Origin: Actinoallomurus sp.
GTDB lineage: Bacteria; Actinomycetota; Actinomycetes; Streptosporangiales; Streptosporangiaceae
Assembly (NCBI GenBank): GCA_025964685.1
Contig: JAOPYG010000332.1
Span: forward strand, 1 to 49,890
DNA length: 49,890 nt
Reading direction: 5' to 3'
In this document: one piece after another, positions 1 to 49,890 of the stretch
Position numbering within the stretch: position 1 is the first letter of the stretch
Layout of the letters: each line of letters starts with the position of its first letter
The notes under the pieces: model-generated
Told to the model about the DNA's origin: nothing
What the model saw: only the letters and a program-made list of their open reading frames with translations
Database searches by the model: none
Translations under genes and position numbers: made by a program

Positions 1-1
1 G

Positions 2-685
2 AGATCGAGCATTTCCCGTCTGGAGAACGGCGAGGCCAGACCGACCGAACACCAGATGGCGGTCCTGGACGAACGCTGGGACACCGGCGGCCACTTCGGC
101 CGACTCCTCTGGTACGCCCGCCTGGGCCACGATCCCAACTGGTTCAAGCAACACGTGGACATCGAGTGCGAAGCCAAGGTCATCAAGGTCTACGAAGCCC
201 TGGTGGTGCCCGGCTTGCTGCAATTACCCGAGTACGCCCACGCGCTGATAGCGGAAGGTGGTGCCTCGAACGTCGATGAGCGGGTCGGTGAACGTCTTGC
301 ACGACAGGCGATTTTGACGAGAGAACCCCCGCCCGTGCTGTGGGTGCTGCTCACCGAGAATGTCCTCGACTGGCCGGTTGGTGGTCCGGAGGTGATGCGT
401 AAGCAGCTCGCGTATCTGGTGGAGGCGTCGGAGCGTCCGAACACCGGGATCCGCGTCGTGCCCAGATCTGCTGGCGCTCATTACGGAATGAACGGCAGTT
501 TCAAGGTAATGACAGGGGCCTCTGGTGACGTCGCTTACACGGAATCGCCCGGTGGGGGAAGGCTGGTGCCTTCCGCGACGGAGGTGCAAACCTATGTCAT
601 ACGATATGACCGGATTGGACAGAAGGCGCTGCCTGAGGATCAGTCCCGCGAGCTGATCAGGAGAGTCATGGAGGCTATGAAGTGA
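2..685 (+). CDS. XRE-family regulator with DUF5753 domain (5' end outside window)
   Basis: The reading frame is open from base 2. The first residues visible (SSISRLENGEARPTEHQ) are the recognition helix end of an XRE helix-turn-helix, so the protein starts upstream and only its C-terminal ~227 residues are here. The rest (WYARLGHDPNWFKQHVDIE, then VPGLLQLPEYAHAL and the VRVVPRSAGAH-type core) is the DUF5753 domain found in actinobacterial WhiJ-like regulators. Such proteins bind DNA and are normally paired with a small DUF397 protein, which follows here with a 4-nt overlap (GTGA). The ATG at 56 is internal and not the true start. Family assignment is firm. The regulated process is unknown. 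Confidence 0.9.
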   Translation, partial: RSSISRLENGEARPTEHQMAVLDERWDTGGHFGRLLWYARLGHDPNWFKQHVDIECEAKVIKVYEALVVPGLLQLPEYAHALIAEGGASNVDERVGERLARQAILTREPPPVLWVLLTENVLDWPVGGPEVMRKQLAYLVEASERPNTGIRVVPRSAGAHYGMNGSFKVMTGASGDVAYTESPGGGRLVPSATEVQTYVIRYDRIGQKALPEDQSRELIRRVMEAMK

Positions 686-777
686 GCATCTCCGTATGGC
701 GTAAGAGCAGCCACAGCGGCAACGAAGGCGACTGCGTCGAAGTGGCTGTGACGGAGAGCGGCGGCGGGTCGGCCTGA
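682..777 (+). CDS. Truncated DUF397 protein (31 aa)
   Basis: A GTG at 682 overlaps the stop of the DUF5753 regulator. The product begins SISVWRKSSHSGNEGDCVEVA, which is the N-terminal signature of DUF397 proteins, the small partners of WhiJ-like regulators. Family members usually run to about 60-70 residues and end in a conserved block with Asp-Ser-Lys and a terminal Trp/Phe. Here the frame stops after 31 residues, 3 nt before the stop of the convergent methyltransferase. The C-terminal half is therefore missing, by a frameshift or by a deletion at the junction. It may be non-functional or a minimal form. Too short for ordinary gene callers. Confidence 0.65.
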   Translation: MSISVWRKSSHSGNEGDCVEVAVTESGGGSA

Positions 778-780
778 TCG

Positions 781-1626
781 CTAGGGCTTGCGGGCGACGC
801 CGCCGTAGTTGCTGACCTCGACGGCGGTCGGGCGGGGGCCGCTGGTCTCGGGTCGCCATTCGGAGACGATCTCGACGCCCGGGGCGACGAGTTCGAGCCC
901 GTCGAAGACCAGTTGGACGAAGTCCTCCATCGGGCGGGCCTGGGCCGGTACCCCGGCGGTGCAGTAGGACTCCTCCAGGCCGTGCACGGACTCCGGGTCG
1001 TGCTCGGGCGTCACGTGTGAGGCGACGACATAGCCGCCCGACGGCAGGGCGTCCACGAGGGTGCGCACGATCGACTTCGGGTCCTCGGCGTCCGGGATGA
1101 AGTGCAGCACCGCGACCAGGAGCAGCGCCAGCGGCTGGTCGAAGTCGAGCACCTCGCGCGTCGTCTCGTGCGCCAGGATCTTCGCCGGCTCGCGCAGGTC
1201 CGCCTGGATGAAGGCGGTGCGTCCCTGTGGGGTACCCGTGAGCAGGGCCTTGGCGTGGGCGAGCACGATCGGGTCGTTGTCGACGTAGACCACGCGGGCC
1301 TCCGGAGCGACCGACTGTGCGACCTCGTGCACGTTGTTCGCGCTGGGCAGGCCCGTGCCGATGTCCAGGAACTGGCGGATGCCCGCCTCTTCGGCGAGAT
1401 AACGAACGGCGCGGCCGAGGAAGGCGCGGTTCTCCCGCACGCCGGTGCGTACCGCCGACCAGCTGCTCAGTGCCTTGTCCGCGGTCACCCGGTCGGCCTC
1501 GAAATTGTCCTTGCCGCCGAGGTAATAGTCGTACATGCGGGCCGCGTGGGGGTGGCTGACGTCGACCTCCGGCATGGGCCGGTCCGAAGGGTCCGCCCCT
1601 TCCGGTTCCGGCTCATGACTGGACAT
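781..1626 (-). CDS. SAM-dependent methyltransferase, DUF574 / Methyltransf_19 family
   Basis: About 281 residues. Hallmarks of the actinobacterial DUF574 family are present: ARMYDYYLGGKDNFEADR near the N-terminus, RAFLGRAVRYLAEEAGIRQFLDIGTG as the SAM-binding glycine loop, VVYVDNDPIVLAHA for the acidic ribose-binding residue, and LLLVAVLHFIPD after it. The family has a Rossmann methyltransferase fold; substrates are mostly unknown. I chose the ATG at 1626 (MSSHEPEPE). An in-frame TTG at 1644 has a GAGG too close to it (3 nt) and would add six residues, so the start is not settled. A paralogue lies at 31939-32763. It converges on the DUF397 remnant with almost no gap. Confidence 0.88.
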   Translation of the reverse strand: MSSHEPEPEGADPSDRPMPEVDVSHPHAARMYDYYLGGKDNFEADRVTADKALSSWSAVRTGVRENRAFLGRAVRYLAEEAGIRQFLDIGTGLPSANNVHEVAQSVAPEARVVYVDNDPIVLAHAKALLTGTPQGRTAFIQADLREPAKILAHETTREVLDFDQPLALLLVAVLHFIPDAEDPKSIVRTLVDALPSGGYVVASHVTPEHDPESVHGLEESYCTAGVPAQARPMEDFVQLVFDGLELVAPGVEIVSEWRPETSGPRPTAVEVSNYGGVARKP

Positions 1627-1690
1627 GATCGTCAGACTACCCAAGCGCCTCGCGCCTGGTGGTCGTGGCGGCTCAATCCGACAGAGCGAC

Positions 1691-1705
1691 CCTTTGCTGC
1701 AAAGG
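1691..1705. promoter_or_regulatory. Perfect 15-bp palindrome upstream of the DUF574 methyltransferase
   Basis: CCTTTGC-T-GCAAAGG, seven-base arms around a single base, 65 bp upstream of the methyltransferase ATG. Close by (1707-1726) is a short direct repeat of GATATT. The arms and position fit a dimeric-repressor operator. No partner regulator is identified. Confidence 0.35.
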
Positions 1706-2107
1706 CGATATTTCGGGGATATTCGCAGGTTGCCGGGCCTAAGCGGTTCGATGGTGATGGCGACATCATCGGTCGGCCGGGCGATTCCTCAGGGGGGTCA
1801 TGAACCGGCACGCCGCGTGCTGCAGATTGACGGTGTGTAATCGTCTCAATGCCGAGCGTGATGCCTTTAGCAACGCGAACAATCATGGGTGTCCTAAACG
1901 AGGACCGATGACGTTCGGTGAGCTGCCGGCCTGGGTGCGTGGGGCGTATGCGCGGCTATGGCACCCCATTTATCCGGCTCTGCCACATGTGTGGCGTCAC
2001 GTAGAGTGACCGAGAAAGTGTGCCTGAAGAAGCGGTTCTCGATTAACTTTCCGAAGCCGGGCAATGGCGCCAGGATTTCCTTGGTCATTTCCGAGGGAGG
2101 AATCCGG

Positions 2108-2203
2108 GTGAGAGTGAGTTGGGGCGTACAACAGAAAACCCGAAGGGCCGTCGCCGCGACGCAGTCGTATGTGGTGGCGGGGAGGTTCTCTTACCTGACC
2201 TAA
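2108..2203 (+). CDS. Possible small ORF (31 aa)
   Basis: A GTG at 2108 is preceded by AGGGAGG with a 7-nt spacer, a near-ideal ribosome-binding site. The 31-residue product is basic (QQKTRRAVAATQ) and ends before a lower-GC stretch. No similarity is recognised and codon bias is not informative at this length. Listed because of the strong initiation signal only. Confidence 0.25.
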   Translation: MRVSWGVQQKTRRAVAATQSYVVAGRFSYLT

Positions 2204-2394
2204 CTTGTCCCGATTCGCTCTTGCAGACTAGGCCCGATGCAGGAGTTGTGATGAAATGGCAATGATGACCATTTCGCTGCGATTTATCAGTCGCGGCGAC
2301 TACGCGTTGCTATCAGGCCCGAGCGTGCGTCACGTCCCGTCGACCGTCGGGCGGTACGCGCCCGGCGGTTACGGCGGACCTGACCCGGCCGCCG

Positions 2395-3636
2395 GTGACG
2401 GTCGTGGGTGAGCAGGCGTCGCGGCCCCGGCGCTGCGGCACCTCAGACCGGGACCGGGACCGGGACTGGGACGGCGACCGGGAAGGCGACCGGGAAGGCG
2501 ACCGGGACGAGGCCGACCGCCGCACGCCGCGGCGCTGCCGCGTCATCCTCTACGTCGTCGGAGGCATGCTCGGGCCCGGCTACTGGCTTTGTGGCGTCGT
2601 GTGGGACGGCCGGCTGTTCGGCAAGTCCCCGGCGGAGACGCGCTTCACGGAGTTCGTGCTGGCCTCGGCCGTAGTGGTCGTGGCGTCGTGGGGACTACTG
2701 CTCATCCTCGGCGAGGCGATGCTGTTCGCGCTGGCGGTGTTCAAGGCCGACGACCGCGAGCGGTACGACATCTACCGCAACCTCATGATCCTCTGGGGAT
2801 ACGTCCTCACCCTCGGGATCCCGCGACACTTCCGTAAGCTCCCGGCGCAGTTCGGCGCCCGGCCCGACGACGTACGGTCCAGTGGCAGAGGCGGCCAGGG
2901 GGCCGGACGCTCACGGCAGCAGACCGGCCGGCCCCCAGAGGGCCACCGCCGGGACGGCGCGCACCACCACGGCGGCGGACCTGCCCAGGAACGCCAGGAC
3001 CAGCGCGGCACGGGTGCCCGGCGCCGGCAGGAGCCACGCGACCGCCAGGACGGCCGCGACACCCGAGACCGCCGAGACCGCGCGGGATACGACGAGGCTC
3101 GCGACCGTACGGGCCCACGTGACCGTCAGGGTCACACCGACCGGAGCCGTGACGGCGAGGACGCGCGCAAGCGGACGGCGGCGCGAGAGCGTGGCCGGCC
3201 GGGTTCGCGTGGAGGCGCGGCACGTACGGGGCCGCCCGGTACGGGCGCGGGTTCGAGTGAAGGCGTTCCGCGGGAGGGGAGAGAGCCGCCCGGTACGGGC
3301 GCGGGTGAGCAGGTCGCCTCGCTCGAAGCGGCGCCGCGTGAGCGCCTCGCCCCGCTGGGGCCGATCTTCCCGCCACGTCCGGCCGCCGAAGCCGAGACGG
3401 GGCCCGTCCCGGCCCCACCGGCCGCGTCGGGAGCCATGGCGGTCACCGTCTCATCGCTCGCCGACACCCTGCCGGCGGGCGACACCGAGCTGCGGAACGC
3501 CCTGGAGCTGCTGCTCAGGTACGCCGCGCGGTGCGGAGGCGACGAGACCGCCGTGCCCCGGCCCGCGCCCCCGGATCCAGAGGTCTGCGACAGCAAGCCG
3601 TTCGGCATCGCGGCCGAGGCCGGAGGCGACGTGTGA
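2395..3636 (+). CDS. Uncharacterised membrane protein with long Arg/Asp/Gly-rich C-terminal tail
   Basis: 413 residues from a GTG start; family not recognised. Residues ~19-45 are a charged tandem tract (DRDRDRDWDGDREGDREGDR). Residues ~49-70 and ~82-113 are hydrophobic and probably membrane-spanning, with a third weaker segment (NLMILWGYVLTLGIP, ~127-141). Residues ~150-335 are low complexity, rich in Arg, Asp, Gly, Gln and Pro, and presumably disordered and cytoplasmic. The last ~60 residues look ordered again (MAVTVSSLADTLPAGDTELRNALELLLRYAARC). Second codon positions stay the least GC-rich through the tail, which supports coding in this frame rather than in antisense frames. Function unknown. 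Scaffolding or nucleic-acid contact by the basic tail is speculation. Confidence 0.65.
   Translation: MTVVGEQASRPRRCGTSDRDRDRDWDGDREGDREGDRDEADRRTPRRCRVILYVVGGMLGPGYWLCGVVWDGRLFGKSPAETRFTEFVLASAVVVVASWGLLLILGEAMLFALAVFKADDRERYDIYRNLMILWGYVLTLGIPRHFRKLPAQFGARPDDVRSSGRGGQGAGRSRQQTGRPPEGHRRDGAHHHGGGPAQERQDQRGTGARRRQEPRDRQDGRDTRDRRDRAGYDEARDRTGPRDRQGHTDRSRDGEDARKRTAARERGRPGSRGGAARTGPPGTGAGSSEGVPREGREPPGTGAGEQVASLEAAPRERLAPLGPIFPPRPAAEAETGPVPAPPAASGAMAVTVSSLADTLPAGDTELRNALELLLRYAARCGGDETAVPRPAPPDPEVCDSKPFGIAAEAGGDV
2446..2511 (+). repeat. Tandem GACCGG-based repeat inside the membrane-protein gene
   Basis: Short tandem units: GGGACC hexamers (2446-2470), then a 12-bp unit GCGACCGGGAAG repeated with minor change to about 2511. 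They encode the charged (DR)n and (GDRE)n tract near the N-terminus. Unit sizes are multiples of three, so copy-number change would keep the frame. Confidence 0.7.
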
Positions 3637-3655
3637 CCGGGCAAGCCGACACGAC

Positions 3656-4450
3656 TCAGAGGGCGACGAAGGTGAGACCACGCTTCTGGAGGGCCGGAAT
3701 GACGTTCCGCAGAGCCTGGATGGTCTCGGAGCGGTCGCCGCCGCCGTCGTGACAGAGCAGGATGTCGCCCGCCGTGGCGCCCAGCAGGGTTTTACTGATC
3801 CGGCCGGTGCCCGGCCGAGCCCAGTCGCGTGGGTCGACCGCCCAGTCGATGCTCACCATGCCGTGTTCGGCGGCGGTGTCCAGGATCCGCGTCGACCAGT
3901 TGCCGCCGGGGGCGCGGAAGAACTTCGGTGCGACCCCGGTCGCCTGGGCGATCCGGTCGTGCGTCTCGCCGATCTCGGTCTTGATCTTCGACGCGGAGAG
4001 CTGCGGGAGGTTCAGCGGATGGGTCATCGTGTGGTCCGACACCTGATGCCCGTCCGCCACGATGCGCTTGACGAGCTGCGGATATTCGTGGACCTGCTCT
4101 CCGATGAGGGAGAACGTCGCCCGTACGCGGAACTCCGCGAGCAGGTCCAGCATCCGCGGGGTCCAGGTGGGATGGGGACCGTCGTCGACGGTCAGCGCGA
4201 CGGCTGTCGGCGGAGCGGGCGGTGACAGCTCCTTCAGCCCGTGCGCCGGACGCTGCAACGCCCGAAGAGGGCCGTGTGCGTAACTCGGGTCAGGGGGAGG
4301 ACCGTGCGCCGCGGCTCCCCGGGCCTTCGGCGTCTTGGGCGCGTGATCGGGCTGGACCGCGCGTACGAGCACCGGGGCGCCGCCCGCGAGGAGCCCGACC
4401 GCGCCGGCCGCCACGGTCAACAACGCCTGGCGCCTGTCGAGCCCGCCCAT
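3656..4450 (-). CDS. Exported polysaccharide deacetylase (NodB domain)
   Basis: 264 residues from the ATG at 4450, chosen because GAGGGGG lies 5 nt upstream and the product then opens with a twin-arginine-like signal (DRRQALLTVAAGAVGLLAGG). NodB motifs are complete: TVDDGP with metal/catalytic Asp89-Asp90, HTMTHP with metal-binding His140 and His144, RAPGGNWS (Arg179), the DPRDW block, and LLCHDGGGDR. The family removes N- or O-acetyl groups from peptidoglycan, chitin or xylan using a divalent metal. It acts outside the membrane, most likely on the cell wall. It is transcribed away from the propeller gene at 4646. The open frame extends ~500 nt further upstream but with no coding character. 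Confidence 0.92.
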   Translation of the reverse strand: MGGLDRRQALLTVAAGAVGLLAGGAPVLVRAVQPDHAPKTPKARGAAAHGPPPDPSYAHGPLRALQRPAHGLKELSPPAPPTAVALTVDDGPHPTWTPRMLDLLAEFRVRATFSLIGEQVHEYPQLVKRIVADGHQVSDHTMTHPLNLPQLSASKIKTEIGETHDRIAQATGVAPKFFRAPGGNWSTRILDTAAEHGMVSIDWAVDPRDWARPGTGRISKTLLGATAGDILLCHDGGGDRSETIQALRNVIPALQKRGLTFVAL

Positions 4451-4645
4451 GCCGCCCCCTCGATGCCGGTCCTCACCCGTCCCTTGCCCGGTGATGAGAT
4501 CGCGGATACCGCCCGCCAGGTTCATGAATCGGTAGGGGGAGAGTAATGCCGTGCCCTTTCGGGCGCGGCGTTCTCGGCGGCGTGTCCCGAGCGTGCTCCG
4601 GAAGAGGGCGCCGTACCAGGAACGCCGTGGCAAGGACATAATCGT

Positions 4646-5848
4646 GTGGTGTTCGGTAACGGACCGCGTTACCCGGTGATCGAGTCCAAATGCGGCTGGT
4701 CGGCGGCCCCCGTGGTCAGCGATGACCTGATCCTGCTCGCCGGCGGCGCGAGCGGGCAGGAGCTGGGCGACGCGCCGATCCTGCAGGCGATCGACGGCGG
4801 CGGTGAGAGGTTCCGGCTGAGCCGCAAGACCGGCGGCCGCGACATCGAGCCCGGCGAGATCAGCCTCACTCCCGGCGGTGACGTCATCCTGCCGGTCTAC
4901 GAACACGACACGTCCCTGCGGATCATGCGGGTCCGGCGGGACGGCAGTGTGCACACGGTCGACGAACTGCCCGACGACGAGCCGTACGACATCGTCGCCT
5001 ACGACGTCGGCAGCAAGCTGCGGGTCGCGGTCCGGGCCCTGGACGAGGACGGCTACCTGTGCTCGTGGCTGTACCGGCAGGGGCGCCGCCAGGGCATCAC
5101 CTACCGGATCTGGGGCGAGAAGAGCTACCTGTGGAGCAGCGGCGAATGGCTCCTGGACGCCGCCGGTGACACCGTCGTCGGCGCGACCTCACCGGACTAC
5201 GGGCGGGTGGGGCCGGCGCAGCGCTGGGTGGGCCGGGACGCGGCGACGGGATCGGTCCGCTGGACCGCCGACGCCGGCGGGTACATCCTGGCCGGCCGGA
5301 TCGGCGACGCGCTCATCGCGGTGGACCTGGCCTCCTTCGACCGTACCGACCGGGGCGAACGCGACTACGACTACGGCTCCTCGGCGCGCGACACCGGCGT
5401 CCACGCCGTCGACCTGGCGACGGGCGAACGCCGTTGGAGCGGTCTGCTGCCGGGCCGGGCGCACAGCGCCGCGGTCGGCCCGGACGGTGTGTCCGTGTGC
5501 GCCGAATCCGCCGTGGACGGCACCTGGCGGGTGCACCATCTCGCCGCCGACGGCACGTACGAAGGCGTGACGCCGCTCGGTGGCCACGCGTGCGTGGTCG
5601 CACGCACGCGGGAGTTCACGTTCGCGCTGGTCGAGGGGCAGTGGCTCATGGCCCTGGACAACCCCGGCGCGAACGGGGACGGCCCCGGCCCGGCCGAGCC
5701 GTGGACGATCCCGATCCCGCTCGGGGGCCTGGCGCCGAGCTACGCCGCGCGGGTCGCCGACATGCGTCTCGACACGGTCCCGATCACGTTCGCGGGCGCA
5801 CGCAGTTACCTGCGCGGCATCGACAGCCTGCAGATCCTCGAAATCTGA
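4646..5848 (+). CDS. PQQ-like beta-propeller repeat protein
   Basis: 400 residues from a GTG at 4646, with AAGGA about 8 nt upstream. Propeller blades are suggested by repeated motifs in which a Trp-containing strand follows a residue-rich turn: LQAIDGGGERFRLSR, GRDAATGSVRWTADAG, HAVDLATGERRWSGLLPG, MALDNPGANG. This is the pattern of PQQ-like/quinoprotein-type propellers that often lack the cofactor. No signal peptide or lipobox is visible, so a cytoplasmic location is likely unless the true start is upstream. It ends 52 nt before the molybdopterin oxidoreductase on the same strand and may be co-transcribed with it. Function unknown; a binding or sensing role is inference. Confidence 0.75.
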   Translation: MVFGNGPRYPVIESKCGWSAAPVVSDDLILLAGGASGQELGDAPILQAIDGGGERFRLSRKTGGRDIEPGEISLTPGGDVILPVYEHDTSLRIMRVRRDGSVHTVDELPDDEPYDIVAYDVGSKLRVAVRALDEDGYLCSWLYRQGRRQGITYRIWGEKSYLWSSGEWLLDAAGDTVVGATSPDYGRVGPAQRWVGRDAATGSVRWTADAGGYILAGRIGDALIAVDLASFDRTDRGERDYDYGSSARDTGVHAVDLATGERRWSGLLPGRAHSAAVGPDGVSVCAESAVDGTWRVHHLAADGTYEGVTPLGGHACVVARTREFTFALVEGQWLMALDNPGANGDGPGPAEPWTIPIPLGGLAPSYAARVADMRLDTVPITFAGARSYLRGIDSLQILEI

Positions 5849-5900
5849 CTTTTCTTCGAACCAGACCAAACCGCTTCGCCCACGGCCCGGAATAAGGGGC

Positions 5901-7442
5901 ATGAAAGCGACCTGGATCGGCCGTCTGGCGGGCGGTATCACCGGTGTCATCGCCGGGGGAGCCGCCCTGGGAGTGGCCGAACTCTTCGCCGCCTTCACCG
6001 GTGGCGCCCAGGCATCGCCCGTGATCGCGGTGGGTTCGGCGGGCATCACGTTGACCCCGGAGTGGCTCAAAGAGGTCGCCATCCGGCATTTCGGCACGAA
6101 TGACAAACTCGTTCTCCTGATCAGCCTGGGGACCGCTATCGGCGTTCTCGCGGTAGTGATCGGAATTGTCGCGAGAAGGCATTTGACGGCTGGCCTGGCC
6201 GGTTTTGGCGCGCTCGGAGTTCTCGGCGCGCTGGCCGCCGTCACCCGGCCCGCGGGCGGCTGGACCGCGGTGATCCCGTCGATCGCCGGTGGTCTGGCCG
6301 GGATGGTCGCCCTTGCTCTGCTCGTACGCGCGATGACACGGGCGTCCCTGGCGGAGCGCGTGGAGGAGCCGCAGGGCGCGGACCGGCGGAACCTTCTTCT
6401 CATCGGCGCCGGGGCGGTCGTGGTCGGCGGGGCGTCCGGGCTCGGCGGCAACCTCCTGCTGGGGCGCAAGAACGTCGATGCCGCCCGTAAGGCCGTGCAG
6501 CTGCCCGGTCCGGCCTCGCGGGCCAAGGCCGTACCGGCCGGCGCTCAGATCCGCGTGCCCGGCATGACGCCGTTCGTTACGCCCAACCCTGACTTCTACC
6601 GCGTGGACACGGCTCTGACCCTGCCGCAGGTGTCCCCGCACGACTGGATGCTGCGGATCCACGGCATGGTCGACCACCCGGTCGAGCTGTCCTTCGACGA
6701 CCTGCTCAAGCAGCCGATGCTCGAACGCGACATCACGCTCAGCTGCGTCTCCAACCAGGTCGGCGGCAGGTACGCCGGCAACGCCCGCTGGCTGGGCGCG
6801 TCTCTGCCGGCCCTGCTGCGTCAGGCGGGCGTACGGTCCGGCGCGGACCAGGTCCTCAGCCGCTCCACCGACGGCTTCACGATCAGCACGCCGATCGAGA
6901 CGATCATGGATGGTCGCGACTCACTGCTGGCCGTCGGCATGAACGGCGAGGCCCTCCCGGTCGCCCATGGATTCCCGGCCCGCATGATCGTCCCTGGCCT
7001 GTACGGCTACGTCTCGGCGACCAAGTGGGTGGTCGACCTCAAGGTCACCCGATTCGCCACGGACAAGGCGTACTGGACCAAGCGCGGCTACTCGGAGCAG
7101 GCGCCGATCAAGACGCTCTCCCGCATCGACGTGCCTCGCTCGTTCGCCCGGGTCAAGGCCGGGCGTGTGCCGGTGGCGGGCACCGCCTGGGCGCAGCACC
7201 GGGGGATCGACGTGGTCGAGGTCCGCGTCGACGGCGGGCCGTGGCGGCGTGCGCAGCTCGCACCCGTCCCCGGCACCGACACCTGGCGTCAGTGGGTCCT
7301 CGAGTGGGACGCGACGCCGGGCTCACATCGGCTGGAGGTCCGGGCCACCGACGGCACGGGCGCGGTCCAGCCACAGAAACGCGTGCCGGTCATCCCCAAC
7401 GGGGCGACGGGCTGGCATTCGGTCGCGGTCACGGTCACCTGA
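5901..7442 (+). CDS. Membrane-anchored molybdopterin-dependent oxidoreductase (sulfite-oxidase family)
   Basis: 513 residues. The N-terminal ~200 residues contain about five hydrophobic segments (for example ITGVIAGGAALGVAELFAAF, LVLLISLGTAIGVLAVVIGIV, GLAGMVALALLVRAM, NLLLIGAGAVVVGG). Residues ~225-400 are the Moco-binding domain: NPDFYRVDTALTLPQVSPHDWMLRIHGMV and TLSCVSNQVGG, whose Cys282 is the expected molybdenum ligand. Residues ~415-513 match the C-terminal dimerisation domain (PVAGTAWAQHRGIDVVEVRVDGG). Catalysis is predicted on the outer face; the substrate is unknown. The ATG at 5901 has AAGGGG only 1 nt upstream, so the exact start is uncertain. The fasciclin lipoprotein 46 nt downstream is a common partner. 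Confidence 0.9.
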   Translation: MKATWIGRLAGGITGVIAGGAALGVAELFAAFTGGAQASPVIAVGSAGITLTPEWLKEVAIRHFGTNDKLVLLISLGTAIGVLAVVIGIVARRHLTAGLAGFGALGVLGALAAVTRPAGGWTAVIPSIAGGLAGMVALALLVRAMTRASLAERVEEPQGADRRNLLLIGAGAVVVGGASGLGGNLLLGRKNVDAARKAVQLPGPASRAKAVPAGAQIRVPGMTPFVTPNPDFYRVDTALTLPQVSPHDWMLRIHGMVDHPVELSFDDLLKQPMLERDITLSCVSNQVGGRYAGNARWLGASLPALLRQAGVRSGADQVLSRSTDGFTISTPIETIMDGRDSLLAVGMNGEALPVAHGFPARMIVPGLYGYVSATKWVVDLKVTRFATDKAYWTKRGYSEQAPIKTLSRIDVPRSFARVKAGRVPVAGTAWAQHRGIDVVEVRVDGGPWRRAQLAPVPGTDTWRQWVLEWDATPGSHRLEVRATDGTGAVQPQKRVPVIPNGATGWHSVAVTVT

Positions 7443-7488
7443 CGACCTGACCTGTTCGGTTCGATTCATCAAGTCAAGGGAGAATCTC

Positions 7489-8112
7489 GTGAAGACACGC
7501 ATCCTGACAGCCAGCATGGTCGCCGGCGGTCTGCTGCTCACCGGCGCGGCCTGCGGTGGCAGCAAGAGCGACGACAAGGCCTCCTCGGGCTCGTCCGCCC
7601 AGGGTGCCGCCGCGCCGACCACCTCGGCGGCGATGACGGACAAGCCGTTCGGCGCCGGCTGCGCGGCCGTGCCGACCTCCGGCAAGGGCAGCTTCTCCGG
7701 CATGTCGGCGGACCCGGTGGCCACCGCCGCCTCGAACAACCCGGCCCTGTCCACCCTCGTCACCGCGGTCAAGAAGGCCGGCCTGGTGGACACGCTCAAC
7801 TCCGCGCAGAACATCACGGTGTTCGCGCCGACGAACGACGCGTTCAAGAAGATCCCGGCGAAGACGCTGAACAAGGTGCTCGCGGACAAGAAGACGCTCT
7901 CGAGCATCCTGACCTACCACGTCGTCGGCCAGAAGGTCGCCCCCAGCGGCCTGGCGAGCGGCAGCTTCAAGACCCTCCAGGGCGGCACGGTCATGACCAG
8001 CGGCTCCGGTGAGTCGTACAAGGTCAACGACGCCAACATCGTCTGCGGCAACGTCCAGACCGCCAACGCCACCGTGTACCTCATCGACACGGTGATGATG
8101 CCCAAGATGTAA
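7489..8112 (+). CDS. Fasciclin-domain lipoprotein (MPT83/MPB70-like)
   Basis: 207 residues from GTG 7489, with AAGGGAG 6-7 nt upstream. The signal peptide ends LLLTGAAC, a relaxed lipobox with Cys at about residue 20, followed by a Ser/Gly/Ala-rich linker. Residues ~70-207 form one FAS1 domain: NITVFAPTNDAFKKIP, SSILTYHVVGQKV, and the terminal NATVYLIDTVMMP strand. FAS1 proteins are surface adhesion or matrix-binding modules. In mycobacteria MPT83/MPT70 belong to the SigK regulon, and pairing with a sulfite-oxidase-like protein recurs in actinobacteria. No sigK or anti-SigK gene is in this window. Transcription ends at the hairpin at 8134. Confidence 0.92.
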   Translation: MKTRILTASMVAGGLLLTGAACGGSKSDDKASSGSSAQGAAAPTTSAAMTDKPFGAGCAAVPTSGKGSFSGMSADPVATAASNNPALSTLVTAVKKAGLVDTLNSAQNITVFAPTNDAFKKIPAKTLNKVLADKKTLSSILTYHVVGQKVAPSGLASGSFKTLQGGTVMTSGSGESYKVNDANIVCGNVQTANATVYLIDTVMMPKM

Positions 8113-8133
8113 CTCCAGGAGTGACAACGTCCG

Positions 8134-8161
8134 AGGGTGGCCCCGACATCGGGGCCACCCT
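8134..8161. terminator. Strong hairpin terminator between fasciclin gene and catalase
   Basis: Perfect 12-bp stem AGGGTGGCCCCG / CGGGGCCACCCT with an ACAT loop, 21 nt after the fasciclin stop and 9 nt before the convergent catalase stop. There is no long U tract, as usual in high-GC actinobacteria. It can serve both strands. Confidence 0.85.
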
Positions 8162-8170
8162 GGCGTCGTC

Positions 8171-10228
8171 TCAGGCCGGTACGTCCGCGGTCTCGCGGTC
8201 GAAGTGGCGGTGGGCGGCCACCGCTTCGGCGAACGCCGTGATGAAGCCCTCATCAGTGTCGTCCGCGATGACCACGCCGGGCCCGTCTCCGCCGGACGGT
8301 ACGCGCGCCGAGAGCAGCTCGGCGCCCTCGCCGAGCGCGCCGACCGCCTTGTAGTGCTTGTAGGCCTCGGTGACGAAGTGCACCGCCTTGCCGTCGCCGG
8401 ACAGCGTGCGCACGGACTCCGCGCCGCCCGGCACCAGCACCGCGTCGTACAGCACGGAGTGGACCGTCGGCAGCGCGCGGGTGACCTCGATCTCCGTCCC
8501 GTCGGCCGCGGTCACGGTGCCGTCCCTCGGCGCCAGGACCTCCGGCAGCGTGTCGAGCTCCCGCAGGGCCGCCACGGCCGCCGCGACCTGCCCGCCGTCC
8601 ACTCCGTCGGCGACGAGGATCGCGATCTTGCGGGTCGCCGGGCTGTGGGCGGTGTTCGCCTGGCTCAGCGCGGGCGAGCTGCGGCCGTGGTTGTCGTTGA
8701 CGGCCTTCTGCGGAGGCTCGACGCCCACGCCTTCGGCGACCGCGACGGCGAGGTCGTGGTCGACGTTGTTGAGGTTCTCCACCACGCCCTCGCGTACGTG
8801 GTGGTGCTCGACCTTGCCCAGCTCGAAGCGGAACGCCGAGACGATGTGCTCCTTCTCCCAGTCGCTCATGCTGTTCCAGAACAGGGTGGCCTGGGAGTAG
8901 TGGTCGCCGAAGCTCTCGCTGCGCTTACGCATCTTCTGGCCGGCGATGTACTCCGGGTAGTGGGTGTACGCGTTCTCGCCGGCGAGCGCCGGGCAGCCGC
9001 CGCCGACGGAGTTCGGATGGTACGACGCGCGGGTCTTGGGGATCCGCATCTGGTGCGGCCCGTCCATCTGGTGGTTGTTCACCGGCGCGACCGGCTGGTT
9101 CACCGGAAGCTGCGGGAAGTTCGGCCCGCCGAGCCGCAGCAACTGCGTGTCAAGGTAGGAGAACAGCCGCGCCTGCAGCAGCGGGTCGTCGGTGAAGTCG
9201 ATGCCCGGGACAGCGTTGCCCAGGTGGAACGCCGCCTGCTCGACCTCGGCGAAGAAGTTGTCCGGGTTGCGGTTCAGCACCATGCGGCCGATCGGCCGTA
9301 CCGGGACCTCCTCCTCCGGGATGATCTTGGTCGCGTCGAGCAGGTCGAAGTCGAACCGGTCCTCGTCGGCCTCGGGTACCAGCTGCACGCCCAGCTCCCA
9401 CTCCGGGAACCGGCCGGACTCGATCGCCTCGAACAGGTCGCGCCGGTTGAAGTCCGGGTCCGCGCCGGCCACCTTCTGCGTCTCGTCCCACACCAGCGAG
9501 TGAATGCCGAGCTTGGGCTTCCAGTGGAACTTCACGAAGGTGCCAACCCCGGCCTCGTTGACGAGCCGGAACGTGTGCACGCCGAAGCCCTGCATCATCC
9601 GGAAGCTGCGCGGCAGCGCCCGGTCCGACATCAGCCACATCATCATGTGCATGGTCTCGGGCTGAAGCTGCACGAAGTCCCACAGCGTGTCGTGCGCCGA
9701 GGACGCCTGCGGGATCTCGTTGTGCGGCTCCGGCTTCACGGCGTGGACGAAGTCGGGGAACTTGATCCCGTCCTGGATGAAGAAGACGGGGATGTTGTTG
9801 CCGACCAGGTCGAAGTTGCCCTCCTTGGTGTACCACCTGGTGGCGAAGCCGCGTACGTCCCGCACGGTGTCGGACGACCCGCGTGACCCGGCGACCGTCG
9901 AGAAGCGCACGAACATCGGTGTGATCGCCGAGGGGTCGCAGAGGAACTGCGCGCGCGTGTACTCGGCGAGCGACTCGTAGACCTGAAAGTAGCCGTAGGC
10001 CGCGGAGCCCCGCGCGTGCACAACCCGCTCCGGGATGCGTTCGTGGTCGAAGCGCGTGATCTTCTCGCGGAAGTGGAAGTCCTCCATCAGCGTCGGCCCG
10101 CGCTCGCCCACGGTGAGGGAGTTGTCGGTCTCACCGACCGGATTCCCTTGGTCCGTGGTCATTTCGGTGGAGCAGGGGTCGATCCGATAAGGGTCGAGCT
10201 GACGTTGCTTGTCATCCGGCGATGTCAT
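8171..10228 (-). CDS. katE: Large-subunit monofunctional catalase (clade II, HPII-like)
   Basis: 685 residues. Converts hydrogen peroxide to water and oxygen with heme. The catalytic core is complete: distal His71 in ERVVHARGSAAYG, Asn144 in NFDLVGNNIPVFF, and the proximal heme-ligand Tyr in RLFSYLDTQLLRLGGPNF. Length and the C-terminal ~150 residues (KIAILVADGVDGGQVAAAVAAL, VLVPGGAESVRTL) give the class I glutamine-amidotransferase-like/flavodoxin-like domain of large clade II catalases. The ATG at 10228 has a GGGGGA ribosome-binding site ~9 nt upstream. No peroxide regulator (OxyR, CatR) is adjacent. The symbol follows the family and not a proven orthologue. Confidence 0.95.
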   Translation of the reverse strand: MTSPDDKQRQLDPYRIDPCSTEMTTDQGNPVGETDNSLTVGERGPTLMEDFHFREKITRFDHERIPERVVHARGSAAYGYFQVYESLAEYTRAQFLCDPSAITPMFVRFSTVAGSRGSSDTVRDVRGFATRWYTKEGNFDLVGNNIPVFFIQDGIKFPDFVHAVKPEPHNEIPQASSAHDTLWDFVQLQPETMHMMMWLMSDRALPRSFRMMQGFGVHTFRLVNEAGVGTFVKFHWKPKLGIHSLVWDETQKVAGADPDFNRRDLFEAIESGRFPEWELGVQLVPEADEDRFDFDLLDATKIIPEEEVPVRPIGRMVLNRNPDNFFAEVEQAAFHLGNAVPGIDFTDDPLLQARLFSYLDTQLLRLGGPNFPQLPVNQPVAPVNNHQMDGPHQMRIPKTRASYHPNSVGGGCPALAGENAYTHYPEYIAGQKMRKRSESFGDHYSQATLFWNSMSDWEKEHIVSAFRFELGKVEHHHVREGVVENLNNVDHDLAVAVAEGVGVEPPQKAVNDNHGRSSPALSQANTAHSPATRKIAILVADGVDGGQVAAAVAALRELDTLPEVLAPRDGTVTAADGTEIEVTRALPTVHSVLYDAVLVPGGAESVRTLSGDGKAVHFVTEAYKHYKAVGALGEGAELLSARVPSGGDGPGVVIADDTDEGFITAFAEAVAAHRHFDRETADVPA

Positions 10229-10353
10229 CTGTCTTTCCCCCGATCAAGTCCGTGTGCGTGCCCGGGGCCGGGGCGGCGAACTCGTCGGTGGCCCCTCACC
10301 TCCAGAGTAAGCCGCAGGTCACGGCCGTATCCCAGGGGTGAGGGGCCAGCGCG

Positions 10354-10515
10354 TCAGGCGTTCAACGCGGCGTGCACCATCGCGAGCACGTTGGCGGCGA
10401 TCAGCACGCCCAGCCCGGCCATTCCCAGCCGGGAGTCGTCCCGGTGGAACATCGAAACGAGCAGCGCCACACCGCAGACCGCGATGACCACAACGCTGAT
10501 GAAGAGTACGGACAT
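10354..10515 (-). CDS. Small two-helix membrane protein (53 aa)
   Basis: Starts at ATG 10515: MSVLFISVVVIAVCGVALLVSMF, a short charged turn (HRDDSRLG), then GLGVLIAANVLAMVHAALNA, giving two predicted membrane helices. The frame stays open upstream to 10854, but the added part is Arg/Pro-rich and not credible. No Shine-Dalgarno is visible before the ATG; the AGGAGG there is on the other strand. Located 125 bp upstream of the catalase start, same strand. Family not recognised. Confidence 0.55.
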   Translation of the reverse strand: MSVLFISVVVIAVCGVALLVSMFHRDDSRLGMAGLGVLIAANVLAMVHAALNA

Positions 10516-10633
10516 AGGAGGCGTCTCCACGGAATTCACCGGACGGCGCCGTCGCGCCGTCCGAGGACGGCAACTGGTCTTTCCGGGGCAGCACAGCGCC
10601 GTCACGGGCGGCGGCCCTCCCGGGACCGTCCGC

Positions 10634-10993
10634 CTATGAAGGCGCGGAGCCGAACACCGGTGGAGCGCGGCTGCCGCGCGCGGGCCGTCCAGCGGCCGGA
10701 GGAACGTCGCGGACCGCGGCCGAGCGCCGCCACCGGCCGAGCAGAAGGCAGATGACCAGCGCGGACAGCAGTGCCGCCGCGTCACCGGTCTGCCGGTGTC
10801 CGCCGAGTCGGGGCTGAGAGTGCAGAACGAGGATGGCCTGCGGAGCCTGACCACCGGCCGCGGAGGCCACGATCGGATGGCCGTCGCCGGCTCCGGGCCC
10901 GGCCTGCGCGGCGCCGCTCAGGCCGAGGAGGAGAAAGAGCGCGACCAGCAGGGAGACCAGCGGCGACCGGCGCGTGCGGCCTCCGGCTGCCAT
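10634..10993 (-). CDS. Small secreted or membrane protein (119 aa)
   Basis: ATG at 10993 is preceded by AGGAGG with a 5-nt spacer, which fixes the start inside a much longer open frame. Residues 1-31 form a signal peptide (basic start, LVSLLVALFLLLGLSGAAQA). A second hydrophobic stretch (DAAALLSALVICLLLGRW) at about residues 72-89 looks like a transmembrane helix followed by a basic, Pro-rich cytoplasmic tail. The topology would place ~40 residues outside. It lies 56 nt downstream of rodA on the same strand and may be co-transcribed. Family not recognised. Confidence 0.6.
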   Translation of the reverse strand: MAAGGRTRRSPLVSLLVALFLLLGLSGAAQAGPGAGDGHPIVASAAGGQAPQAILVLHSQPRLGGHRQTGDAAALLSALVICLLLGRWRRSAAVRDVPPAAGRPARGSRAPPVFGSAPS

Positions 10994-11049
10994 CGAACCT
11001 CCTGGTCGGTCGTACCCCGAAACTACCGCATACCCGGCCGTGCGCCCGA

Positions 11050-12249
11050 TCAGACGAAGGTCCGCTGGCGTACGTGAACAGTCTGCAGCAGGCCCAGGGC
11101 GACCATGTTGGCTAATGTCGCCGACCCGCCGTACGACAGGTAGGGCAGCGGCACGCCGGTGATCGGCATCAGGCCGAGGCACATGCCGATGTTCTCGAAC
11201 GCCTGGAAGCCCAGCCAGCAGACGACGCCCGCGGCCAGCAGCACGCCGAAGCTGTTCTCGCAGTTGATGGCGATCCGCAGCCCACGCCACAGCGCCACGC
11301 CGAGCAGCGCCACGATCAGCGCCGAGCCGACGAAGCCGAGCTCCTCCCCGGCAACGGTGAAGATGAAGTCGGTGTGCTGCTCGGGGACGAAGTGACCGGC
11401 GGTCTGCGGCCCGCGGAACAGGCCACGGCCGAACACCCCGCCCGAACCGACCGCGATGCGGGCCTGCGCGGCGTTGTAGCCGACGCCCTTGGGGTCGGCG
11501 GCCGGATAGGCGAACGCGATGAACCGGTCGACCTGGTAGGCCTTCAGCACGTGCAGCTGCCAGCCGGCGGCCGCCACGCCCACCCCCGCCGCGACCAGCG
11601 AGAACAGCCAGCGCTTGGACACCCCCGACACGGCCACCATCGCCAGGATCAGCACGGCCAGGACCATCGTGGTGCCCAGGTCCGGCTGCATCACGATCAG
11701 TACCACGACCAGGCCCGCCAGGACGAGGCCCGCCAGCAGATCGCCGGGGCTGGGCTCGGTGTGACCGTCGCGCGGCTCGCCCAGCAGCACCGCGAGCACC
11801 ATCACCAGCCCGACCTTGCCGAACTCCGCCGGCTGGAGCTGGAAACCGCCGCCCAGCTCGATCCAGGAGTGATGCCCCTTGATCGTCGAACCGAGCGGCG
11901 TGAGCACGGCCACCAGCCCGATGCAGGCGGCGACGTAGACGATCGGCGCGTACGCCCTGATCAGCCGGTAGTCCAGCATCGACACCGCGAGCGCCAGCAC
12001 GAGCCCCACCGAGACGGTCAGCAGGTGCTTCTTCAGGTAGCTCTCCGGGTCGCGCCCCGCCTGCAGGAGGCCGGGCCGGGTCGCCGACCACACCAGCAGT
12101 GTGCCGAGCCAGGTCAGCCCGAGAATGGCGCTCAGCAGGACCCAGTCGAGCCGCCGGAACATCGACCCACGGGCCATGGCGCGCCGCATCGGTGAGCGCC
12201 GCAGCACCACCGATCCAGTGCCATAGCCGTTGCCATAGCCAGCGGACAT
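11050..12249 (-). CDS. rodA: SEDS-family peptidoglycan polymerase, RodA type
   Basis: 399 residues with about ten predicted membrane helices. SEDS proteins polymerise lipid II into glycan strands together with a class B PBP. Family motifs are visible: WIELGGGFQLQPAEFGKVGLVM, VMQPDLGTTM (with the Asp in the QPD motif), HTDFIFTVAGEELGFVGS, and the C-terminal FENIGMCLGLMPITGVPLPYLSYGGSA. RodA is preferred over FtsW because of the GWQLHVLKAYQVDRFIAF-type middle and the PEQHTDFIF block; no division genes are near. No class B PBP neighbour is present, so it is probably an additional copy. ATG 12249 has only a weak ribosome-binding site; internal Met codons at residues 21, 25 and 30 are alternatives. 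Confidence 0.93.
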   Translation of the reverse strand: MSAGYGNGYGTGSVVLRRSPMRRAMARGSMFRRLDWVLLSAILGLTWLGTLLVWSATRPGLLQAGRDPESYLKKHLLTVSVGLVLALAVSMLDYRLIRAYAPIVYVAACIGLVAVLTPLGSTIKGHHSWIELGGGFQLQPAEFGKVGLVMVLAVLLGEPRDGHTEPSPGDLLAGLVLAGLVVVLIVMQPDLGTTMVLAVLILAMVAVSGVSKRWLFSLVAAGVGVAAAGWQLHVLKAYQVDRFIAFAYPAADPKGVGYNAAQARIAVGSGGVFGRGLFRGPQTAGHFVPEQHTDFIFTVAGEELGFVGSALIVALLGVALWRGLRIAINCENSFGVLLAAGVVCWLGFQAFENIGMCLGLMPITGVPLPYLSYGGSATLANMVALGLLQTVHVRQRTFV

Positions 12250-12400
12250 GGAGGTGCCCTACCCGTGCGACCGAACCCGCAGATCCCAGGTCGTTCACAA
12301 TCGCGCAATCGTTTGACAAGCCGCCGAGCTGCGGTTTCACTGGAAATGTCGCACCACGGCCCCGGGGTGCGTTCCGTATGTCACGAGGAGGTGAGACCGG

Positions 12401-12475
12401 GTGAGTTCCGACAGCAGTCATCCACCGCCATGCACCCGTCACACCAGACATGCGGGGAAGGGCCGCCGCTTCTGA
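12401..12475 (+). CDS. Possible 24-aa basic peptide gene
   Basis: GTG 12401 follows AGGAGG with a 9-nt spacer. The product is hydrophilic and basic (SSDSSHPPPCTRHTRHAGKG, ending RRF). It lies divergently upstream of rodA and 50 nt before another small ORF on the same strand. A TTGACA at 12314 could be part of a promoter but has no good -10. No family recognised. Confidence 0.35.
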   Translation: MSSDSSHPPPCTRHTRHAGKGRRF

Positions 12476-12525
12476 CGTGATCGGGTCCGACACTGCGTCA
12501 CGGCGCAGTGGACGGGAGGTCCGTC

Positions 12526-12708
12526 ATGACGATCACCATCAGCGTCCCGCTGACCATGCCCGATGGGCTCACCGAGGCGGTGCGCGCACTGTTTCCGTTC
12601 ATCGAGCCGCTCGCGCTGGCCATCGCCGGTGCCTGCGGAGCGGGCATCCTCATGCAGCTCGGCCTGGACCTCGGGCTGAAGCTCGTCCAGCGCGCGCTGC
12701 GCGAATGA
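12526..12708 (+). CDS. Small membrane protein (60 aa)
   Basis: ATG 12526 follows GGGAGGT with ~6-nt spacing. The product starts TITISVPLTMPDGLTEAVRA and contains one hydrophobic helix (PFIEPLALAIAGACGAGILMQL, residues ~24-45) and an amphipathic C-terminus (LGLKLVQRALRE). It ends 6 nt before the convergent NACHT gene stop. Uncharacterised. Initiation signal and composition support it as real. Confidence 0.5.
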   Translation: MTITISVPLTMPDGLTEAVRALFPFIEPLALAIAGACGAGILMQLGLDLGLKLVQRALRE

Positions 12709-12714
12709 CGCGGA

Positions 12715-15700
12715 TCACGACTCCGCGCGGCGCTTGCCGTAGGTGGCCGTACGCAGGCCTGGGGCCAGTCGCTCCAGGTCGGCGTCCGGCCACTGCTGCC
12801 GGAGCGCCCGGACCAGAGCGATGATCATGCCGCGGCCGCCGATGCCGGGGGTGGTCTTGCCGGAGTTGCGCGCCCACAGGTCGTTCACCACGTCGAAGTA
12901 GGCCTCCGACGGGGGGACGCAGGCGGCGGCGCGGAGCAGGTCGACCGTCGTCGCGATCGGCAGCGTACGGGCGTCGTCGCGCAGCCGCAGCAGGAGCGGT
13001 TTCTGCAACGTCGGGAAGGGTGCCAGCGCCTCCAGGCAGGGAGCGTAGAACCCGGCGCGCTCCCACGCGGGAGCGTCCTTGGCGTAGTCCAGCAGCGACA
13101 GCAGGTACGCGGGCAGGATCGCGCCGTCCTCACCCTGACGCCAGCGGACCTGCTCGCCCATGGTCCGGAGGTACGGCACGCTCTGGAGCAGCAGCATCCC
13201 CGTATGCCAGTTGGGCAGGAACCCCATCTCCCTGATCGAGATGCCGAGATAGGTGGCGGCCGGCACGGCGAGGTCGAACGCCTGGGGGTCATGCGAGAGC
13301 AGCACGTCGTAGTCGGTCGTCTCGGACTTCGAGCCCGGCGGCGCGATGACGAAGGTGTCCAGCAGCCGGGCCGGCGAGCCGTCGTCACGGGTGAGCGTGG
13401 CGTTGACGGTCGCTTCGTCACGGCTCACCCGCACCCGCACGGTGTTCACCAGACCGTTCCACTCCGACGCCGTCAGCTGTCCCTTCCACAGGTGACCGTG
13501 CTCGACCCACCGCTCCATCGCCGAGCTCGCGTTGCCGAACATCGTGCGTACGGTGACCCCGTCGCCGGACAGCAGGATGAGGAGCACCGTGAGGTTGGCG
13601 GAGTAGGCGGCCAGTCGGCGGGTGAGCGGATGCCGCGCCGGCTCGTACGCCGCGTACGACCGGCTCGGATGGGCGTACAGCGCGCCGTCGAGCAGCTCGA
13701 GTAGCAGCTCACGGTAGCTCTCCCGCGTCTCGTCGGGCAGGTCACGGAAGATCGCGGCGAGGAAGTCGACCACGGGCACCCGCTCGGCCACGCACGCGAA
13801 CGACAGGATGGAGTGCACGAAACCGTCGTCGAGCCGTCCGCCGCCGGCGGTCGACCTGCTGCGGACCAGGTCGTGCACGGCCACCAGGTCGCCCAGAGCG
13901 CGGTTGGTCAGCCAGGCGACCAGGAACTCCCCGAACGTCGTGTGCAGGAACTCGTACGTGCGGTTGCGGTGACCACGGGCGTGGGCCTCCGAGCGGTGGA
14001 TGAAGAAGAACCGGCCGATGGCGCGCTGCGCCAGGCTGAGCGCCGCCTCGTCGCCGGCCTCGGCGGCGCCGGGGTCCGGGCGCAGGAGCGCCAGGTCGCG
14101 GTCGAGCTCGGCGTCACCGACGCTCTGGCGGCCCCGCGCGAACATCGCGAGCGCGACCACCGCCAGCCGGTCCAGCTCGGCCTCGGCGAGCTTGCGCTGG
14201 GCGCCCACCGACAGTGACTGGTTACCCGGATACTTGCGGATCTCCCGGAGCGCGAAGTCCATCAGCAGCGCTTCGTACAGTTCGGCCTGGCCCAGGCTGG
14301 CGTCGCCGGTGAGCAGGGCGTTCTCGGTCGCGTCGAAGATCGCCAGCATGAGGAGCAGCAGCGGCTGGCGGGCCAGCTCGCGGTGCGACAGCGCGGTCTC
14401 GGCGGTCAGCGGCCGCAGGCCGCGGCTGTGGAGAATATCGGCGTTGTGCCGTTTCCAGACCTCCAGCCACTGCCGTACCTGGTCGTCGCTGAACGGCTGG
14501 AGCTGCAACGCGATGCTCCCCGCCGGGTAACGCACCCGGTCGGCCACGACCGTACGGCTCGTCACGATGACGACGACCGGACGCCCGAGCGCGAGCTGCC
14601 GTCGCTGGAAGTCACGTACCTGTTCCAGGTAGTCGTAGCGGTTCACGCCGGCGGCCTGCAGCAGCTCGTCGAAGCCGTCCAGCATCACGACCGGCAGCGC
14701 ACCGGAGGCCGCGTCGAGCAGATCGTGGAAGGCCACGCGCTCGCCCGCCTGCCGGAAGATCGCCTGCTCGATCTGCTCCTGGATCAGCGACTCGGCCTCG
14801 ACATCGCGCAGCTCGACCCGGATCGGCAGGAAGTCCTGGTCCGGCAGGCGCGCGGCGAGGACCTCGGTGAGCTTGGACTTGCCCGAACCGGGCTCGCCGA
14901 GCACGACCAGCGGCGCGCGTACGGCCCGCGGCAGCGTGAGGAACCCGGCCAGGAACGTCTCGACGTACGGAACCGTCTCCTGGGCGTCCCACCACTCCTG
15001 CCCGGACGGCGCGTCACCCGGCCGCACCTCGGCCGCCTTGCAGCGCGGGCTGACGTACGCCTCGCCGAGGGCCGGCAACGTCACCCACTCCGGCGCGTGC
15101 CCGGCGGTCACGACCGGATCCGCGAGCGCGGCCCGGTAGGTGCGGATCAGGTGGCTGCGCGGCCGGTCGCCGGTGTGCTGCCCCGCCATCTCGCTGAGGA
15201 GCCGGCCCACCTCCGACAGGCCCGCGCTGAGCCCCGCCGCCTCGGTGAAGCTGGCCCACACCTCGAACTCGCGGTTGTCGGTGGCGAGACGCCGGAACGC
15301 GTCGTCGTACGCGACGAGCGCCTGCGGCGGCATCTTCCGCACCGCCTCCAGCGCGCGGGTGCGCTCCCGCCCGGCGAGGGAGCCCCACTCAGGAGCGGCG
15401 CGGATCAGCGTCGCCAGGCGACGCGACATCAGGTCATAGACCGCCTCGATGGCCTCACGCGTGCGGGAGTACGGCACGTGCGGCTCCGGCATCGGCAGCC
15501 GGTCGCTGAGCAGCCCGTCGATCAGATCGACGTACCCCTTCGGCGGACTGCCTCCGTGCGTGAGCTTCTCACCCGCCGTCGCGGTGAGCCGCTGCGGCGT
15601 GAGCGGCAGGCTCTCCCGGTCGAGCATCTCGAAGTAGGAAGAGACGACCAGCACGGCATGCGCGGCGGCGAGCCGCTGCGTGCGGTCGTACCGGGAGAGC

Positions 15701-15930
15701 CCGTTACGGCGCTCGGAGACCCGGCGCACCGAATCGTGCCCGAACCTCACCACCTCGTCCTTGAGGTCGAAGAGGTTCATCGGCGCCGACGGATCGGCCC
15801 CCATCGTCCACGCGGTCGCCGCCCACGTCGCCAGCCCCGCCGACATGACGCCGTCGAGAAGGTTGATGAGCCGGCTTTGGCGATCGCCAAGGATCTTCAG
15901 TGCGTCGACATAGGTCAACGACTCTGACAC
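12715..15930 (-). CDS. NACHT-domain STAND NTPase with N-terminal helical domain
   Basis: 1071 residues from GTG 15930, chosen because GGAG lies 6 nt upstream; an ATG at 15972 is the alternative. Residues ~1-300 are mostly helical (ESLTYVDALKILGDRQSRLINLLDGVMSAG) and resemble the actinobacterial NACHT N-terminal helical domains (NNH7 type from memory, not verified). The NACHT module follows: Walker A GEPGSGKS (Lys351), Walker B VVMLDGFDEL (Asp418), the VTSRTV sensor block and the winged-helix region (TYEFLHTTFGEFLVAWLTNRAL). Residues ~700-1071 are an all-helical region without recognised repeats, a likely sensor. STAND NTPases oligomerise on ligand binding; several bacterial NACHT proteins act in phage defence. 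No effector gene is adjacent. Confidence 0.85.
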   Translation of the reverse strand: MSESLTYVDALKILGDRQSRLINLLDGVMSAGLATWAATAWTMGADPSAPMNLFDLKDEVVRFGHDSVRRVSERRNGLSRYDRTQRLAAAHAVLVVSSYFEMLDRESLPLTPQRLTATAGEKLTHGGSPPKGYVDLIDGLLSDRLPMPEPHVPYSRTREAIEAVYDLMSRRLATLIRAAPEWGSLAGRERTRALEAVRKMPPQALVAYDDAFRRLATDNREFEVWASFTEAAGLSAGLSEVGRLLSEMAGQHTGDRPRSHLIRTYRAALADPVVTAGHAPEWVTLPALGEAYVSPRCKAAEVRPGDAPSGQEWWDAQETVPYVETFLAGFLTLPRAVRAPLVVLGEPGSGKSKLTEVLAARLPDQDFLPIRVELRDVEAESLIQEQIEQAIFRQAGERVAFHDLLDAASGALPVVMLDGFDELLQAAGVNRYDYLEQVRDFQRRQLALGRPVVVIVTSRTVVADRVRYPAGSIALQLQPFSDDQVRQWLEVWKRHNADILHSRGLRPLTAETALSHRELARQPLLLLMLAIFDATENALLTGDASLGQAELYEALLMDFALREIRKYPGNQSLSVGAQRKLAEAELDRLAVVALAMFARGRQSVGDAELDRDLALLRPDPGAAEAGDEAALSLAQRAIGRFFFIHRSEAHARGHRNRTYEFLHTTFGEFLVAWLTNRALGDLVAVHDLVRSRSTAGGGRLDDGFVHSILSFACVAERVPVVDFLAAIFRDLPDETRESYRELLLELLDGALYAHPSRSYAAYEPARHPLTRRLAAYSANLTVLLILLSGDGVTVRTMFGNASSAMERWVEHGHLWKGQLTASEWNGLVNTVRVRVSRDEATVNATLTRDDGSPARLLDTFVIAPPGSKSETTDYDVLLSHDPQAFDLAVPAATYLGISIREMGFLPNWHTGMLLLQSVPYLRTMGEQVRWRQGEDGAILPAYLLSLLDYAKDAPAWERAGFYAPCLEALAPFPTLQKPLLLRLRDDARTLPIATTVDLLRAAACVPPSEAYFDVVNDLWARNSGKTTPGIGGRGMIIALVRALRQQWPDADLERLAPGLRTATYGKRRAES

Positions 15931-16024
15931 ATCGGCTCCACGGGAGTTACGGGGAAGTAAGGGCGTGTTCATCATCGCCCATTTCCGTACCCGTGGAACA
16001 GCGATCGGTGCCCGGTTCGCTCGT

Positions 16025-16867
16025 TCAGCCCCGTACGGCCGCGCGGGCGACCATCGACAGGGCGGCCGGGCGCAGCACGTCGGAGCGCCGCCACAGGGCC
16101 GCCTCGACAGCGTCACGCTGCCCTACCTGCTCGGCCACGTCGAAACCGTGCTCGTCGAACAGCGCGGCCATCTCACGGGGGCCGAACGTACTCAGCCAGG
16201 GTTCACCGCGTTCCGCTGCGACCGGCGCGACGGCTTCGGCGTACGCCTGCCCGGCCGCGTCCCGCAGCTCCGGGTCGAGCATGTAGTCCAGCACGATCTC
16301 CGTACCGGGCGCGAACCCGCCGATCACCGCCAGGGTCGCGCCGATGGCCTCACGCGTCAGGTACATGGTGACGCCGAGCCAGCTGACGAGCGCGGGCCGT
16401 CCGTGATCGAGGCCGGCGCCGAGCAGGCCGTCCACGCCCTTCTCCAGGTCGAGGGGGACGTACGTGACCGCGTCCGGGATCGCCGTGCCGGCGTCGGCCA
16501 GCAGCCTTCGCTTCCATCGCTGGGTGGCCGGGTGGTCCACCTCGAAGACCCTGCTCTTGTCGCCCGCACGGTAGGCGAAGGTGTCCAGGCCCGCGCCGAG
16601 GATGACGTACTGGTCGACGCCGGTCATCGCGGCGAACCGGTCCTCGGTGTAGCGGCTGCGGGTGGTCACGGCAGCCCGCGCACCGGCGAGCACGGGATGG
16701 TCACCATGGAGGCGGTGGTAGCCGACGAACTCCTCGGCACGGTCACCCAGAAGCTCGTACGCGAGGGTGTCGGCGAAGATCACCGGAGGCTGGTCGACGA
16801 TGAGGTGGGCCGCACGCGCCGCGGCGGCCATGAGAGCCGTGTCGCTGGGAATCTCGTCATTCATCAT
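16025..16867 (-). CDS. Class I SAM-dependent methyltransferase, TIGR00027/PPM-like family
   Basis: About 280 residues. Motifs of the actinobacterial putative methyltransferase family related to leucine carboxyl methyltransferases are present: DTALMAAAARAAH, ARAAVTTRSRYTEDRF, QYVILGAGLDTFAYR as the SAM-binding loop, VFEVDHPATQRWKRRLL, and SWLGVTMYLTREA. Many members sit in secondary-metabolite contexts; the substrate is unknown. The start at 16867 (or ATG 16864) fits the promoter at 16896-16924, whose predicted transcript begins near 16889 and excludes the longer frame from 16900. No strong ribosome-binding site. Probably monocistronic. Confidence 0.88.
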   Translation of the reverse strand: MMNDEIPSDTALMAAAARAAHLIVDQPPVIFADTLAYELLGDRAEEFVGYHRLHGDHPVLAGARAAVTTRSRYTEDRFAAMTGVDQYVILGAGLDTFAYRAGDKSRVFEVDHPATQRWKRRLLADAGTAIPDAVTYVPLDLEKGVDGLLGAGLDHGRPALVSWLGVTMYLTREAIGATLAVIGGFAPGTEIVLDYMLDPELRDAAGQAYAEAVAPVAAERGEPWLSTFGPREMAALFDEHGFDVAEQVGQRDAVEAALWRRSDVLRPAALSMVARAAVRG

Positions 16868-16895
16868 GCCGACGAAGCTACATTGTCCTTCGCCT

Positions 16896-16924
16896 ATCAT
16901 ATCACAATTAAGAAATTGTCATAA
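16896..16924 (-). promoter_or_regulatory. AT-rich promoter with overlapping 16-bp palindrome
   Basis: On the minus strand, TTATGA (16924-16919), 17-bp spacer, TATGAT (16901-16896), pointing to the methyltransferase. The spacer contains ACAATT-N4-AATTGT (plus-strand 16904-16919), a perfect inverted repeat placed where a repressor would block RNA polymerase. The 80-bp island is markedly AT-rich against its surroundings. Confidence 0.55.
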
Positions 16925-16950
16925 GTGCTTGGCGATAACAATTCAGCGTA

Positions 16951-17571
16951 TTATTCGACGATGGCGGGACGGCCGGGGTGGTCGACGCGTACGACCAGGT
17001 CGGCGGCGTGCGTCGGCTCTGCCTCCTGTTCGTACCGCGCGTACGCCGGCAGGGTCCAGTGGTCCTCAGTCGCGACCTTGCGCAGGAGCGCACCGGGCGA
17101 GAGCCAGAGGTGCACGGTGAGGTCGAACGGCATTCCCCGGCCGAGCAGAAGCGCGCCGTCCAGCAGCAGCACTCCGCCGGGCCTCAGGCTCACGTAGTCG
17201 GCGCGCACGGCCCGGTCGGCCGTACTGTCCCAGAGGGCGGGCAGCACCCGGCCGGAGCCACCGGGTTCGAGCGGGTCGAGCACCTCGCGGCCGAGCGCGG
17301 CGGAGTCGAGCCACTCGTCGTAGAACACATCCGGATCCGTACGCCCATGCTCGAACCGCAATGACGCAGGCCGCAGGAAGTCGCCGGCGGACACCCGGAC
17401 CACCTCTCGCCCCCGCAGCCGAAGCGGCCCGACCAACGCGTCCGCGAGTTCCTGTGCCCCGGCCGGCGGCGCCCCGTCCACGGCCACCCGCACCCAGGAA
17501 CCCTCGACCGCGGCGATCCGCTCGGCCGCTTCCTCGACGAGCAGAGAGGGAGAGATAGCCCGTATACGCAC
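16951..17571 (-). CDS. Uridine-kinase-like P-loop protein with degenerate Walker A
   Basis: 206 residues from GTG 17571. The order of elements follows the uridine/nucleoside kinase fold: AAVEGSWVRVAVDG leading into the loop, VSAGDFLRPASLRFEHGRTDPDVFYDEWLD (substrate side), GGVLLLDGALLLGRG as the second acidic strand, and the FDLTVHLWLSPGALLRKVATEDHW lid. At the nucleotide loop the sequence is GAPPAGAQELAD, where active kinases have G-x4-G-K-S/T. The Lys and Ser/Thr are absent. Related actinobacterial proteins, as I recall them, share this loss, so it is likely a pseudo-kinase subfamily and not a recent mutation. Activity is unproven. Confidence 0.72.
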   Translation of the reverse strand: MRIRAISPSLLVEEAAERIAAVEGSWVRVAVDGAPPAGAQELADALVGPLRLRGREVVRVSAGDFLRPASLRFEHGRTDPDVFYDEWLDSAALGREVLDPLEPGGSGRVLPALWDSTADRAVRADYVSLRPGGVLLLDGALLLGRGMPFDLTVHLWLSPGALLRKVATEDHWTLPAYARYEQEAEPTHAADLVVRVDHPGRPAIVE

Positions 17572-17700
17572 GCCGCCATCCTGCCGCCCCACGCCTCGCC
17601 GACCACACCGGGGCACGCGGGGAAGAGGACGGCGTCACCTGCGGGGGCACTTGCGCCCTTCCCGGAGGAGGCGGCGCGGCAGGCGATCCGCTCGGCCGCT
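17512..17700. repeat. 19-bp direct repeat pair flanking the kinase-like gene's 5' end
   Basis: GGCGATCCGCTCGGCCGCT occurs at 17512-17530, inside the coding sequence near its start, and again at 17682-17700 in the intergenic gap, 170 bp apart. The second copy may be a partial duplication of the gene's 5' region. The 17572-17800 gap holds nothing else I can identify. Confidence 0.5.
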
Positions 17701-17800
17701 CCCGCGGCGGGCTGACCACGAAGCCGCATCCAGCGGCGGACGGCCTCCCGGCCGTGGCCCCCGCTTCGGCAGGCGCGGATACGCCTACCTCGGTGCCGTC

Positions 17801-19021
17801 TCAGGCGCGCTCGGCCGCGAACGGTCCGCCGGTACCGAAGGCGAGGGCGGCGAAGCGTTCGCCGATGCGGCGGTGTGTGGCGGCGTCCGGGTGGAGCTGG
17901 TCGGGCAGCGGCAGCTCGGCGAAGTCCGCCTCGCCGTAGAGGCCGCGGCCGTCGAGGTAGTGCAGATTCGGATCGTCGGCTGCCCGCTGCTTCACGACGC
18001 GGGCCAGTTCGTCCCGTATGACATTGAGCGTCAGCTTCCCGGTGGCCCGTTCCGCGGGGTCGCCCGCGGCCCGGAACTGGAGCTTCCCTGGGCTGAGGTC
18101 GAAGTCCGGGGCGCTGGGGCCGGGCGTGTCCTCGTGGATGGGACACAGGATGGGCGAGACGACCAGCAGCGGAGTGGTGGGATGCCCTTCGCGGATGGTG
18201 TCGAGGAACCCGTGCACCGCCGGAGTGAAGGCGCGCAGGCGCATGACGTCGGTGTTGACCAGGTTGATGCCCATCTTGACGCTGATCAGGTCCGCGGGGG
18301 TGTCCCGCATGGCGCGGGCGGTGAACGCGTCGAGCAGGGCACTGCCCCCCAGCCCGAGGTTGATCAGCTCCACGCCGCCGAGCGAGGCGGCCAGCGCCGG
18401 CCAGGTCGTGGTGGGACTCGCGGCATCGGAGCCGTGGCTGATCGAACTGCCGTGGTGCAGCCACACACTGCGTCCCGCTTCCGGCACGGTCTCGATGGGA
18501 GCGTCGGTGCGCAGAGCGACCAGCTCGGTGATCTCGTTGTACGGCAGCCAGATCTCGACGTCCTTCACCCGGTCAGGCAGACCGGGGAACCGCACGGTGC
18601 CCACCGGACCGGGCCGGTTTTCCGCAGACCCGGTGGCCATGTCCACCATCAGGACGTTGCCGGCGGTCACACTGGCCTGCCCGGCCAGCCGGCCGTCGAC
18701 GAGCAGGTCGTACACCCCGTCCGGACGGGGCGGGGCGCCCTGGTAGGCCATCTTGGTACGGAGTGCGTCCAGCTCGACGGCGGTGGCTCCAGTACGGAAC
18801 ACCAGCCGTACCCCAGACGGCTGCGCCTCCGCCATGGCCAACTGCCCGTCGGCGCACTGTGCGCGAGCCCGGGCGGGCAACCGATGCGGCAACACCCCGT
18901 GCTCGGTGCGCTCCAGGTCGAGCGCCCCACGCAGGAGGTCCGCGGTGACGGGCGTGGTGATCCAGTCCGCTGCCCGGGACGTGGTGGAGGAACCGGGGAC
19001 GGGGTCGTGCCGGGGGTTCAT
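17801..19021 (-). CDS. SGNH/GDSL-family hydrolase with N-terminal beta domain
   Basis: 406 residues from ATG 19021 (no clear ribosome-binding site; the frame extends 69 nt further). Residues ~35-200 form a beta-rich N-terminal domain. The SGNH blocks follow: WLHHGSSISHGSDA with the catalytic Ser, NLGLGGSALLDAF (Gly block), ISVKMGINLVNTD (Asn block), and QLHPDAATHRRIGERF with the Asp-x-x-His dyad. Such enzymes are esterases or lipases acting on acyl or acetyl esters, often of carbohydrates. No signal peptide, so cytoplasmic action is likely. Unlinked to its neighbours, with a 115-nt tandem-repeat-containing gap upstream. Confidence 0.88.
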   Translation of the reverse strand: MNPRHDPVPGSSTTSRAADWITTPVTADLLRGALDLERTEHGVLPHRLPARARAQCADGQLAMAEAQPSGVRLVFRTGATAVELDALRTKMAYQGAPPRPDGVYDLLVDGRLAGQASVTAGNVLMVDMATGSAENRPGPVGTVRFPGLPDRVKDVEIWLPYNEITELVALRTDAPIETVPEAGRSVWLHHGSSISHGSDAASPTTTWPALAASLGGVELINLGLGGSALLDAFTARAMRDTPADLISVKMGINLVNTDVMRLRAFTPAVHGFLDTIREGHPTTPLLVVSPILCPIHEDTPGPSAPDFDLSPGKLQFRAAGDPAERATGKLTLNVIRDELARVVKQRAADDPNLHYLDGRGLYGEADFAELPLPDQLHPDAATHRRIGERFAALAFGTGGPFAAERA

Positions 19022-19119
19022 GAGTATCAGTCTGTCAACGCACGACATGCGCCGATCACCCACCCTGGCTAGCCGGTGTCCCGCTTTCACGGACTCGACC
19101 GGTCACGGGAGGCGACCGG

Positions 19120-19148
19120 CCATGGACCCGACCGCCATGGACCCGACC
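19120..19148. repeat. Two tandem 15-bp units in an intergenic gap
   Basis: CCATGGACCCGACC occurs at 19120-19133 and 19135-19148, one base apart. It lies in the 199-bp gap between the SGNH hydrolase start and the DUF1232 gene stop. No gene or other signal is visible in that gap. Confidence 0.6.
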
Positions 19149-19220
19149 AACGGTGGTCGCCGGTTCGGAGTCCGCTGCTCCGTGGAACGCACCTCCGCAG
19201 GCGGCGGGCTCAGAGGGCGG

Positions 19221-19682
19221 TTACAGGGCCTTCGGGCGTCTGCGGGACAGTTCCTGGCCGATCGCGAACAGTAGCCAGCCGAAGGCCGACGCGTCGTCGA
19301 TGATGCCTACCGGGAGCAGGAAGTCAGGGATGAAGTCGATCGGCGACACGATGTACACCACCGCGAGGATCATTGCGGCGATCTTGCCCTTGCTCGTTCG
19401 GTACGTGCGGTCTCGGTAGCCGTTGACGCGGCTGACCTGGCCGCCCTGGCGGCGGGTGCGGCTGCGGCCCAGGCGGATGAGGCCGGCGATCAGGATGACG
19501 GCGCCCGCGAGCATCACGATCACGCCCACCGTGCCCGTGCCGACGTCGCCGATGCGGCCGTGGACGGCGAAGGTCAGGATCGCGCCGGCGAAGAGCGCCA
19601 GAACGCCGGGCAGGACCATCGCGTCCTCCGTACTGGTCGAGTAGAACTTCACGCGCAGTATGTCCCGCTCGGACGGTTTCAT
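19221..19682 (-). CDS. Membrane protein with DUF1232 (YkvA-like) domain
   Basis: 153 residues. ATG 19682 has GGAGG about 4-5 nt upstream, which picks it from a longer frame. Residues ~20-68 contain two membrane helices (LPGVLALFAGAILTFAV and VGVIVMLAGAVILIAGLI) of the DUF6458 type. The C-terminal half is DUF1232: KGKIAAMILAVVYIVSPIDFIPDFLLPVGIIDDASAFGWLLF, with the conserved SPIDFIPD and DDA motifs. The function of both domains is unknown. It is divergent from the cysteine-desulfurase-like gene across 128 bp. Confidence 0.88.
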   Translation of the reverse strand: MKPSERDILRVKFYSTSTEDAMVLPGVLALFAGAILTFAVHGRIGDVGTGTVGVIVMLAGAVILIAGLIRLGRSRTRRQGGQVSRVNGYRDRTYRTSKGKIAAMILAVVYIVSPIDFIPDFLLPVGIIDDASAFGWLLFAIGQELSRRRPKAL

Positions 19683-19743
19683 TCGCCTCCGGCGCGCCCA
19701 GGTTTTCCTCCCCGGCCGACGGGGGACAGGCGGGCGCGCGTAG

Positions 19744-19770
19744 TTTCGGACAAGGCGCTTTTCGGATAAG
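19744..19770 (+). promoter_or_regulatory. Direct repeat TTTCGGAYAAG upstream of the aminotransferase
   Basis: TTTCGGACAAG at 19744-19754 and TTTCGGATAAG at 19760-19770, 16 bp apart. A weaker third echo (GCGAATAAG) follows at about 19772. They lie 41-67 bp upstream of the ATG at 19811, in the divergent promoter region. They could be a tandem regulator site or -10-like elements. Confidence 0.35.
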
Positions 19771-19810
19771 AGCGAATAAGACGGGCACGGCGAGGAGAAC
19801 GGAGCAGGAC

Positions 19811-21013
19811 ATGGCCCTGGACCTGGCGGCGATTCGTGCGGCTTACCCGGCGCTGCGGGACGGCTACGCCTACCTGGACGGAGCGGCGGGTACGCAGGTG
19901 CCGGCATCGGTGATCTCCGCGATCTCGGGCGCGTACGAGGGAGGGATCGGCAACGCCGGGGGAGCGTTCCCGGCCAGCGTGCGGTCCGACGCCATCGTCA
20001 CGGACGCCCGCGAGGCCGTCGCCGACCTGGTCGGCGGTGATCCGGGCGGCGTCGTCCTCGGCCCCAACATGACCACGCTGACCTACCGCTTCGCGTACGC
20101 CTTCGCCCGTACGTGGCGGCCCGGTGACGAGATCGTGCTGTCCCGCCTCGACCACGACGCGAACGTACGACCCTGGGTGCAGGCCGCCGAGCGGGCCGGG
20201 GCCACCGTCCGGTGGGCCGAGGTCGAGCTGCCCGCGGGCGAGCTGCCGGCCGAGCAGTACGACGGTCTGCTCACCGACCGGACCCGCCTTGTGGCGGTCA
20301 CCGCCGCGAGCAACGTGCTCGGCACGATGCCCGACGTCGCGGCGATCACCAAGCGGGCGCACGAGGCCGGCGCGCTGACGTACGTCGACGGCGTGCACGC
20401 CACCCCGCACACCCCGGTCGACGTGGCGGCGCTCGGTGCCGACTTCTACGCCACGAGCGCGTACAAGTGGTCCGGGCCGCACATCGGCGCGGTCATCGCC
20501 GCGCCGTCGCTGCTCGAGAGCGTCCACCCCGACAAGCTGGCGTCCTCGGCGACGGACGTGCCCGAGCGTTTCGAGACCGGCACCTCTCCGTTCGCCGACT
20601 TCGCCGGAGTGACCGCCGCCGTCGATCACCTGGCCGCGCTCGACCCGGACGCCACCGGCGACCGGCGGCAGCGTGTCCTGGCCTCCATGGCGGCGGTGGA
20701 GGCGCACGAACAGGCGGAGCTGGCCCACCTGCTCGACGGGCTCGCGGCCCTGCCCGGCGTACGGCTGATCGGCGACCCCCGGCGGCGTACGGCGACGGTG
20801 TACTTCACCGTCGAGGGGCACACCCCGCGGGCGGTCGCCGAGCACCTCGCCGCGCGGAAGGTCAATGTCTGGAACGGGCATAACTACGCGTGGGAGCTCA
20901 CCGCCGCCCTGGGGATCCGCGACCACGGCAGCGCGGTACGTGCCGGGCTCGTGCACTACAACAGCCGGTCCGACGTCGAGCGGCTGCTCGCGGCGGTATC
21001 AGAATTGCGCTAG
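19811..21013 (+). CDS. Cysteine desulfurase-like PLP enzyme (class V aminotransferase)
   Basis: 400 residues. Resembles the VC1184/TIGR01976 cysteine-desulfurase-like family: AYLDGAAGTQVP near the N-terminus, GNMTT-type loop (LGPNMTTLTYRFAYAF), LSRLDHDANVRPW with the PLP-stacking His, TYVDGVHATPHTPVD with the Asp that holds the pyridine nitrogen, and SAYKWSGPHIG with the Schiff-base Lys219. True SufS/IscS enzymes carry a C-terminal active-site Cys loop, which I do not see. The reaction may differ: lyase or epimerase activity occurs in relatives. The start has GGAG ~11 nt upstream. It ends 31 nt before the dipeptidase on the same strand, a likely operon. Confidence 0.88.
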   Translation: MALDLAAIRAAYPALRDGYAYLDGAAGTQVPASVISAISGAYEGGIGNAGGAFPASVRSDAIVTDAREAVADLVGGDPGGVVLGPNMTTLTYRFAYAFARTWRPGDEIVLSRLDHDANVRPWVQAAERAGATVRWAEVELPAGELPAEQYDGLLTDRTRLVAVTAASNVLGTMPDVAAITKRAHEAGALTYVDGVHATPHTPVDVAALGADFYATSAYKWSGPHIGAVIAAPSLLESVHPDKLASSATDVPERFETGTSPFADFAGVTAAVDHLAALDPDATGDRRQRVLASMAAVEAHEQAELAHLLDGLAALPGVRLIGDPRRRTATVYFTVEGHTPRAVAEHLAARKVNVWNGHNYAWELTAALGIRDHGSAVRAGLVHYNSRSDVERLLAAVSELR

Positions 21014-21044
21014 CCCTGTTCGATAACGGTCAGTGAGGACACAG

Positions 21045-22271
21045 ATGACGTACACCGTCGATCCCGACATGCTGGAGCGCGCCCGCGCGCTGCTCGCCGG
21101 CCACCCCGTGGTGGACGGGCACAACGATCTCCCGTGGGCGCTGCGCATGCATGCCGGGTACGACCTCGACCGTTGTGACATCGCGGCGGACCAGACGGGG
21201 CTGCTGCACACCGACCTGGCGCGGCTGCGCGAGGGCGGCGTCGGAGCGCAGTTCTGGTCCGTGTACGTGCCGTCGGATCTGCAGGGCGACCGGGCGGTCA
21301 GTGCGACGATGGAACAGATCGACTGCGTACGGGCGCTGGCCGCGAAGTACAGGGATGATCTGCGTCTGGCGCTGACCGCGGACGACGTCGAGGCGGCGTG
21401 GGCGGACGGCCGGATCGCGTCGCTGATGGGCGCCGAGGGCGGTCACTCCATCGCGTCCTCGCTGGCCACGCTGCGCGGCCTGTACGCGCTCGGCGTCCGC
21501 TACATGACGCTGACGCACAACGACAACGTGCCGTGGGCCGACTCCGCCACCGACGAACCCGCCGCGAACGGCCTCACCCGCTTCGGCGAGGAGGTCGTAC
21601 GCGAGATGAACCGGCTCGGCATGCTGGTCGACCTCTCCCACGTGTCCCCCGACACCATGCGGGACGCGCTGCGGGTCAGCCGGGCGCCGGTCATCTTCTC
21701 CCACTCGTCCTCGCGAGCCGTCTGCGACCATCCGCGCAACATCCCCGACGACGTGCTGTCGCTGCTGTCCGGCAACGGCGGTGTGGCGATGGTGACGTTC
21801 GTGCCGAAGTTCGTGCTGGCCGAGGCCATCGCCTGGACACAGGCCGCCGACGAGAACCTCCGCGCCCGCGGCTTCCACCACCTGGACAGCACACCTGCGG
21901 CGATGGAGGTCCAGCGGGAGTACGAGGCCGCCAACCCGCGGCCGGTCGCGACGGCCGCCACGGTCGCCGACCACCTCGACCACATGCGCGAGGTGGCCGG
22001 GATCGACCACCTCGGCATCGGCGGCGACTTCGACGGCACCTCCTTCACCCCAGATGGCCTCGCCGACGTGTCCGGGTACCCCAACCTCGTCGCCGAACTG
22101 CTCGGACGCGACTGGTCCGAGGCGGACCTGGCGAAGCTGACATGGGGCAACGCGGTGCGCGTACTGCGGTCGGCCGAGGACGTGGCACTCGAACTCTCAT
22201 TGACCGAGAAACCGTCGATCGCGACCATCGAGAAATTGGACGGGAACGCCGAGGCGGCGCCCGCCGTCTGA
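21045..22271 (+). CDS. Membrane dipeptidase-type peptidase (M19, renal dipeptidase family)
   Basis: 408 residues from ATG 21045, preferred over an in-frame GTG at 21033 because GAGGA sits 5 nt before it. The zinc-binding set is present: [10 protein letters not shown] (His-x-Asp), [10 protein letters not shown] (bridging Glu), LVDLSHVS and [11 protein letters not shown] (His ligands), and [11 protein letters not shown] (Asp). Family enzymes cleave dipeptides, including D-amino-acid-containing ones, or dehydropeptides. No signal peptide is seen, so cytoplasmic. It is probably co-transcribed with the upstream PLP enzyme, suggesting joint use of an amino-acid or dipeptide substrate (inference). 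Confidence 0.92.
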
Positions 22272-22285
22272 AGAATAGAAATCTC

Positions 22286-22313
22286 TTGCCATTGTCGGGA
22301 TCGCCCCTAAGAT
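22286..22313 (+). promoter_or_regulatory. Housekeeping-type promoter for a short transcript
   Basis: TTGCCA (22286-22291), 16-bp spacer, TAAGAT (22308-22313), starting 15 nt after the dipeptidase stop. The predicted start site is near 22320. It faces a 27-codon ORF and a terminator and no long gene. Confidence 0.55.
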
Positions 22314-22343
22314 AGAGGCAAGAGAACAGCTGAGGAGGTGGGT

Positions 22344-22427
22344 GTGCCGATGAGCGCCACGCTGTCGCTGACGTCGCGTGATGCGCGACGTGAGTCGTTT
22401 GCCGCCCTCCTGGGGACCCCCGGCTAG
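22344..22427 (+). CDS. Small ORF of 27 codons
   Basis: GTG 22344 has GAGGAGG with an ideal 5-nt spacer; ATG 22350 in the same frame is the alternative. The peptide begins MPMSATLSLTSRDARRE and ends SFAALLGTPG. There is no signal peptide, Cys, or leader-peptide run of a single amino acid that would suggest classical attenuation. The codons around 22371-22391 form a hairpin that ribosome movement would melt. Function unknown. Confidence 0.45.
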   Translation: MPMSATLSLTSRDARRESFAALLGTPG

Positions 22428-22445
22428 GGCACCGATGCCTGAGTC

Positions 22446-22481
22446 AAAGGCCGCCCGAGGACATCGTCCTGGGCGGCCTTT
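22446..22481. terminator. Strong bidirectional terminator hairpin
   Basis: AAAGGCCGCCC (22446-22456) pairs with GGGCGGCCTTT (22471-22481). Inside, AGGAC pairs with GTCCT around a 3-nt ATC loop, with one bulged G. The A-run and T-run on either side suit termination on both strands, serving the short transcript and the convergent sigma-factor gene. Confidence 0.88.
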
Positions 22482-22530
22482 GTCATGAATGGCCTTTCTT
22501 GCCCCTCGCGTGCGAGATGCGAATTCCCGG

Positions 22531-23508
22531 CTACAGGTGGGCGGGCAGGCCGAAGAGAGGGAACAGCCGCGCGTCGAGGAACGAGGTGATCCCGATGATG
22601 CGGTCGCCCGACAGCTCCAGCACCTGGAGCGCGAACGGCTCGTGCCGGCCGTCCGGGCCGCTGGGGCGGTATTGCCCGAACGCCGGTGAGGAGTTGGCCG
22701 TCACCGGGAGCAGACGCGAGCCGCGGCATTCGATGCCCGGGCCGCTCCACCACGCGCGGAGTTGCTCGGGGCCGCGCAGCCACAGGTCGAACGGCGGCAT
22801 CGACTGGGTCGCCTCCTCGTGCAGCAGCGACACGAGCGAGTCGAGGTCGTAGCGCTCGAACGCGTCGACGTAGCGGCCGACCAGGGCGCGCTGTGCGGCG
22901 TCCAAGGGCCGGACCGGGTCGGACGCGGTGACGCCGCGTTCGCCGAGTGTCGTGCGGGCCCGCTGGAGCGCGCTGTTGACCGACGCGGCCGAGGTCTCGA
23001 GGAGGACGGCGACCTCGCTGGCCTTCCAGCGGAGCACCTCGCGCAGGATCAGCACGGCGCGTTGCCGGGGCGGCAGGTGCTGGAGCGCGGCGACGAACGC
23101 CAGCCGCACCGTCTCTCGTGAGACGGCCTGCTCGGCCGGGTCGCCACCGCCCGGCAACGCACGGGAGTCGGGCATCGGCTCCACCCACGCGGTCTCGGCG
23201 AGGGGCGGGCCGAGCGGGGAGTCGGCCGTGGAGGCGGGCCCGAGGTCGATCGGGTGAGCGCGGCGCTGCCGGCCCTTGAGCAGGTCGAAACACACGTTGG
23301 TGGCGATGTGGTAGAGCCACGACCGCAGCGCCGACCGGCCCTCGAAACGGTCGAGGCCACGCCACGCGCGTACGAGCGTGTCCTGCACCGCGTCTTCCGC
23401 CTCGAAGGCCGAACCGAGCATCCGGTAGCAGTAACCGGTCAGCTCGACCCGGTGCTCCTCGAGCTCCTCGGGTGCGTGCCGCGGCTGCGCGGTGTCAAGA
23501 TCACCCAT
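22531..23508 (-). CDS. ECF-type sigma factor, SigG/TIGR02960 group, with SnoaL-like C-terminal domain
   Basis: 325 residues from ATG 23508, with GGAGG ~9 nt upstream. Sigma region 2 (ELTGYCYRMLGSAFEAEDAVQDTLVRAWRGL, RSWLYHIATNVCFDLL) spans ~residues 17-85. Region 4 (ALQHLPPRQRAVLILREVLRWKASEVAVLLETSAASVNSALQRAR) spans ~140-190. The C-terminal ~130 residues are a SnoaL-like fold (YVDAFERYDLDSLVSLLHEEATQSMPP, FLDARLFPLFGLP), which in related groups controls the sigma factor in place of an anti-sigma protein. No anti-sigma gene is adjacent. It is divergent from the exported phosphoesterase operon across 204 bp, which is a candidate target. Confidence 0.92.
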   Translation of the reverse strand: MGDLDTAQPRHAPEELEEHRVELTGYCYRMLGSAFEAEDAVQDTLVRAWRGLDRFEGRSALRSWLYHIATNVCFDLLKGRQRRAHPIDLGPASTADSPLGPPLAETAWVEPMPDSRALPGGGDPAEQAVSRETVRLAFVAALQHLPPRQRAVLILREVLRWKASEVAVLLETSAASVNSALQRARTTLGERGVTASDPVRPLDAAQRALVGRYVDAFERYDLDSLVSLLHEEATQSMPPFDLWLRGPEQLRAWWSGPGIECRGSRLLPVTANSSPAFGQYRPSGPDGRHEPFALQVLELSGDRIIGITSFLDARLFPLFGLPAHL

Positions 23509-23712
23509 CGAGATCAACCTCCGAGGGAACGAGCGGTGAAGCCGGATGGCCATCGTAGGAGCCGGGTACGACAACACCCGGATGATCACGGTCGTCCGAA
23601 ATGGGATTGAACGGACGACTGTATTCATACGATCTTCCCCCTGATGTGGACTACCCCTGCTATTTCGGGCTTAGATTCCCGGGCGGATGGCAAAAAGTCA
23701 CGAGGGGATGCA

Positions 23713-26469
23713 ATGCGCCGAAGATCGTTTGCGATGTCCGTAGTAGGCGTCGTCGCCGTACTCACGACCTCCACCGCGGCGTTCGCCGCGAACGGGGTCG
23801 GACAGAACAAGCCGCTGTCGGACCACCTGGTCGGACGGCAGGCCGACGGGTCGGTGCTCAACCCGGACAACCAGTACGTGACCCCGGCCGGGGTCAGCAT
23901 CGAGCAGACCGGCCGGCCCATGGACCTGGCCCTACGCCCGGACGGGAAGACCTCAGTCGACCTGACCAAGTCGGGCAACGGCCTGTTCACCGTGGTGGAT
24001 CTGGTCGGCCACAAGGTCCTCCAGCAGTACACGCCGCCGAAGGGAACCGGCGCCGGCAACGTCGGCGTGGTCGGCCTGCTCTACTCCCGCGACGGCAACA
24101 CGCTGTGGGCCACGCAGACCACCGATATCCTGAAGTTCTCGGTCGCCGCGGACGGCACGCTCAGCAACCCGAGCGTCATCGCGATCCCGGCCGACGCGAG
24201 CGCGCCCAAGGGCGCGGCACCACTGCCGACCGGCATGGCCTGGGCGCCCGACGGCACCCACATCCTCGTCGTGCTCGACGGCTGGGACAGGATCGCCGTA
24301 CTCGACCCCGCCACGAGTACGTTCGGTTCCCCGACCCAGGTAGGTGTCGCGCCCCGCGACATCGTCGTGATCGATGACCACGCATTTGTGAGCAACGAGG
24401 GCGGCCGTACGCCGACCTTGAAGGACTTCACCAATCTCAGCTACGACTCGCCGGTCGTCGCGGACAAGAAGGACGGCCGGGCCGGCACCGGTACGGTCTC
24501 CGAGATCGACCTGGCGACGAACAAGGTCGTCCAGACCTACAAGGTCGGCCTCGACCCGAGCAGCCTGCTCGTCCACGGCACCGACCTACTCGTCACCAAC
24601 TCCAGCGACGACACGGTCTCGGTCATCGACACGGCCGAGCGCCAGGTCGCGCAGACCTTCAACGTCAACCCGCTGCCTGGTCAGCCGTTCGGCAGCTCGC
24701 CGAACGCCCTGGAGTTCCTCGACTCGACCCACCTCGCGGTGAGCCTGGGCCGGAACAACGCGCTCGCCGTGTACGAGTACCGCGGCGCGCGTCACCAGGC
24801 GGCGTTCGACGGCCTGATCCCGACCGCCTGGTACCCGGGCACGCTGCACTGGGACAAGGCGCTGAACCGCCTGATCGTGGCCAACCAGGCCGGCGTGGGC
24901 GCGCTCGGCAAGGACGGGACGATCAGCGAGGGCCCGGGCACGACCCCGGCCACGGGCCGGCAGGTGTTCGCCGACGTCGGCACCGTGGGCATCGTCGCCA
25001 CGCCGACCAAGCAGGAGATCGCCAAGTACACCGCGCAGGTCTTCGGTAACAACCAGTGGAACGGCCTGAAGGACCGCAACGAAAAGGGCTCCAAGCACGC
25101 CAAGCCCACCGCCGTGCCGCTCCGTACGGGCGACCCCTCGAAGATCAAGCACGTCTTCATGATCGTGCGGGAGAACCGGACGTACGACCAGGAGCTCGGC
25201 GACGACCCGCGCGGCAACGGCAACCCCGCGTACGCGCAGTTCGGGCAGAACGTCACCCCCAACGCACACGCGCTGGCCAAGCAGTTCCCGCTGATCGACA
25301 ACCTGTACTCCGACGGGACCAACTCCGCGTCCGGGCACACGTGGCTCGACGCGGGCTTCGTCAACGACTACCTCGAGCGTTCGTACGCCAACTACATCCG
25401 TGACTACGGCCAGCCGGACGCGATGGTCTACCCCAAGTCCGGGTTCCTGTGGGACAACGCCCAGGCCCATGGGCTGAACGCCCACGTGTGGGGCGAGTAC
25501 GCCGAGTTCTGGAACGGCCCGGACAAGACGGCCTGCCCGGGCAGCTGGACGGACTGGTACAAGGACTCGCAGATCCTGGAGGGCAAGGCCACGGGCACGC
25601 CGCACGTGCCGGTCGGGTACTGCCAGACCACGGCCGACGTGCCGTCGCTGGACAAGATCCTGTCCCGTGACTTCCCGAACTTCCAGACGAACATCACCGA
25701 CCAGTACCGCGCGGACCTGTTCCAGCGTGACTTCAAGGAGTACGAGAAGAACGGCAAGCTGCCGGCGCTCAACATGCTGTGGGTGATGGACGACCACACC
25801 AACGGCCTGAACGCGGGCTACCCGACGCCGTCGGCGATGGTCGCCGACAACGACCTGGCAACGGGCCGGATCATCGACACGATCTCGCACTCGAAGTACT
25901 GGAAGGACAGTGCGGTCTTCGTCGTCGAGGACGACTCGCAGAACGGCATCGACCACGTCGACGGGCACCGGAACGTCACGATGATCGCCAGCCCGTACGC
26001 CCGGCACGGCGCGGTCGACCACACCTACTACAGCCAGACCAACGTGGTCCGCACCATCGAGCAGATCCTCGGCCTGCCGCCGATGAACCAGCTCGACATG
26101 GCGGCCGAGCCGATGTTCGACGCGTTCAGCAACACGCCGAACTACCAGCCGTACACCACGGTGCCGAACAACATCCCGCTCGACACCATGAACGGCTCGG
26201 CGGCGCAGGCCACGAACCCGATGCAGAAGACCTGGCTGGCCTGGTCGGAGAAGCAGAACTTCCGGTCCGAGGATCAGCTGGCGTTCGCTCCCTTCAACCG
26301 GCTCACCTGGTACGCCACGACCGGCTGGAAGAAGCCGTACCCGGGCGACTCCAAGGTGATGACCCCCGATGAGGTCCTAGAGAAGTTCCCGCAGACCATG
26401 GTCTCGAACGGGGTCGACAACGACCTGCCGTCGAGCCGTGCGCAGGTACCGCACAAGGCGAATGGATAA
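23713..26469 (+). CDS. Exported beta-propeller / phosphoesterase fusion protein
   Basis: 918 residues from ATG 23713, with GAGGGG 5-6 nt upstream. Signal peptide MRRRSFAMSVVGVVAVLTTSTAAFA. Residues ~40-430 form a YVTN/NHL-like propeller (MDLALRPDGKTSVDLTKSGNGLFTVVDLVGHKV, LLVTNSSDDTVSVIDTAERQV). Residues ~480-800 are a phosphoesterase of the phospholipase C/alkaline-phosphatase superfamily (KIKHVFMIVRENRTYDQELGDD with the Glu-Asn metal site, SASGHTWLDAGFVNDY, VFVVEDDSQNGIDHVDGHRN, MIASPYAR). It is predicted to act outside the cell on a phosphate ester not identified here. The ABC ATPase start overlaps its stop by 8 nt. Confidence 0.9.
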   Translation: MRRRSFAMSVVGVVAVLTTSTAAFAANGVGQNKPLSDHLVGRQADGSVLNPDNQYVTPAGVSIEQTGRPMDLALRPDGKTSVDLTKSGNGLFTVVDLVGHKVLQQYTPPKGTGAGNVGVVGLLYSRDGNTLWATQTTDILKFSVAADGTLSNPSVIAIPADASAPKGAAPLPTGMAWAPDGTHILVVLDGWDRIAVLDPATSTFGSPTQVGVAPRDIVVIDDHAFVSNEGGRTPTLKDFTNLSYDSPVVADKKDGRAGTGTVSEIDLATNKVVQTYKVGLDPSSLLVHGTDLLVTNSSDDTVSVIDTAERQVAQTFNVNPLPGQPFGSSPNALEFLDSTHLAVSLGRNNALAVYEYRGARHQAAFDGLIPTAWYPGTLHWDKALNRLIVANQAGVGALGKDGTISEGPGTTPATGRQVFADVGTVGIVATPTKQEIAKYTAQVFGNNQWNGLKDRNEKGSKHAKPTAVPLRTGDPSKIKHVFMIVRENRTYDQELGDDPRGNGNPAYAQFGQNVTPNAHALAKQFPLIDNLYSDGTNSASGHTWLDAGFVNDYLERSYANYIRDYGQPDAMVYPKSGFLWDNAQAHGLNAHVWGEYAEFWNGPDKTACPGSWTDWYKDSQILEGKATGTPHVPVGYCQTTADVPSLDKILSRDFPNFQTNITDQYRADLFQRDFKEYEKNGKLPALNMLWVMDDHTNGLNAGYPTPSAMVADNDLATGRIIDTISHSKYWKDSAVFVVEDDSQNGIDHVDGHRNVTMIASPYARHGAVDHTYYSQTNVVRTIEQILGLPPMNQLDMAAEPMFDAFSNTPNYQPYTTVPNNIPLDTMNGSAAQATNPMQKTWLAWSEKQNFRSEDQLAFAPFNRLTWYATTGWKKPYPGDSKVMTPDEVLEKFPQTMVSNGVDNDLPSSRAQVPHKANG

Positions 26470-27400
26470 CCCTTCGCAACCGGCGATCGAGGCGCGTGAC
26501 CTGGTCAAGCGCTTCGAGGACACGACGGCCCTGGCCGGGGTCGACCTTCGGGTCGGCCCCGGCCGGGTGCATGGCATGGTCGGTCCGAACGGCGCCGGTA
26601 AGACGACTCTGCTCACCATGCTCATGGGCCTGGTGCGGCCGGACGCGGGCTCGATCCGCGTCTTCGGCCGTACCCGTGAAGAGAACGGGCTCGAGGGGGT
26701 GGCCGGGTTCGTGGAGAGCCCGCGCTTCTACCCCTATCTCTCCGGCCGGCGGAACCTCGCCCTGCTCGCCGACCTGGACGGCGGCGACGCCGCCGCCCGG
26801 ATCGACGAGTCACTCGAACTCGCCGGCCTCACCGACCACGCCGGCGCGAGGGTCGGCGGCTACTCCGTCGGGATGCGCCAGCGGCTGGGCATCGCGGCGG
26901 CGCTGCTGCGCGACCCCCGGCTGCTGATCCTGGACGAGCCGGCGAGCGGGCTCGACCCGGCCGGCACGCGCGACATGCGCGCCCTCATCGCCCGGCTCGC
27001 CGGCGAGGGCGTGACGATCCTGCTCAGCAGCCACGACATGGACGAGGTCGAGGACCTCTGCGACGACATCACCATCATGCGCGCCGGCCAGGTGGTCTTC
27101 GACGGCTCGATGGAGGAGTTGCGCGACAAGGCGCCGGATCCGGCGTTCCGTCTCTCCACCAGCGACGACGAGAAGGCGCTCACCGTCGCCGGGCCGGGGA
27201 TGACGGTGACGCCCGATGACGGCGGACTGCTGGTGCACGCACAGCGCGACCAGCTCGACGCGTACGTGATCGCGCTCGGCCGGGCGGACGTCGCGGTGCG
27301 CCGGCTCGACCTGGAGGCGTCGGCGCTGAAGGCGCTGTTCTTCCGGCTGACCGAGAGCGGCGCGGAGGATCGCGCCACCGGACCGGAGGTGGGCACGTGA
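26462..27400 (+). CDS. ABC transporter ATP-binding protein
   Basis: 312 residues from ATG 26462, overlapping the phosphoesterase stop by 8 nt, so translational coupling is likely. Nucleotide-binding motifs: Walker A GPNGAGKTT, Q-loop around FVESPRFYPY, signature YSVGMRQRLGIA, Walker B LLILDEPASGLDP and the switch His in LLSSHDMDEVE. The C-terminal ~90 residues (FRLSTSDDEKALTVAGPGMTV) are the extension common to drug/lipid/bacitracin-type exporters. It pairs with the permease that begins 4 nt before its stop. Substrate unknown. Confidence 0.95.
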   Translation: MDNPSQPAIEARDLVKRFEDTTALAGVDLRVGPGRVHGMVGPNGAGKTTLLTMLMGLVRPDAGSIRVFGRTREENGLEGVAGFVESPRFYPYLSGRRNLALLADLDGGDAAARIDESLELAGLTDHAGARVGGYSVGMRQRLGIAAALLRDPRLLILDEPASGLDPAGTRDMRALIARLAGEGVTILLSSHDMDEVEDLCDDITIMRAGQVVFDGSMEELRDKAPDPAFRLSTSDDEKALTVAGPGMTVTPDDGGLLVHAQRDQLDAYVIALGRADVAVRRLDLEASALKALFFRLTESGAEDRATGPEVGT

Positions 27401-28254
27401 CCGCGGTCGCGGAACGGACCGAACCCCGCCAGGCCGCGCGTACGGGGGCCTGGGTCGTCTACCGATGGGAGCTGATCAAGCTCACCCGGCAGGTCAAGGC
27501 CCAGGTCGTCGTGGGGCTGTGCGTGCTGGCGCCGTTCCTGTTCGTCGCGGCGCTGAACGCGCAGAGCAACGTGCCGCAGGACACCCTGTTCGGCCGCTGG
27601 GTGCACGACTCCGGTTTCTCGATCCCGCTCGTGGTGCTCGGGTTCGCCGGGCAGTGGGCGCTGCCGGCCGTCACGAGCGTGGTGGCCGGCGACATCTTCG
27701 CGTGCGAGGACCGGTACGGGACCTGGAAGACGATCCTGACCCGGTCGTGCGGCCGGTCGCAGATCTTCACAGGGAAGACCTTCGCCGCCATCACGTTCTC
27801 GGTCGTCACGACCGTGCTGCTGGCACTGTCCAGCCTGGCGGCGGGCGTACTCCTGGTCGGCCGCCAGCCGCTGATCGGGCTGTCCGGAACGCTCCTGACG
27901 CCCGGTCACAGCGCCGTGCTCGTACTGACGAGCTGGGCGACCGTGCTGCTGCCGGTGCTGGGGTTCACGGGCCTGGGCCTGCTGCTGTCCGTGGCGAGCC
28001 GCAGCAGCGCGGTCGGCGTCGGCGCGCCGGTCGTCATCGGGCTGGTGATGCAGCTCGCGTCGCTGGTGAACGCTCCGTCGGCGGTGCGCATGCTGTTGCT
28101 GACGACGCCGTTCGGTGCCTGGCACGGCCTGTTCACCGTCCGGCCGTTCTACGGGCCGCTGGTGCAGGGCGCGATCGTCAGTCTCGTCTACTTCGTTCTG
28201 TGCGTCGGCGGCGCGTACGCGCTGCTGCGCCGCCGCGACATCACGGGGAGCTGA
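27397..28254 (+). CDS. ABC transporter permease (ABC-2 type)
   Basis: 285 residues from GTG 27397, overlapping the ATPase stop by 4 nt (GTGA). About six hydrophobic helices: VVVGLCVLAPFLFVAAL, IPLVVLGFAGQWALPAVTSV, FSVVTTVLLALSSLAAGVLLV, TVLLPVLGFTGLGLLLSVA, VGAPVVIGLVMQLASLV and the C-terminal IVSLVYFVLCVGGAYALL. The CEDRYGTWKTILTRSCGRSQIFTGK loop after helix 2 matches the coupling region of ABC-2 permeases such as NatB or BcrB relatives. An exporter is therefore more likely than an importer. The operon link to an exported phosphoesterase and a lipoprotein suggests envelope function (inference). Confidence 0.9.
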   Translation: MTAVAERTEPRQAARTGAWVVYRWELIKLTRQVKAQVVVGLCVLAPFLFVAALNAQSNVPQDTLFGRWVHDSGFSIPLVVLGFAGQWALPAVTSVVAGDIFACEDRYGTWKTILTRSCGRSQIFTGKTFAAITFSVVTTVLLALSSLAAGVLLVGRQPLIGLSGTLLTPGHSAVLVLTSWATVLLPVLGFTGLGLLLSVASRSSAVGVGAPVVIGLVMQLASLVNAPSAVRMLLLTTPFGAWHGLFTVRPFYGPLVQGAIVSLVYFVLCVGGAYALLRRRDITGS

Positions 28255-28257
28255 GCC

Positions 28258-28713
28258 ATGCGATGGGGTGCCATGCGCCGGGGTACGACGGCGGCGGTCG
28301 TCGCCGTTCTCCTCGGTACGTCCGGCTGTGGTTCGTCGGGCGTCACGAAGGACCGGCTGAACCACGCGGTCGCGCCGACGTTCGCCAACCTGTACGTGCT
28401 TCAGCAGTCGCTGCGCGGCCGCAAGGTCGGCGCGGCGTCGCTGAACTCCAAGGCCGACTGCGCGCGCGGCGACGCGCAGGCCGCGGACAGCGGAGCGGGC
28501 AATGACTGGATGTGCACGGTGACCTGGTTCAACACGGGCCCGGACATCGCCGTGACCGCGTCGTACCAGGTGCACGTCCAGACGAACGGCTGTTACACGG
28601 CCGACGGCGACGGCCCGGCGGACCTCAACGGCCAGCAGATGCTCACGGCCACGGACGGCGCCACCGTGACGAACCCCCTGTGGCAGTTCGACGGCTGCTT
28701 CGACACCACCTGA
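28258..28713 (+). CDS. Small lipoprotein, uncharacterised
   Basis: 151 residues. The signal peptide (MRRGTTAAVVAVLLGTSGCGSSG) ends in a near-lipobox with Cys at about residue 24. The mature part contains four further Cys (SKADCARG, DWMCTVTWF, TNGCYTADG, FDGCFDTT), which could form two disulfides outside the membrane. It is the fourth gene of the phosphoesterase-ABC operon, 3 nt after the permease stop. No family recognised. It ends 7 nt before the convergent LysR gene stop. Confidence 0.75.
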   Translation: MRWGAMRRGTTAAVVAVLLGTSGCGSSGVTKDRLNHAVAPTFANLYVLQQSLRGRKVGAASLNSKADCARGDAQAADSGAGNDWMCTVTWFNTGPDIAVTASYQVHVQTNGCYTADGDGPADLNGQQMLTATDGATVTNPLWQFDGCFDTT

Positions 28714-28720
28714 GGCTGCG

Positions 28721-29635
28721 TCAGGATGCCTCGGTGGCCGTCGCGCGCAGGGCTTCGGCGACGCGTAGGGCGGCCTCCGCCAGGCGGTGCGGGAGATGAG
28801 CGACGACGACGCGACGCCGTTCCTCCGGCCCGCCGCGCACCGCGAGCACGCGCACGCCGGCGGGCACGGCGGCGGCCATGACGGCGGGCACGGTCGTCAG
28901 GCCGCACCCGGCGGCCACCAGTTGCAGCTTGGTGAGCCAGTCGCGTGAGGTGTGCGCGATGTCCGGCCGGCCTTCCAGTCCGGGCCAGACGCCCAGTTGC
29001 AGGTCATCACCGGAGGTCCGCCCGGCGATCCACCGCTGTCCACGCAGGTCACCGACGTCGACTGAGTCGTCGGCCGCCAGCGGATGCGCCGACGGGACCG
29101 CGACGCACAGGTTCCGCTCCGCCAGTGTCTCGACGACCAGGGCGGGCGTCTCGGCGTCGGGGGCGCGGAACGGTGGTGTCGACGCCAGGACGGCGAGGTC
29201 GAGGCTGCCGGCCCGCAGCGCCCGTACGAGCGCCGGCGTACTGCCGTCGCGGGTGACCACCGTGATGCCGGGATGCGTGCGGCGCAGCGCGGTGAGCGCG
29301 CGCGGCAGCAGGACGGCCCCGGCGCTGGGAAAGGCGCCGAGCCGTACGGTGCCCGTCTCGGCGGGCAGGCCGCGCAGCTCGCGGTCGGCGGCGTCGACCG
29401 CGTCGAGCACGGTCGCCGCGTGCCGGAGTATGACGCGCCCGGCGGCGGTGGGCCGTACGCCGTCTCGGCGACGCTCGAACACCGGCCCGCCGGCCGCGCG
29501 CTCCACGGCCGCGATCTGCCGGGACACCGCGGACTGCGTATAACCCAGAGAGTCCGCCGCCGCGGTGAAGGTGCCGCGCTCGGCGATCTCCCGCACGACC
29601 CGGAGCCCGACCAGCGACACAGCGGTGAAGTCCAT
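28721..29635 (-). CDS. LysR-family transcriptional regulator
   Basis: 304 residues. The N-terminal winged helix-turn-helix (LVGLRVVREIAERGTFTAAADSLGYTQSAVSRQIAAVERAAGG) covers residues ~8-65. The effector domain follows with the first-lobe start TVRLGAFPSAGAVLLP and the conserved GCGLTTVPAVMAA near residue 250. It is divergent from the SDR gene at 29708 with 72 bp between them, containing a LysR-type dyad (29639-29657). It therefore probably controls that SDR and itself. No ribosome-binding site precedes ATG 29635; GTG 29641 in frame is the alternative. Confidence 0.92.
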   Translation of the reverse strand: MDFTAVSLVGLRVVREIAERGTFTAAADSLGYTQSAVSRQIAAVERAAGGPVFERRRDGVRPTAAGRVILRHAATVLDAVDAADRELRGLPAETGTVRLGAFPSAGAVLLPRALTALRRTHPGITVVTRDGSTPALVRALRAGSLDLAVLASTPPFRAPDAETPALVVETLAERNLCVAVPSAHPLAADDSVDVGDLRGQRWIAGRTSGDDLQLGVWPGLEGRPDIAHTSRDWLTKLQLVAAGCGLTTVPAVMAAAVPAGVRVLAVRGGPEERRRVVVAHLPHRLAEAALRVAEALRATATEAS

Positions 29636-29638
29636 GAC

Positions 29639-29657
29639 ATTCACGCATACCACGAAT
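29639..29657. promoter_or_regulatory. LysR-type operator ATTC-N11-GAAT
   Basis: ATTC at 29639-29642 and GAAT at 29654-29657, separated by exactly 11 bases. This fits the T-N11-A rule for LysR regulators, in the divergent gap next to a lysR gene start. Confidence 0.6.
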
Positions 29658-29669
29658 GAGGAAGTCTCG

Positions 29670-29700
29670 TTGGACGCATGACACCCCGGGTGCCTAGTTT
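29670..29700 (+). promoter_or_regulatory. Promoter giving a leaderless SDR mRNA
   Basis: TTGGAC (29670-29675), 19-bp spacer, TAGTTT (29695-29700). The expected start site coincides with the ATG at 29708, and there is no Shine-Dalgarno, so the transcript would be leaderless or nearly so. Confidence 0.45.
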
Positions 29701-29707
29701 CGACGGC

Positions 29708-30571
29708 ATGACGGCCCAACGCATCGCTCTGGTCACCGGAGCCAACCAAGGCATCGGTTACGCGCTCGTCGAAGGGCTCGCCGCCCGATGGAGCCCGGAC
29801 GACCTGGTCCTGCTCACCGGACGCAATCGGTCCCGTGTCGCCGAGGCCACCGCGGGCGCCGCCGGAGCGTCCACGACGGTCGCCCGCGTCGAGGGCCGGC
29901 AGCTGGACGTCACCGACGCCGGCGCGGTCGCACGCATGGCGGCGGAGCTCACCGAGGAGTACGGGGGCATCGACGTCGTGGTGTCCAACGCCACCGCCAG
30001 GATCACTCCTGACCTGCCCCAGGAGGAGCAGGCGGACGAGTTCGTCGACGTGGCGAACGGCGGCACGCACGCGATGCTGCGCTCGTTCGGCCCGGGGGTC
30101 CGCCCGGGCGGGCGCCTGATCGTCGTGGCCAGTTCCCTGGGCACTCTCGGGAGGCTGGACGAGCGCCTGCATCCGCTGTTCCAGGACGCCTCGCTGAAGG
30201 AGGTCGAGTCGGTGGTGGAGTCCTGGCGCGCGGCCGTTCACGCCGGTACCGCGCAGCACCTCGGATGGCCGGAGTGGATCAACGTGCCGTCGAAGGTCGC
30301 GCAGGTGGCCGCGGTACGCGCGGTGGCCCGCGAGCGGAGGGAGACCGACCTGCGGGACGGCACGCTCGTCGCGGCGGTCTGCCCGGGCCTGGTGGACACC
30401 CCCACCTCACGACCGTGGTTCGCCGACTTCAGCCAGGCCCGCACGCCCGCCCAGGCCGCGGCCGTCGTGCTCGACTTCGTCCTGGCCGACCCGGTCGACC
30501 CCGCCACCTACGGCGAACTGGTGCGCGACGGCAAGGTGCTGCCCTGGCCCAGCGGCGCCCAGGCCGGCTGA
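29708..30571 (+). CDS. Short-chain dehydrogenase/reductase, carbonyl-reductase-like
   Basis: 287 residues from ATG 29708 (ALVTGANQGIGYALVEGL: Rossmann TGxxxGxG motif at residues ~9-16). The VEGRQLDVTD and GGIDVVVSNATARI blocks are typical. Where the catalytic Tyr-x3-Lys is expected, the sequence reads WINVPSKVAQVAAVRAVARE: Lys is present but Asn192 occupies the Tyr position. The insertion around 160-185 resembles CBR1-type carbonyl reductases. The missing Tyr would reduce or change activity unless my alignment is off. It lies in a LysR-controlled divergent arrangement and is probably regulated by that neighbour. Confidence 0.8.
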   Translation: MTAQRIALVTGANQGIGYALVEGLAARWSPDDLVLLTGRNRSRVAEATAGAAGASTTVARVEGRQLDVTDAGAVARMAAELTEEYGGIDVVVSNATARITPDLPQEEQADEFVDVANGGTHAMLRSFGPGVRPGGRLIVVASSLGTLGRLDERLHPLFQDASLKEVESVVESWRAAVHAGTAQHLGWPEWINVPSKVAQVAAVRAVARERRETDLRDGTLVAAVCPGLVDTPTSRPWFADFSQARTPAQAAAVVLDFVLADPVDPATYGELVRDGKVLPWPSGAQAG

Positions 30572-30635
30572 CACCGCGCGGGCGGCCCGTGCCGCCACGT
30601 TGACATGCGACGGCGCGTTCCGCAGGATCCGGAAT

Positions 30636-31922
30636 ATGGCTTCCGTACCGAGTAATCCCGAATCGGTGTTCACCTATGGCGCGCCGCTGCTGAAGTTCGG
30701 CGCGGGCGCCTCCGCGGAGATCGGGTACGACCTCGCCCAGTACGGGGTCGGGCGCGTCCTGGTCGTCACCGATCCGGGTGTCGCCGCGACCGGGGCTCCC
30801 CAGCGGGTGGCCGACCAGATGAAGGCGTACGGGATCGAGGCGCAGGTCTTCGACGGCGTACGGGTCGAGCCGACCGACGCCGGGATGCGGGAGGCCATCG
30901 CGTACGCGCGCGACTCGGGCCCGTGGGACGCCTTCGTCGCGGTCGGGGGCGGGTCGAGCATCGACACCGCCAAGGCGATCAACCTGCTCACCACCAACGA
31001 CGGCGAGCTGGCCGACTACCTCAACCCGCCGATCGGGGAGGGGCGCGCCCCGGCGCGCCCGCTGAACCCCCTGGTCGCCGTGCCGACCACGACCGGCACC
31101 GGCGCGGAGAGCACGACCGTCTGCGTGCTCGACGTCCTGGACCTGCGGGTCAAGACCGGGATCAGTCATCCGCGCCTGCGGCCCACCCTCGCCGTCGTCG
31201 ACCCCGACCTCACCGTCACCCAGCCGGCGGGTGTGACCGCCGCGGCCGGCATGGACATCGTCTGCCACGCGCTGGAGAGCTACACGGCCCGGCCGTACAC
31301 CTCCTTCGAGCGTAAGAAGCCGGAGCAGCGGGTGCCGTACTGCGGCGCCAACCCGGTCGCCGACATGTGGTCCGAGCGTGCCCTGGCGCTCGTCGCGCGG
31401 TCCTTCCGCACCGCCGTACGCGACGGCGAGAACATCGAGGCCCGTACGGAGATGGCCCTCGCCGCGACCTTCGCCGGACTGGGCTTCGGCAACGCGGGCG
31501 TGCACATCCCGCACGCCAACGCGTACCCCATCGCCGGCCAGGTCAAGGACTTCCACCCGGCCGGCTATCCGGCGGACGAGCCGATGGTGCCGCACGGCAT
31601 GGCCGTCGCGCTGACCGCCCCGGAGGCCTTCCGGTTCACCTACGAGGCCGGGCCGGAACGTCACGTACGCGCGGCCGCGCTGCTCGACCCCGAACTCGAC
31701 CAGAGCGGTGACCCGGCCGAGTCCCTGCCGTCGGCGCTGCTGCGCCTGATGCGTGACATCGGCATCCCGGACGGCACCGGCGCGGTCGGCTACACCGACG
31801 CGGACGTGCCCGACCTGGTGGCGGGGACGATGAAACAGCAGCGGCTCCTCGCCACGTCACCCCGGGAGGTGACCGACGAGGACGTCGCGGGCATCCTCAC
31901 CCGGTCCCTGTCCCTCTGGTGA
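30636..31922 (+). CDS. Hydroxyacid-oxoacid transhydrogenase (iron-containing alcohol dehydrogenase family)
   Basis: 428 residues from ATG 30636, with AGGA ~8 nt upstream. Transfers hydride between 4-hydroxybutyrate and 2-oxoglutarate in characterised members, using a tightly held nicotinamide cofactor. Family marks: FTYGAPLLKFGAGASAEIGYDLAQYGVGRVLVVTD, the AVGGGSSIDTAKAINLL cofactor loop, VAVPTTTGTGAESTTVCVLD, and metal-binding segments GMDIVCHALESYTARPYTS and PHANAYPIAG plus MVPHGMAVALTAP. The long PVADMWSERAL insertion distinguishes HOT from ordinary iron ADHs. It lies 64 nt after the SDR on the same strand. Role here unknown; 4-hydroxybutyrate or related metabolism is inferred. Confidence 0.9.
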   Translation: MASVPSNPESVFTYGAPLLKFGAGASAEIGYDLAQYGVGRVLVVTDPGVAATGAPQRVADQMKAYGIEAQVFDGVRVEPTDAGMREAIAYARDSGPWDAFVAVGGGSSIDTAKAINLLTTNDGELADYLNPPIGEGRAPARPLNPLVAVPTTTGTGAESTTVCVLDVLDLRVKTGISHPRLRPTLAVVDPDLTVTQPAGVTAAAGMDIVCHALESYTARPYTSFERKKPEQRVPYCGANPVADMWSERALALVARSFRTAVRDGENIEARTEMALAATFAGLGFGNAGVHIPHANAYPIAGQVKDFHPAGYPADEPMVPHGMAVALTAPEAFRFTYEAGPERHVRAAALLDPELDQSGDPAESLPSALLRLMRDIGIPDGTGAVGYTDADVPDLVAGTMKQQRLLATSPREVTDEDVAGILTRSLSLW

Positions 31923-31938
31923 CTCGGCGCGTACGGCG

Positions 31939-32763
31939 TCAGGCCTTGCGTCCCACGCCGCCGTACCCCCACGACTGCTCGGGATGCTCGAACGGCACGT
32001 CATTCTCCGCCGGGCGCCACAGGGGGAGGTGGACCAGGCCCGGTTCGAGCAGTTCCAAGCCGTCGAAGAAGGTCTCGACGCTCGCGTGGTCGCGGGGGCG
32101 GCCGGGCGCCGAGGCGCGAGAGTAGAGCTTCTCCACGGCCTCGACCACCTTGTTCGGACGTCCGTCGAGGGTGCCGTGGGAGATGGTCACGAAACTGCCG
32201 GGCGCCAGGGCCTCGGCCAGGCGCTTGACCAGGTCGCCCGGCCGCTCCTCGTCGGTGATGAAGTGCAGCACCGCGACGAGCAGGAGGCCCACCGGACGGT
32301 CGAAGTCGATGAGGCGGGTCACATCCGGGTGGGAGAGGATCACTTCCGGCTCGCGCAGGTCCGCGTGGACGATCGTGGCCCGGTCGTCGCCCGCAAGGAT
32401 CGACCTGCTGTGCGCGATCGCGACCGGGTCCGTGTCGACGTAGACGACGTGGGAGTCCGGGGCGACGGCCCCGGCGATCTCGTGGACGTTGCCGGACGTC
32501 GGCACCCCCGACCCGATGTCGAGGAACTGCCGGATCCCGGCGTCGGCGAGGAACCGCACGGCACGGCCGAGAAACGCGCGATTGGCTCGCGCGGCGTCAC
32601 GCGCGCCCGGTTCGATCGCCGTCAGCGCGCTCGCGACGTCGCGGTCGGCGGCGAAATTGTGTGAGCCGCCCAATAGGGCGTCGTAGACCCGGGCGACATT
32701 GGCGCGTTCCACATCGACTTCCGGGGGTGCCCAGCTTTCGTGCTCCACCAGCCCGCCATTCAT
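31939..32763 (-). CDS. SAM-dependent methyltransferase, DUF574 / Methyltransf_19 family (second copy)
   Basis: 274 residues from ATG 32763 (weak ribosome-binding site). Same family as the gene at 781-1626, with parallel motifs: ARVYDALLGGSHNFAADRD, RAFLGRAVRFLADAGIRQFLDIGSG, VVYVDTDPVAIAHSRSIL, IVHADLREPEVIL and LLVAVLHFITDEE. The two copies differ at many positions, so this is an old duplication or separate acquisition. Actinobacterial genomes often hold many copies with unknown substrates. It is divergent from the PP2C phosphatase and shares its upstream region, which contains a perfect palindrome at 32861. Confidence 0.9.
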   Translation of the reverse strand: MNGGLVEHESWAPPEVDVERANVARVYDALLGGSHNFAADRDVASALTAIEPGARDAARANRAFLGRAVRFLADAGIRQFLDIGSGVPTSGNVHEIAGAVAPDSHVVYVDTDPVAIAHSRSILAGDDRATIVHADLREPEVILSHPDVTRLIDFDRPVGLLLVAVLHFITDEERPGDLVKRLAEALAPGSFVTISHGTLDGRPNKVVEAVEKLYSRASAPGRPRDHASVETFFDGLELLEPGLVHLPLWRPAENDVPFEHPEQSWGYGGVGRKA

Positions 32764-32860
32764 GTCCGGGAGTGCACCGACAGGCCGAGCGCACGCCCGA
32801 GCGCGTACGGGCCGACCATGAATCAGCCTAGATGGTGAGGCGGCGCGGGTCGATGGGGCG

Positions 32861-32874
32861 ATTATTCGAATAAT
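32861..32874. promoter_or_regulatory. Perfect 14-bp palindrome in an AT-rich divergent promoter region
   Basis: ATTATTCGAATAAT reads the same on both strands. It lies between the methyltransferase and phosphatase genes, 9 bp upstream of the -35 of the rightward promoter, in a stretch far more AT-rich than the flanks. Likely regulator site. Confidence 0.5.
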
Positions 32875-32882
32875 TTTCGGAA

Positions 32883-32910
32883 TTGACGGGTGGTGTTGCT
32901 CCACTATGTG
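32883..32910 (+). promoter_or_regulatory. Promoter for the PP2C phosphatase gene
   Basis: TTGACG (32883-32888), 16-bp spacer, TATGTG (32905-32910). The predicted start near 32917 gives a ~50-nt leader containing two purine-rich ribosome-binding-like tracts before GTG 32966. Confidence 0.45.
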
Positions 32911-32965
32911 CGCTCATAGGAGGATCTAGCGCTACAAGGAGCGGACAGGGGAGGCCCGCGAGCCC

Positions 32966-34699
32966 GTGGAGCAAGGTCCCGTAACGAATGACCCGCCGTC
33001 ATCACCGGCGGCGATGCCATCGACCCCATCGTGGAGTGCTCCCGTGACCTCGCCGTCTCCGCGTCGGCCTCCCGTACCGGTGTCGAACATGGCGTCGCCC
33101 GCCGGGCTGGGTGCGCTCGCCTTGTTAGGTGTGGCGGTGACCGGCCGTGTCGTCCGATGGAGTGCGGCCGCGGCCGAGCTGTTCCGCAAGGCCGGCGCCG
33201 AGGTGCTCGGACAGGACCTGTGCGCCACGGTCCTGGACGGCGAACACCGCGAGGTGGTGGCGGCCGCGCTGGAGGCCGCGGCCGCCGGTACGGCCTCGGT
33301 GGCCGTGCTGCCGGTACGGCTCGCCGGCGGGGAGCACGTCCCGGTGGAGTTCCGCTGGGAGCCGATGACCGACGCCGCCGGCCTGGTCACCGTGGGAGTC
33401 GGCGCGATGCCCCGTCCCGGTGACGAGGAGCCGGTGGTGCTGGGGATCGGTGCCACGCTCGACCTGCGGCAGACCGCACGAGAGCTCGCCGACGTGCTCA
33501 TCTCCCGGCTCTGTTACGCGGCCGGCGTCTACCTCCTCGAACGCCTCCTGGTCGATGACCAGGTGCCCTCCTACGAGGACGGTGAGTCGCGCGTCGTCGT
33601 ACGCCGGATGGCGCTCCGCGTCGGCGGCCGGACCGAGCCCGAATGGGCGGCGGCGTTCCCCGCCGACGAGGTGATCGCCTACGCGGCCGATACGCCCGTC
33701 ACGCGGTGCATGAGCATCGGCCGGCCGATCATCTTCACCTCGCTGGACACCCAGACCATCAGCCGGGTCAGGGAACGCCTGTCGACGCGGCCGCACATCA
33801 ACGAGTTGCTCAGCTACGACAGCTTCCTGACTGTCCCGCTCATCGCGCGCGGCAACGTGCTGGGGTTCGCGTTACTCGCCCGGCGACCCGGCGCCTCCCC
33901 GCTCACCGTGGCGGACGCCGATCTCGCGCACCGGCTGGCCGACCACGCCGCCGTGTGCATGGACAACGGCCGCCTCTATGACCGTGAACGGCGTACGACC
34001 AGGATCCTTCAGCGCAGCCTGCTCCCGGTGGCCCTGAAGACCCCACCCGGCATGCGGATCGCCCACCGCTACCTTCCCGCCGGCCAGACCAGCCGAGTCG
34101 GCGGTGACTGGTACGACGCCATTCCGCTGCCCGGAGGCAAGGTCGCGCTCGTCGTCGGGGACGCCATGGGCCACGGCACCACCGCCGCGCTCGTCATGGG
34201 CCAGCTCCGTACGGCCGTCCGCATCCTGGCCCGCCTCGGCCTGCCGCCCGCGGAGCTGCTGTACCACCTGGACGAGATCGCCCAGGAGCTCACCACCGCG
34301 CAGTTCGCGACCTGCGTCTACGCGCTCTGCGATCCGGCCGGCCGGCGCCTCACCGTCGCACGGGCGGGCCACGTGCCACCGGTGCTGGCGGCGCCGGACG
34401 GCTCGTCTCAGCTGATCGACCTGCCGCCGGGGCTCCCTCTCGGCGTCGGGGCGGCCGACTACGAGGCGATGGAGCTCGACGTTCCGGACAACAGCACCCT
34501 CATCCTGTGCACGGACGGGCTGGTCGAGAACCGCGTCCGCGACATGGACACGGGCCTGGCCGAGCTGCGCGCGCTGCTGCCCGGCGCGTCGCCCGACCTG
34601 GAACAGACGTGCGAGACCATCGTGAAGCACCTGCACTCGGACGCGAGCACCGACGACGCCACGCTCCTGCTCGCCCGCCTCGATCCCGACGCGCCATAG
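32966..34699 (+). CDS. PAS-GAF-PP2C (SpoIIE/RsbU-type) serine phosphatase
   Basis: 577 residues. Residues ~45-150 form a PAS-like sensor (GVAVTGRVVRWSAAAAELFRKAGAEVLGQDLC). Residues ~165-335 form a GAF domain (FLTVPLIARGNVLGFALLARRPG). Residues ~350-573 are the SpoIIE-type PP2C domain with all metal-binding motifs: RVGGDWYDAIPLPGG, VVGDAMGHGTTAALVM, LCTDGLVENR and STDDATLLLAR. Such phosphatases dephosphorylate anti-sigma antagonists in partner-switching pathways. No RsbV/RsbW-type gene is adjacent. The start is uncertain: GTG 32966 has AGGGGAGG at 11 nt, and the first ~40 residues are Pro/Ser-rich. Confidence 0.9.
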   Translation: MEQGPVTNDPPSSPAAMPSTPSWSAPVTSPSPRRPPVPVSNMASPAGLGALALLGVAVTGRVVRWSAAAAELFRKAGAEVLGQDLCATVLDGEHREVVAAALEAAAAGTASVAVLPVRLAGGEHVPVEFRWEPMTDAAGLVTVGVGAMPRPGDEEPVVLGIGATLDLRQTARELADVLISRLCYAAGVYLLERLLVDDQVPSYEDGESRVVVRRMALRVGGRTEPEWAAAFPADEVIAYAADTPVTRCMSIGRPIIFTSLDTQTISRVRERLSTRPHINELLSYDSFLTVPLIARGNVLGFALLARRPGASPLTVADADLAHRLADHAAVCMDNGRLYDRERRTTRILQRSLLPVALKTPPGMRIAHRYLPAGQTSRVGGDWYDAIPLPGGKVALVVGDAMGHGTTAALVMGQLRTAVRILARLGLPPAELLYHLDEIAQELTTAQFATCVYALCDPAGRRLTVARAGHVPPVLAAPDGSSQLIDLPPGLPLGVGAADYEAMELDVPDNSTLILCTDGLVENRVRDMDTGLAELRALLPGASPDLEQTCETIVKHLHSDASTDDATLLLARLDPDAP

Positions 34700-34715
34700 C
34701 CGACCGCTGTGGTCA

Positions 34716-34734
34716 CCACGGCACGGCGCCGTGG
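34716..34734 (+). terminator. Hairpin after the PP2C phosphatase gene
   Basis: CCACGGC (34716-34722), 5-nt loop, GCCGTGG (34728-34734), perfect 7-bp stem, 17 nt past the stop. The remaining 150 bp before the WYL gene hold only a weak, frame-broken ORF. Confidence 0.55.
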
Positions 34735-34890
34735 CGGCTGATGTAGGTGCCGCTGGGACACCCGGCAGCGAAATGCACGTGATCACCTACTCCGCCGAGC
34801 CCGGTAACCGAGGACGCCGGCCGCCTGGACCTGCTCAGGGTCCTGGGCACCGAGTCCTTCGCTCACTGAAACGCGCCGACCGTTTGAGAC

Positions 34891-35847
34891 CTAAGCCTCT
34901 GCGGCGCGGGTGAATCGGGTGCCCCATTCGCGGATGAGGTCGGTCAGCGCCGGGGAGTCGACCATCTCGAACTCCGCGCCCACCACGCCCAGTGCCAGGG
35001 CCGACCACTCCAGGGACTCCACGGTCATCCGCACGCGGCAGGTGTCCTCGTCGAGGCTCTCGACCGTCGACCACTGGCCGATCTGCGCCCGTACCCGCTC
35101 GGCCGGCGCGTGCACCACGGCCTCCACGGCGTAAGAGGTGGGGACGTTGACGATCCCGGCGCGTACGAACGCCACCGGGTCGTCGGCGGGCAGCTCGCGT
35201 GGACGGAAGCGTTCGCCCGTGCTGTCGGGGTCCGTCAGCCGATCGACCCGGAAGCTGCGCCAGTCGTGCCTGGTCAGGTCGTACGCGACCAGGTACCAGC
35301 GGCGGCCGAGCGAGACCAGCCGGTGCGGTTCGACGTGACGTTCGGTCCGCTCCCCGCGGTGCGCGGTGTAGGAGAAGCGCAGGCGTTCCTCGTCGCGGCA
35401 CGCCTGCGCGACGGTGGTGAGTGTGCCCGAGTCGACGGTCGGTCCGTTGCTCCACACGGCCGGTACCGTTGCCGTGCGCAACGCGTCGACCCTGCGGCGC
35501 AGGCGCGGCGGCATGACCTGGACGACCTTGGTGAGCGCGCGGATCGAGGCCTCCTCGATGCCGGCGACCGCACCCTGGGCGGCCACACGCAGGCCGATCG
35601 CCAGTGCGACCGCCTCCTCGTCGTCGACCACGAGCGGAGGCAGTGCGGCGCCCGGGGCGAGCTGGTAGCCGCCGTCGACGCCGCGGTGTGCGTCGACCGG
35701 ATAGCCCAGCTCCCGCAGACGGTCGACGTCGCGGCGGAGGGTGCGCACGGAGACCTCGAGCCGGTCGGCGAGCTCGGCCCCGGGCCAGTACCGGTGGGTC
35801 TGCAACAGGGAGAGCAGCCGCAGGGTCCGCGAGCTCGTGTTCGCCAT
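34891..35847 (-). CDS. WYL-domain transcriptional regulator (DeoR-type HTH)
   Basis: 318 residues from ATG 35847 (the frame extends seven more codons). N-terminal winged HTH: RTLRLLSLLQTHRYWPGAELADRLEVSVRTLRRDVDRLRELGYPV (residues ~6-50) and the GGYQLAPGAALPPLVVDDEEAVALAIGL link. The WYL domain (~135-215) has ERLRFSYTAHRGERTERHVEPHRLVSLGRRWYLVAYD, with Trp-Tyr-Leu in the last segment, followed by the WCX C-terminal domain. WYL proteins sense ligands, sometimes nucleotides, and control metabolism or defence genes. It lies 39 nt downstream of the sensor-kinase gene on the same strand and may be co-transcribed with it. Target unknown. Confidence 0.92.
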   Translation of the reverse strand: MANTSSRTLRLLSLLQTHRYWPGAELADRLEVSVRTLRRDVDRLRELGYPVDAHRGVDGGYQLAPGAALPPLVVDDEEAVALAIGLRVAAQGAVAGIEEASIRALTKVVQVMPPRLRRRVDALRTATVPAVWSNGPTVDSGTLTTVAQACRDEERLRFSYTAHRGERTERHVEPHRLVSLGRRWYLVAYDLTRHDWRSFRVDRLTDPDSTGERFRPRELPADDPVAFVRAGIVNVPTSYAVEAVVHAPAERVRAQIGQWSTVESLDEDTCRVRMTVESLEWSALALGVVGAEFEMVDSPALTDLIREWGTRFTRAAEA

Positions 35848-35886
35848 GTCGTCATCATGCCCGCACAACAGGTCAGAAAGTGGCCG

Positions 35887-37848
35887 CTATCGGGCTTCGG
35901 GACAGGGGACCGGGACGTCGACGAGCAGGGACGTGCCGCCTCCGCTGGGGCTGATGACCTTGATCGTGCCGCCGAGCGACTCGATGCGGTCCTTCAGGCC
36001 GAGCAGCCCCGATCCCCGGGTGGGGTCGGCTCCGCCGACGCCGTTGTCGTTGACCCGCAGCTTGAGCGTGGCACCGTCCAGGGTCAGGTTGATGTGGACG
36101 ACGGCGGCGTGGGAGTACTTCGCGACGTTGGTGAGCGCCTCGGAGACGGTGTAGTAGATGGCGACCTGGATGTGGTCGGGCAGAGGCCGGGCGATCCGCA
36201 CGTTGAGCTCGGCCGGCACCTCCGACCGCTGGGTGAGCGCCTCGAGCGCACGCCGCAGGCCGCTGCGGGACAGCGTCGCCGGGTGCAGGCCGCGGGAGAT
36301 CTCCCGCAGGTCGTCCAGGACGTTGTCCAGGCCCCTCACCGCCTTGGCCAGCTGTTCCCTCAGGTGCTCCTGGCACGGCTCGATGGTGGCCTGCGTCTCC
36401 CGCAGTTCTTCGCCGAGTGAGGTGAGGCGCCGCTGCGGGCCGGTGTTGAGGTTGCGCTCGATCCGCCGCCGCGCCTCGTCGGAGGCCGCGACGATCCGGG
36501 CCGACGAGGCGAGCAGTTCGTTGCGGTTCTCGGCGTTCGCGATCGCGGTGGCGAGCAGCTCCACGAACTCCACGAGCCGTTCCTCCGTGTCCTCGGGCGG
36601 CGGCCGGTCATCGAGGGAGAACACCGCGATCATGCCCCACAACTGCCCGCCGACCGTGATCGGGCAGCCCACCACGTAGCGGACCCCGTGCGCGCGGGAC
36701 CAGATCCCGATCGTGCTGGCCGACTCGTCGGTGTTCACCCGCGCAGGCAGGCCCGTTCGGATGATCTCCGCCGCGGCGCTCGGGTCCTCCACCGGCCAGC
36801 GGCCGGCGGCCGGCGGCATGATGTCCGGTGCGCCCGGTGAGGTCCAGTGACCCACCGCCGTCGCGATGAGGGCGGGGTCGAAGCGGTTGACCACCGCGTA
36901 CTCCAGCCCCTGGATGCGGCCCAGCTCACCGGCGACGGCGGTGAAGATCTCGGCCGGGGAGACGCCGCGGGCGATGAGCGTCGCGATCCGGCGGAGCGCC
37001 CCCTGCTCCTGGACGACGCGCCGGAGTTGCTGCCGGTCCGCCTGGAGCGATCCGGCCATCACGTTGAACGTGCGTTCGAGCACGCCGACGTCGTTGTGTG
37101 AGACCTCGGGGATCCGCACCGCCAGATCACCGCCGGCCAGGTCACTGGCCATGGCCGACGTACGCCGGACCGGCCGGAGGATCGCGCGGGTCAGGTAGCC
37201 GGAGAACAGCAGGAGCAGCAGGAGCGACCCTCCACCGCCCACCCCGGCGATGATCGTCGCGTGGGTAGCGTCGGTGGACGAGCGTTCGTCGTGGAGCTGG
37301 ATTATCCCGCGCTGTTCGCCCATGAACTGGTCGAACTCCGCGCGTAGCGGCTGGAGCCGCTGCTCGCCCTCGGCGATCGTCGCCAGGGTCCGCGCGGAGG
37401 TGGGCTCCGCCCTGATCGCCGACACCAGGGGGATCGTGTAGTCGTGCACATACGACTCGGTGTCGCCCACGATCTGCCGTGCCCTGGCGGCCTGCCCGGG
37501 GTCGTTCTGCGCGGTCAGCCGCACCAGCGTCCGGCCCTCCTGGAGGGCTTGGCTCTGGGCGTCGGTCAGCGGCGTCAGCATCCTCTTGTCGCCGGTGATG
37601 ATGTACCCGCGGACGCTCGCCTCGAGGTCGGTCACCAGGCGCTCCAGCCGGTTCGCCGACGACAGGACCGCCTTCGCGCGGTTCGCGACGGTCGCCGAGT
37701 CGCGCTGGTCGACGATCACCGAGAACAGCAGGGCGTACGCGCCGATGGCGAGCATCACGACGATCCCGCTCGCGAAGACGATGCGGCGGGTCAGCCCTCC
37801 CCGAGGGTCGGGTCTTGCTCGCATACGGCGAAGCGCCCATGCGCTCAC
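35887..37848 (-). CDS. Orphan CHASE3-HAMP-GAF sensor kinase lacking the phosphoacceptor His
   Basis: 653 residues from GTG 37848, with GGGGGGAA ~8 nt upstream. A membrane helix (~21-47) is followed by a CHASE3-like extracytoplasmic helical domain (LVTDLEASVRGYIITGDKRML), a second helix (~196-216), HAMP (LRPVRRTSAMASDLAGGDL), GAF (~285-430) and a NarL-type kinase core. The dimerisation motif reads ARRRIERNLNTGPQRRLTSLGEELR. In active HisKA_3 kinases the position of Asn468 is His, followed by Asp-Gly. The ATP-binding N and G boxes are intact (TVSEALTNVAKYSHA, VNDNGVGGADPTRGSGLLGLKDR). No response regulator is adjacent. Probably a pseudokinase or ATP-binding sensor. Confidence 0.9.
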   Translation of the reverse strand: MSAWALRRMRARPDPRGGLTRRIVFASGIVVMLAIGAYALLFSVIVDQRDSATVANRAKAVLSSANRLERLVTDLEASVRGYIITGDKRMLTPLTDAQSQALQEGRTLVRLTAQNDPGQAARARQIVGDTESYVHDYTIPLVSAIRAEPTSARTLATIAEGEQRLQPLRAEFDQFMGEQRGIIQLHDERSSTDATHATIIAGVGGGGSLLLLLLFSGYLTRAILRPVRRTSAMASDLAGGDLAVRIPEVSHNDVGVLERTFNVMAGSLQADRQQLRRVVQEQGALRRIATLIARGVSPAEIFTAVAGELGRIQGLEYAVVNRFDPALIATAVGHWTSPGAPDIMPPAAGRWPVEDPSAAAEIIRTGLPARVNTDESASTIGIWSRAHGVRYVVGCPITVGGQLWGMIAVFSLDDRPPPEDTEERLVEFVELLATAIANAENRNELLASSARIVAASDEARRRIERNLNTGPQRRLTSLGEELRETQATIEPCQEHLREQLAKAVRGLDNVLDDLREISRGLHPATLSRSGLRRALEALTQRSEVPAELNVRIARPLPDHIQVAIYYTVSEALTNVAKYSHAAVVHINLTLDGATLKLRVNDNGVGGADPTRGSGLLGLKDRIESLGGTIKVISPSGGGTSLLVDVPVPCPEAR

Positions 37849-37953
37849 TGATCATTCCCCCCGAACAGTGATCACAGGCCGTAGCAGGGCTCGGCCGTGT
37901 CTGTAACTGTACGGGTGCCAGAAGCAGGATGCCGACCGGTCACATCACCCACA

Positions 37954-37993
37954 TCACGGCAATGACCAGCGGTTTCTCTGGCATCTGCCGTGA
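37954..37993. terminator. Hairpin downstream of the fluoride-export operon
   Basis: TCACGGCA (37954-37961) pairs with TGCCGTGA (37986-37993), with an inner CCAG/CTGG pairing. It starts 22 bp past the stop of the last crcB (minus strand) and lies upstream of the sensor-kinase gene. Confidence 0.5.
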
Positions 37994-38014
37994 CGGCTCA
38001 GCGGCCCGGCACCA

Positions 38015-38377
38015 TCACAGTCCGACACCGAGGGCGTACCCGGCCGCGGCGGCCAGCACGCCCGCGAGCAGGCTGACGAGAGCGTTGAGCCCGGCCTCGA
38101 GCAGGGAGCCCTCCTCCAGCAGGCGGGTGGTCTCGTACCCGAACGTGCTGAAGGTGGTGAAGGCACCGCAGATGCCCGTGCCGGCGAAGACGACCATGTC
38201 CGCCGGCAGCGACCGCGCGGCGCCGGTGAGCAGGCCCAGCACCAGGCAGCCGATCAGGTTGACGGTCAGAGTGCCCCAGGGGAAGACGCTCTCATGGCGC
38301 CGCTGCACGGCGCGGTCCAGGAGATAGCGGACGGGGGCGCCGATGGTGCCGCCGAGGAACACCAGCAGGATGGTCAT
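38015..38377 (-). CDS. crcB: Fluoride channel CrcB/Fluc, second subunit
   Basis: 120 residues, four membrane helices. Fluc motifs: [34 protein letters not shown] (pore Asn) and [16 protein letters not shown] (the TTFSTF phenylalanine box and the central sodium site). Fluc proteins are dual-topology dimers exporting fluoride. Two paralogues in tandem usually make an antiparallel heterodimer. It is the last gene of the operon, its ATG overlapping the DUF190 stop by 4 nt (ATGA). Confidence 0.95.
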
Positions 38378-38745
38378 GGCGCCTCCTTCCCGCGACGGCG
38401 GCCCGTGTCCTTGGCGCGGCCGGCGTAGCGGTACACCTCGACGTCATCGATGATCACCAGGCCCTCGTCGATGAGCCCGTCGAGCTCGGGCAGGAAGGCC
38501 TCGATCCGGTCCTCGGCGTCGACGATCACGATGGCGACGGGCAGGTCGTCGCTGAGGGACAGGATGCGGGTGGTGTGGATGTGGGACGAGGCGCCGTACC
38601 CCTCGATGCCGTGGAACACGCTCGCGCCCGCGAGACCGTGTTCGTGTGCCCGGTGGACGATCTCGGTGTAGAGCGGCCGGTGGTGATGCTGGTCGGTGTC
38701 CCCGATGAAGATCGTCAGTCGGCGCGCGCGACCGTGCAGCCTCAT
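38374..38745 (-). CDS. DUF190 protein in fluoride operon
   Basis: 123 residues from ATG 38745, with GGAGAGAG just upstream. DUF190 motifs: [81 protein letters not shown]. This is a small ferredoxin-fold, PII-like protein frequently encoded beside crcB. Its role is not established; trimeric signalling or regulation of the channel is a plausible guess. Sandwiched between the two crcB genes with 4-nt overlaps on both sides, so the three subunits are tightly co-translated. The C-terminal [14 protein letters not shown] is a charged tail. Confidence 0.92.
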
Positions 38746-39254
38746 GTGCTCTCTCCGTCCCGTGCCCGCCCGACTCCGGCGACCAACCGTGCGAGGGTGA
38801 TACCGCACCAGACCGCGGCCACACCGCCGACCAGGCTGCTCAGCGCGTACGCGTCGGCGAGCGCCCAGGCGTCGTGCGCGGCCAGGCCGCGGATCTCCAC
38901 GGCGAAGGTGGAGAAGGTCGTGAATCCGCCGAGGATCCCGATGCCGGCGAATGGCCGTACGTACCGGCGGGGCGGCCAGACCTCCAGGACGAACACCATG
39001 AGGGCGCCAAGGAGCAGACATCCGCTCAGGTTGATGAGGAAGGTGGCCCAGGGAAACTGGCCCGGGCGTACCGGGAGGGCCGTGGAGAGGAGATAGCGCG
39101 CCACGCTGCCGAGTCCGCCGCCGAGAGCGATCACGGCGAGGATGTCCAGCCGCCGGTCGCGCCGCGCCGGCCGGGGGACACGGAAGACGTCCTGTCCGGA
39201 CCGCTCGTGGACGTCGGTGGACGGGCCGTGCGGGTCGATCGGACCGTGCGTCAT
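38742..39254 (-). CDS. crcB: Fluoride channel CrcB/Fluc, first subunit
   Basis: 170 residues from ATG 39254, with AGAGGA ~8 nt upstream. A ~35-residue hydrophilic N-terminal extension ([20 protein letters not shown]) precedes the four-helix Fluc core: [36 protein letters not shown] (pore Asn) and [16 protein letters not shown]. The extension is longer than in its partner. First gene of the operon, its start codon overlapping the stop of a 24-codon leader ORF (TGATG), and under the riboswitch at 39348-39396. Confidence 0.95.
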
Positions 39255-39328
39255 CACGACGTCCTCTCGCTGGGAGCGGTCGTGGTGATCTCGGCGGCAT
39301 CGTGTGGCCGAAACCGGTGAGCGGGCAT
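39254..39328 (-). CDS. 24-codon leader ORF coupled to crcB
   Basis: ATG 39328 has AGGGAGG with a 4-nt spacer directly after the fluoride-riboswitch-like structure. The peptide starts [17 protein letters not shown] and its TGA overlaps the crcB ATG by one base (TGATG), a classic termination-reinitiation arrangement. The ribosome-binding site is part of a hairpin that competes with the aptamer. It could be a true leader peptide or simply the ribosome entry point for crcB. Confidence 0.5.
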
Positions 39329-39347
39329 GGGACCTCCCTGACCTTGG

Positions 39348-39396
39348 CCAGGGACCGTCAGCGGGTCGTCCGCGGTTCGAGGTGAGCCCCATCACC
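39348..39396 (-). promoter_or_regulatory. Fluoride riboswitch (crcB RNA motif)
   Basis: Read on the minus strand, the region shows the crcB-motif layout: GGTGATGGGGCTCACC (5' pairing with the GATGG box), then TCGAACCGC, a variable loop, and CGCTGACGGTCCCTGG. This matches the known aptamer blocks GGxGATGxGGC, xAACxGC and CTGAxGGxCxCT closely and lies directly upstream of a crcB operon. The 3' strand GGTCCC can pair with GGGGCT in the aptamer. Alternatively CCCTGGCC pairs with GGTCAGGG at 39335-39352, hiding the AGGGAGG ribosome-binding site. That predicts translation ON with fluoride. Motif blocks are from memory. Confidence 0.8.
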
Positions 39397-39485
39397 TGTT
39401 GCGATCTCCATTGTGCCGTACGGGCCTCCCCCCGTGCACAGACGACCCGTGGCCACGGAGGGCGCACGGGTGCGTGTCCGTGCCT

Positions 39486-39512
39486 TGTCGACGGGGTCGA
39501 ACGGGAGACGAC
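39486..39512 (+). promoter_or_regulatory. ECF42-type promoter, distal copy
   Basis: TGTCGA (39486-39491), 17-bp spacer, CGAC (39509-39512). This matches the ECF42 promoter pattern as I recall it (TGTCGA at -35, CG[A/T]C at -10). It lies 125 bp upstream of the DGPF gene, which precedes the ECF42 sigma gene. Confidence 0.6.
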
Positions 39513-39562
39513 AGGATCGACATCTGCGGCGAAGATTCCGGGAGAAAAGGGTTCGGCCGACG

Positions 39563-39589
39563 TGTCGATCGGGTCGGCTCCCGTTCGAC
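39563..39589 (+). promoter_or_regulatory. ECF42-type promoter, proximal copy
   Basis: TGTCGA (39563-39568), 17-bp spacer, CGAC (39586-39589), identical in elements and spacing to the copy 77 bp upstream while the spacers differ. It ends 47 bp before the DGPF gene ATG. Confidence 0.65.
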
Positions 39590-39636
39590 GCGTAGGCAAA
39601 GGCCGGACCGAACCGGCCCGGAAGGAGACAACGGCG

Positions 39637-39972
39637 ATGCGATTCATGCTGATGACCAAGGGCGATGAACAGTCCACGGGCAACCCGCCGGACGAGAACA
39701 TGATGATTGAGATGGGGAAGTTCATCGAGGAGATGACCAAGGCGGGCGTGCTGCTCGCGACCGGCGGCCTGGACCCCAAGGGCATCCACATCAAGAACTC
39801 CGGCGGAAAGATCACGGTCACCGACGGGCCCTTCGCCGAGGCGAAGGAGGCCGTCGTCGGGTTCGCGCTCATCGACGTCAGGTCGAAGGAGGAGGCGATC
39901 GAGCTCTCCAAGCGCTTCTGGAACATCGTCGGAGACGGTGAGGGTGAGATCCGCCAGGTCTTCGGTCCGTAA
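39637..39972 (+). CDS. DGPF/YCII-related protein
   Basis: 111 residues from ATG 39637, with GAAGGAG ~8 nt upstream. YCII-like ferredoxin fold: MRFMLMTKGDEQSTG at the start, MGKFIEEMTKAGVLLATGGLDPKG, and the family-defining TVTDGPFAEAKEAVVGFALIDV. DGPF proteins are small dimeric alpha/beta barrels of unknown reaction, almost always encoded with ECF42 sigma factors and believed to be their targets. Here the sigma gene follows after 90 nt and two matching promoters precede it. Confidence 0.93.
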   Translation: MRFMLMTKGDEQSTGNPPDENMMIEMGKFIEEMTKAGVLLATGGLDPKGIHIKNSGGKITVTDGPFAEAKEAVVGFALIDVRSKEEAIELSKRFWNIVGDGEGEIRQVFGP

Positions 39973-40062
39973 TCGGCGGACGCCCCGTCGTGCCGGACGT
40001 ACGGGCCGGCGGGGCCCGTCGCCGCTTGCGTCCAGGGCGGCGCCGATGCTCTGATCGGTCGC

Positions 40063-41325
40063 GTGACGGTTCCGGATGTCCATCGCGCGATCGACGCGGT
40101 GTGGAGGCTCGAGTCCGCCCGGATCATCGCCGGACTGACGCGGATCGTGCGCGACGTGGGCGTCGCCGAAGAACTCGCGCAGGACGCTCTGGTCGTCGCG
40201 CTGGAGAAGTGGCCCGAGTCAGGCGTGCCGGATAATCCGGGCGCCTGGCTCATGGCCACCGCGAAGCACCGGGCGATCGACCGCCTCCGCCGCGACAAGC
40301 GGCTGGAGACCAAGCACGAACAGCTCGGTCACGAGCTGGAGACCGGCCAGGATTCGCCCGAGGCGCAGATCGACGCCGCGCTCGACGACGAGGTGGGCGA
40401 TGACCTGCTGCGTCTGATGTTCATCTCCTGTCATCCGGTGCTGTCCACGGAGGCGCGCGTCGCGCTCACCCTCCGCCTGCTCGGTGGCCTGACGACCGAC
40501 GAGATCGCACGTGCCTTCCTCGTGCCGGAGCCGACCGTCGCCCAGCGGATCGTGCGGGCCAAGCGCATGCTCGCCAAGAAGCAGATCCCGTTCGAGGTCC
40601 CGCCGGAGGCCGAGCGCGCCGCGCGGCTCTCATCCGTGCTCGAGGTCGTGTACCTGGTCTTCAACGAGGGCTACGCCGCCACCGCCGGAGACGACTGGAT
40701 GCGGCCCGTGCTGTGCCAGGAGGCACTGCGCCTCGGCCGGGTCCTGGCCGAGCTCGCCCCGCGAGAGCCGGAGGTCCACGGCCTGGTCGCGCTCATGGAG
40801 ATCCAGGAGTCCCGCTCGGCGGCCCGGGTCGGCCCGTCGGGCGAGCCGGTGCCCCTGCTCGAACAGAACCGCGGACGCTGGGACCGGCTCCTCATCCGCC
40901 GCGGCTTCGCCGCGCTGCTGCGCGCCGACGAGACCGGCGCCCCGCTCGGCCCGTACGTCCTGCAGGGCGCGATCGCCGCCTGCCACGCCCAGGCGTCCAG
41001 CGCTGAGGAGACCGACTGGGCGCGCATCGCGACGCTGTACGAGGCGCTCGCCCGGCTCACGCCCTCGCCGGTGATCGAGCTGAACCGCGCGGTCGCCCTC
41101 GGCATGGCCTTCGGGCCCGCCAAGGGCCTGGAGCTCGCCGACCGGTTGCTGGACGAGCCGTCGCTCACCGGCTACCACCTGCTGCCGAGCGTGCGCGCCG
41201 ACCTGCTCGCCCGGCTCGGCCGCTCCGGCGAGGCGCGATCGGAGTACGAGCGCGCGGCGGCGCTCACGCGCAACGCCCGCGAACGCAGGTTGCTCCTCGA
41301 ACGCGCCGCCGCGTGCGGACGGTGA
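40063..41325 (+). CDS. ECF42-group sigma factor with C-terminal TPR-like extension
   Basis: 420 residues from GTG 40063 (weak ribosome-binding site). Sigma region 2: VWRLESARIIAGLTRIVRDVGVAEELAQDALVVALEKWP and AWLMATAKHRAIDRLRRDKRL (residues ~8-85). Region 4: ALTLRLLGGLTTDEIARAFLVPEPTVAQRIVRAKRML (~130-170). The ~240-residue C-terminal domain (LEVVYLVFNEGYAATAGDDW, HGLVALMEIQESRSAAR, LIRRGFAALLRADE, NRAVALGMAFGP) is the DUF6596/TPR-like extension that replaces an anti-sigma factor in ECF42 proteins. Input signal unknown. It probably activates the tandem promoters of the DGPF gene just upstream. Confidence 0.93.
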   Translation: MTVPDVHRAIDAVWRLESARIIAGLTRIVRDVGVAEELAQDALVVALEKWPESGVPDNPGAWLMATAKHRAIDRLRRDKRLETKHEQLGHELETGQDSPEAQIDAALDDEVGDDLLRLMFISCHPVLSTEARVALTLRLLGGLTTDEIARAFLVPEPTVAQRIVRAKRMLAKKQIPFEVPPEAERAARLSSVLEVVYLVFNEGYAATAGDDWMRPVLCQEALRLGRVLAELAPREPEVHGLVALMEIQESRSAARVGPSGEPVPLLEQNRGRWDRLLIRRGFAALLRADETGAPLGPYVLQGAIAACHAQASSAEETDWARIATLYEALARLTPSPVIELNRAVALGMAFGPAKGLELADRLLDEPSLTGYHLLPSVRADLLARLGRSGEARSEYERAAALTRNARERRLLLERAAACGR

Positions 41326-41340
41326 GCCGGCCTGTCGCGG

Positions 41341-42354
41341 TCAGCGGCGGCGCAGGCGCTTGTCGCCCAGCGCCGGTGACGCCGCGAGGTGGTTGTCCGC
41401 GGGATTGATCTCGGTGCCGGGAGGCACGATCTCGTCGATCCGGTCGAGCACGTCCTCGCTCAGCTCGACGTCCGCTCCCGCCAGGAGCCCATCGAGCTGT
41501 TCGGGCGTACGCGGGCCGATCAGCACCGAGGTGACCGCCGGATGCGACCGGACGAACGCCGTGGCCAGCTGTGCGAGCGGCATCCCCGCCTCGGCGGCCA
41601 ACTTGGTCAGCTCGTTGACCGCCGCGAGCCTCGCCTGGTTGGCGGGGATCGTCATGTCGAAGGCCTGCGGCGCACTCGCCGCGCGTCCGCCGCGAGTGGG
41701 GTCCGCGCGGCCGGACAGCCAGCCGCTGCTCAGCGGCCCGTACGTCAGCACTCCCATGCCGTGCCGCTGCGCGGTGGGCAGTACGCCGCCCTCGATGATC
41801 CGGGTGAGGATGGAGTAGCGCGGCTGTTCGGTGCGGAAGCGGTGGTGGCCGCGCCGGTCGGCGACCCACTGCGCCTCGACGATCAGCTCGGCGGGGAACG
41901 TCGATGAGCCGATCGCGCGGACCTTCCCCGAACGGACCAGGTCCGACAGGGCCGCGAGTGTCTCGTCCAGATCGGTCTGCCAGTCGGGCCGGTGCATCTG
42001 GTACAGATCGATGTGGTCGGTGCCGAGCCGCCGCAGGCTGTCCTCCACGGCGCGCTTGATCCACCGCGGTGAGCCGCCGTGGCGGTTGGCGTCGGAGCCC
42101 ATGGGGAGAGCGAACTTCGTCGCGAGCACGACGTCGTCGCGCCGGCCCTTCAACGCCTTGCCGACGATCTTCTCGGACTCACCCTGGGAGTAGACGTCGG
42201 CGGTGTCGATGAAGTTGATGCCCGCGTCCAGCGCCGTGTGGATCATGCGGATCGACTCGTCGTGGTCGGGGTTGCCCATGGCCCCGAACATCATCGTCCC
42301 GAGGGCGAGTTCGCTGACCGACATGCCGGTTCCGCCGAGTGTCCTGTGCTTCAT
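41341..42354 (-). CDS. Aldo/keto reductase
   Basis: 337 residues from ATG 42354, with GAGGAAG ~8 nt upstream. The full AKR tetrad is visible: Asp50 and Tyr55 in FIDTADVYSQGESE, Lys80 in VLATKFAL, His121 in IDLYQMHRPD. Substrate-side and cofactor motifs follow (IGSSTFPAELI, TEQPRYSILTR, YGPLSSGWLSG, SVLIGPRTPEQLDGLL). It reduces aldehydes or ketones with NADPH, is cytoplasmic, and its substrate is unknown. It is convergent with the ECF42 gene (15-nt gap), so not part of that system. The 225-bp gap upstream contains no gene. Confidence 0.93.
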   Translation of the reverse strand: MKHRTLGGTGMSVSELALGTMMFGAMGNPDHDESIRMIHTALDAGINFIDTADVYSQGESEKIVGKALKGRRDDVVLATKFALPMGSDANRHGGSPRWIKRAVEDSLRRLGTDHIDLYQMHRPDWQTDLDETLAALSDLVRSGKVRAIGSSTFPAELIVEAQWVADRRGHHRFRTEQPRYSILTRIIEGGVLPTAQRHGMGVLTYGPLSSGWLSGRADPTRGGRAASAPQAFDMTIPANQARLAAVNELTKLAAEAGMPLAQLATAFVRSHPAVTSVLIGPRTPEQLDGLLAGADVELSEDVLDRIDEIVPPGTEINPADNHLAASPALGDKRLRRR

Positions 42355-42559
42355 TCTGTGTCTTCCTCGTCTCACTGCCTGTCCGGCCTGCTCACGGCCG
42401 GTGTCATCACGAGCCAACCACCGGCGGCGACGGCCACGTCCCGTCCAGAGGGGCCCGCTTCGACCCGGGGTCCGGCAGACCCCCTCACCGCGGCCGTGTG
42501 CCCGAAGCCACGAAAATCGGGATCGCAAGGAACAGCCGGCCCTCCCCCCGCGCGAGGGT

Positions 42560-42574
42560 GAGCGCGGTGCGCTC
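42560..42574 (-). terminator. Hairpin just past the SDR stop
   Basis: GAGCGC (42560-42565), GGT loop, GCGCTC (42569-42574), extended by GTG/CAC pairing across a bulge. It starts 6 nt beyond the stop of the minus-strand SDR at 42580. Plausible terminator for the TetR-SDR operon. Confidence 0.4.
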
Positions 42575-42579
42575 GCACA

Positions 42580-43416
42580 CTAAGCGGTCACGTCGGGGTG
42601 GCCGGCGAGTCCCAGGCTGCGGTTCCACAGCCGGGTGCGGGCGGCGGCGTCGTACGCCTGGGGGGCGGCCCTGGTCTCGCGGGTTCGGTCGAAGAAGCGG
42701 CCCGTCGTCGCGCGGAGGCTCTCGTCGCCGACCAGCCGGTCCGTGGCCGCCACGCCCGTCTCGAGGCTGTCAATGGAGTGTCCCGCCTCCCGCAGGACCA
42801 TCTTCGTCGGCATGTACGTCGCCGGGTGCAGGCTGTTGACCGTGACCTCCCGAGCGGGAACGCGTGCGGCGAGTTCGAAGCCGGACATGATCTGCGCGAG
42901 CTTGCTCTGGCCGTACGCGCGGCCGCCGCTGTAGCCGTTTGCGAGCATGAGGTCGTCGAAGTCGATCGGATACTGGCCGAGCGAGGCGACGTTGACGATC
43001 CGGGCCGGTGCCGACCGGCGCAGCAGTGGGAGGAGTTCGAGGGTGAGCAGGAATCCCGCGAGGTAGTTGACGGCGAAGCGCAGCTCATGCCCGTCCCGGC
43101 TCGTACTCCGGCCGCGCCCCTCGGGCATGCCGGCGCCGATGCCGGCATTGCTCACCAGCACGTCGAGTCGTTCGGTGGTCGCGCGGACGTCCGCGGCCAG
43201 GCGGCGTACCTGGTCCAGCTCGGCCAGGTCCGCGCGCAGGGTGACCGGGCGCGGTACGCCGCGGGCGTCGCGGATGCCGTCGGCGACGTCGTCGAGCCGG
43301 CCCTGGTCGCGGCCGTGGAGGATCACGGTCGCGCCCCGGGAGGCCAGCCGGTCGGCGAGCGCCCGGCCGAGGCCGTCCGTGGCGCCGGTGATGAGGATCG
43401 TTCGCGGATCGGTCAT
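42580..43416 (-). CDS. Short-chain dehydrogenase/reductase (retinol-dehydrogenase-like)
   Basis: 278 residues. TGATDGLGRALADRLASRG is the Rossmann loop (residues ~10-17). DLAELDQVRRLAADV, LDVLVSNAGIGAGM, RIVNVASLGQYPIDFDDL and the catalytic Tyr168-x3-Lys172 in AYGQSKLAQIM are all intact. The pattern resembles the retinol dehydrogenase/WWOX-like SDR group acting on lipophilic or small alcohols. It starts 8 nt after the TetR stop on the same strand. TetR and SDR therefore form an operon, and the TetR probably controls it. Confidence 0.92.
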   Translation of the reverse strand: MTDPRTILITGATDGLGRALADRLASRGATVILHGRDQGRLDDVADGIRDARGVPRPVTLRADLAELDQVRRLAADVRATTERLDVLVSNAGIGAGMPEGRGRSTSRDGHELRFAVNYLAGFLLTLELLPLLRRSAPARIVNVASLGQYPIDFDDLMLANGYSGGRAYGQSKLAQIMSGFELAARVPAREVTVNSLHPATYMPTKMVLREAGHSIDSLETGVAATDRLVGDESLRATTGRFFDRTRETRAAPQAYDAAARTRLWNRSLGLAGHPDVTA

Positions 43417-43424
43417 TGTCGCTC

Positions 43425-44015
43425 CTAGGCGGTCGGGCCGGTGAGTGCGGTGACCAGTTCGTCGATGAGCCGCCGGTCGGGCAGCCGCCGGGTCGCGAGG
43501 ATGCGGTACCAGAGAGTGCCGAAGACGATGTCGGTGACGGTCTCGGGCGGTAGCCCGGCCGGCAGGTCGCCGCGGGCGCGGGCACGGGTGAGGATCTCCC
43601 CGAGGGCGTCCCGCCGTCGCCGCAGGAACTCCTCGCGGAACCGCTCACCGAAGTTCTCGTTGATCTGCGCCTCGGCCATCAGCGCCCGCAGCAGGTCGAT
43701 GACCTGTGGTCTGCTGCCGAGCTCGAACGTGTCGCCGAGGAACCGGCGCAGGTCGGCCTCGTAGCCGCCCTCATCGGGCACCGGGATGTGCAGCCGCGCC
43801 TTGGTGGCCAGCGCGTCGAGGAGCACGTCCGCCTTCGAAGGCCACCAGCGGTAGATCGTCTGCTTGCCCGTGCCGGACCGGGCGGCGATGCCCTCGATGG
43901 TCAGGCCGGCGTAGCCCACCTCGGCGGTGAGCTCCATCGCCGCCGTGAGGATCGCCAGCCGGCTCTCCTCGCTGCGCTTGCGTCCGGGACGCCCCGGTGA
44001 CGGTCGATCGGCCAC
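43425..44015 (-). CDS. TetR-family regulator
   Basis: 196 residues from GTG 44015 with no clear ribosome-binding site, possibly leaderless. The HTH reads AILTAAMELTAEVGYAGLTIEGIAARSGTGKQTIYRWWPSKADVLLDAL (residues ~20-68). The C-terminal ligand domain (DTFELGSRPQVIDLLRALMAEAQINENFGERFREEFLRRRR) matches TetR_C_16/AcrR-type members. It is transcribed with the SDR downstream and divergent from the SDR at 44073 across 57 bp containing an imperfect dyad (44035-44053). It most likely represses both SDR genes and itself. Confidence 0.93.
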   Translation of the reverse strand: MADRPSPGRPGRKRSEESRLAILTAAMELTAEVGYAGLTIEGIAARSGTGKQTIYRWWPSKADVLLDALATKARLHIPVPDEGGYEADLRRFLGDTFELGSRPQVIDLLRALMAEAQINENFGERFREEFLRRRRDALGEILTRARARGDLPAGLPPETVTDIVFGTLWYRILATRRLPDRRLIDELVTALTGPTA

Positions 44016-44034
44016 GCGGCCATGCTAGCTTGTT

Positions 44035-44053
44035 CCGAGACGAGACGTTACGG
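44035..44053. promoter_or_regulatory. Candidate TetR operator
   Basis: CCGAGACG-AGA-CGTTACGG: eight-base arms agreeing at 6 of 8 positions around a 3-bp centre. It lies in the 57-bp gap between the tetR start and the divergent SDR start. Confidence 0.45.
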
Positions 44054-44072
44054 TTCGAAATAGGGAGCGGAA

Positions 44073-44792
44073 ATGAGCGATCACACTGCACTCGTCGTGG
44101 GAGGAACGTCCGGCGTCGGCCTGGCGACCGCACGCCGCCTGCGGGCGGACGGGGCGGCCGTCCACGTGGTGGGGCGCGGGGCCGGGCGCCTGGCCGACCT
44201 CGCGGCCTCCGATCCGGACCTCATCGGCCACCGGGCCGACGGTGGCGACCGCGGGGAGATCACCGCGGTGGCCGAGAAGATCGGCGGGATCGACTGGCTC
44301 GTCGTCACGCTCAGCGGCAACGAGGGGCAGGGTCCCGTCGCGGACCTGGACCTCGGCATGCTCCGGCGAGCCTTCGACGCCAAGTTCTGGAGCCAGCTGA
44401 TCACTCTCCAGGCGGTCCTGCCACACCTGGCACCCACAGGTTCGATCACACTGACCGGTGCGATCACGGCGCGCGCCGGCATGCCCGGCACGGCCGGGAT
44501 CGCCGCCGTCAACGGAGCCGTCGAAGCCCTGGTCAAGCCGCTCGCGGTCGAGCTTGCCCCCATCCGGGTCAACGGCGTCTCGCCCGGCATCGTCGACACC
44601 CCGTGGTGGGACGGGCTGCCCGCGGACGTCCGGCAGGCCTACTTCGCCAAAGCCGCGCAGACCCTGCCCGCCCGGCGGATCGCGACCGCGGAGGACGTCG
44701 CCGAGGTCGTCGCGCTGGCGGCCGCGAACCCCAACCTCACCGGCACGGTCATCGAGGCCGACGGCGGCGCGCGGCTCGTCTCGATGGGCTGA
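44073..44792 (+). CDS. Divergent SDR-family oxidoreductase lacking the catalytic Tyr-Lys pair
   Basis: 239 residues from ATG 44073, with GGGAGCGG upstream. Cofactor loop VVGGTSGVGLATARRL (residues ~8-15), IDWLVVTLSGNEGQGPV in place of the usual NNAG, and SITLTGAITARAG with Thr/Ala near the catalytic Ser position. Where Tyr-x3-Lys is expected the sequence is GIAAVNGAVEALVKPLAVEL, so neither Tyr nor Lys is in place. The C-terminal IRVNGVSPGIVDTPWWDGLP and TGTVIEADGGARLVS are normal. A recognisable actinobacterial subgroup shares the AAVNGAVEAL pattern. It may bind cofactor without classical SDR catalysis. Probably controlled by the adjacent TetR. Confidence 0.88.
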   Translation: MSDHTALVVGGTSGVGLATARRLRADGAAVHVVGRGAGRLADLAASDPDLIGHRADGGDRGEITAVAEKIGGIDWLVVTLSGNEGQGPVADLDLGMLRRAFDAKFWSQLITLQAVLPHLAPTGSITLTGAITARAGMPGTAGIAAVNGAVEALVKPLAVELAPIRVNGVSPGIVDTPWWDGLPADVRQAYFAKAAQTLPARRIATAEDVAEVVALAAANPNLTGTVIEADGGARLVSMG

Positions 44793-44827
44793 GACATCGC
44801 GGTGACGACGGGCCGGGCGGTGCGGGC

Positions 44828-45058
44828 CGGCTGCCGACCTACGTCCACGACGCCGGCACCGACCGTAGCGACCTGGTCATCCTCGACGCCGGCGACCTGG
44901 CCGCGCCACCCGTGGCGACCGTCCACCTGCCGGCCCGCGTCCCGCACGGCTTCCACGGCAACTGGCTCACCGACCTCTGGCCGTCCGCAATGCCGGAAAT
45001 CGGGATGTTGGTGTCGTACGGTTGCCTCGGCCGCCCGGAGCCCTGCCGACGGAGGTGA
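44828..45058 (+). pseudogene. C-terminal fragment of a carotenoid cleavage oxygenase
   Basis: The translated frame shows THR-type C-terminal carotenoid-oxygenase (RPE65/lignostilbene dioxygenase) sequence: YVHDAGTDRSDLVILDAGDL, then PPVATVHLPARVPHGFHGNWL, with the iron-binding His of the HGxW segment. Only ~50 homologous residues remain; the N-terminal ~400 are absent because the SDR stop lies 36 nt before. The tail to the stop at 45056 looks read through into non-homologous sequence. A remnant of a deleted gene. Confidence 0.7.
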
Positions 45059-45061
45059 CGC

Positions 45062-45439
45062 ATGGCGCAGCACGTCTGCTCGCTGAAGTTCGACGCGGAA
45101 CGGGACGGCGGTCCACTGTCCGTCCCGGCCGGCGAGGACTACCACCTCGTGCCGTTCCCGTACGGCTCGGCGGAGAACTACGACGCGGACAACATGCACG
45201 CCGAGACGCGCGGAGGGGCCACCCACCCGTTCCCCTCCGACCGGGCCAGCGCACTGATCTGGCCGGCCCACGAGGCGTGGGGACGGTTGTACGCGATGAT
45301 CCAGTGGGAGGTCGCGTCCGGCGATGAGGCCACCGAGCTGCGGGATCAGTTCGCCCGTGACCCCCTCGGTGATGTACGAGGCCTGAGAAGAGGAGTCGAG
45401 CGTTGCGCGCGTGTGTCGTCCACGGAGCGGGTGACCTGA
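45062..45439 (+). CDS. Uncharacterised actinobacterial protein (125 aa)
   Basis: ATG 45062 follows GGAGGTG at ~5 nt. The product (QHVCSLKFDAERDGGPLSVPAGEDYHLVPFPYGSAENYDADNMH, RASALIWPAHEAWGRLYAMIQWEV, ELRDQFARDPLG) resembles a recurring hypothetical family in actinomycetes that I recognise but cannot name functionally. The last ~22 residues (from GDVRGLRR) overlap the start of the next gene by 37 nt and read like out-of-frame sequence. A one-base shift would end it at a TGA at 45384. A frameshift near 45370 is therefore possible. Cytoplasmic, no signal peptide. Confidence 0.65.
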   Translation: MAQHVCSLKFDAERDGGPLSVPAGEDYHLVPFPYGSAENYDADNMHAETRGGATHPFPSDRASALIWPAHEAWGRLYAMIQWEVASGDEATELRDQFARDPLGDVRGLRRGVERCARVSSTERVT

Positions 45440-46422
45440 GAGTCGACGAGGTGGCGCCGGTCGCGCCGGAGCCCGGGCAGGTCGCCGTCGATGTGGCCTT
45501 CGGTGGGATCTGCGGGTCCGACCTGCACTACTACCACGATGGCAGGGTCGGGGACTTCCAGGTGGTCGAGCCCATGATCCTCGGACATGAGGTGTCCGGC
45601 CGGGTCGCGCTGGTCGGCGACGACGCGGACGCCCCGCCGCCCGGTGCCCCGGTGGCGATCCATCCCGCGACGCCCTGTGACGACTGCCGCGAGTGCCGGG
45701 AAGGGCGCCGCAACGTCTGCGGCCGCACGCGCTACCTCGGCAGCGCGGCCCGTGTCCCGCACGTGCAGGGCGGGTTCGCCCAGCGGATCGTGGTGCCCGC
45801 CGGGCAGGTACGGCCGTTGCCGCCGGGGGTCCCGCTGCGTCTGGCGGCGCTCGCCGAGCCGCTTTCGGTGGCGCTGCACGCCGTACGCCGCGCCGGTGAG
45901 GTGCGCGGCCGGCGCGTCCTGGTGACCGGGGCAGGTCCGATCGGCTGCCTGGTCGTCGCCGCGCTGCGGCAGGCCGGCGCCGCCGAGGTCGTCGTGAGCG
46001 ACCTCGTCGATGAGGCGCTCGCCCTGGCCACGCGCGTCGGCGCGACCGCGACGGTACACGCCGGCGATCAGGCGGCGTGGCCGGAGGTCGCCGACGTCGC
46101 GATCGAGGCGTCCGGCGCGCCGGCGGGCCTGGCCGACTGCGTACGGACCGTACGACGCGCCGGCACCGTGGTCATGCTCGGCATGCTCCCGCCGGGCGAG
46201 GTCGGGTTCGTGGCGAGCACCGTCATCACGCGCGAGCTCGACCTGGTGGGAACCTTCCGCTTCGACACCGAGTTCGACACCGCGCTGGCCCTGCTCGCCT
46301 CCGGCCTGGACGTCGAGCCGATCATCACCCACACCGTCCCGCTCACCGACGCACGAGCCGCCTTCGACCTCGCGGGCGACCGTACGAGCGCGTCCAAGGT
46401 CCTTCTCGACCTCGCCTCCTGA
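45403..46422 (+). CDS. Zinc-dependent alcohol dehydrogenase, L-idonate 5-dehydrogenase-like
   Basis: 339 residues from TTG 45403, with AGGAG and a 7-nt spacer. Medium-chain dehydrogenase: catalytic zinc site GGICGSDLHYYHDGR and ILGHEVSG; structural zinc cysteines CDDCRECREGRRNVC (C-x2-C-x2-C-x7-C); cofactor loop GAGPIGCLVVAAL with Asp-Leu after the next strand, suggesting NAD. The segment RYLGSAARVPHVQGGFAQRIVV is characteristic of L-idonate 5-dehydrogenases, which oxidise L-idonate to 5-ketogluconate. No gluconate or idonate pathway partner is nearby, so the substrate is inferred. It overlaps the preceding ORF by 37 nt. Confidence 0.9.
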   Translation: MRACVVHGAGDLRVDEVAPVAPEPGQVAVDVAFGGICGSDLHYYHDGRVGDFQVVEPMILGHEVSGRVALVGDDADAPPPGAPVAIHPATPCDDCRECREGRRNVCGRTRYLGSAARVPHVQGGFAQRIVVPAGQVRPLPPGVPLRLAALAEPLSVALHAVRRAGEVRGRRVLVTGAGPIGCLVVAALRQAGAAEVVVSDLVDEALALATRVGATATVHAGDQAAWPEVADVAIEASGAPAGLADCVRTVRRAGTVVMLGMLPPGEVGFVASTVITRELDLVGTFRFDTEFDTALALLASGLDVEPIITHTVPLTDARAAFDLAGDRTSASKVLLDLAS

Positions 46423-46428
46423 GCGCCG

Positions 46429-46998
46429 TCAGCCGAGGGTGCCCGCGACCGCGCGCAGGGCCGCGACCAGGTCGTCGCCCGACGGGGCGGTCTCCGAGTC
46501 GGTGAGCCACTGCGCGATGACGCCGGTGAGCAGCGACTGGTAGAGCGTCCCCACCGCGAGGGCCTTCGCCTCGTCCTCCACCGGGTCGAGGCCCTGGAAG
46601 ACGGCGGCCAGGCCGAGACGGGCCGCGCGGTTGCCCTTGGCGAACAGCGCGCGCATCTCCGCCGACTGCTCGCTGACCGCGATGAGCTCGTACTGGGTGG
46701 TCCACAGGCGGCGGTGCGTGGAGACCGACTCGATCACGCGGTCCCAGATGGCCGCGAAACGGCGCTCCGCGGAAAGGCCGGCGCCCGCGTCCAGGGCACG
46801 GGCGAGCTCCTCGCCCCACTCCTGGGTGGCGTTCAGCAGGGCCTCGTTCATGAGGGCCTCTTTGGACCCGAAGTGGTAGCCGATCGCGGCCAGGCTCACT
46901 CCCGAGGCGGCGGCGATGTCGCGGGCCGTGGTGTTCACGTACCCCTTCTCGTACAGACAGCGCTTGGCCCCGTCGACCAGATCATCGCGGTTTCCCAT
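46429..46998 (-). CDS. TetR-family regulator
   Basis: 189 residues from ATG 46998; AGGATCAGGA lies just upstream, and the frame extends ten codons further. The HTH reads DDLVDGAKRCLYEKGYVNTTARDIAAASGVSLAAIGYHFGSKEALMNEAL (residues ~4-53). The ligand domain follows (FAAIWDRVIESVSTHRRLWTTQYELIAVSEQSAEMRALFAKGNRAARLGL). It is divergent from the SDR at 47110. The gap holds four tandem 13-bp repeats that are its likely operator. The regulated gene is presumably that SDR. Confidence 0.93.
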   Translation of the reverse strand: MGNRDDLVDGAKRCLYEKGYVNTTARDIAAASGVSLAAIGYHFGSKEALMNEALLNATQEWGEELARALDAGAGLSAERRFAAIWDRVIESVSTHRRLWTTQYELIAVSEQSAEMRALFAKGNRAARLGLAAVFQGLDPVEDEAKALAVGTLYQSLLTGVIAQWLTDSETAPSGDDLVAALRAVAGTLG

Positions 46999-47020
46999 GG
47001 TCCTGATCCTAACCAGTGAT

Positions 47021-47072
47021 TGATACAAGCGTCTTGGACAAGTGTACTAGACAGGCGTCTTAGACGAACGTA
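47021..47072. promoter_or_regulatory. Four tandem 13-bp repeats, probable TetR operator array
   Basis: Units TGATACAAGCGTC, TTGGACAAGTGTA, CTAGACAGGCGTC and TTAGACGAACGTA follow each other without gaps (consensus yTaGACaaGcGTm). Each unit end plus the next start makes a near-palindrome GTCTnnGAC (47031, 47044, 47057). The internal dyad AGAC-N4-GTCT is perfect at 47050-47061. The array fills the space between the tetR and SDR starts. Confidence 0.7.
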
Positions 47073-47109
47073 CGCTCTGTCCCAGTCAGCCGAACACTGA
47101 GGAGAGATC

Positions 47110-47943
47110 ATGGGCACCTGGTTCATCACCGGAGCGTCGCGAGGATTCGGTGCGGAGATCGCCCGGCACGCCCTCGAACGAGGCGAGCGTGTCGTCGCCA
47201 CCGCGCGGCGCCCCGAAGCGGTCACCGAACGGCTCGGACGGAGCGACCGGCTGCTCACCCTGCCGCTGGACGTCACCGACGAGGCACAGGCGCGGACGGC
47301 CGTGAAGGACGCCGTCGCGTGGTCAGGAGGGATCGACGCGCTGGTCAACAACGCCGGGCGAGGTCAGTTCGGCGCGCTGGAGGAGGTGTCGGACGCCGAG
47401 ACGCGCTCGCTGTTCGACCTCAACGTCTTCGGGCTGATGCACGTCATCCGGGCCGCGCTCCCGACTCTCCGCGCCCAGGGGCATGGCCGGATCGTCAACA
47501 TGGGCTCGATGGCGGGACTCGTCGCCACGCCCGGCATCGGCCTCTACAACGCCACCAAGTTCGCCGTGGACGGCCTCAGTGAGAGCCTCGCGCAGGAGCT
47601 CGCGCCCTTCGGCATCGGCGTCATGGTGGTCGAGCCGGGCCAGTTCCAGACCGGGTTCATGGACCCCTCCTCGATCTCCATCGCGGCCGAGCCGCTCACC
47701 GAGTACGACGCCACTCCCGCAGGCATGGCCCGCGCGTGGGCACGGCAGGGCGGCTCCCCGCTGCCCGGCGATCCGGTCAAGGCCGCGGCGCTCATCTACG
47801 ACGCCGTCACCGCTCCGGTCATGCCGGGCAGGCTCCTCATCGGCGCGGACTGCGTGGCAGCGCTGGAGGTCAAGCTGAGCGCGCTCGCCGAGGAGTTCAT
47901 GCCCTGGCGCGACCGTGCCGTCGCCACCGGCTTCGACGACTGA
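47110..47943 (+). CDS. Short-chain dehydrogenase/reductase, classical
   Basis: 277 residues from ATG 47110, with GGAGAGA ~4 nt upstream. Motifs complete: FITGASRGFGAEIARHALERG (residues ~5-25), LDVTDEAQ, IDALVNNAGRGQFGALEE, RIVNMGSMAGL (catalytic Ser) and Tyr146-x3-Lys150 in GLYNATKFAVDGLSESLAQELAPFGI. The C-terminal VVEPGQFQTGF with Gln/Thr-Gly is typical of NADP-preferring classical SDRs. Substrate unknown. It is divergently paired with a TetR regulator whose operator array covers its promoter, so it is likely induced by a small molecule. Confidence 0.93.
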   Translation: MGTWFITGASRGFGAEIARHALERGERVVATARRPEAVTERLGRSDRLLTLPLDVTDEAQARTAVKDAVAWSGGIDALVNNAGRGQFGALEEVSDAETRSLFDLNVFGLMHVIRAALPTLRAQGHGRIVNMGSMAGLVATPGIGLYNATKFAVDGLSESLAQELAPFGIGVMVVEPGQFQTGFMDPSSISIAAEPLTEYDATPAGMARAWARQGGSPLPGDPVKAAALIYDAVTAPVMPGRLLIGADCVAALEVKLSALAEEFMPWRDRAVATGFDD

Positions 47944-48014
47944 GCCGACCGCAGCGGAGATCTCTGCCGTCGACCGTCGCGTTCGTCGACCATTTCAGCC
48001 GGTGACCGGCCCGT

Positions 48015-49115
48015 TCAGAACGCGCGCATGTACTGGTTCGGCCAGGAGGGCTCGGCGCCGAGCTCACGCGCGGCGTGGTTCGGCCAGTACGGGTCGCGCA
48101 GCAGCGCGCGGGCCAGCAGCACCGCGTCCGCCTGCCCGGACGCCACGATCTCCTCGGCCTGCCGGGGCTCGGTGATCTCGCCCACCGCGGCGACCTCAAG
48201 GTCGGTCTCGGCCTTGATCCGTGCCGCGAACGGCACCTGGTAGCCGGGGCCGGTCGTGATCAGCGCGCCGGGCGCGATGCCGCCGCTGGAGGCGTCGATC
48301 AGGTCGACGCCGTGCGACAGCAGCTCCTTGGCGAGCCGTACGGTGTCGTCCAGGGTCCAGCCTTCGCGGTCGTCCTGCGGGTTCTCGCTCAGCCAGTCGG
48401 TCGCCGAAGCCCGGTAGAACACCGGAAGCTCGTCCGGCCACACCGCGCGTACGGCGTCGACCACCTCGAGCGCGAACCTGATCCGGTTCTCGAACGAGCC
48501 GCCGTACTCGTCGGTGCGCCGGTTGGAGTGCGGCGAGGCGAACTGGTGGATCAGGTAGCCGTGAGCCCCATGGATCTCGACCACCTGGAAGCCCGCGTCC
48601 AGGGCCCGCCGGGCGGACGCGGCGAAGTCATCGGCGATACCCCGTATCTGCTCGCGGCTCAGCTCGGCCGGCACCGGGTCGCCCTCGTGGAACGGCAACG
48701 GGCTCGGGGCGACGGGCCGCCAGCCGCGTGGCAGGTCCGGGTCGATGGACCGTCCGCCGCGCCACGGAGGCTCGGTGGAGGCCTTGCGGCCGGCGTGGGC
48801 GAGCTGGATGCCGGGCACGCTGCCGTGCTCGTGCAGGAACGCCGTGATGCGGGCGAGCCCATGCTGCTGACGGTCGTTCCACAGGCCGACGTCCGCCGGG
48901 CTGATGCGGCCCTCGGGGTTCACCGCGGTGGCCTCGGTGAGGATCAGTCCCGCGCCGCCCACCGCTCGTGCGGCCTGGTGTGCGAAATGCCAGTCGCCCG
49001 CGACGCCCGTGTCCGGTCCCTCGTCCGCGGTGGAGTACTGGCACATCGGTGACATCCATACCCGGTTGGGGATTCTCAGGTCCCGCAGGGTGAGGGGCTC
49101 GAACAACGCACTCAC
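48015..49115 (-). CDS. Old Yellow Enzyme-family NADH:flavin oxidoreductase (YqjM-like)
   Basis: 366 residues from GTG 49115, fixed by AAGGAG 7 nt upstream. TIM-barrel FMN enzyme: LFEPLTLRDLRIPNRVWMSPMCQYSTADEG (the MCQYS Cys modulates FMN in the YqjM class), LTEATAVNPEGRISPADVGLW, IQLAHAGRKAS, VEIHGAHGYLIHQFASPHSNRRTDEYGGSFENRIRF (His-x2-His substrate anchor), and FMN-phosphate strands AAVGEIT and ADAVLLARALLRDPYW. It reduces activated alkenes (enals, enones, maleimides) with NAD(P)H. It is convergent with the SDR at 47110 and adjacent to the decayed AKR-TetR locus. Confidence 0.95.
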   Translation of the reverse strand: MSALFEPLTLRDLRIPNRVWMSPMCQYSTADEGPDTGVAGDWHFAHQAARAVGGAGLILTEATAVNPEGRISPADVGLWNDRQQHGLARITAFLHEHGSVPGIQLAHAGRKASTEPPWRGGRSIDPDLPRGWRPVAPSPLPFHEGDPVPAELSREQIRGIADDFAASARRALDAGFQVVEIHGAHGYLIHQFASPHSNRRTDEYGGSFENRIRFALEVVDAVRAVWPDELPVFYRASATDWLSENPQDDREGWTLDDTVRLAKELLSHGVDLIDASSGGIAPGALITTGPGYQVPFAARIKAETDLEVAAVGEITEPRQAEEIVASGQADAVLLARALLRDPYWPNHAARELGAEPSWPNQYMRAF

Positions 49116-49202
49116 GGTCGTACTCCTTCGTCTCTCCTGGCGCCGTCTTCCCCAGAACGGTCCTGGCGCCACCTCCGCAGGCTAGGTGACGTGCCGAGGT
49201 GC

Positions 49203-49727
49203 CTAGCTCACCGGGACCGCGGGCCGGATGACGCGGCCGGCGTCGCCGCCCAGTGTGGTGTTCCGCTGCGCGGCGACCAGGTCGTGCGGCTGCCCGAGCG
49301 GCACGGCGCTCACCTCGGTGAGCCGTATGTACTGGTCGTCGGTGAGCTCGACGTCCAGGGCGCCGAGGTAGTCCTCGAGCTGCCGGACATCGCGGGGGCC
49401 GATGATCGTCACGAACGGTGTCGCGGCTCGGGCCGCGCGTTCGCGCAGCCAGGCCACCGCGACCTTGGCCGGAGCGGTGCCGATCTCGGCGGCGACCTCC
49501 AGCACCGCGTCCACGGTCGCGGTCTTCTGCGCGGTGGTCTCGGTGTGGACCAGCCGGCCCCACTTGGTGAGGCGTCCTGCGTCGCTCTCGCGGTACTTGC
49601 CGGTCAGCAGCCCGCCGCCCAGCGGGGACCAGAAGGCGGCGCCCAGGCCCAGGGACTCGGCCATCGGCAGCAGCTCACGGTCGGCGGTCCGCTCGACCAG
49701 GCTGTACTCCAGCTGGATGCCGGCCGG
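49203..49727 (-). pseudogene. Aldo/keto reductase, 5' half deleted
   Basis: The minus strand reads APAGIQLEYSLVERTADREL then MAESLGLGAAFWSPLGGGLLTGKY and IIGPRDVRQLEDYLGALDVEL to the stop at 49203. This is the C-terminal ~175 residues of an AKR. The N-terminal half with all four catalytic residues (Asp, Tyr, Lys, His) is missing: homology stops near 49727, where plus-strand TetR sequence begins. An internal ATG at 49664 could start a 153-residue product, but it could not be an active reductase. Confidence 0.82.
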
Positions 49728-49890
49728 CGCACGTCTCCAAGCGCACCCTCTATCAGCACTTCTAGAGCAAGGACGAGCTGGTCGCGGCGTACCTGCGCCG
49801 GTTCGCGGACGAAGGCCTCCTGCCGCGTGAGCAGATCCTCACCCGCACCGATCTGCCCGCCCGCGACCGGCTCCTGGGGCTGTTCGGTGA
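49728..49890 (+). pseudogene. TetR-family regulator, 5' end deleted and in-frame stop (runs off window)
   Basis: The plus strand reads AHVSKRTLYQHF, then a TAG stop at 49763-49765, then SKDELVAAYLRRFADEGLLPREQ and TRTDLPARDRLLGLFG to the window end. VSKRTLYQHFxSKDEL is the end of a TetR helix-turn-helix; the stop replaces the residue between Phe and Ser. The first ~35 residues of the gene are missing, because the sequence joins directly to the truncated AKR. Both lesions make it non-functional as it stands. Confidence 0.8.

Follow-up and report, generated by a model that had tools for sequence, protein, structure and literature searches.

A fluoride riboswitch in Actinoallomurus that may pass translational control to crcB through a short leader cistron

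In the window, by which we mean the whole 49,890-nucleotide stretch of Actinoallomurus DNA analyzed here, a fluoride riboswitch precedes a crcB–DUF190–crcB operon, and a 24-codon open reading frame (ORF) lies between the Shine-Dalgarno (SD) site adjoining the riboswitch and the start of the first crcB gene. This layout is real, is kept in most riboswitch-bearing loci of the genus, and is part of a wider pattern. We consider it likely that the riboswitch, turned ON by fluoride, acts translationally on the short leader cistron, which would in turn pass control to crcB. Without fluoride, the segment UCCCUGG would pair with the leader SD (AGGGAGG) and block it; with fluoride bound, the aptamer pseudoknot would engage the switching strand, leaving the leader SD exposed. 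Ribosomes would then translate the 24 leader codons, with the peptide itself presumably unimportant, and this translation would open a hairpin predicted over the crcB SD and start. The terminating ribosome would be brought onto the overlapping TGATG, leading to translation of crcB; alternatively, the opened crcB start would admit a new ribosome at the inner SD (GAGAGG), and both routes may operate. The DUF190 gene and the second crcB would follow via ATGA overlaps. We infer that the aptamer binds fluoride, that the leader is translated, and that crcB expression depends on this translation; the arrangement would then constitute a natural bicistronic design behind a riboswitch.

The riboswitch and leader ORF in the window

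The sequence-only reading had proposed a fluoride riboswitch from a set of minus-strand elements, all of which are present where it placed them, and the covariance model concurs: the match to RF01734 (36.5 bits) is above the Rfam Fluoride gathering cut-off of 34 bits, and is the sole match at E ≤ 0.001 in its genome (88% complete). Folding the aptamer region without pseudoknots gives only a slight advantage over shuffled sequences (z −1.99). In the window, the P1 loop and the 3′ strand can form the GGGGC/GUCCC pseudoknot with all five of its base pairs complete. All 30 aligned sequences likewise have standard pairs throughout the five, although the pattern used to fetch 24 of these rows prescribes the 5′ strand and one base of its partner; the pairing is near-invariant, with little covariation. 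Helices 1 and 2 of this alignment test are used here; its P3 columns were misassigned, which voids helix 3 and the overall measures. Upstream of the aptamer, the motif GGCA(C/G)AATGG is common to the window locus (L001), to four further loci of the genus (L002–L005), and to the aptamer-less locus L136, and transcription probably starts a few bases downstream of CACAAT; no promoter-like site emerged from a scan with the sigma-70 consensus. The fluoride-related genes downstream of the aptamer are two CRCB genes (PF02537), and the crcB–DUF190–crcB operon named by the sequence-only reading is matched by Pfam gene by gene (PF02537, PF02641, PF02537). Genes near the operon encode a CHASE3-HAMP-GAF-HATPase sensor kinase (37848–35887, minus strand) and a DUF6596-containing sigma-70 region 2/4 protein (40063–41325, plus strand).

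The claim that the 3′ strand of the aptamer has two mutually exclusive partners stands, as both pairings are in the sequence and the SD hairpin covaries. In the alternative pairing, UCCCUGGCC (39354–39346) pairs with GGUCAGGGA (39343–39335), the latter overlapping the greater part of the SD AGGGAGG; eight of these pairs appear when the 31-base segment is folded (total −14.8 kcal/mol). Across 30 aligned actinobacterial sequences, 94.3% of the cells of the SD hairpin are paired, and one inner pair changes between U-A (20 sequences) and C-G (6 sequences). The covariation score, the share of paired cells, and the number of double changes were each reached by none of 500 shuffles, whereas 191 of the 500 reached the count of pairs that had double changes and 27 reached the count of pair types. 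This alignment comprises 30 of the 33 folded sequences: L092 and L099 (no such hairpin) were left out, as was L124, in which the hairpin forms but is followed by no start; non-actinobacterial loci and family loci except L001–L005 and L080 are likewise omitted. There are no intrinsic-terminator-like sites in positions 37900–39700. Given an SD that can be sequestered by the switching strand and no terminator-like site, the natural reading is that the window riboswitch would be a translational expression platform, ON with fluoride.

The 24-codon ORF behind the riboswitch SD (39328–39254) is present as previously described: its TGA (39256–39254) shares the A with the crcB ATG (39254–39252), which gives TGATG, and there is an alternative crcB start, GTG, at 39257. 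That description did not include the second SD within the leader ORF, GAGAGG, which has a duplex energy of −9.0 (GTG start) or −10.2 (ATG start) kcal/mol. Bicistronic designs are defined by an inner SD within the first cistron and an overlapping stop and start, and the window has both, in the form of GAGAGG and TGATG. A crcB start inside the aptamer, where the frame is open in L001, was rejected: in L002 this frame is stopped just before +43, inside the leader. The features are collected in Table 1.

Table 1. Features of the riboswitch, leader ORF and crcB operon in the window
Feature	Position	Strand	Remarks
−10-like element CACAAT	39410..39415	−	Upstream of the aptamer; common motif GGCA(C/G)AATGG
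Fluoride riboswitch aptamer (RF01734)	39342..39405	−	36.5 bits, E 1.4e-6; all 64 model positions matched
Pseudoknot 5′ strand GGGGC	39386..39390	−	Partner GUCCC 39355–39351
Switching strand GUCCCUGGCC	39346..39355	−	Partner GGGGC (presumed fluoride-bound form) or leader SD
SD-pairing arm GGTCAGGGAGG	39333..39343	−	Includes leader SD AGGGAGG 39339–39333; opposite the switching strand
Leader ORF, 24 codons	39254..39328	−	Same arrangement in L002, L003 and L004
Predicted hairpin over crcB SD and start	39254..39288	−	From fold; predicted opening cost 14.5 kcal/mol
Second SD GAGAGG for crcB	39263..39268	−	Within leader ORF, 8 bases before crcB ATG
crcB, first copy (170 aa)	38742..39254	−	PF02537, E 1.4e-27
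DUF190 protein gene	38374..38745	−	PF02641, E 1.1e-38; ATGA overlap with first crcB
crcB, second copy (120 aa)	38015..38377	−	PF02537, E 8.9e-30; ATGA overlap with DUF190 gene

Recurrence in the genus and across fluoride-riboswitch loci

The DUF190 protein was found in all eight Actinoallomurus genomes searched, and an Rfam Fluoride match at E ≤ 0.001 in five of the eight; genome G006 has a second, weaker match (E 0.00105) with no gene assigned to it. In four of the five Rfam-positive loci (L001–L004), an SD-led leader ORF ends on the crcB start, and the leader is therefore conserved in relatives, with varying length and constant overlap: 24, 21, and 19 codons with TGATG in L001, L002, and L003, and 8 codons with GTGA in L004. 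The leader and crcB starts are 74, 65, 59, and 23 bases apart, respectively, in every case 2 modulo 3. The fifth locus, L005 (A. purpureus), has GTGCCGTGA alone after the SD and is filed by the sorting rule given below as a direct start (+19); a second ORF at this locus also ends on GTGA. MP occurs in the leader peptides of three of the four loci, which otherwise share little sequence, and the ER near the C-terminus of the L001, L002, and L004 peptides is what the inner SD GAGAGG encodes. Based on the varying length and the scarcity of shared peptide sequence, we infer that translation, and not the peptide, would be what is kept; a peptide function of the genus leader as the main reading was rejected on the same grounds. 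As for the other genus loci, L136 (genome G007) is without aptamer and leader and keeps the promoter-like motif, SD, and crcB, and its region around 903–978 offers a natural comparison that should be fluoride-independent. In L137, crcB starts directly, and an aptamer-like sequence is visible by eye that the Rfam search did not report; inspection of the L135 locus revealed no aptamer.

A single stop/start overlap is not rare by chance (at L001, 0.33 under the shuffle-and-jitter null described below, or 0.28 with the start fixed by profile), and the case thus rests on conservation and recurrence. Across L001–L004, the chance per locus is 0.06–0.33 (shuffle and jitter) or 0.23–0.28 (profile-fixed start); for the four genus loci jointly, with L005 set aside, it is about 4e-4 under the former, compared with a product of about 4e-3 under the latter.

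For recurrence, 129 fluoride-riboswitch loci were collected, 90 via genus, family, and order searches and 39 via a pattern scan; matches from the searches were taken at E ≤ 0.001, with one more admitted at 0.00105, and 13 weaker matches were left out. Main genes were assigned by five profiles. Exclusion of the 28 loci without a profile-assigned gene, and of three copies (L093 of A. soli, L101 of A. purpureus, and L114 filed under Actinomadura sp. DC4, which duplicate L004, L005, and L002, respectively), left 98 non-duplicate loci, which were sorted by the start codon with the best SD, 5–50 bases after the aptamer. This start belongs directly to the main gene in 45 loci and to another ORF in 47, and 6 loci have no SD-led start. 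Among the 47 leader loci, 33 have an ORF (of at most 71 codons) whose stop falls exactly on a main-frame start; shuffling the stretch between leader start and conserved domain, with jitter in its length, gives an expectation of 8.8. With the main start set by profile position instead, 27 of the 47 overlap, compared with 6.9 expected; the profile seeds include tested loci, so that the assigned starts are partly circular, a circularity that the shuffle-and-jitter count relaxes, although the loci remain related. Taking a single locus from each combination of class and genus (21 groups) gives on average 15.6 overlaps, compared with 3.9 expected, and the largest P over 2000 one-per-group draws is 3.7e-6. 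As for membership of these sets, L095, L104, L116, and L128 are within the 33 only, and the MutS-like L044 and L053 are within the 33 and outside the profile-fixed 27. The doubtful L108 (Alicyclobacillus), with a weak TTG start and a strong crcB SD, is in the 33, in the profile-fixed 27, and in the separate 27-locus inner-SD set; L031, with a 182-codon ORF, is in the inner-SD set only.

The gene classes, which we name from the look of their sequences and presume to be hydrogenase/NuoH-like (FHL4), MutS-like, UspA-like (Usp), and pyrophosphatase (PPase), differ in how often the overlap occurs. Both counts give 7/10 for the crcB class, 14/17 for FHL4, and 5/5 for the UspA-like class, and the MutS-like class has 3/5 by the shuffle-and-jitter count or 1/5 by the profile-fixed count. 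As an independent control on start placement, UspA-like genes lie directly behind the riboswitch SD in L012, L042, and L058, and the homologous start ends a 10–15-codon leader in L016, L021, L022, and L057; L023 can be read either way, being filed as direct, yet possessing a 15-codon leader with a GTGA overlap. The 25 hydrogenase-like loci comprise 7 direct starts, 14 coupled leaders, 3 non-touching leaders, and 1 without an SD-led start. The inner SD likewise recurs: in 27 crcB, FHL4, and Usp loci (L031 and L108 being doubtful) its mean is −6.1 kcal/mol, compared with −3.2 kcal/mol in shuffles, and it is at −5 kcal/mol or better in 78% of the loci, compared with 28% of shuffles.

The leaders before the hydrogenase/NuoH-like gene share, across several genera, a stretch P-G-K/N/E/D that is usually preceded by E-P-P or E-x-P (L014, L018, L019, L024, L027, L037, L039, L040, L045, L048, L049, L055, and L064); at this stretch, the DNA of some seems capable of folding into a GC-rich hairpin. 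Such sharing of peptide sequence suggests a single old leader in this class, and given also that the loci are related, the numbers above show maintenance more than independent origin. Five genomes of the family (G027, G050, G055, G336, and G337) have 5–6 RF01734 matches each at E ≤ 0.01, and the genes behind these multiple matches include MutS-like, UspA-like, and hydrogenase-like genes.

The pyrophosphatase loci, mostly from Streptomyces, were considered as further cases of coupling and rejected, with 0/10 leaders touching the profile-based start; 4/10 touch some main-frame codon (the shuffle-and-jitter count). In 7 direct loci the SD-led ORF shares the frame of the gene; in the others it stops 13 bases inside the gene (L095, L116, and L128) or at another place. 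Inorganic pyrophosphatase is a fluoride-inhibited enzyme. In the Streptomyces pyrophosphatase riboswitches (L094, L095, L103, L106, L109, L110, L116, L121, and L128) the SD-led ORF is C-rich, often begins MPA, and is in frame with the gene or not, depending on the species.

Class-wide, beyond the window, 29 of 38 matches were analyzed, and of the 19 with a profile-assigned gene, 14 are direct, 1 is coupled (L164), and 4 are neither; L145, which has no profile match, looks coupled by eye. Further coupled leaders precede crcB in L100 (10 codons; a Gemmatimonadota MAG) and occur in L080 (37 codons; from another family of the same order). The coupled layout is frequent in the family of the window and sporadic elsewhere in the loci examined.

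Modes of coupling and rival explanations

The sequence-only reading had specified termination-reinitiation as the mode of coupling. Coupling via the leader ORF is supported by our analysis, while termination-reinitiation specifically is not: crcB has its own SD and a start that is predicted to be costly to open (14.5 kcal/mol), to which unfolding by the leader ribosome is equally well suited. A narrower form of the favored reading, by unfolding only, has the crcB hairpin opened by the ribosome on the leader, after which a fresh 30S subunit would bind GAGAGG with no reinitiation; it is a credible one to which we give somewhat less than an even chance. It is consistent with the usual spacing of GAGAGG, with the excess of inner SDs over shuffles in the 27 loci, and with predicted opening costs of the crcB start of 14.5, 12.1, 10.6, and 6.3 kcal/mol in L001–L004, although these costs stand without a genome-wide background, and shuffled versions of the 126-base stretch from the SD to crcB fold just as well (z 0.53). 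Unfolding would not call for an exact overlap, yet 33 of the 47 leaders have one. The exact stop/start overlap speaks for reinitiation, whereas the inner SD and hairpin speak for ribosome-driven unfolding.

We regard as unlikely a Rho-dependent control in which a blocked leader SD would leave the leader untranslated and Rho would end transcription, the leader ORF serving mainly to shield the RNA. Such control is reported for a riboswitch-uORF leader of Mycobacterium tuberculosis in the available text of PMC12810186, and mean C-G is 0.099 after the riboswitch start in 10 crcB leader loci, compared with −0.021 further downstream, with higher values in the pyrophosphatase loci (0.242 in 7 direct and 0.165 in 10 leader loci). 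However, in L001–L005 the highest C-over-G values of 78-base windows near the leader (0.15–0.27) do not exceed the highest inside the genes (0.23–0.29), there is no C-over-G excess in the other gene classes, and the exact stop/start overlap would again be needless. If the leader were a chance open frame and crcB were translated independently from its own SD, as the persistence of SD and crcB without aptamer or leader in L136 and the chance of any one overlap might suggest, the riboswitch SD hairpin would control nothing; we therefore find this improbable, and the joint occurrence at four genus loci and the recurrence in other gene classes argue against it as well. More improbable still is a leader peptide that itself acts as a sensor or small protein, for which the stretch shared by the hydrogenase-class leaders would be suggestive; the genus peptide is not conserved, and is reduced to 8 codons in L004. 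Against the favored reading of a leader cistron that relays the fluoride signal to crcB, direct starts match leaders in frequency (45 and 47 of the 98 loci, respectively).

Related systems and significance

The nearest known system is the B12 riboswitch–uPPE2–ppe2 locus of M. tuberculosis, in which, as evidenced by mutants and westerns, PPE2 needs translation of the uORF and termination-reinitiation dominates (available text of PMC11260477). As in that system, a riboswitch in the window would govern the initiation region of a short uORF, and the uORF stop overlaps the main start (AUGA in ppe2); the window fits this type of relay in that the SD under riboswitch control serves a short ORF with a stop codon overlapping the start of the following gene. 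The two differ in ligand and direction (B12 and OFF in ppe2; fluoride and presumably ON in the window), and in that PPE2 has no SD (PMC11260477), whereas crcB has GAGAGG inside the leader. Furthermore, the ppe2 system is a single locus established by experiment (PMC11260477), whereas the fluoride layout is known from sequence at many loci and in several gene classes. The Mbox-uORF leader of M. tuberculosis pe20 likewise works through a translational platform with an upstream ORF as its first target, although it differs in responding to Mg2+, in having a conserved peptide, and in Rho-dependent termination (available text of PMC12810186); the word “overlap” is absent from the main text of that paper, as available (PMC12810186).

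For fluoride riboswitches themselves, translational action is presumed or assumed in the available texts of PMC8814607 and PMC13273304. In the latter, 1901 fluoride riboswitch sequences were characterized for intrinsic termination, and the term “uORF” is absent from its available text; the Pseudomonas syringae and Burkholderia pseudomallei variants described there belong to the same aptamer class and had no fluoride-dependent termination in the assay, and the available text mentions no leader ORF between their SD and gene (PMC13273304). Predicted targets of the crcB motif include transporters and DNA repair proteins (available text of PMC7266159). Engineered counterparts are the synthetic bicistronic design (PMC5995908) and the nonsense-ORF booster (PMC13255528), which, as described in the available texts, likewise place a short ORF just before the target gene, the latter with an inner SD beside the short-ORF stop as in the window leader; unlike the natural arrangement in the window, both are devices that, in those texts, have no riboswitch in front (PMC5995908; PMC13255528). 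A review of translational coupling, in its available text, presents two proposed models, including a named unfolding model, and allows that short ORFs may deliver ribosomes (PMC12548453). Among the matches listed in a search of the open-licence literature, we found no report of a fluoride riboswitch with a leader ORF. The suggestion that a riboswitch acting through a leader ORF is new thus survives for fluoride and not in general, given the published B12 riboswitch with a uORF and AUGA overlap (PMC11260477).

We place at about even odds a broader proposal, that Streptosporangiaceae-like actinomycetes possess a portable bicistronic coupler with free leader sequence and length, an inner SD, and an exact overlap, which would pass fluoride control to crcB, hydrogenase/NuoH-like, UspA-like, and some MutS-like genes, and would insulate the switch from the start region of the gene. 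If true, ribosome delivery via a throw-away leader cistron would be a common riboswitch solution in GC-rich actinomycetes, beyond one B12 case, and would explain how one expression platform can serve unrelated genes. Annotation would also be affected, since leader ORFs and main starts would be easily misplaced, and the leaders would offer natural riboswitch-driven bicistronic parts for actinomycete engineering.
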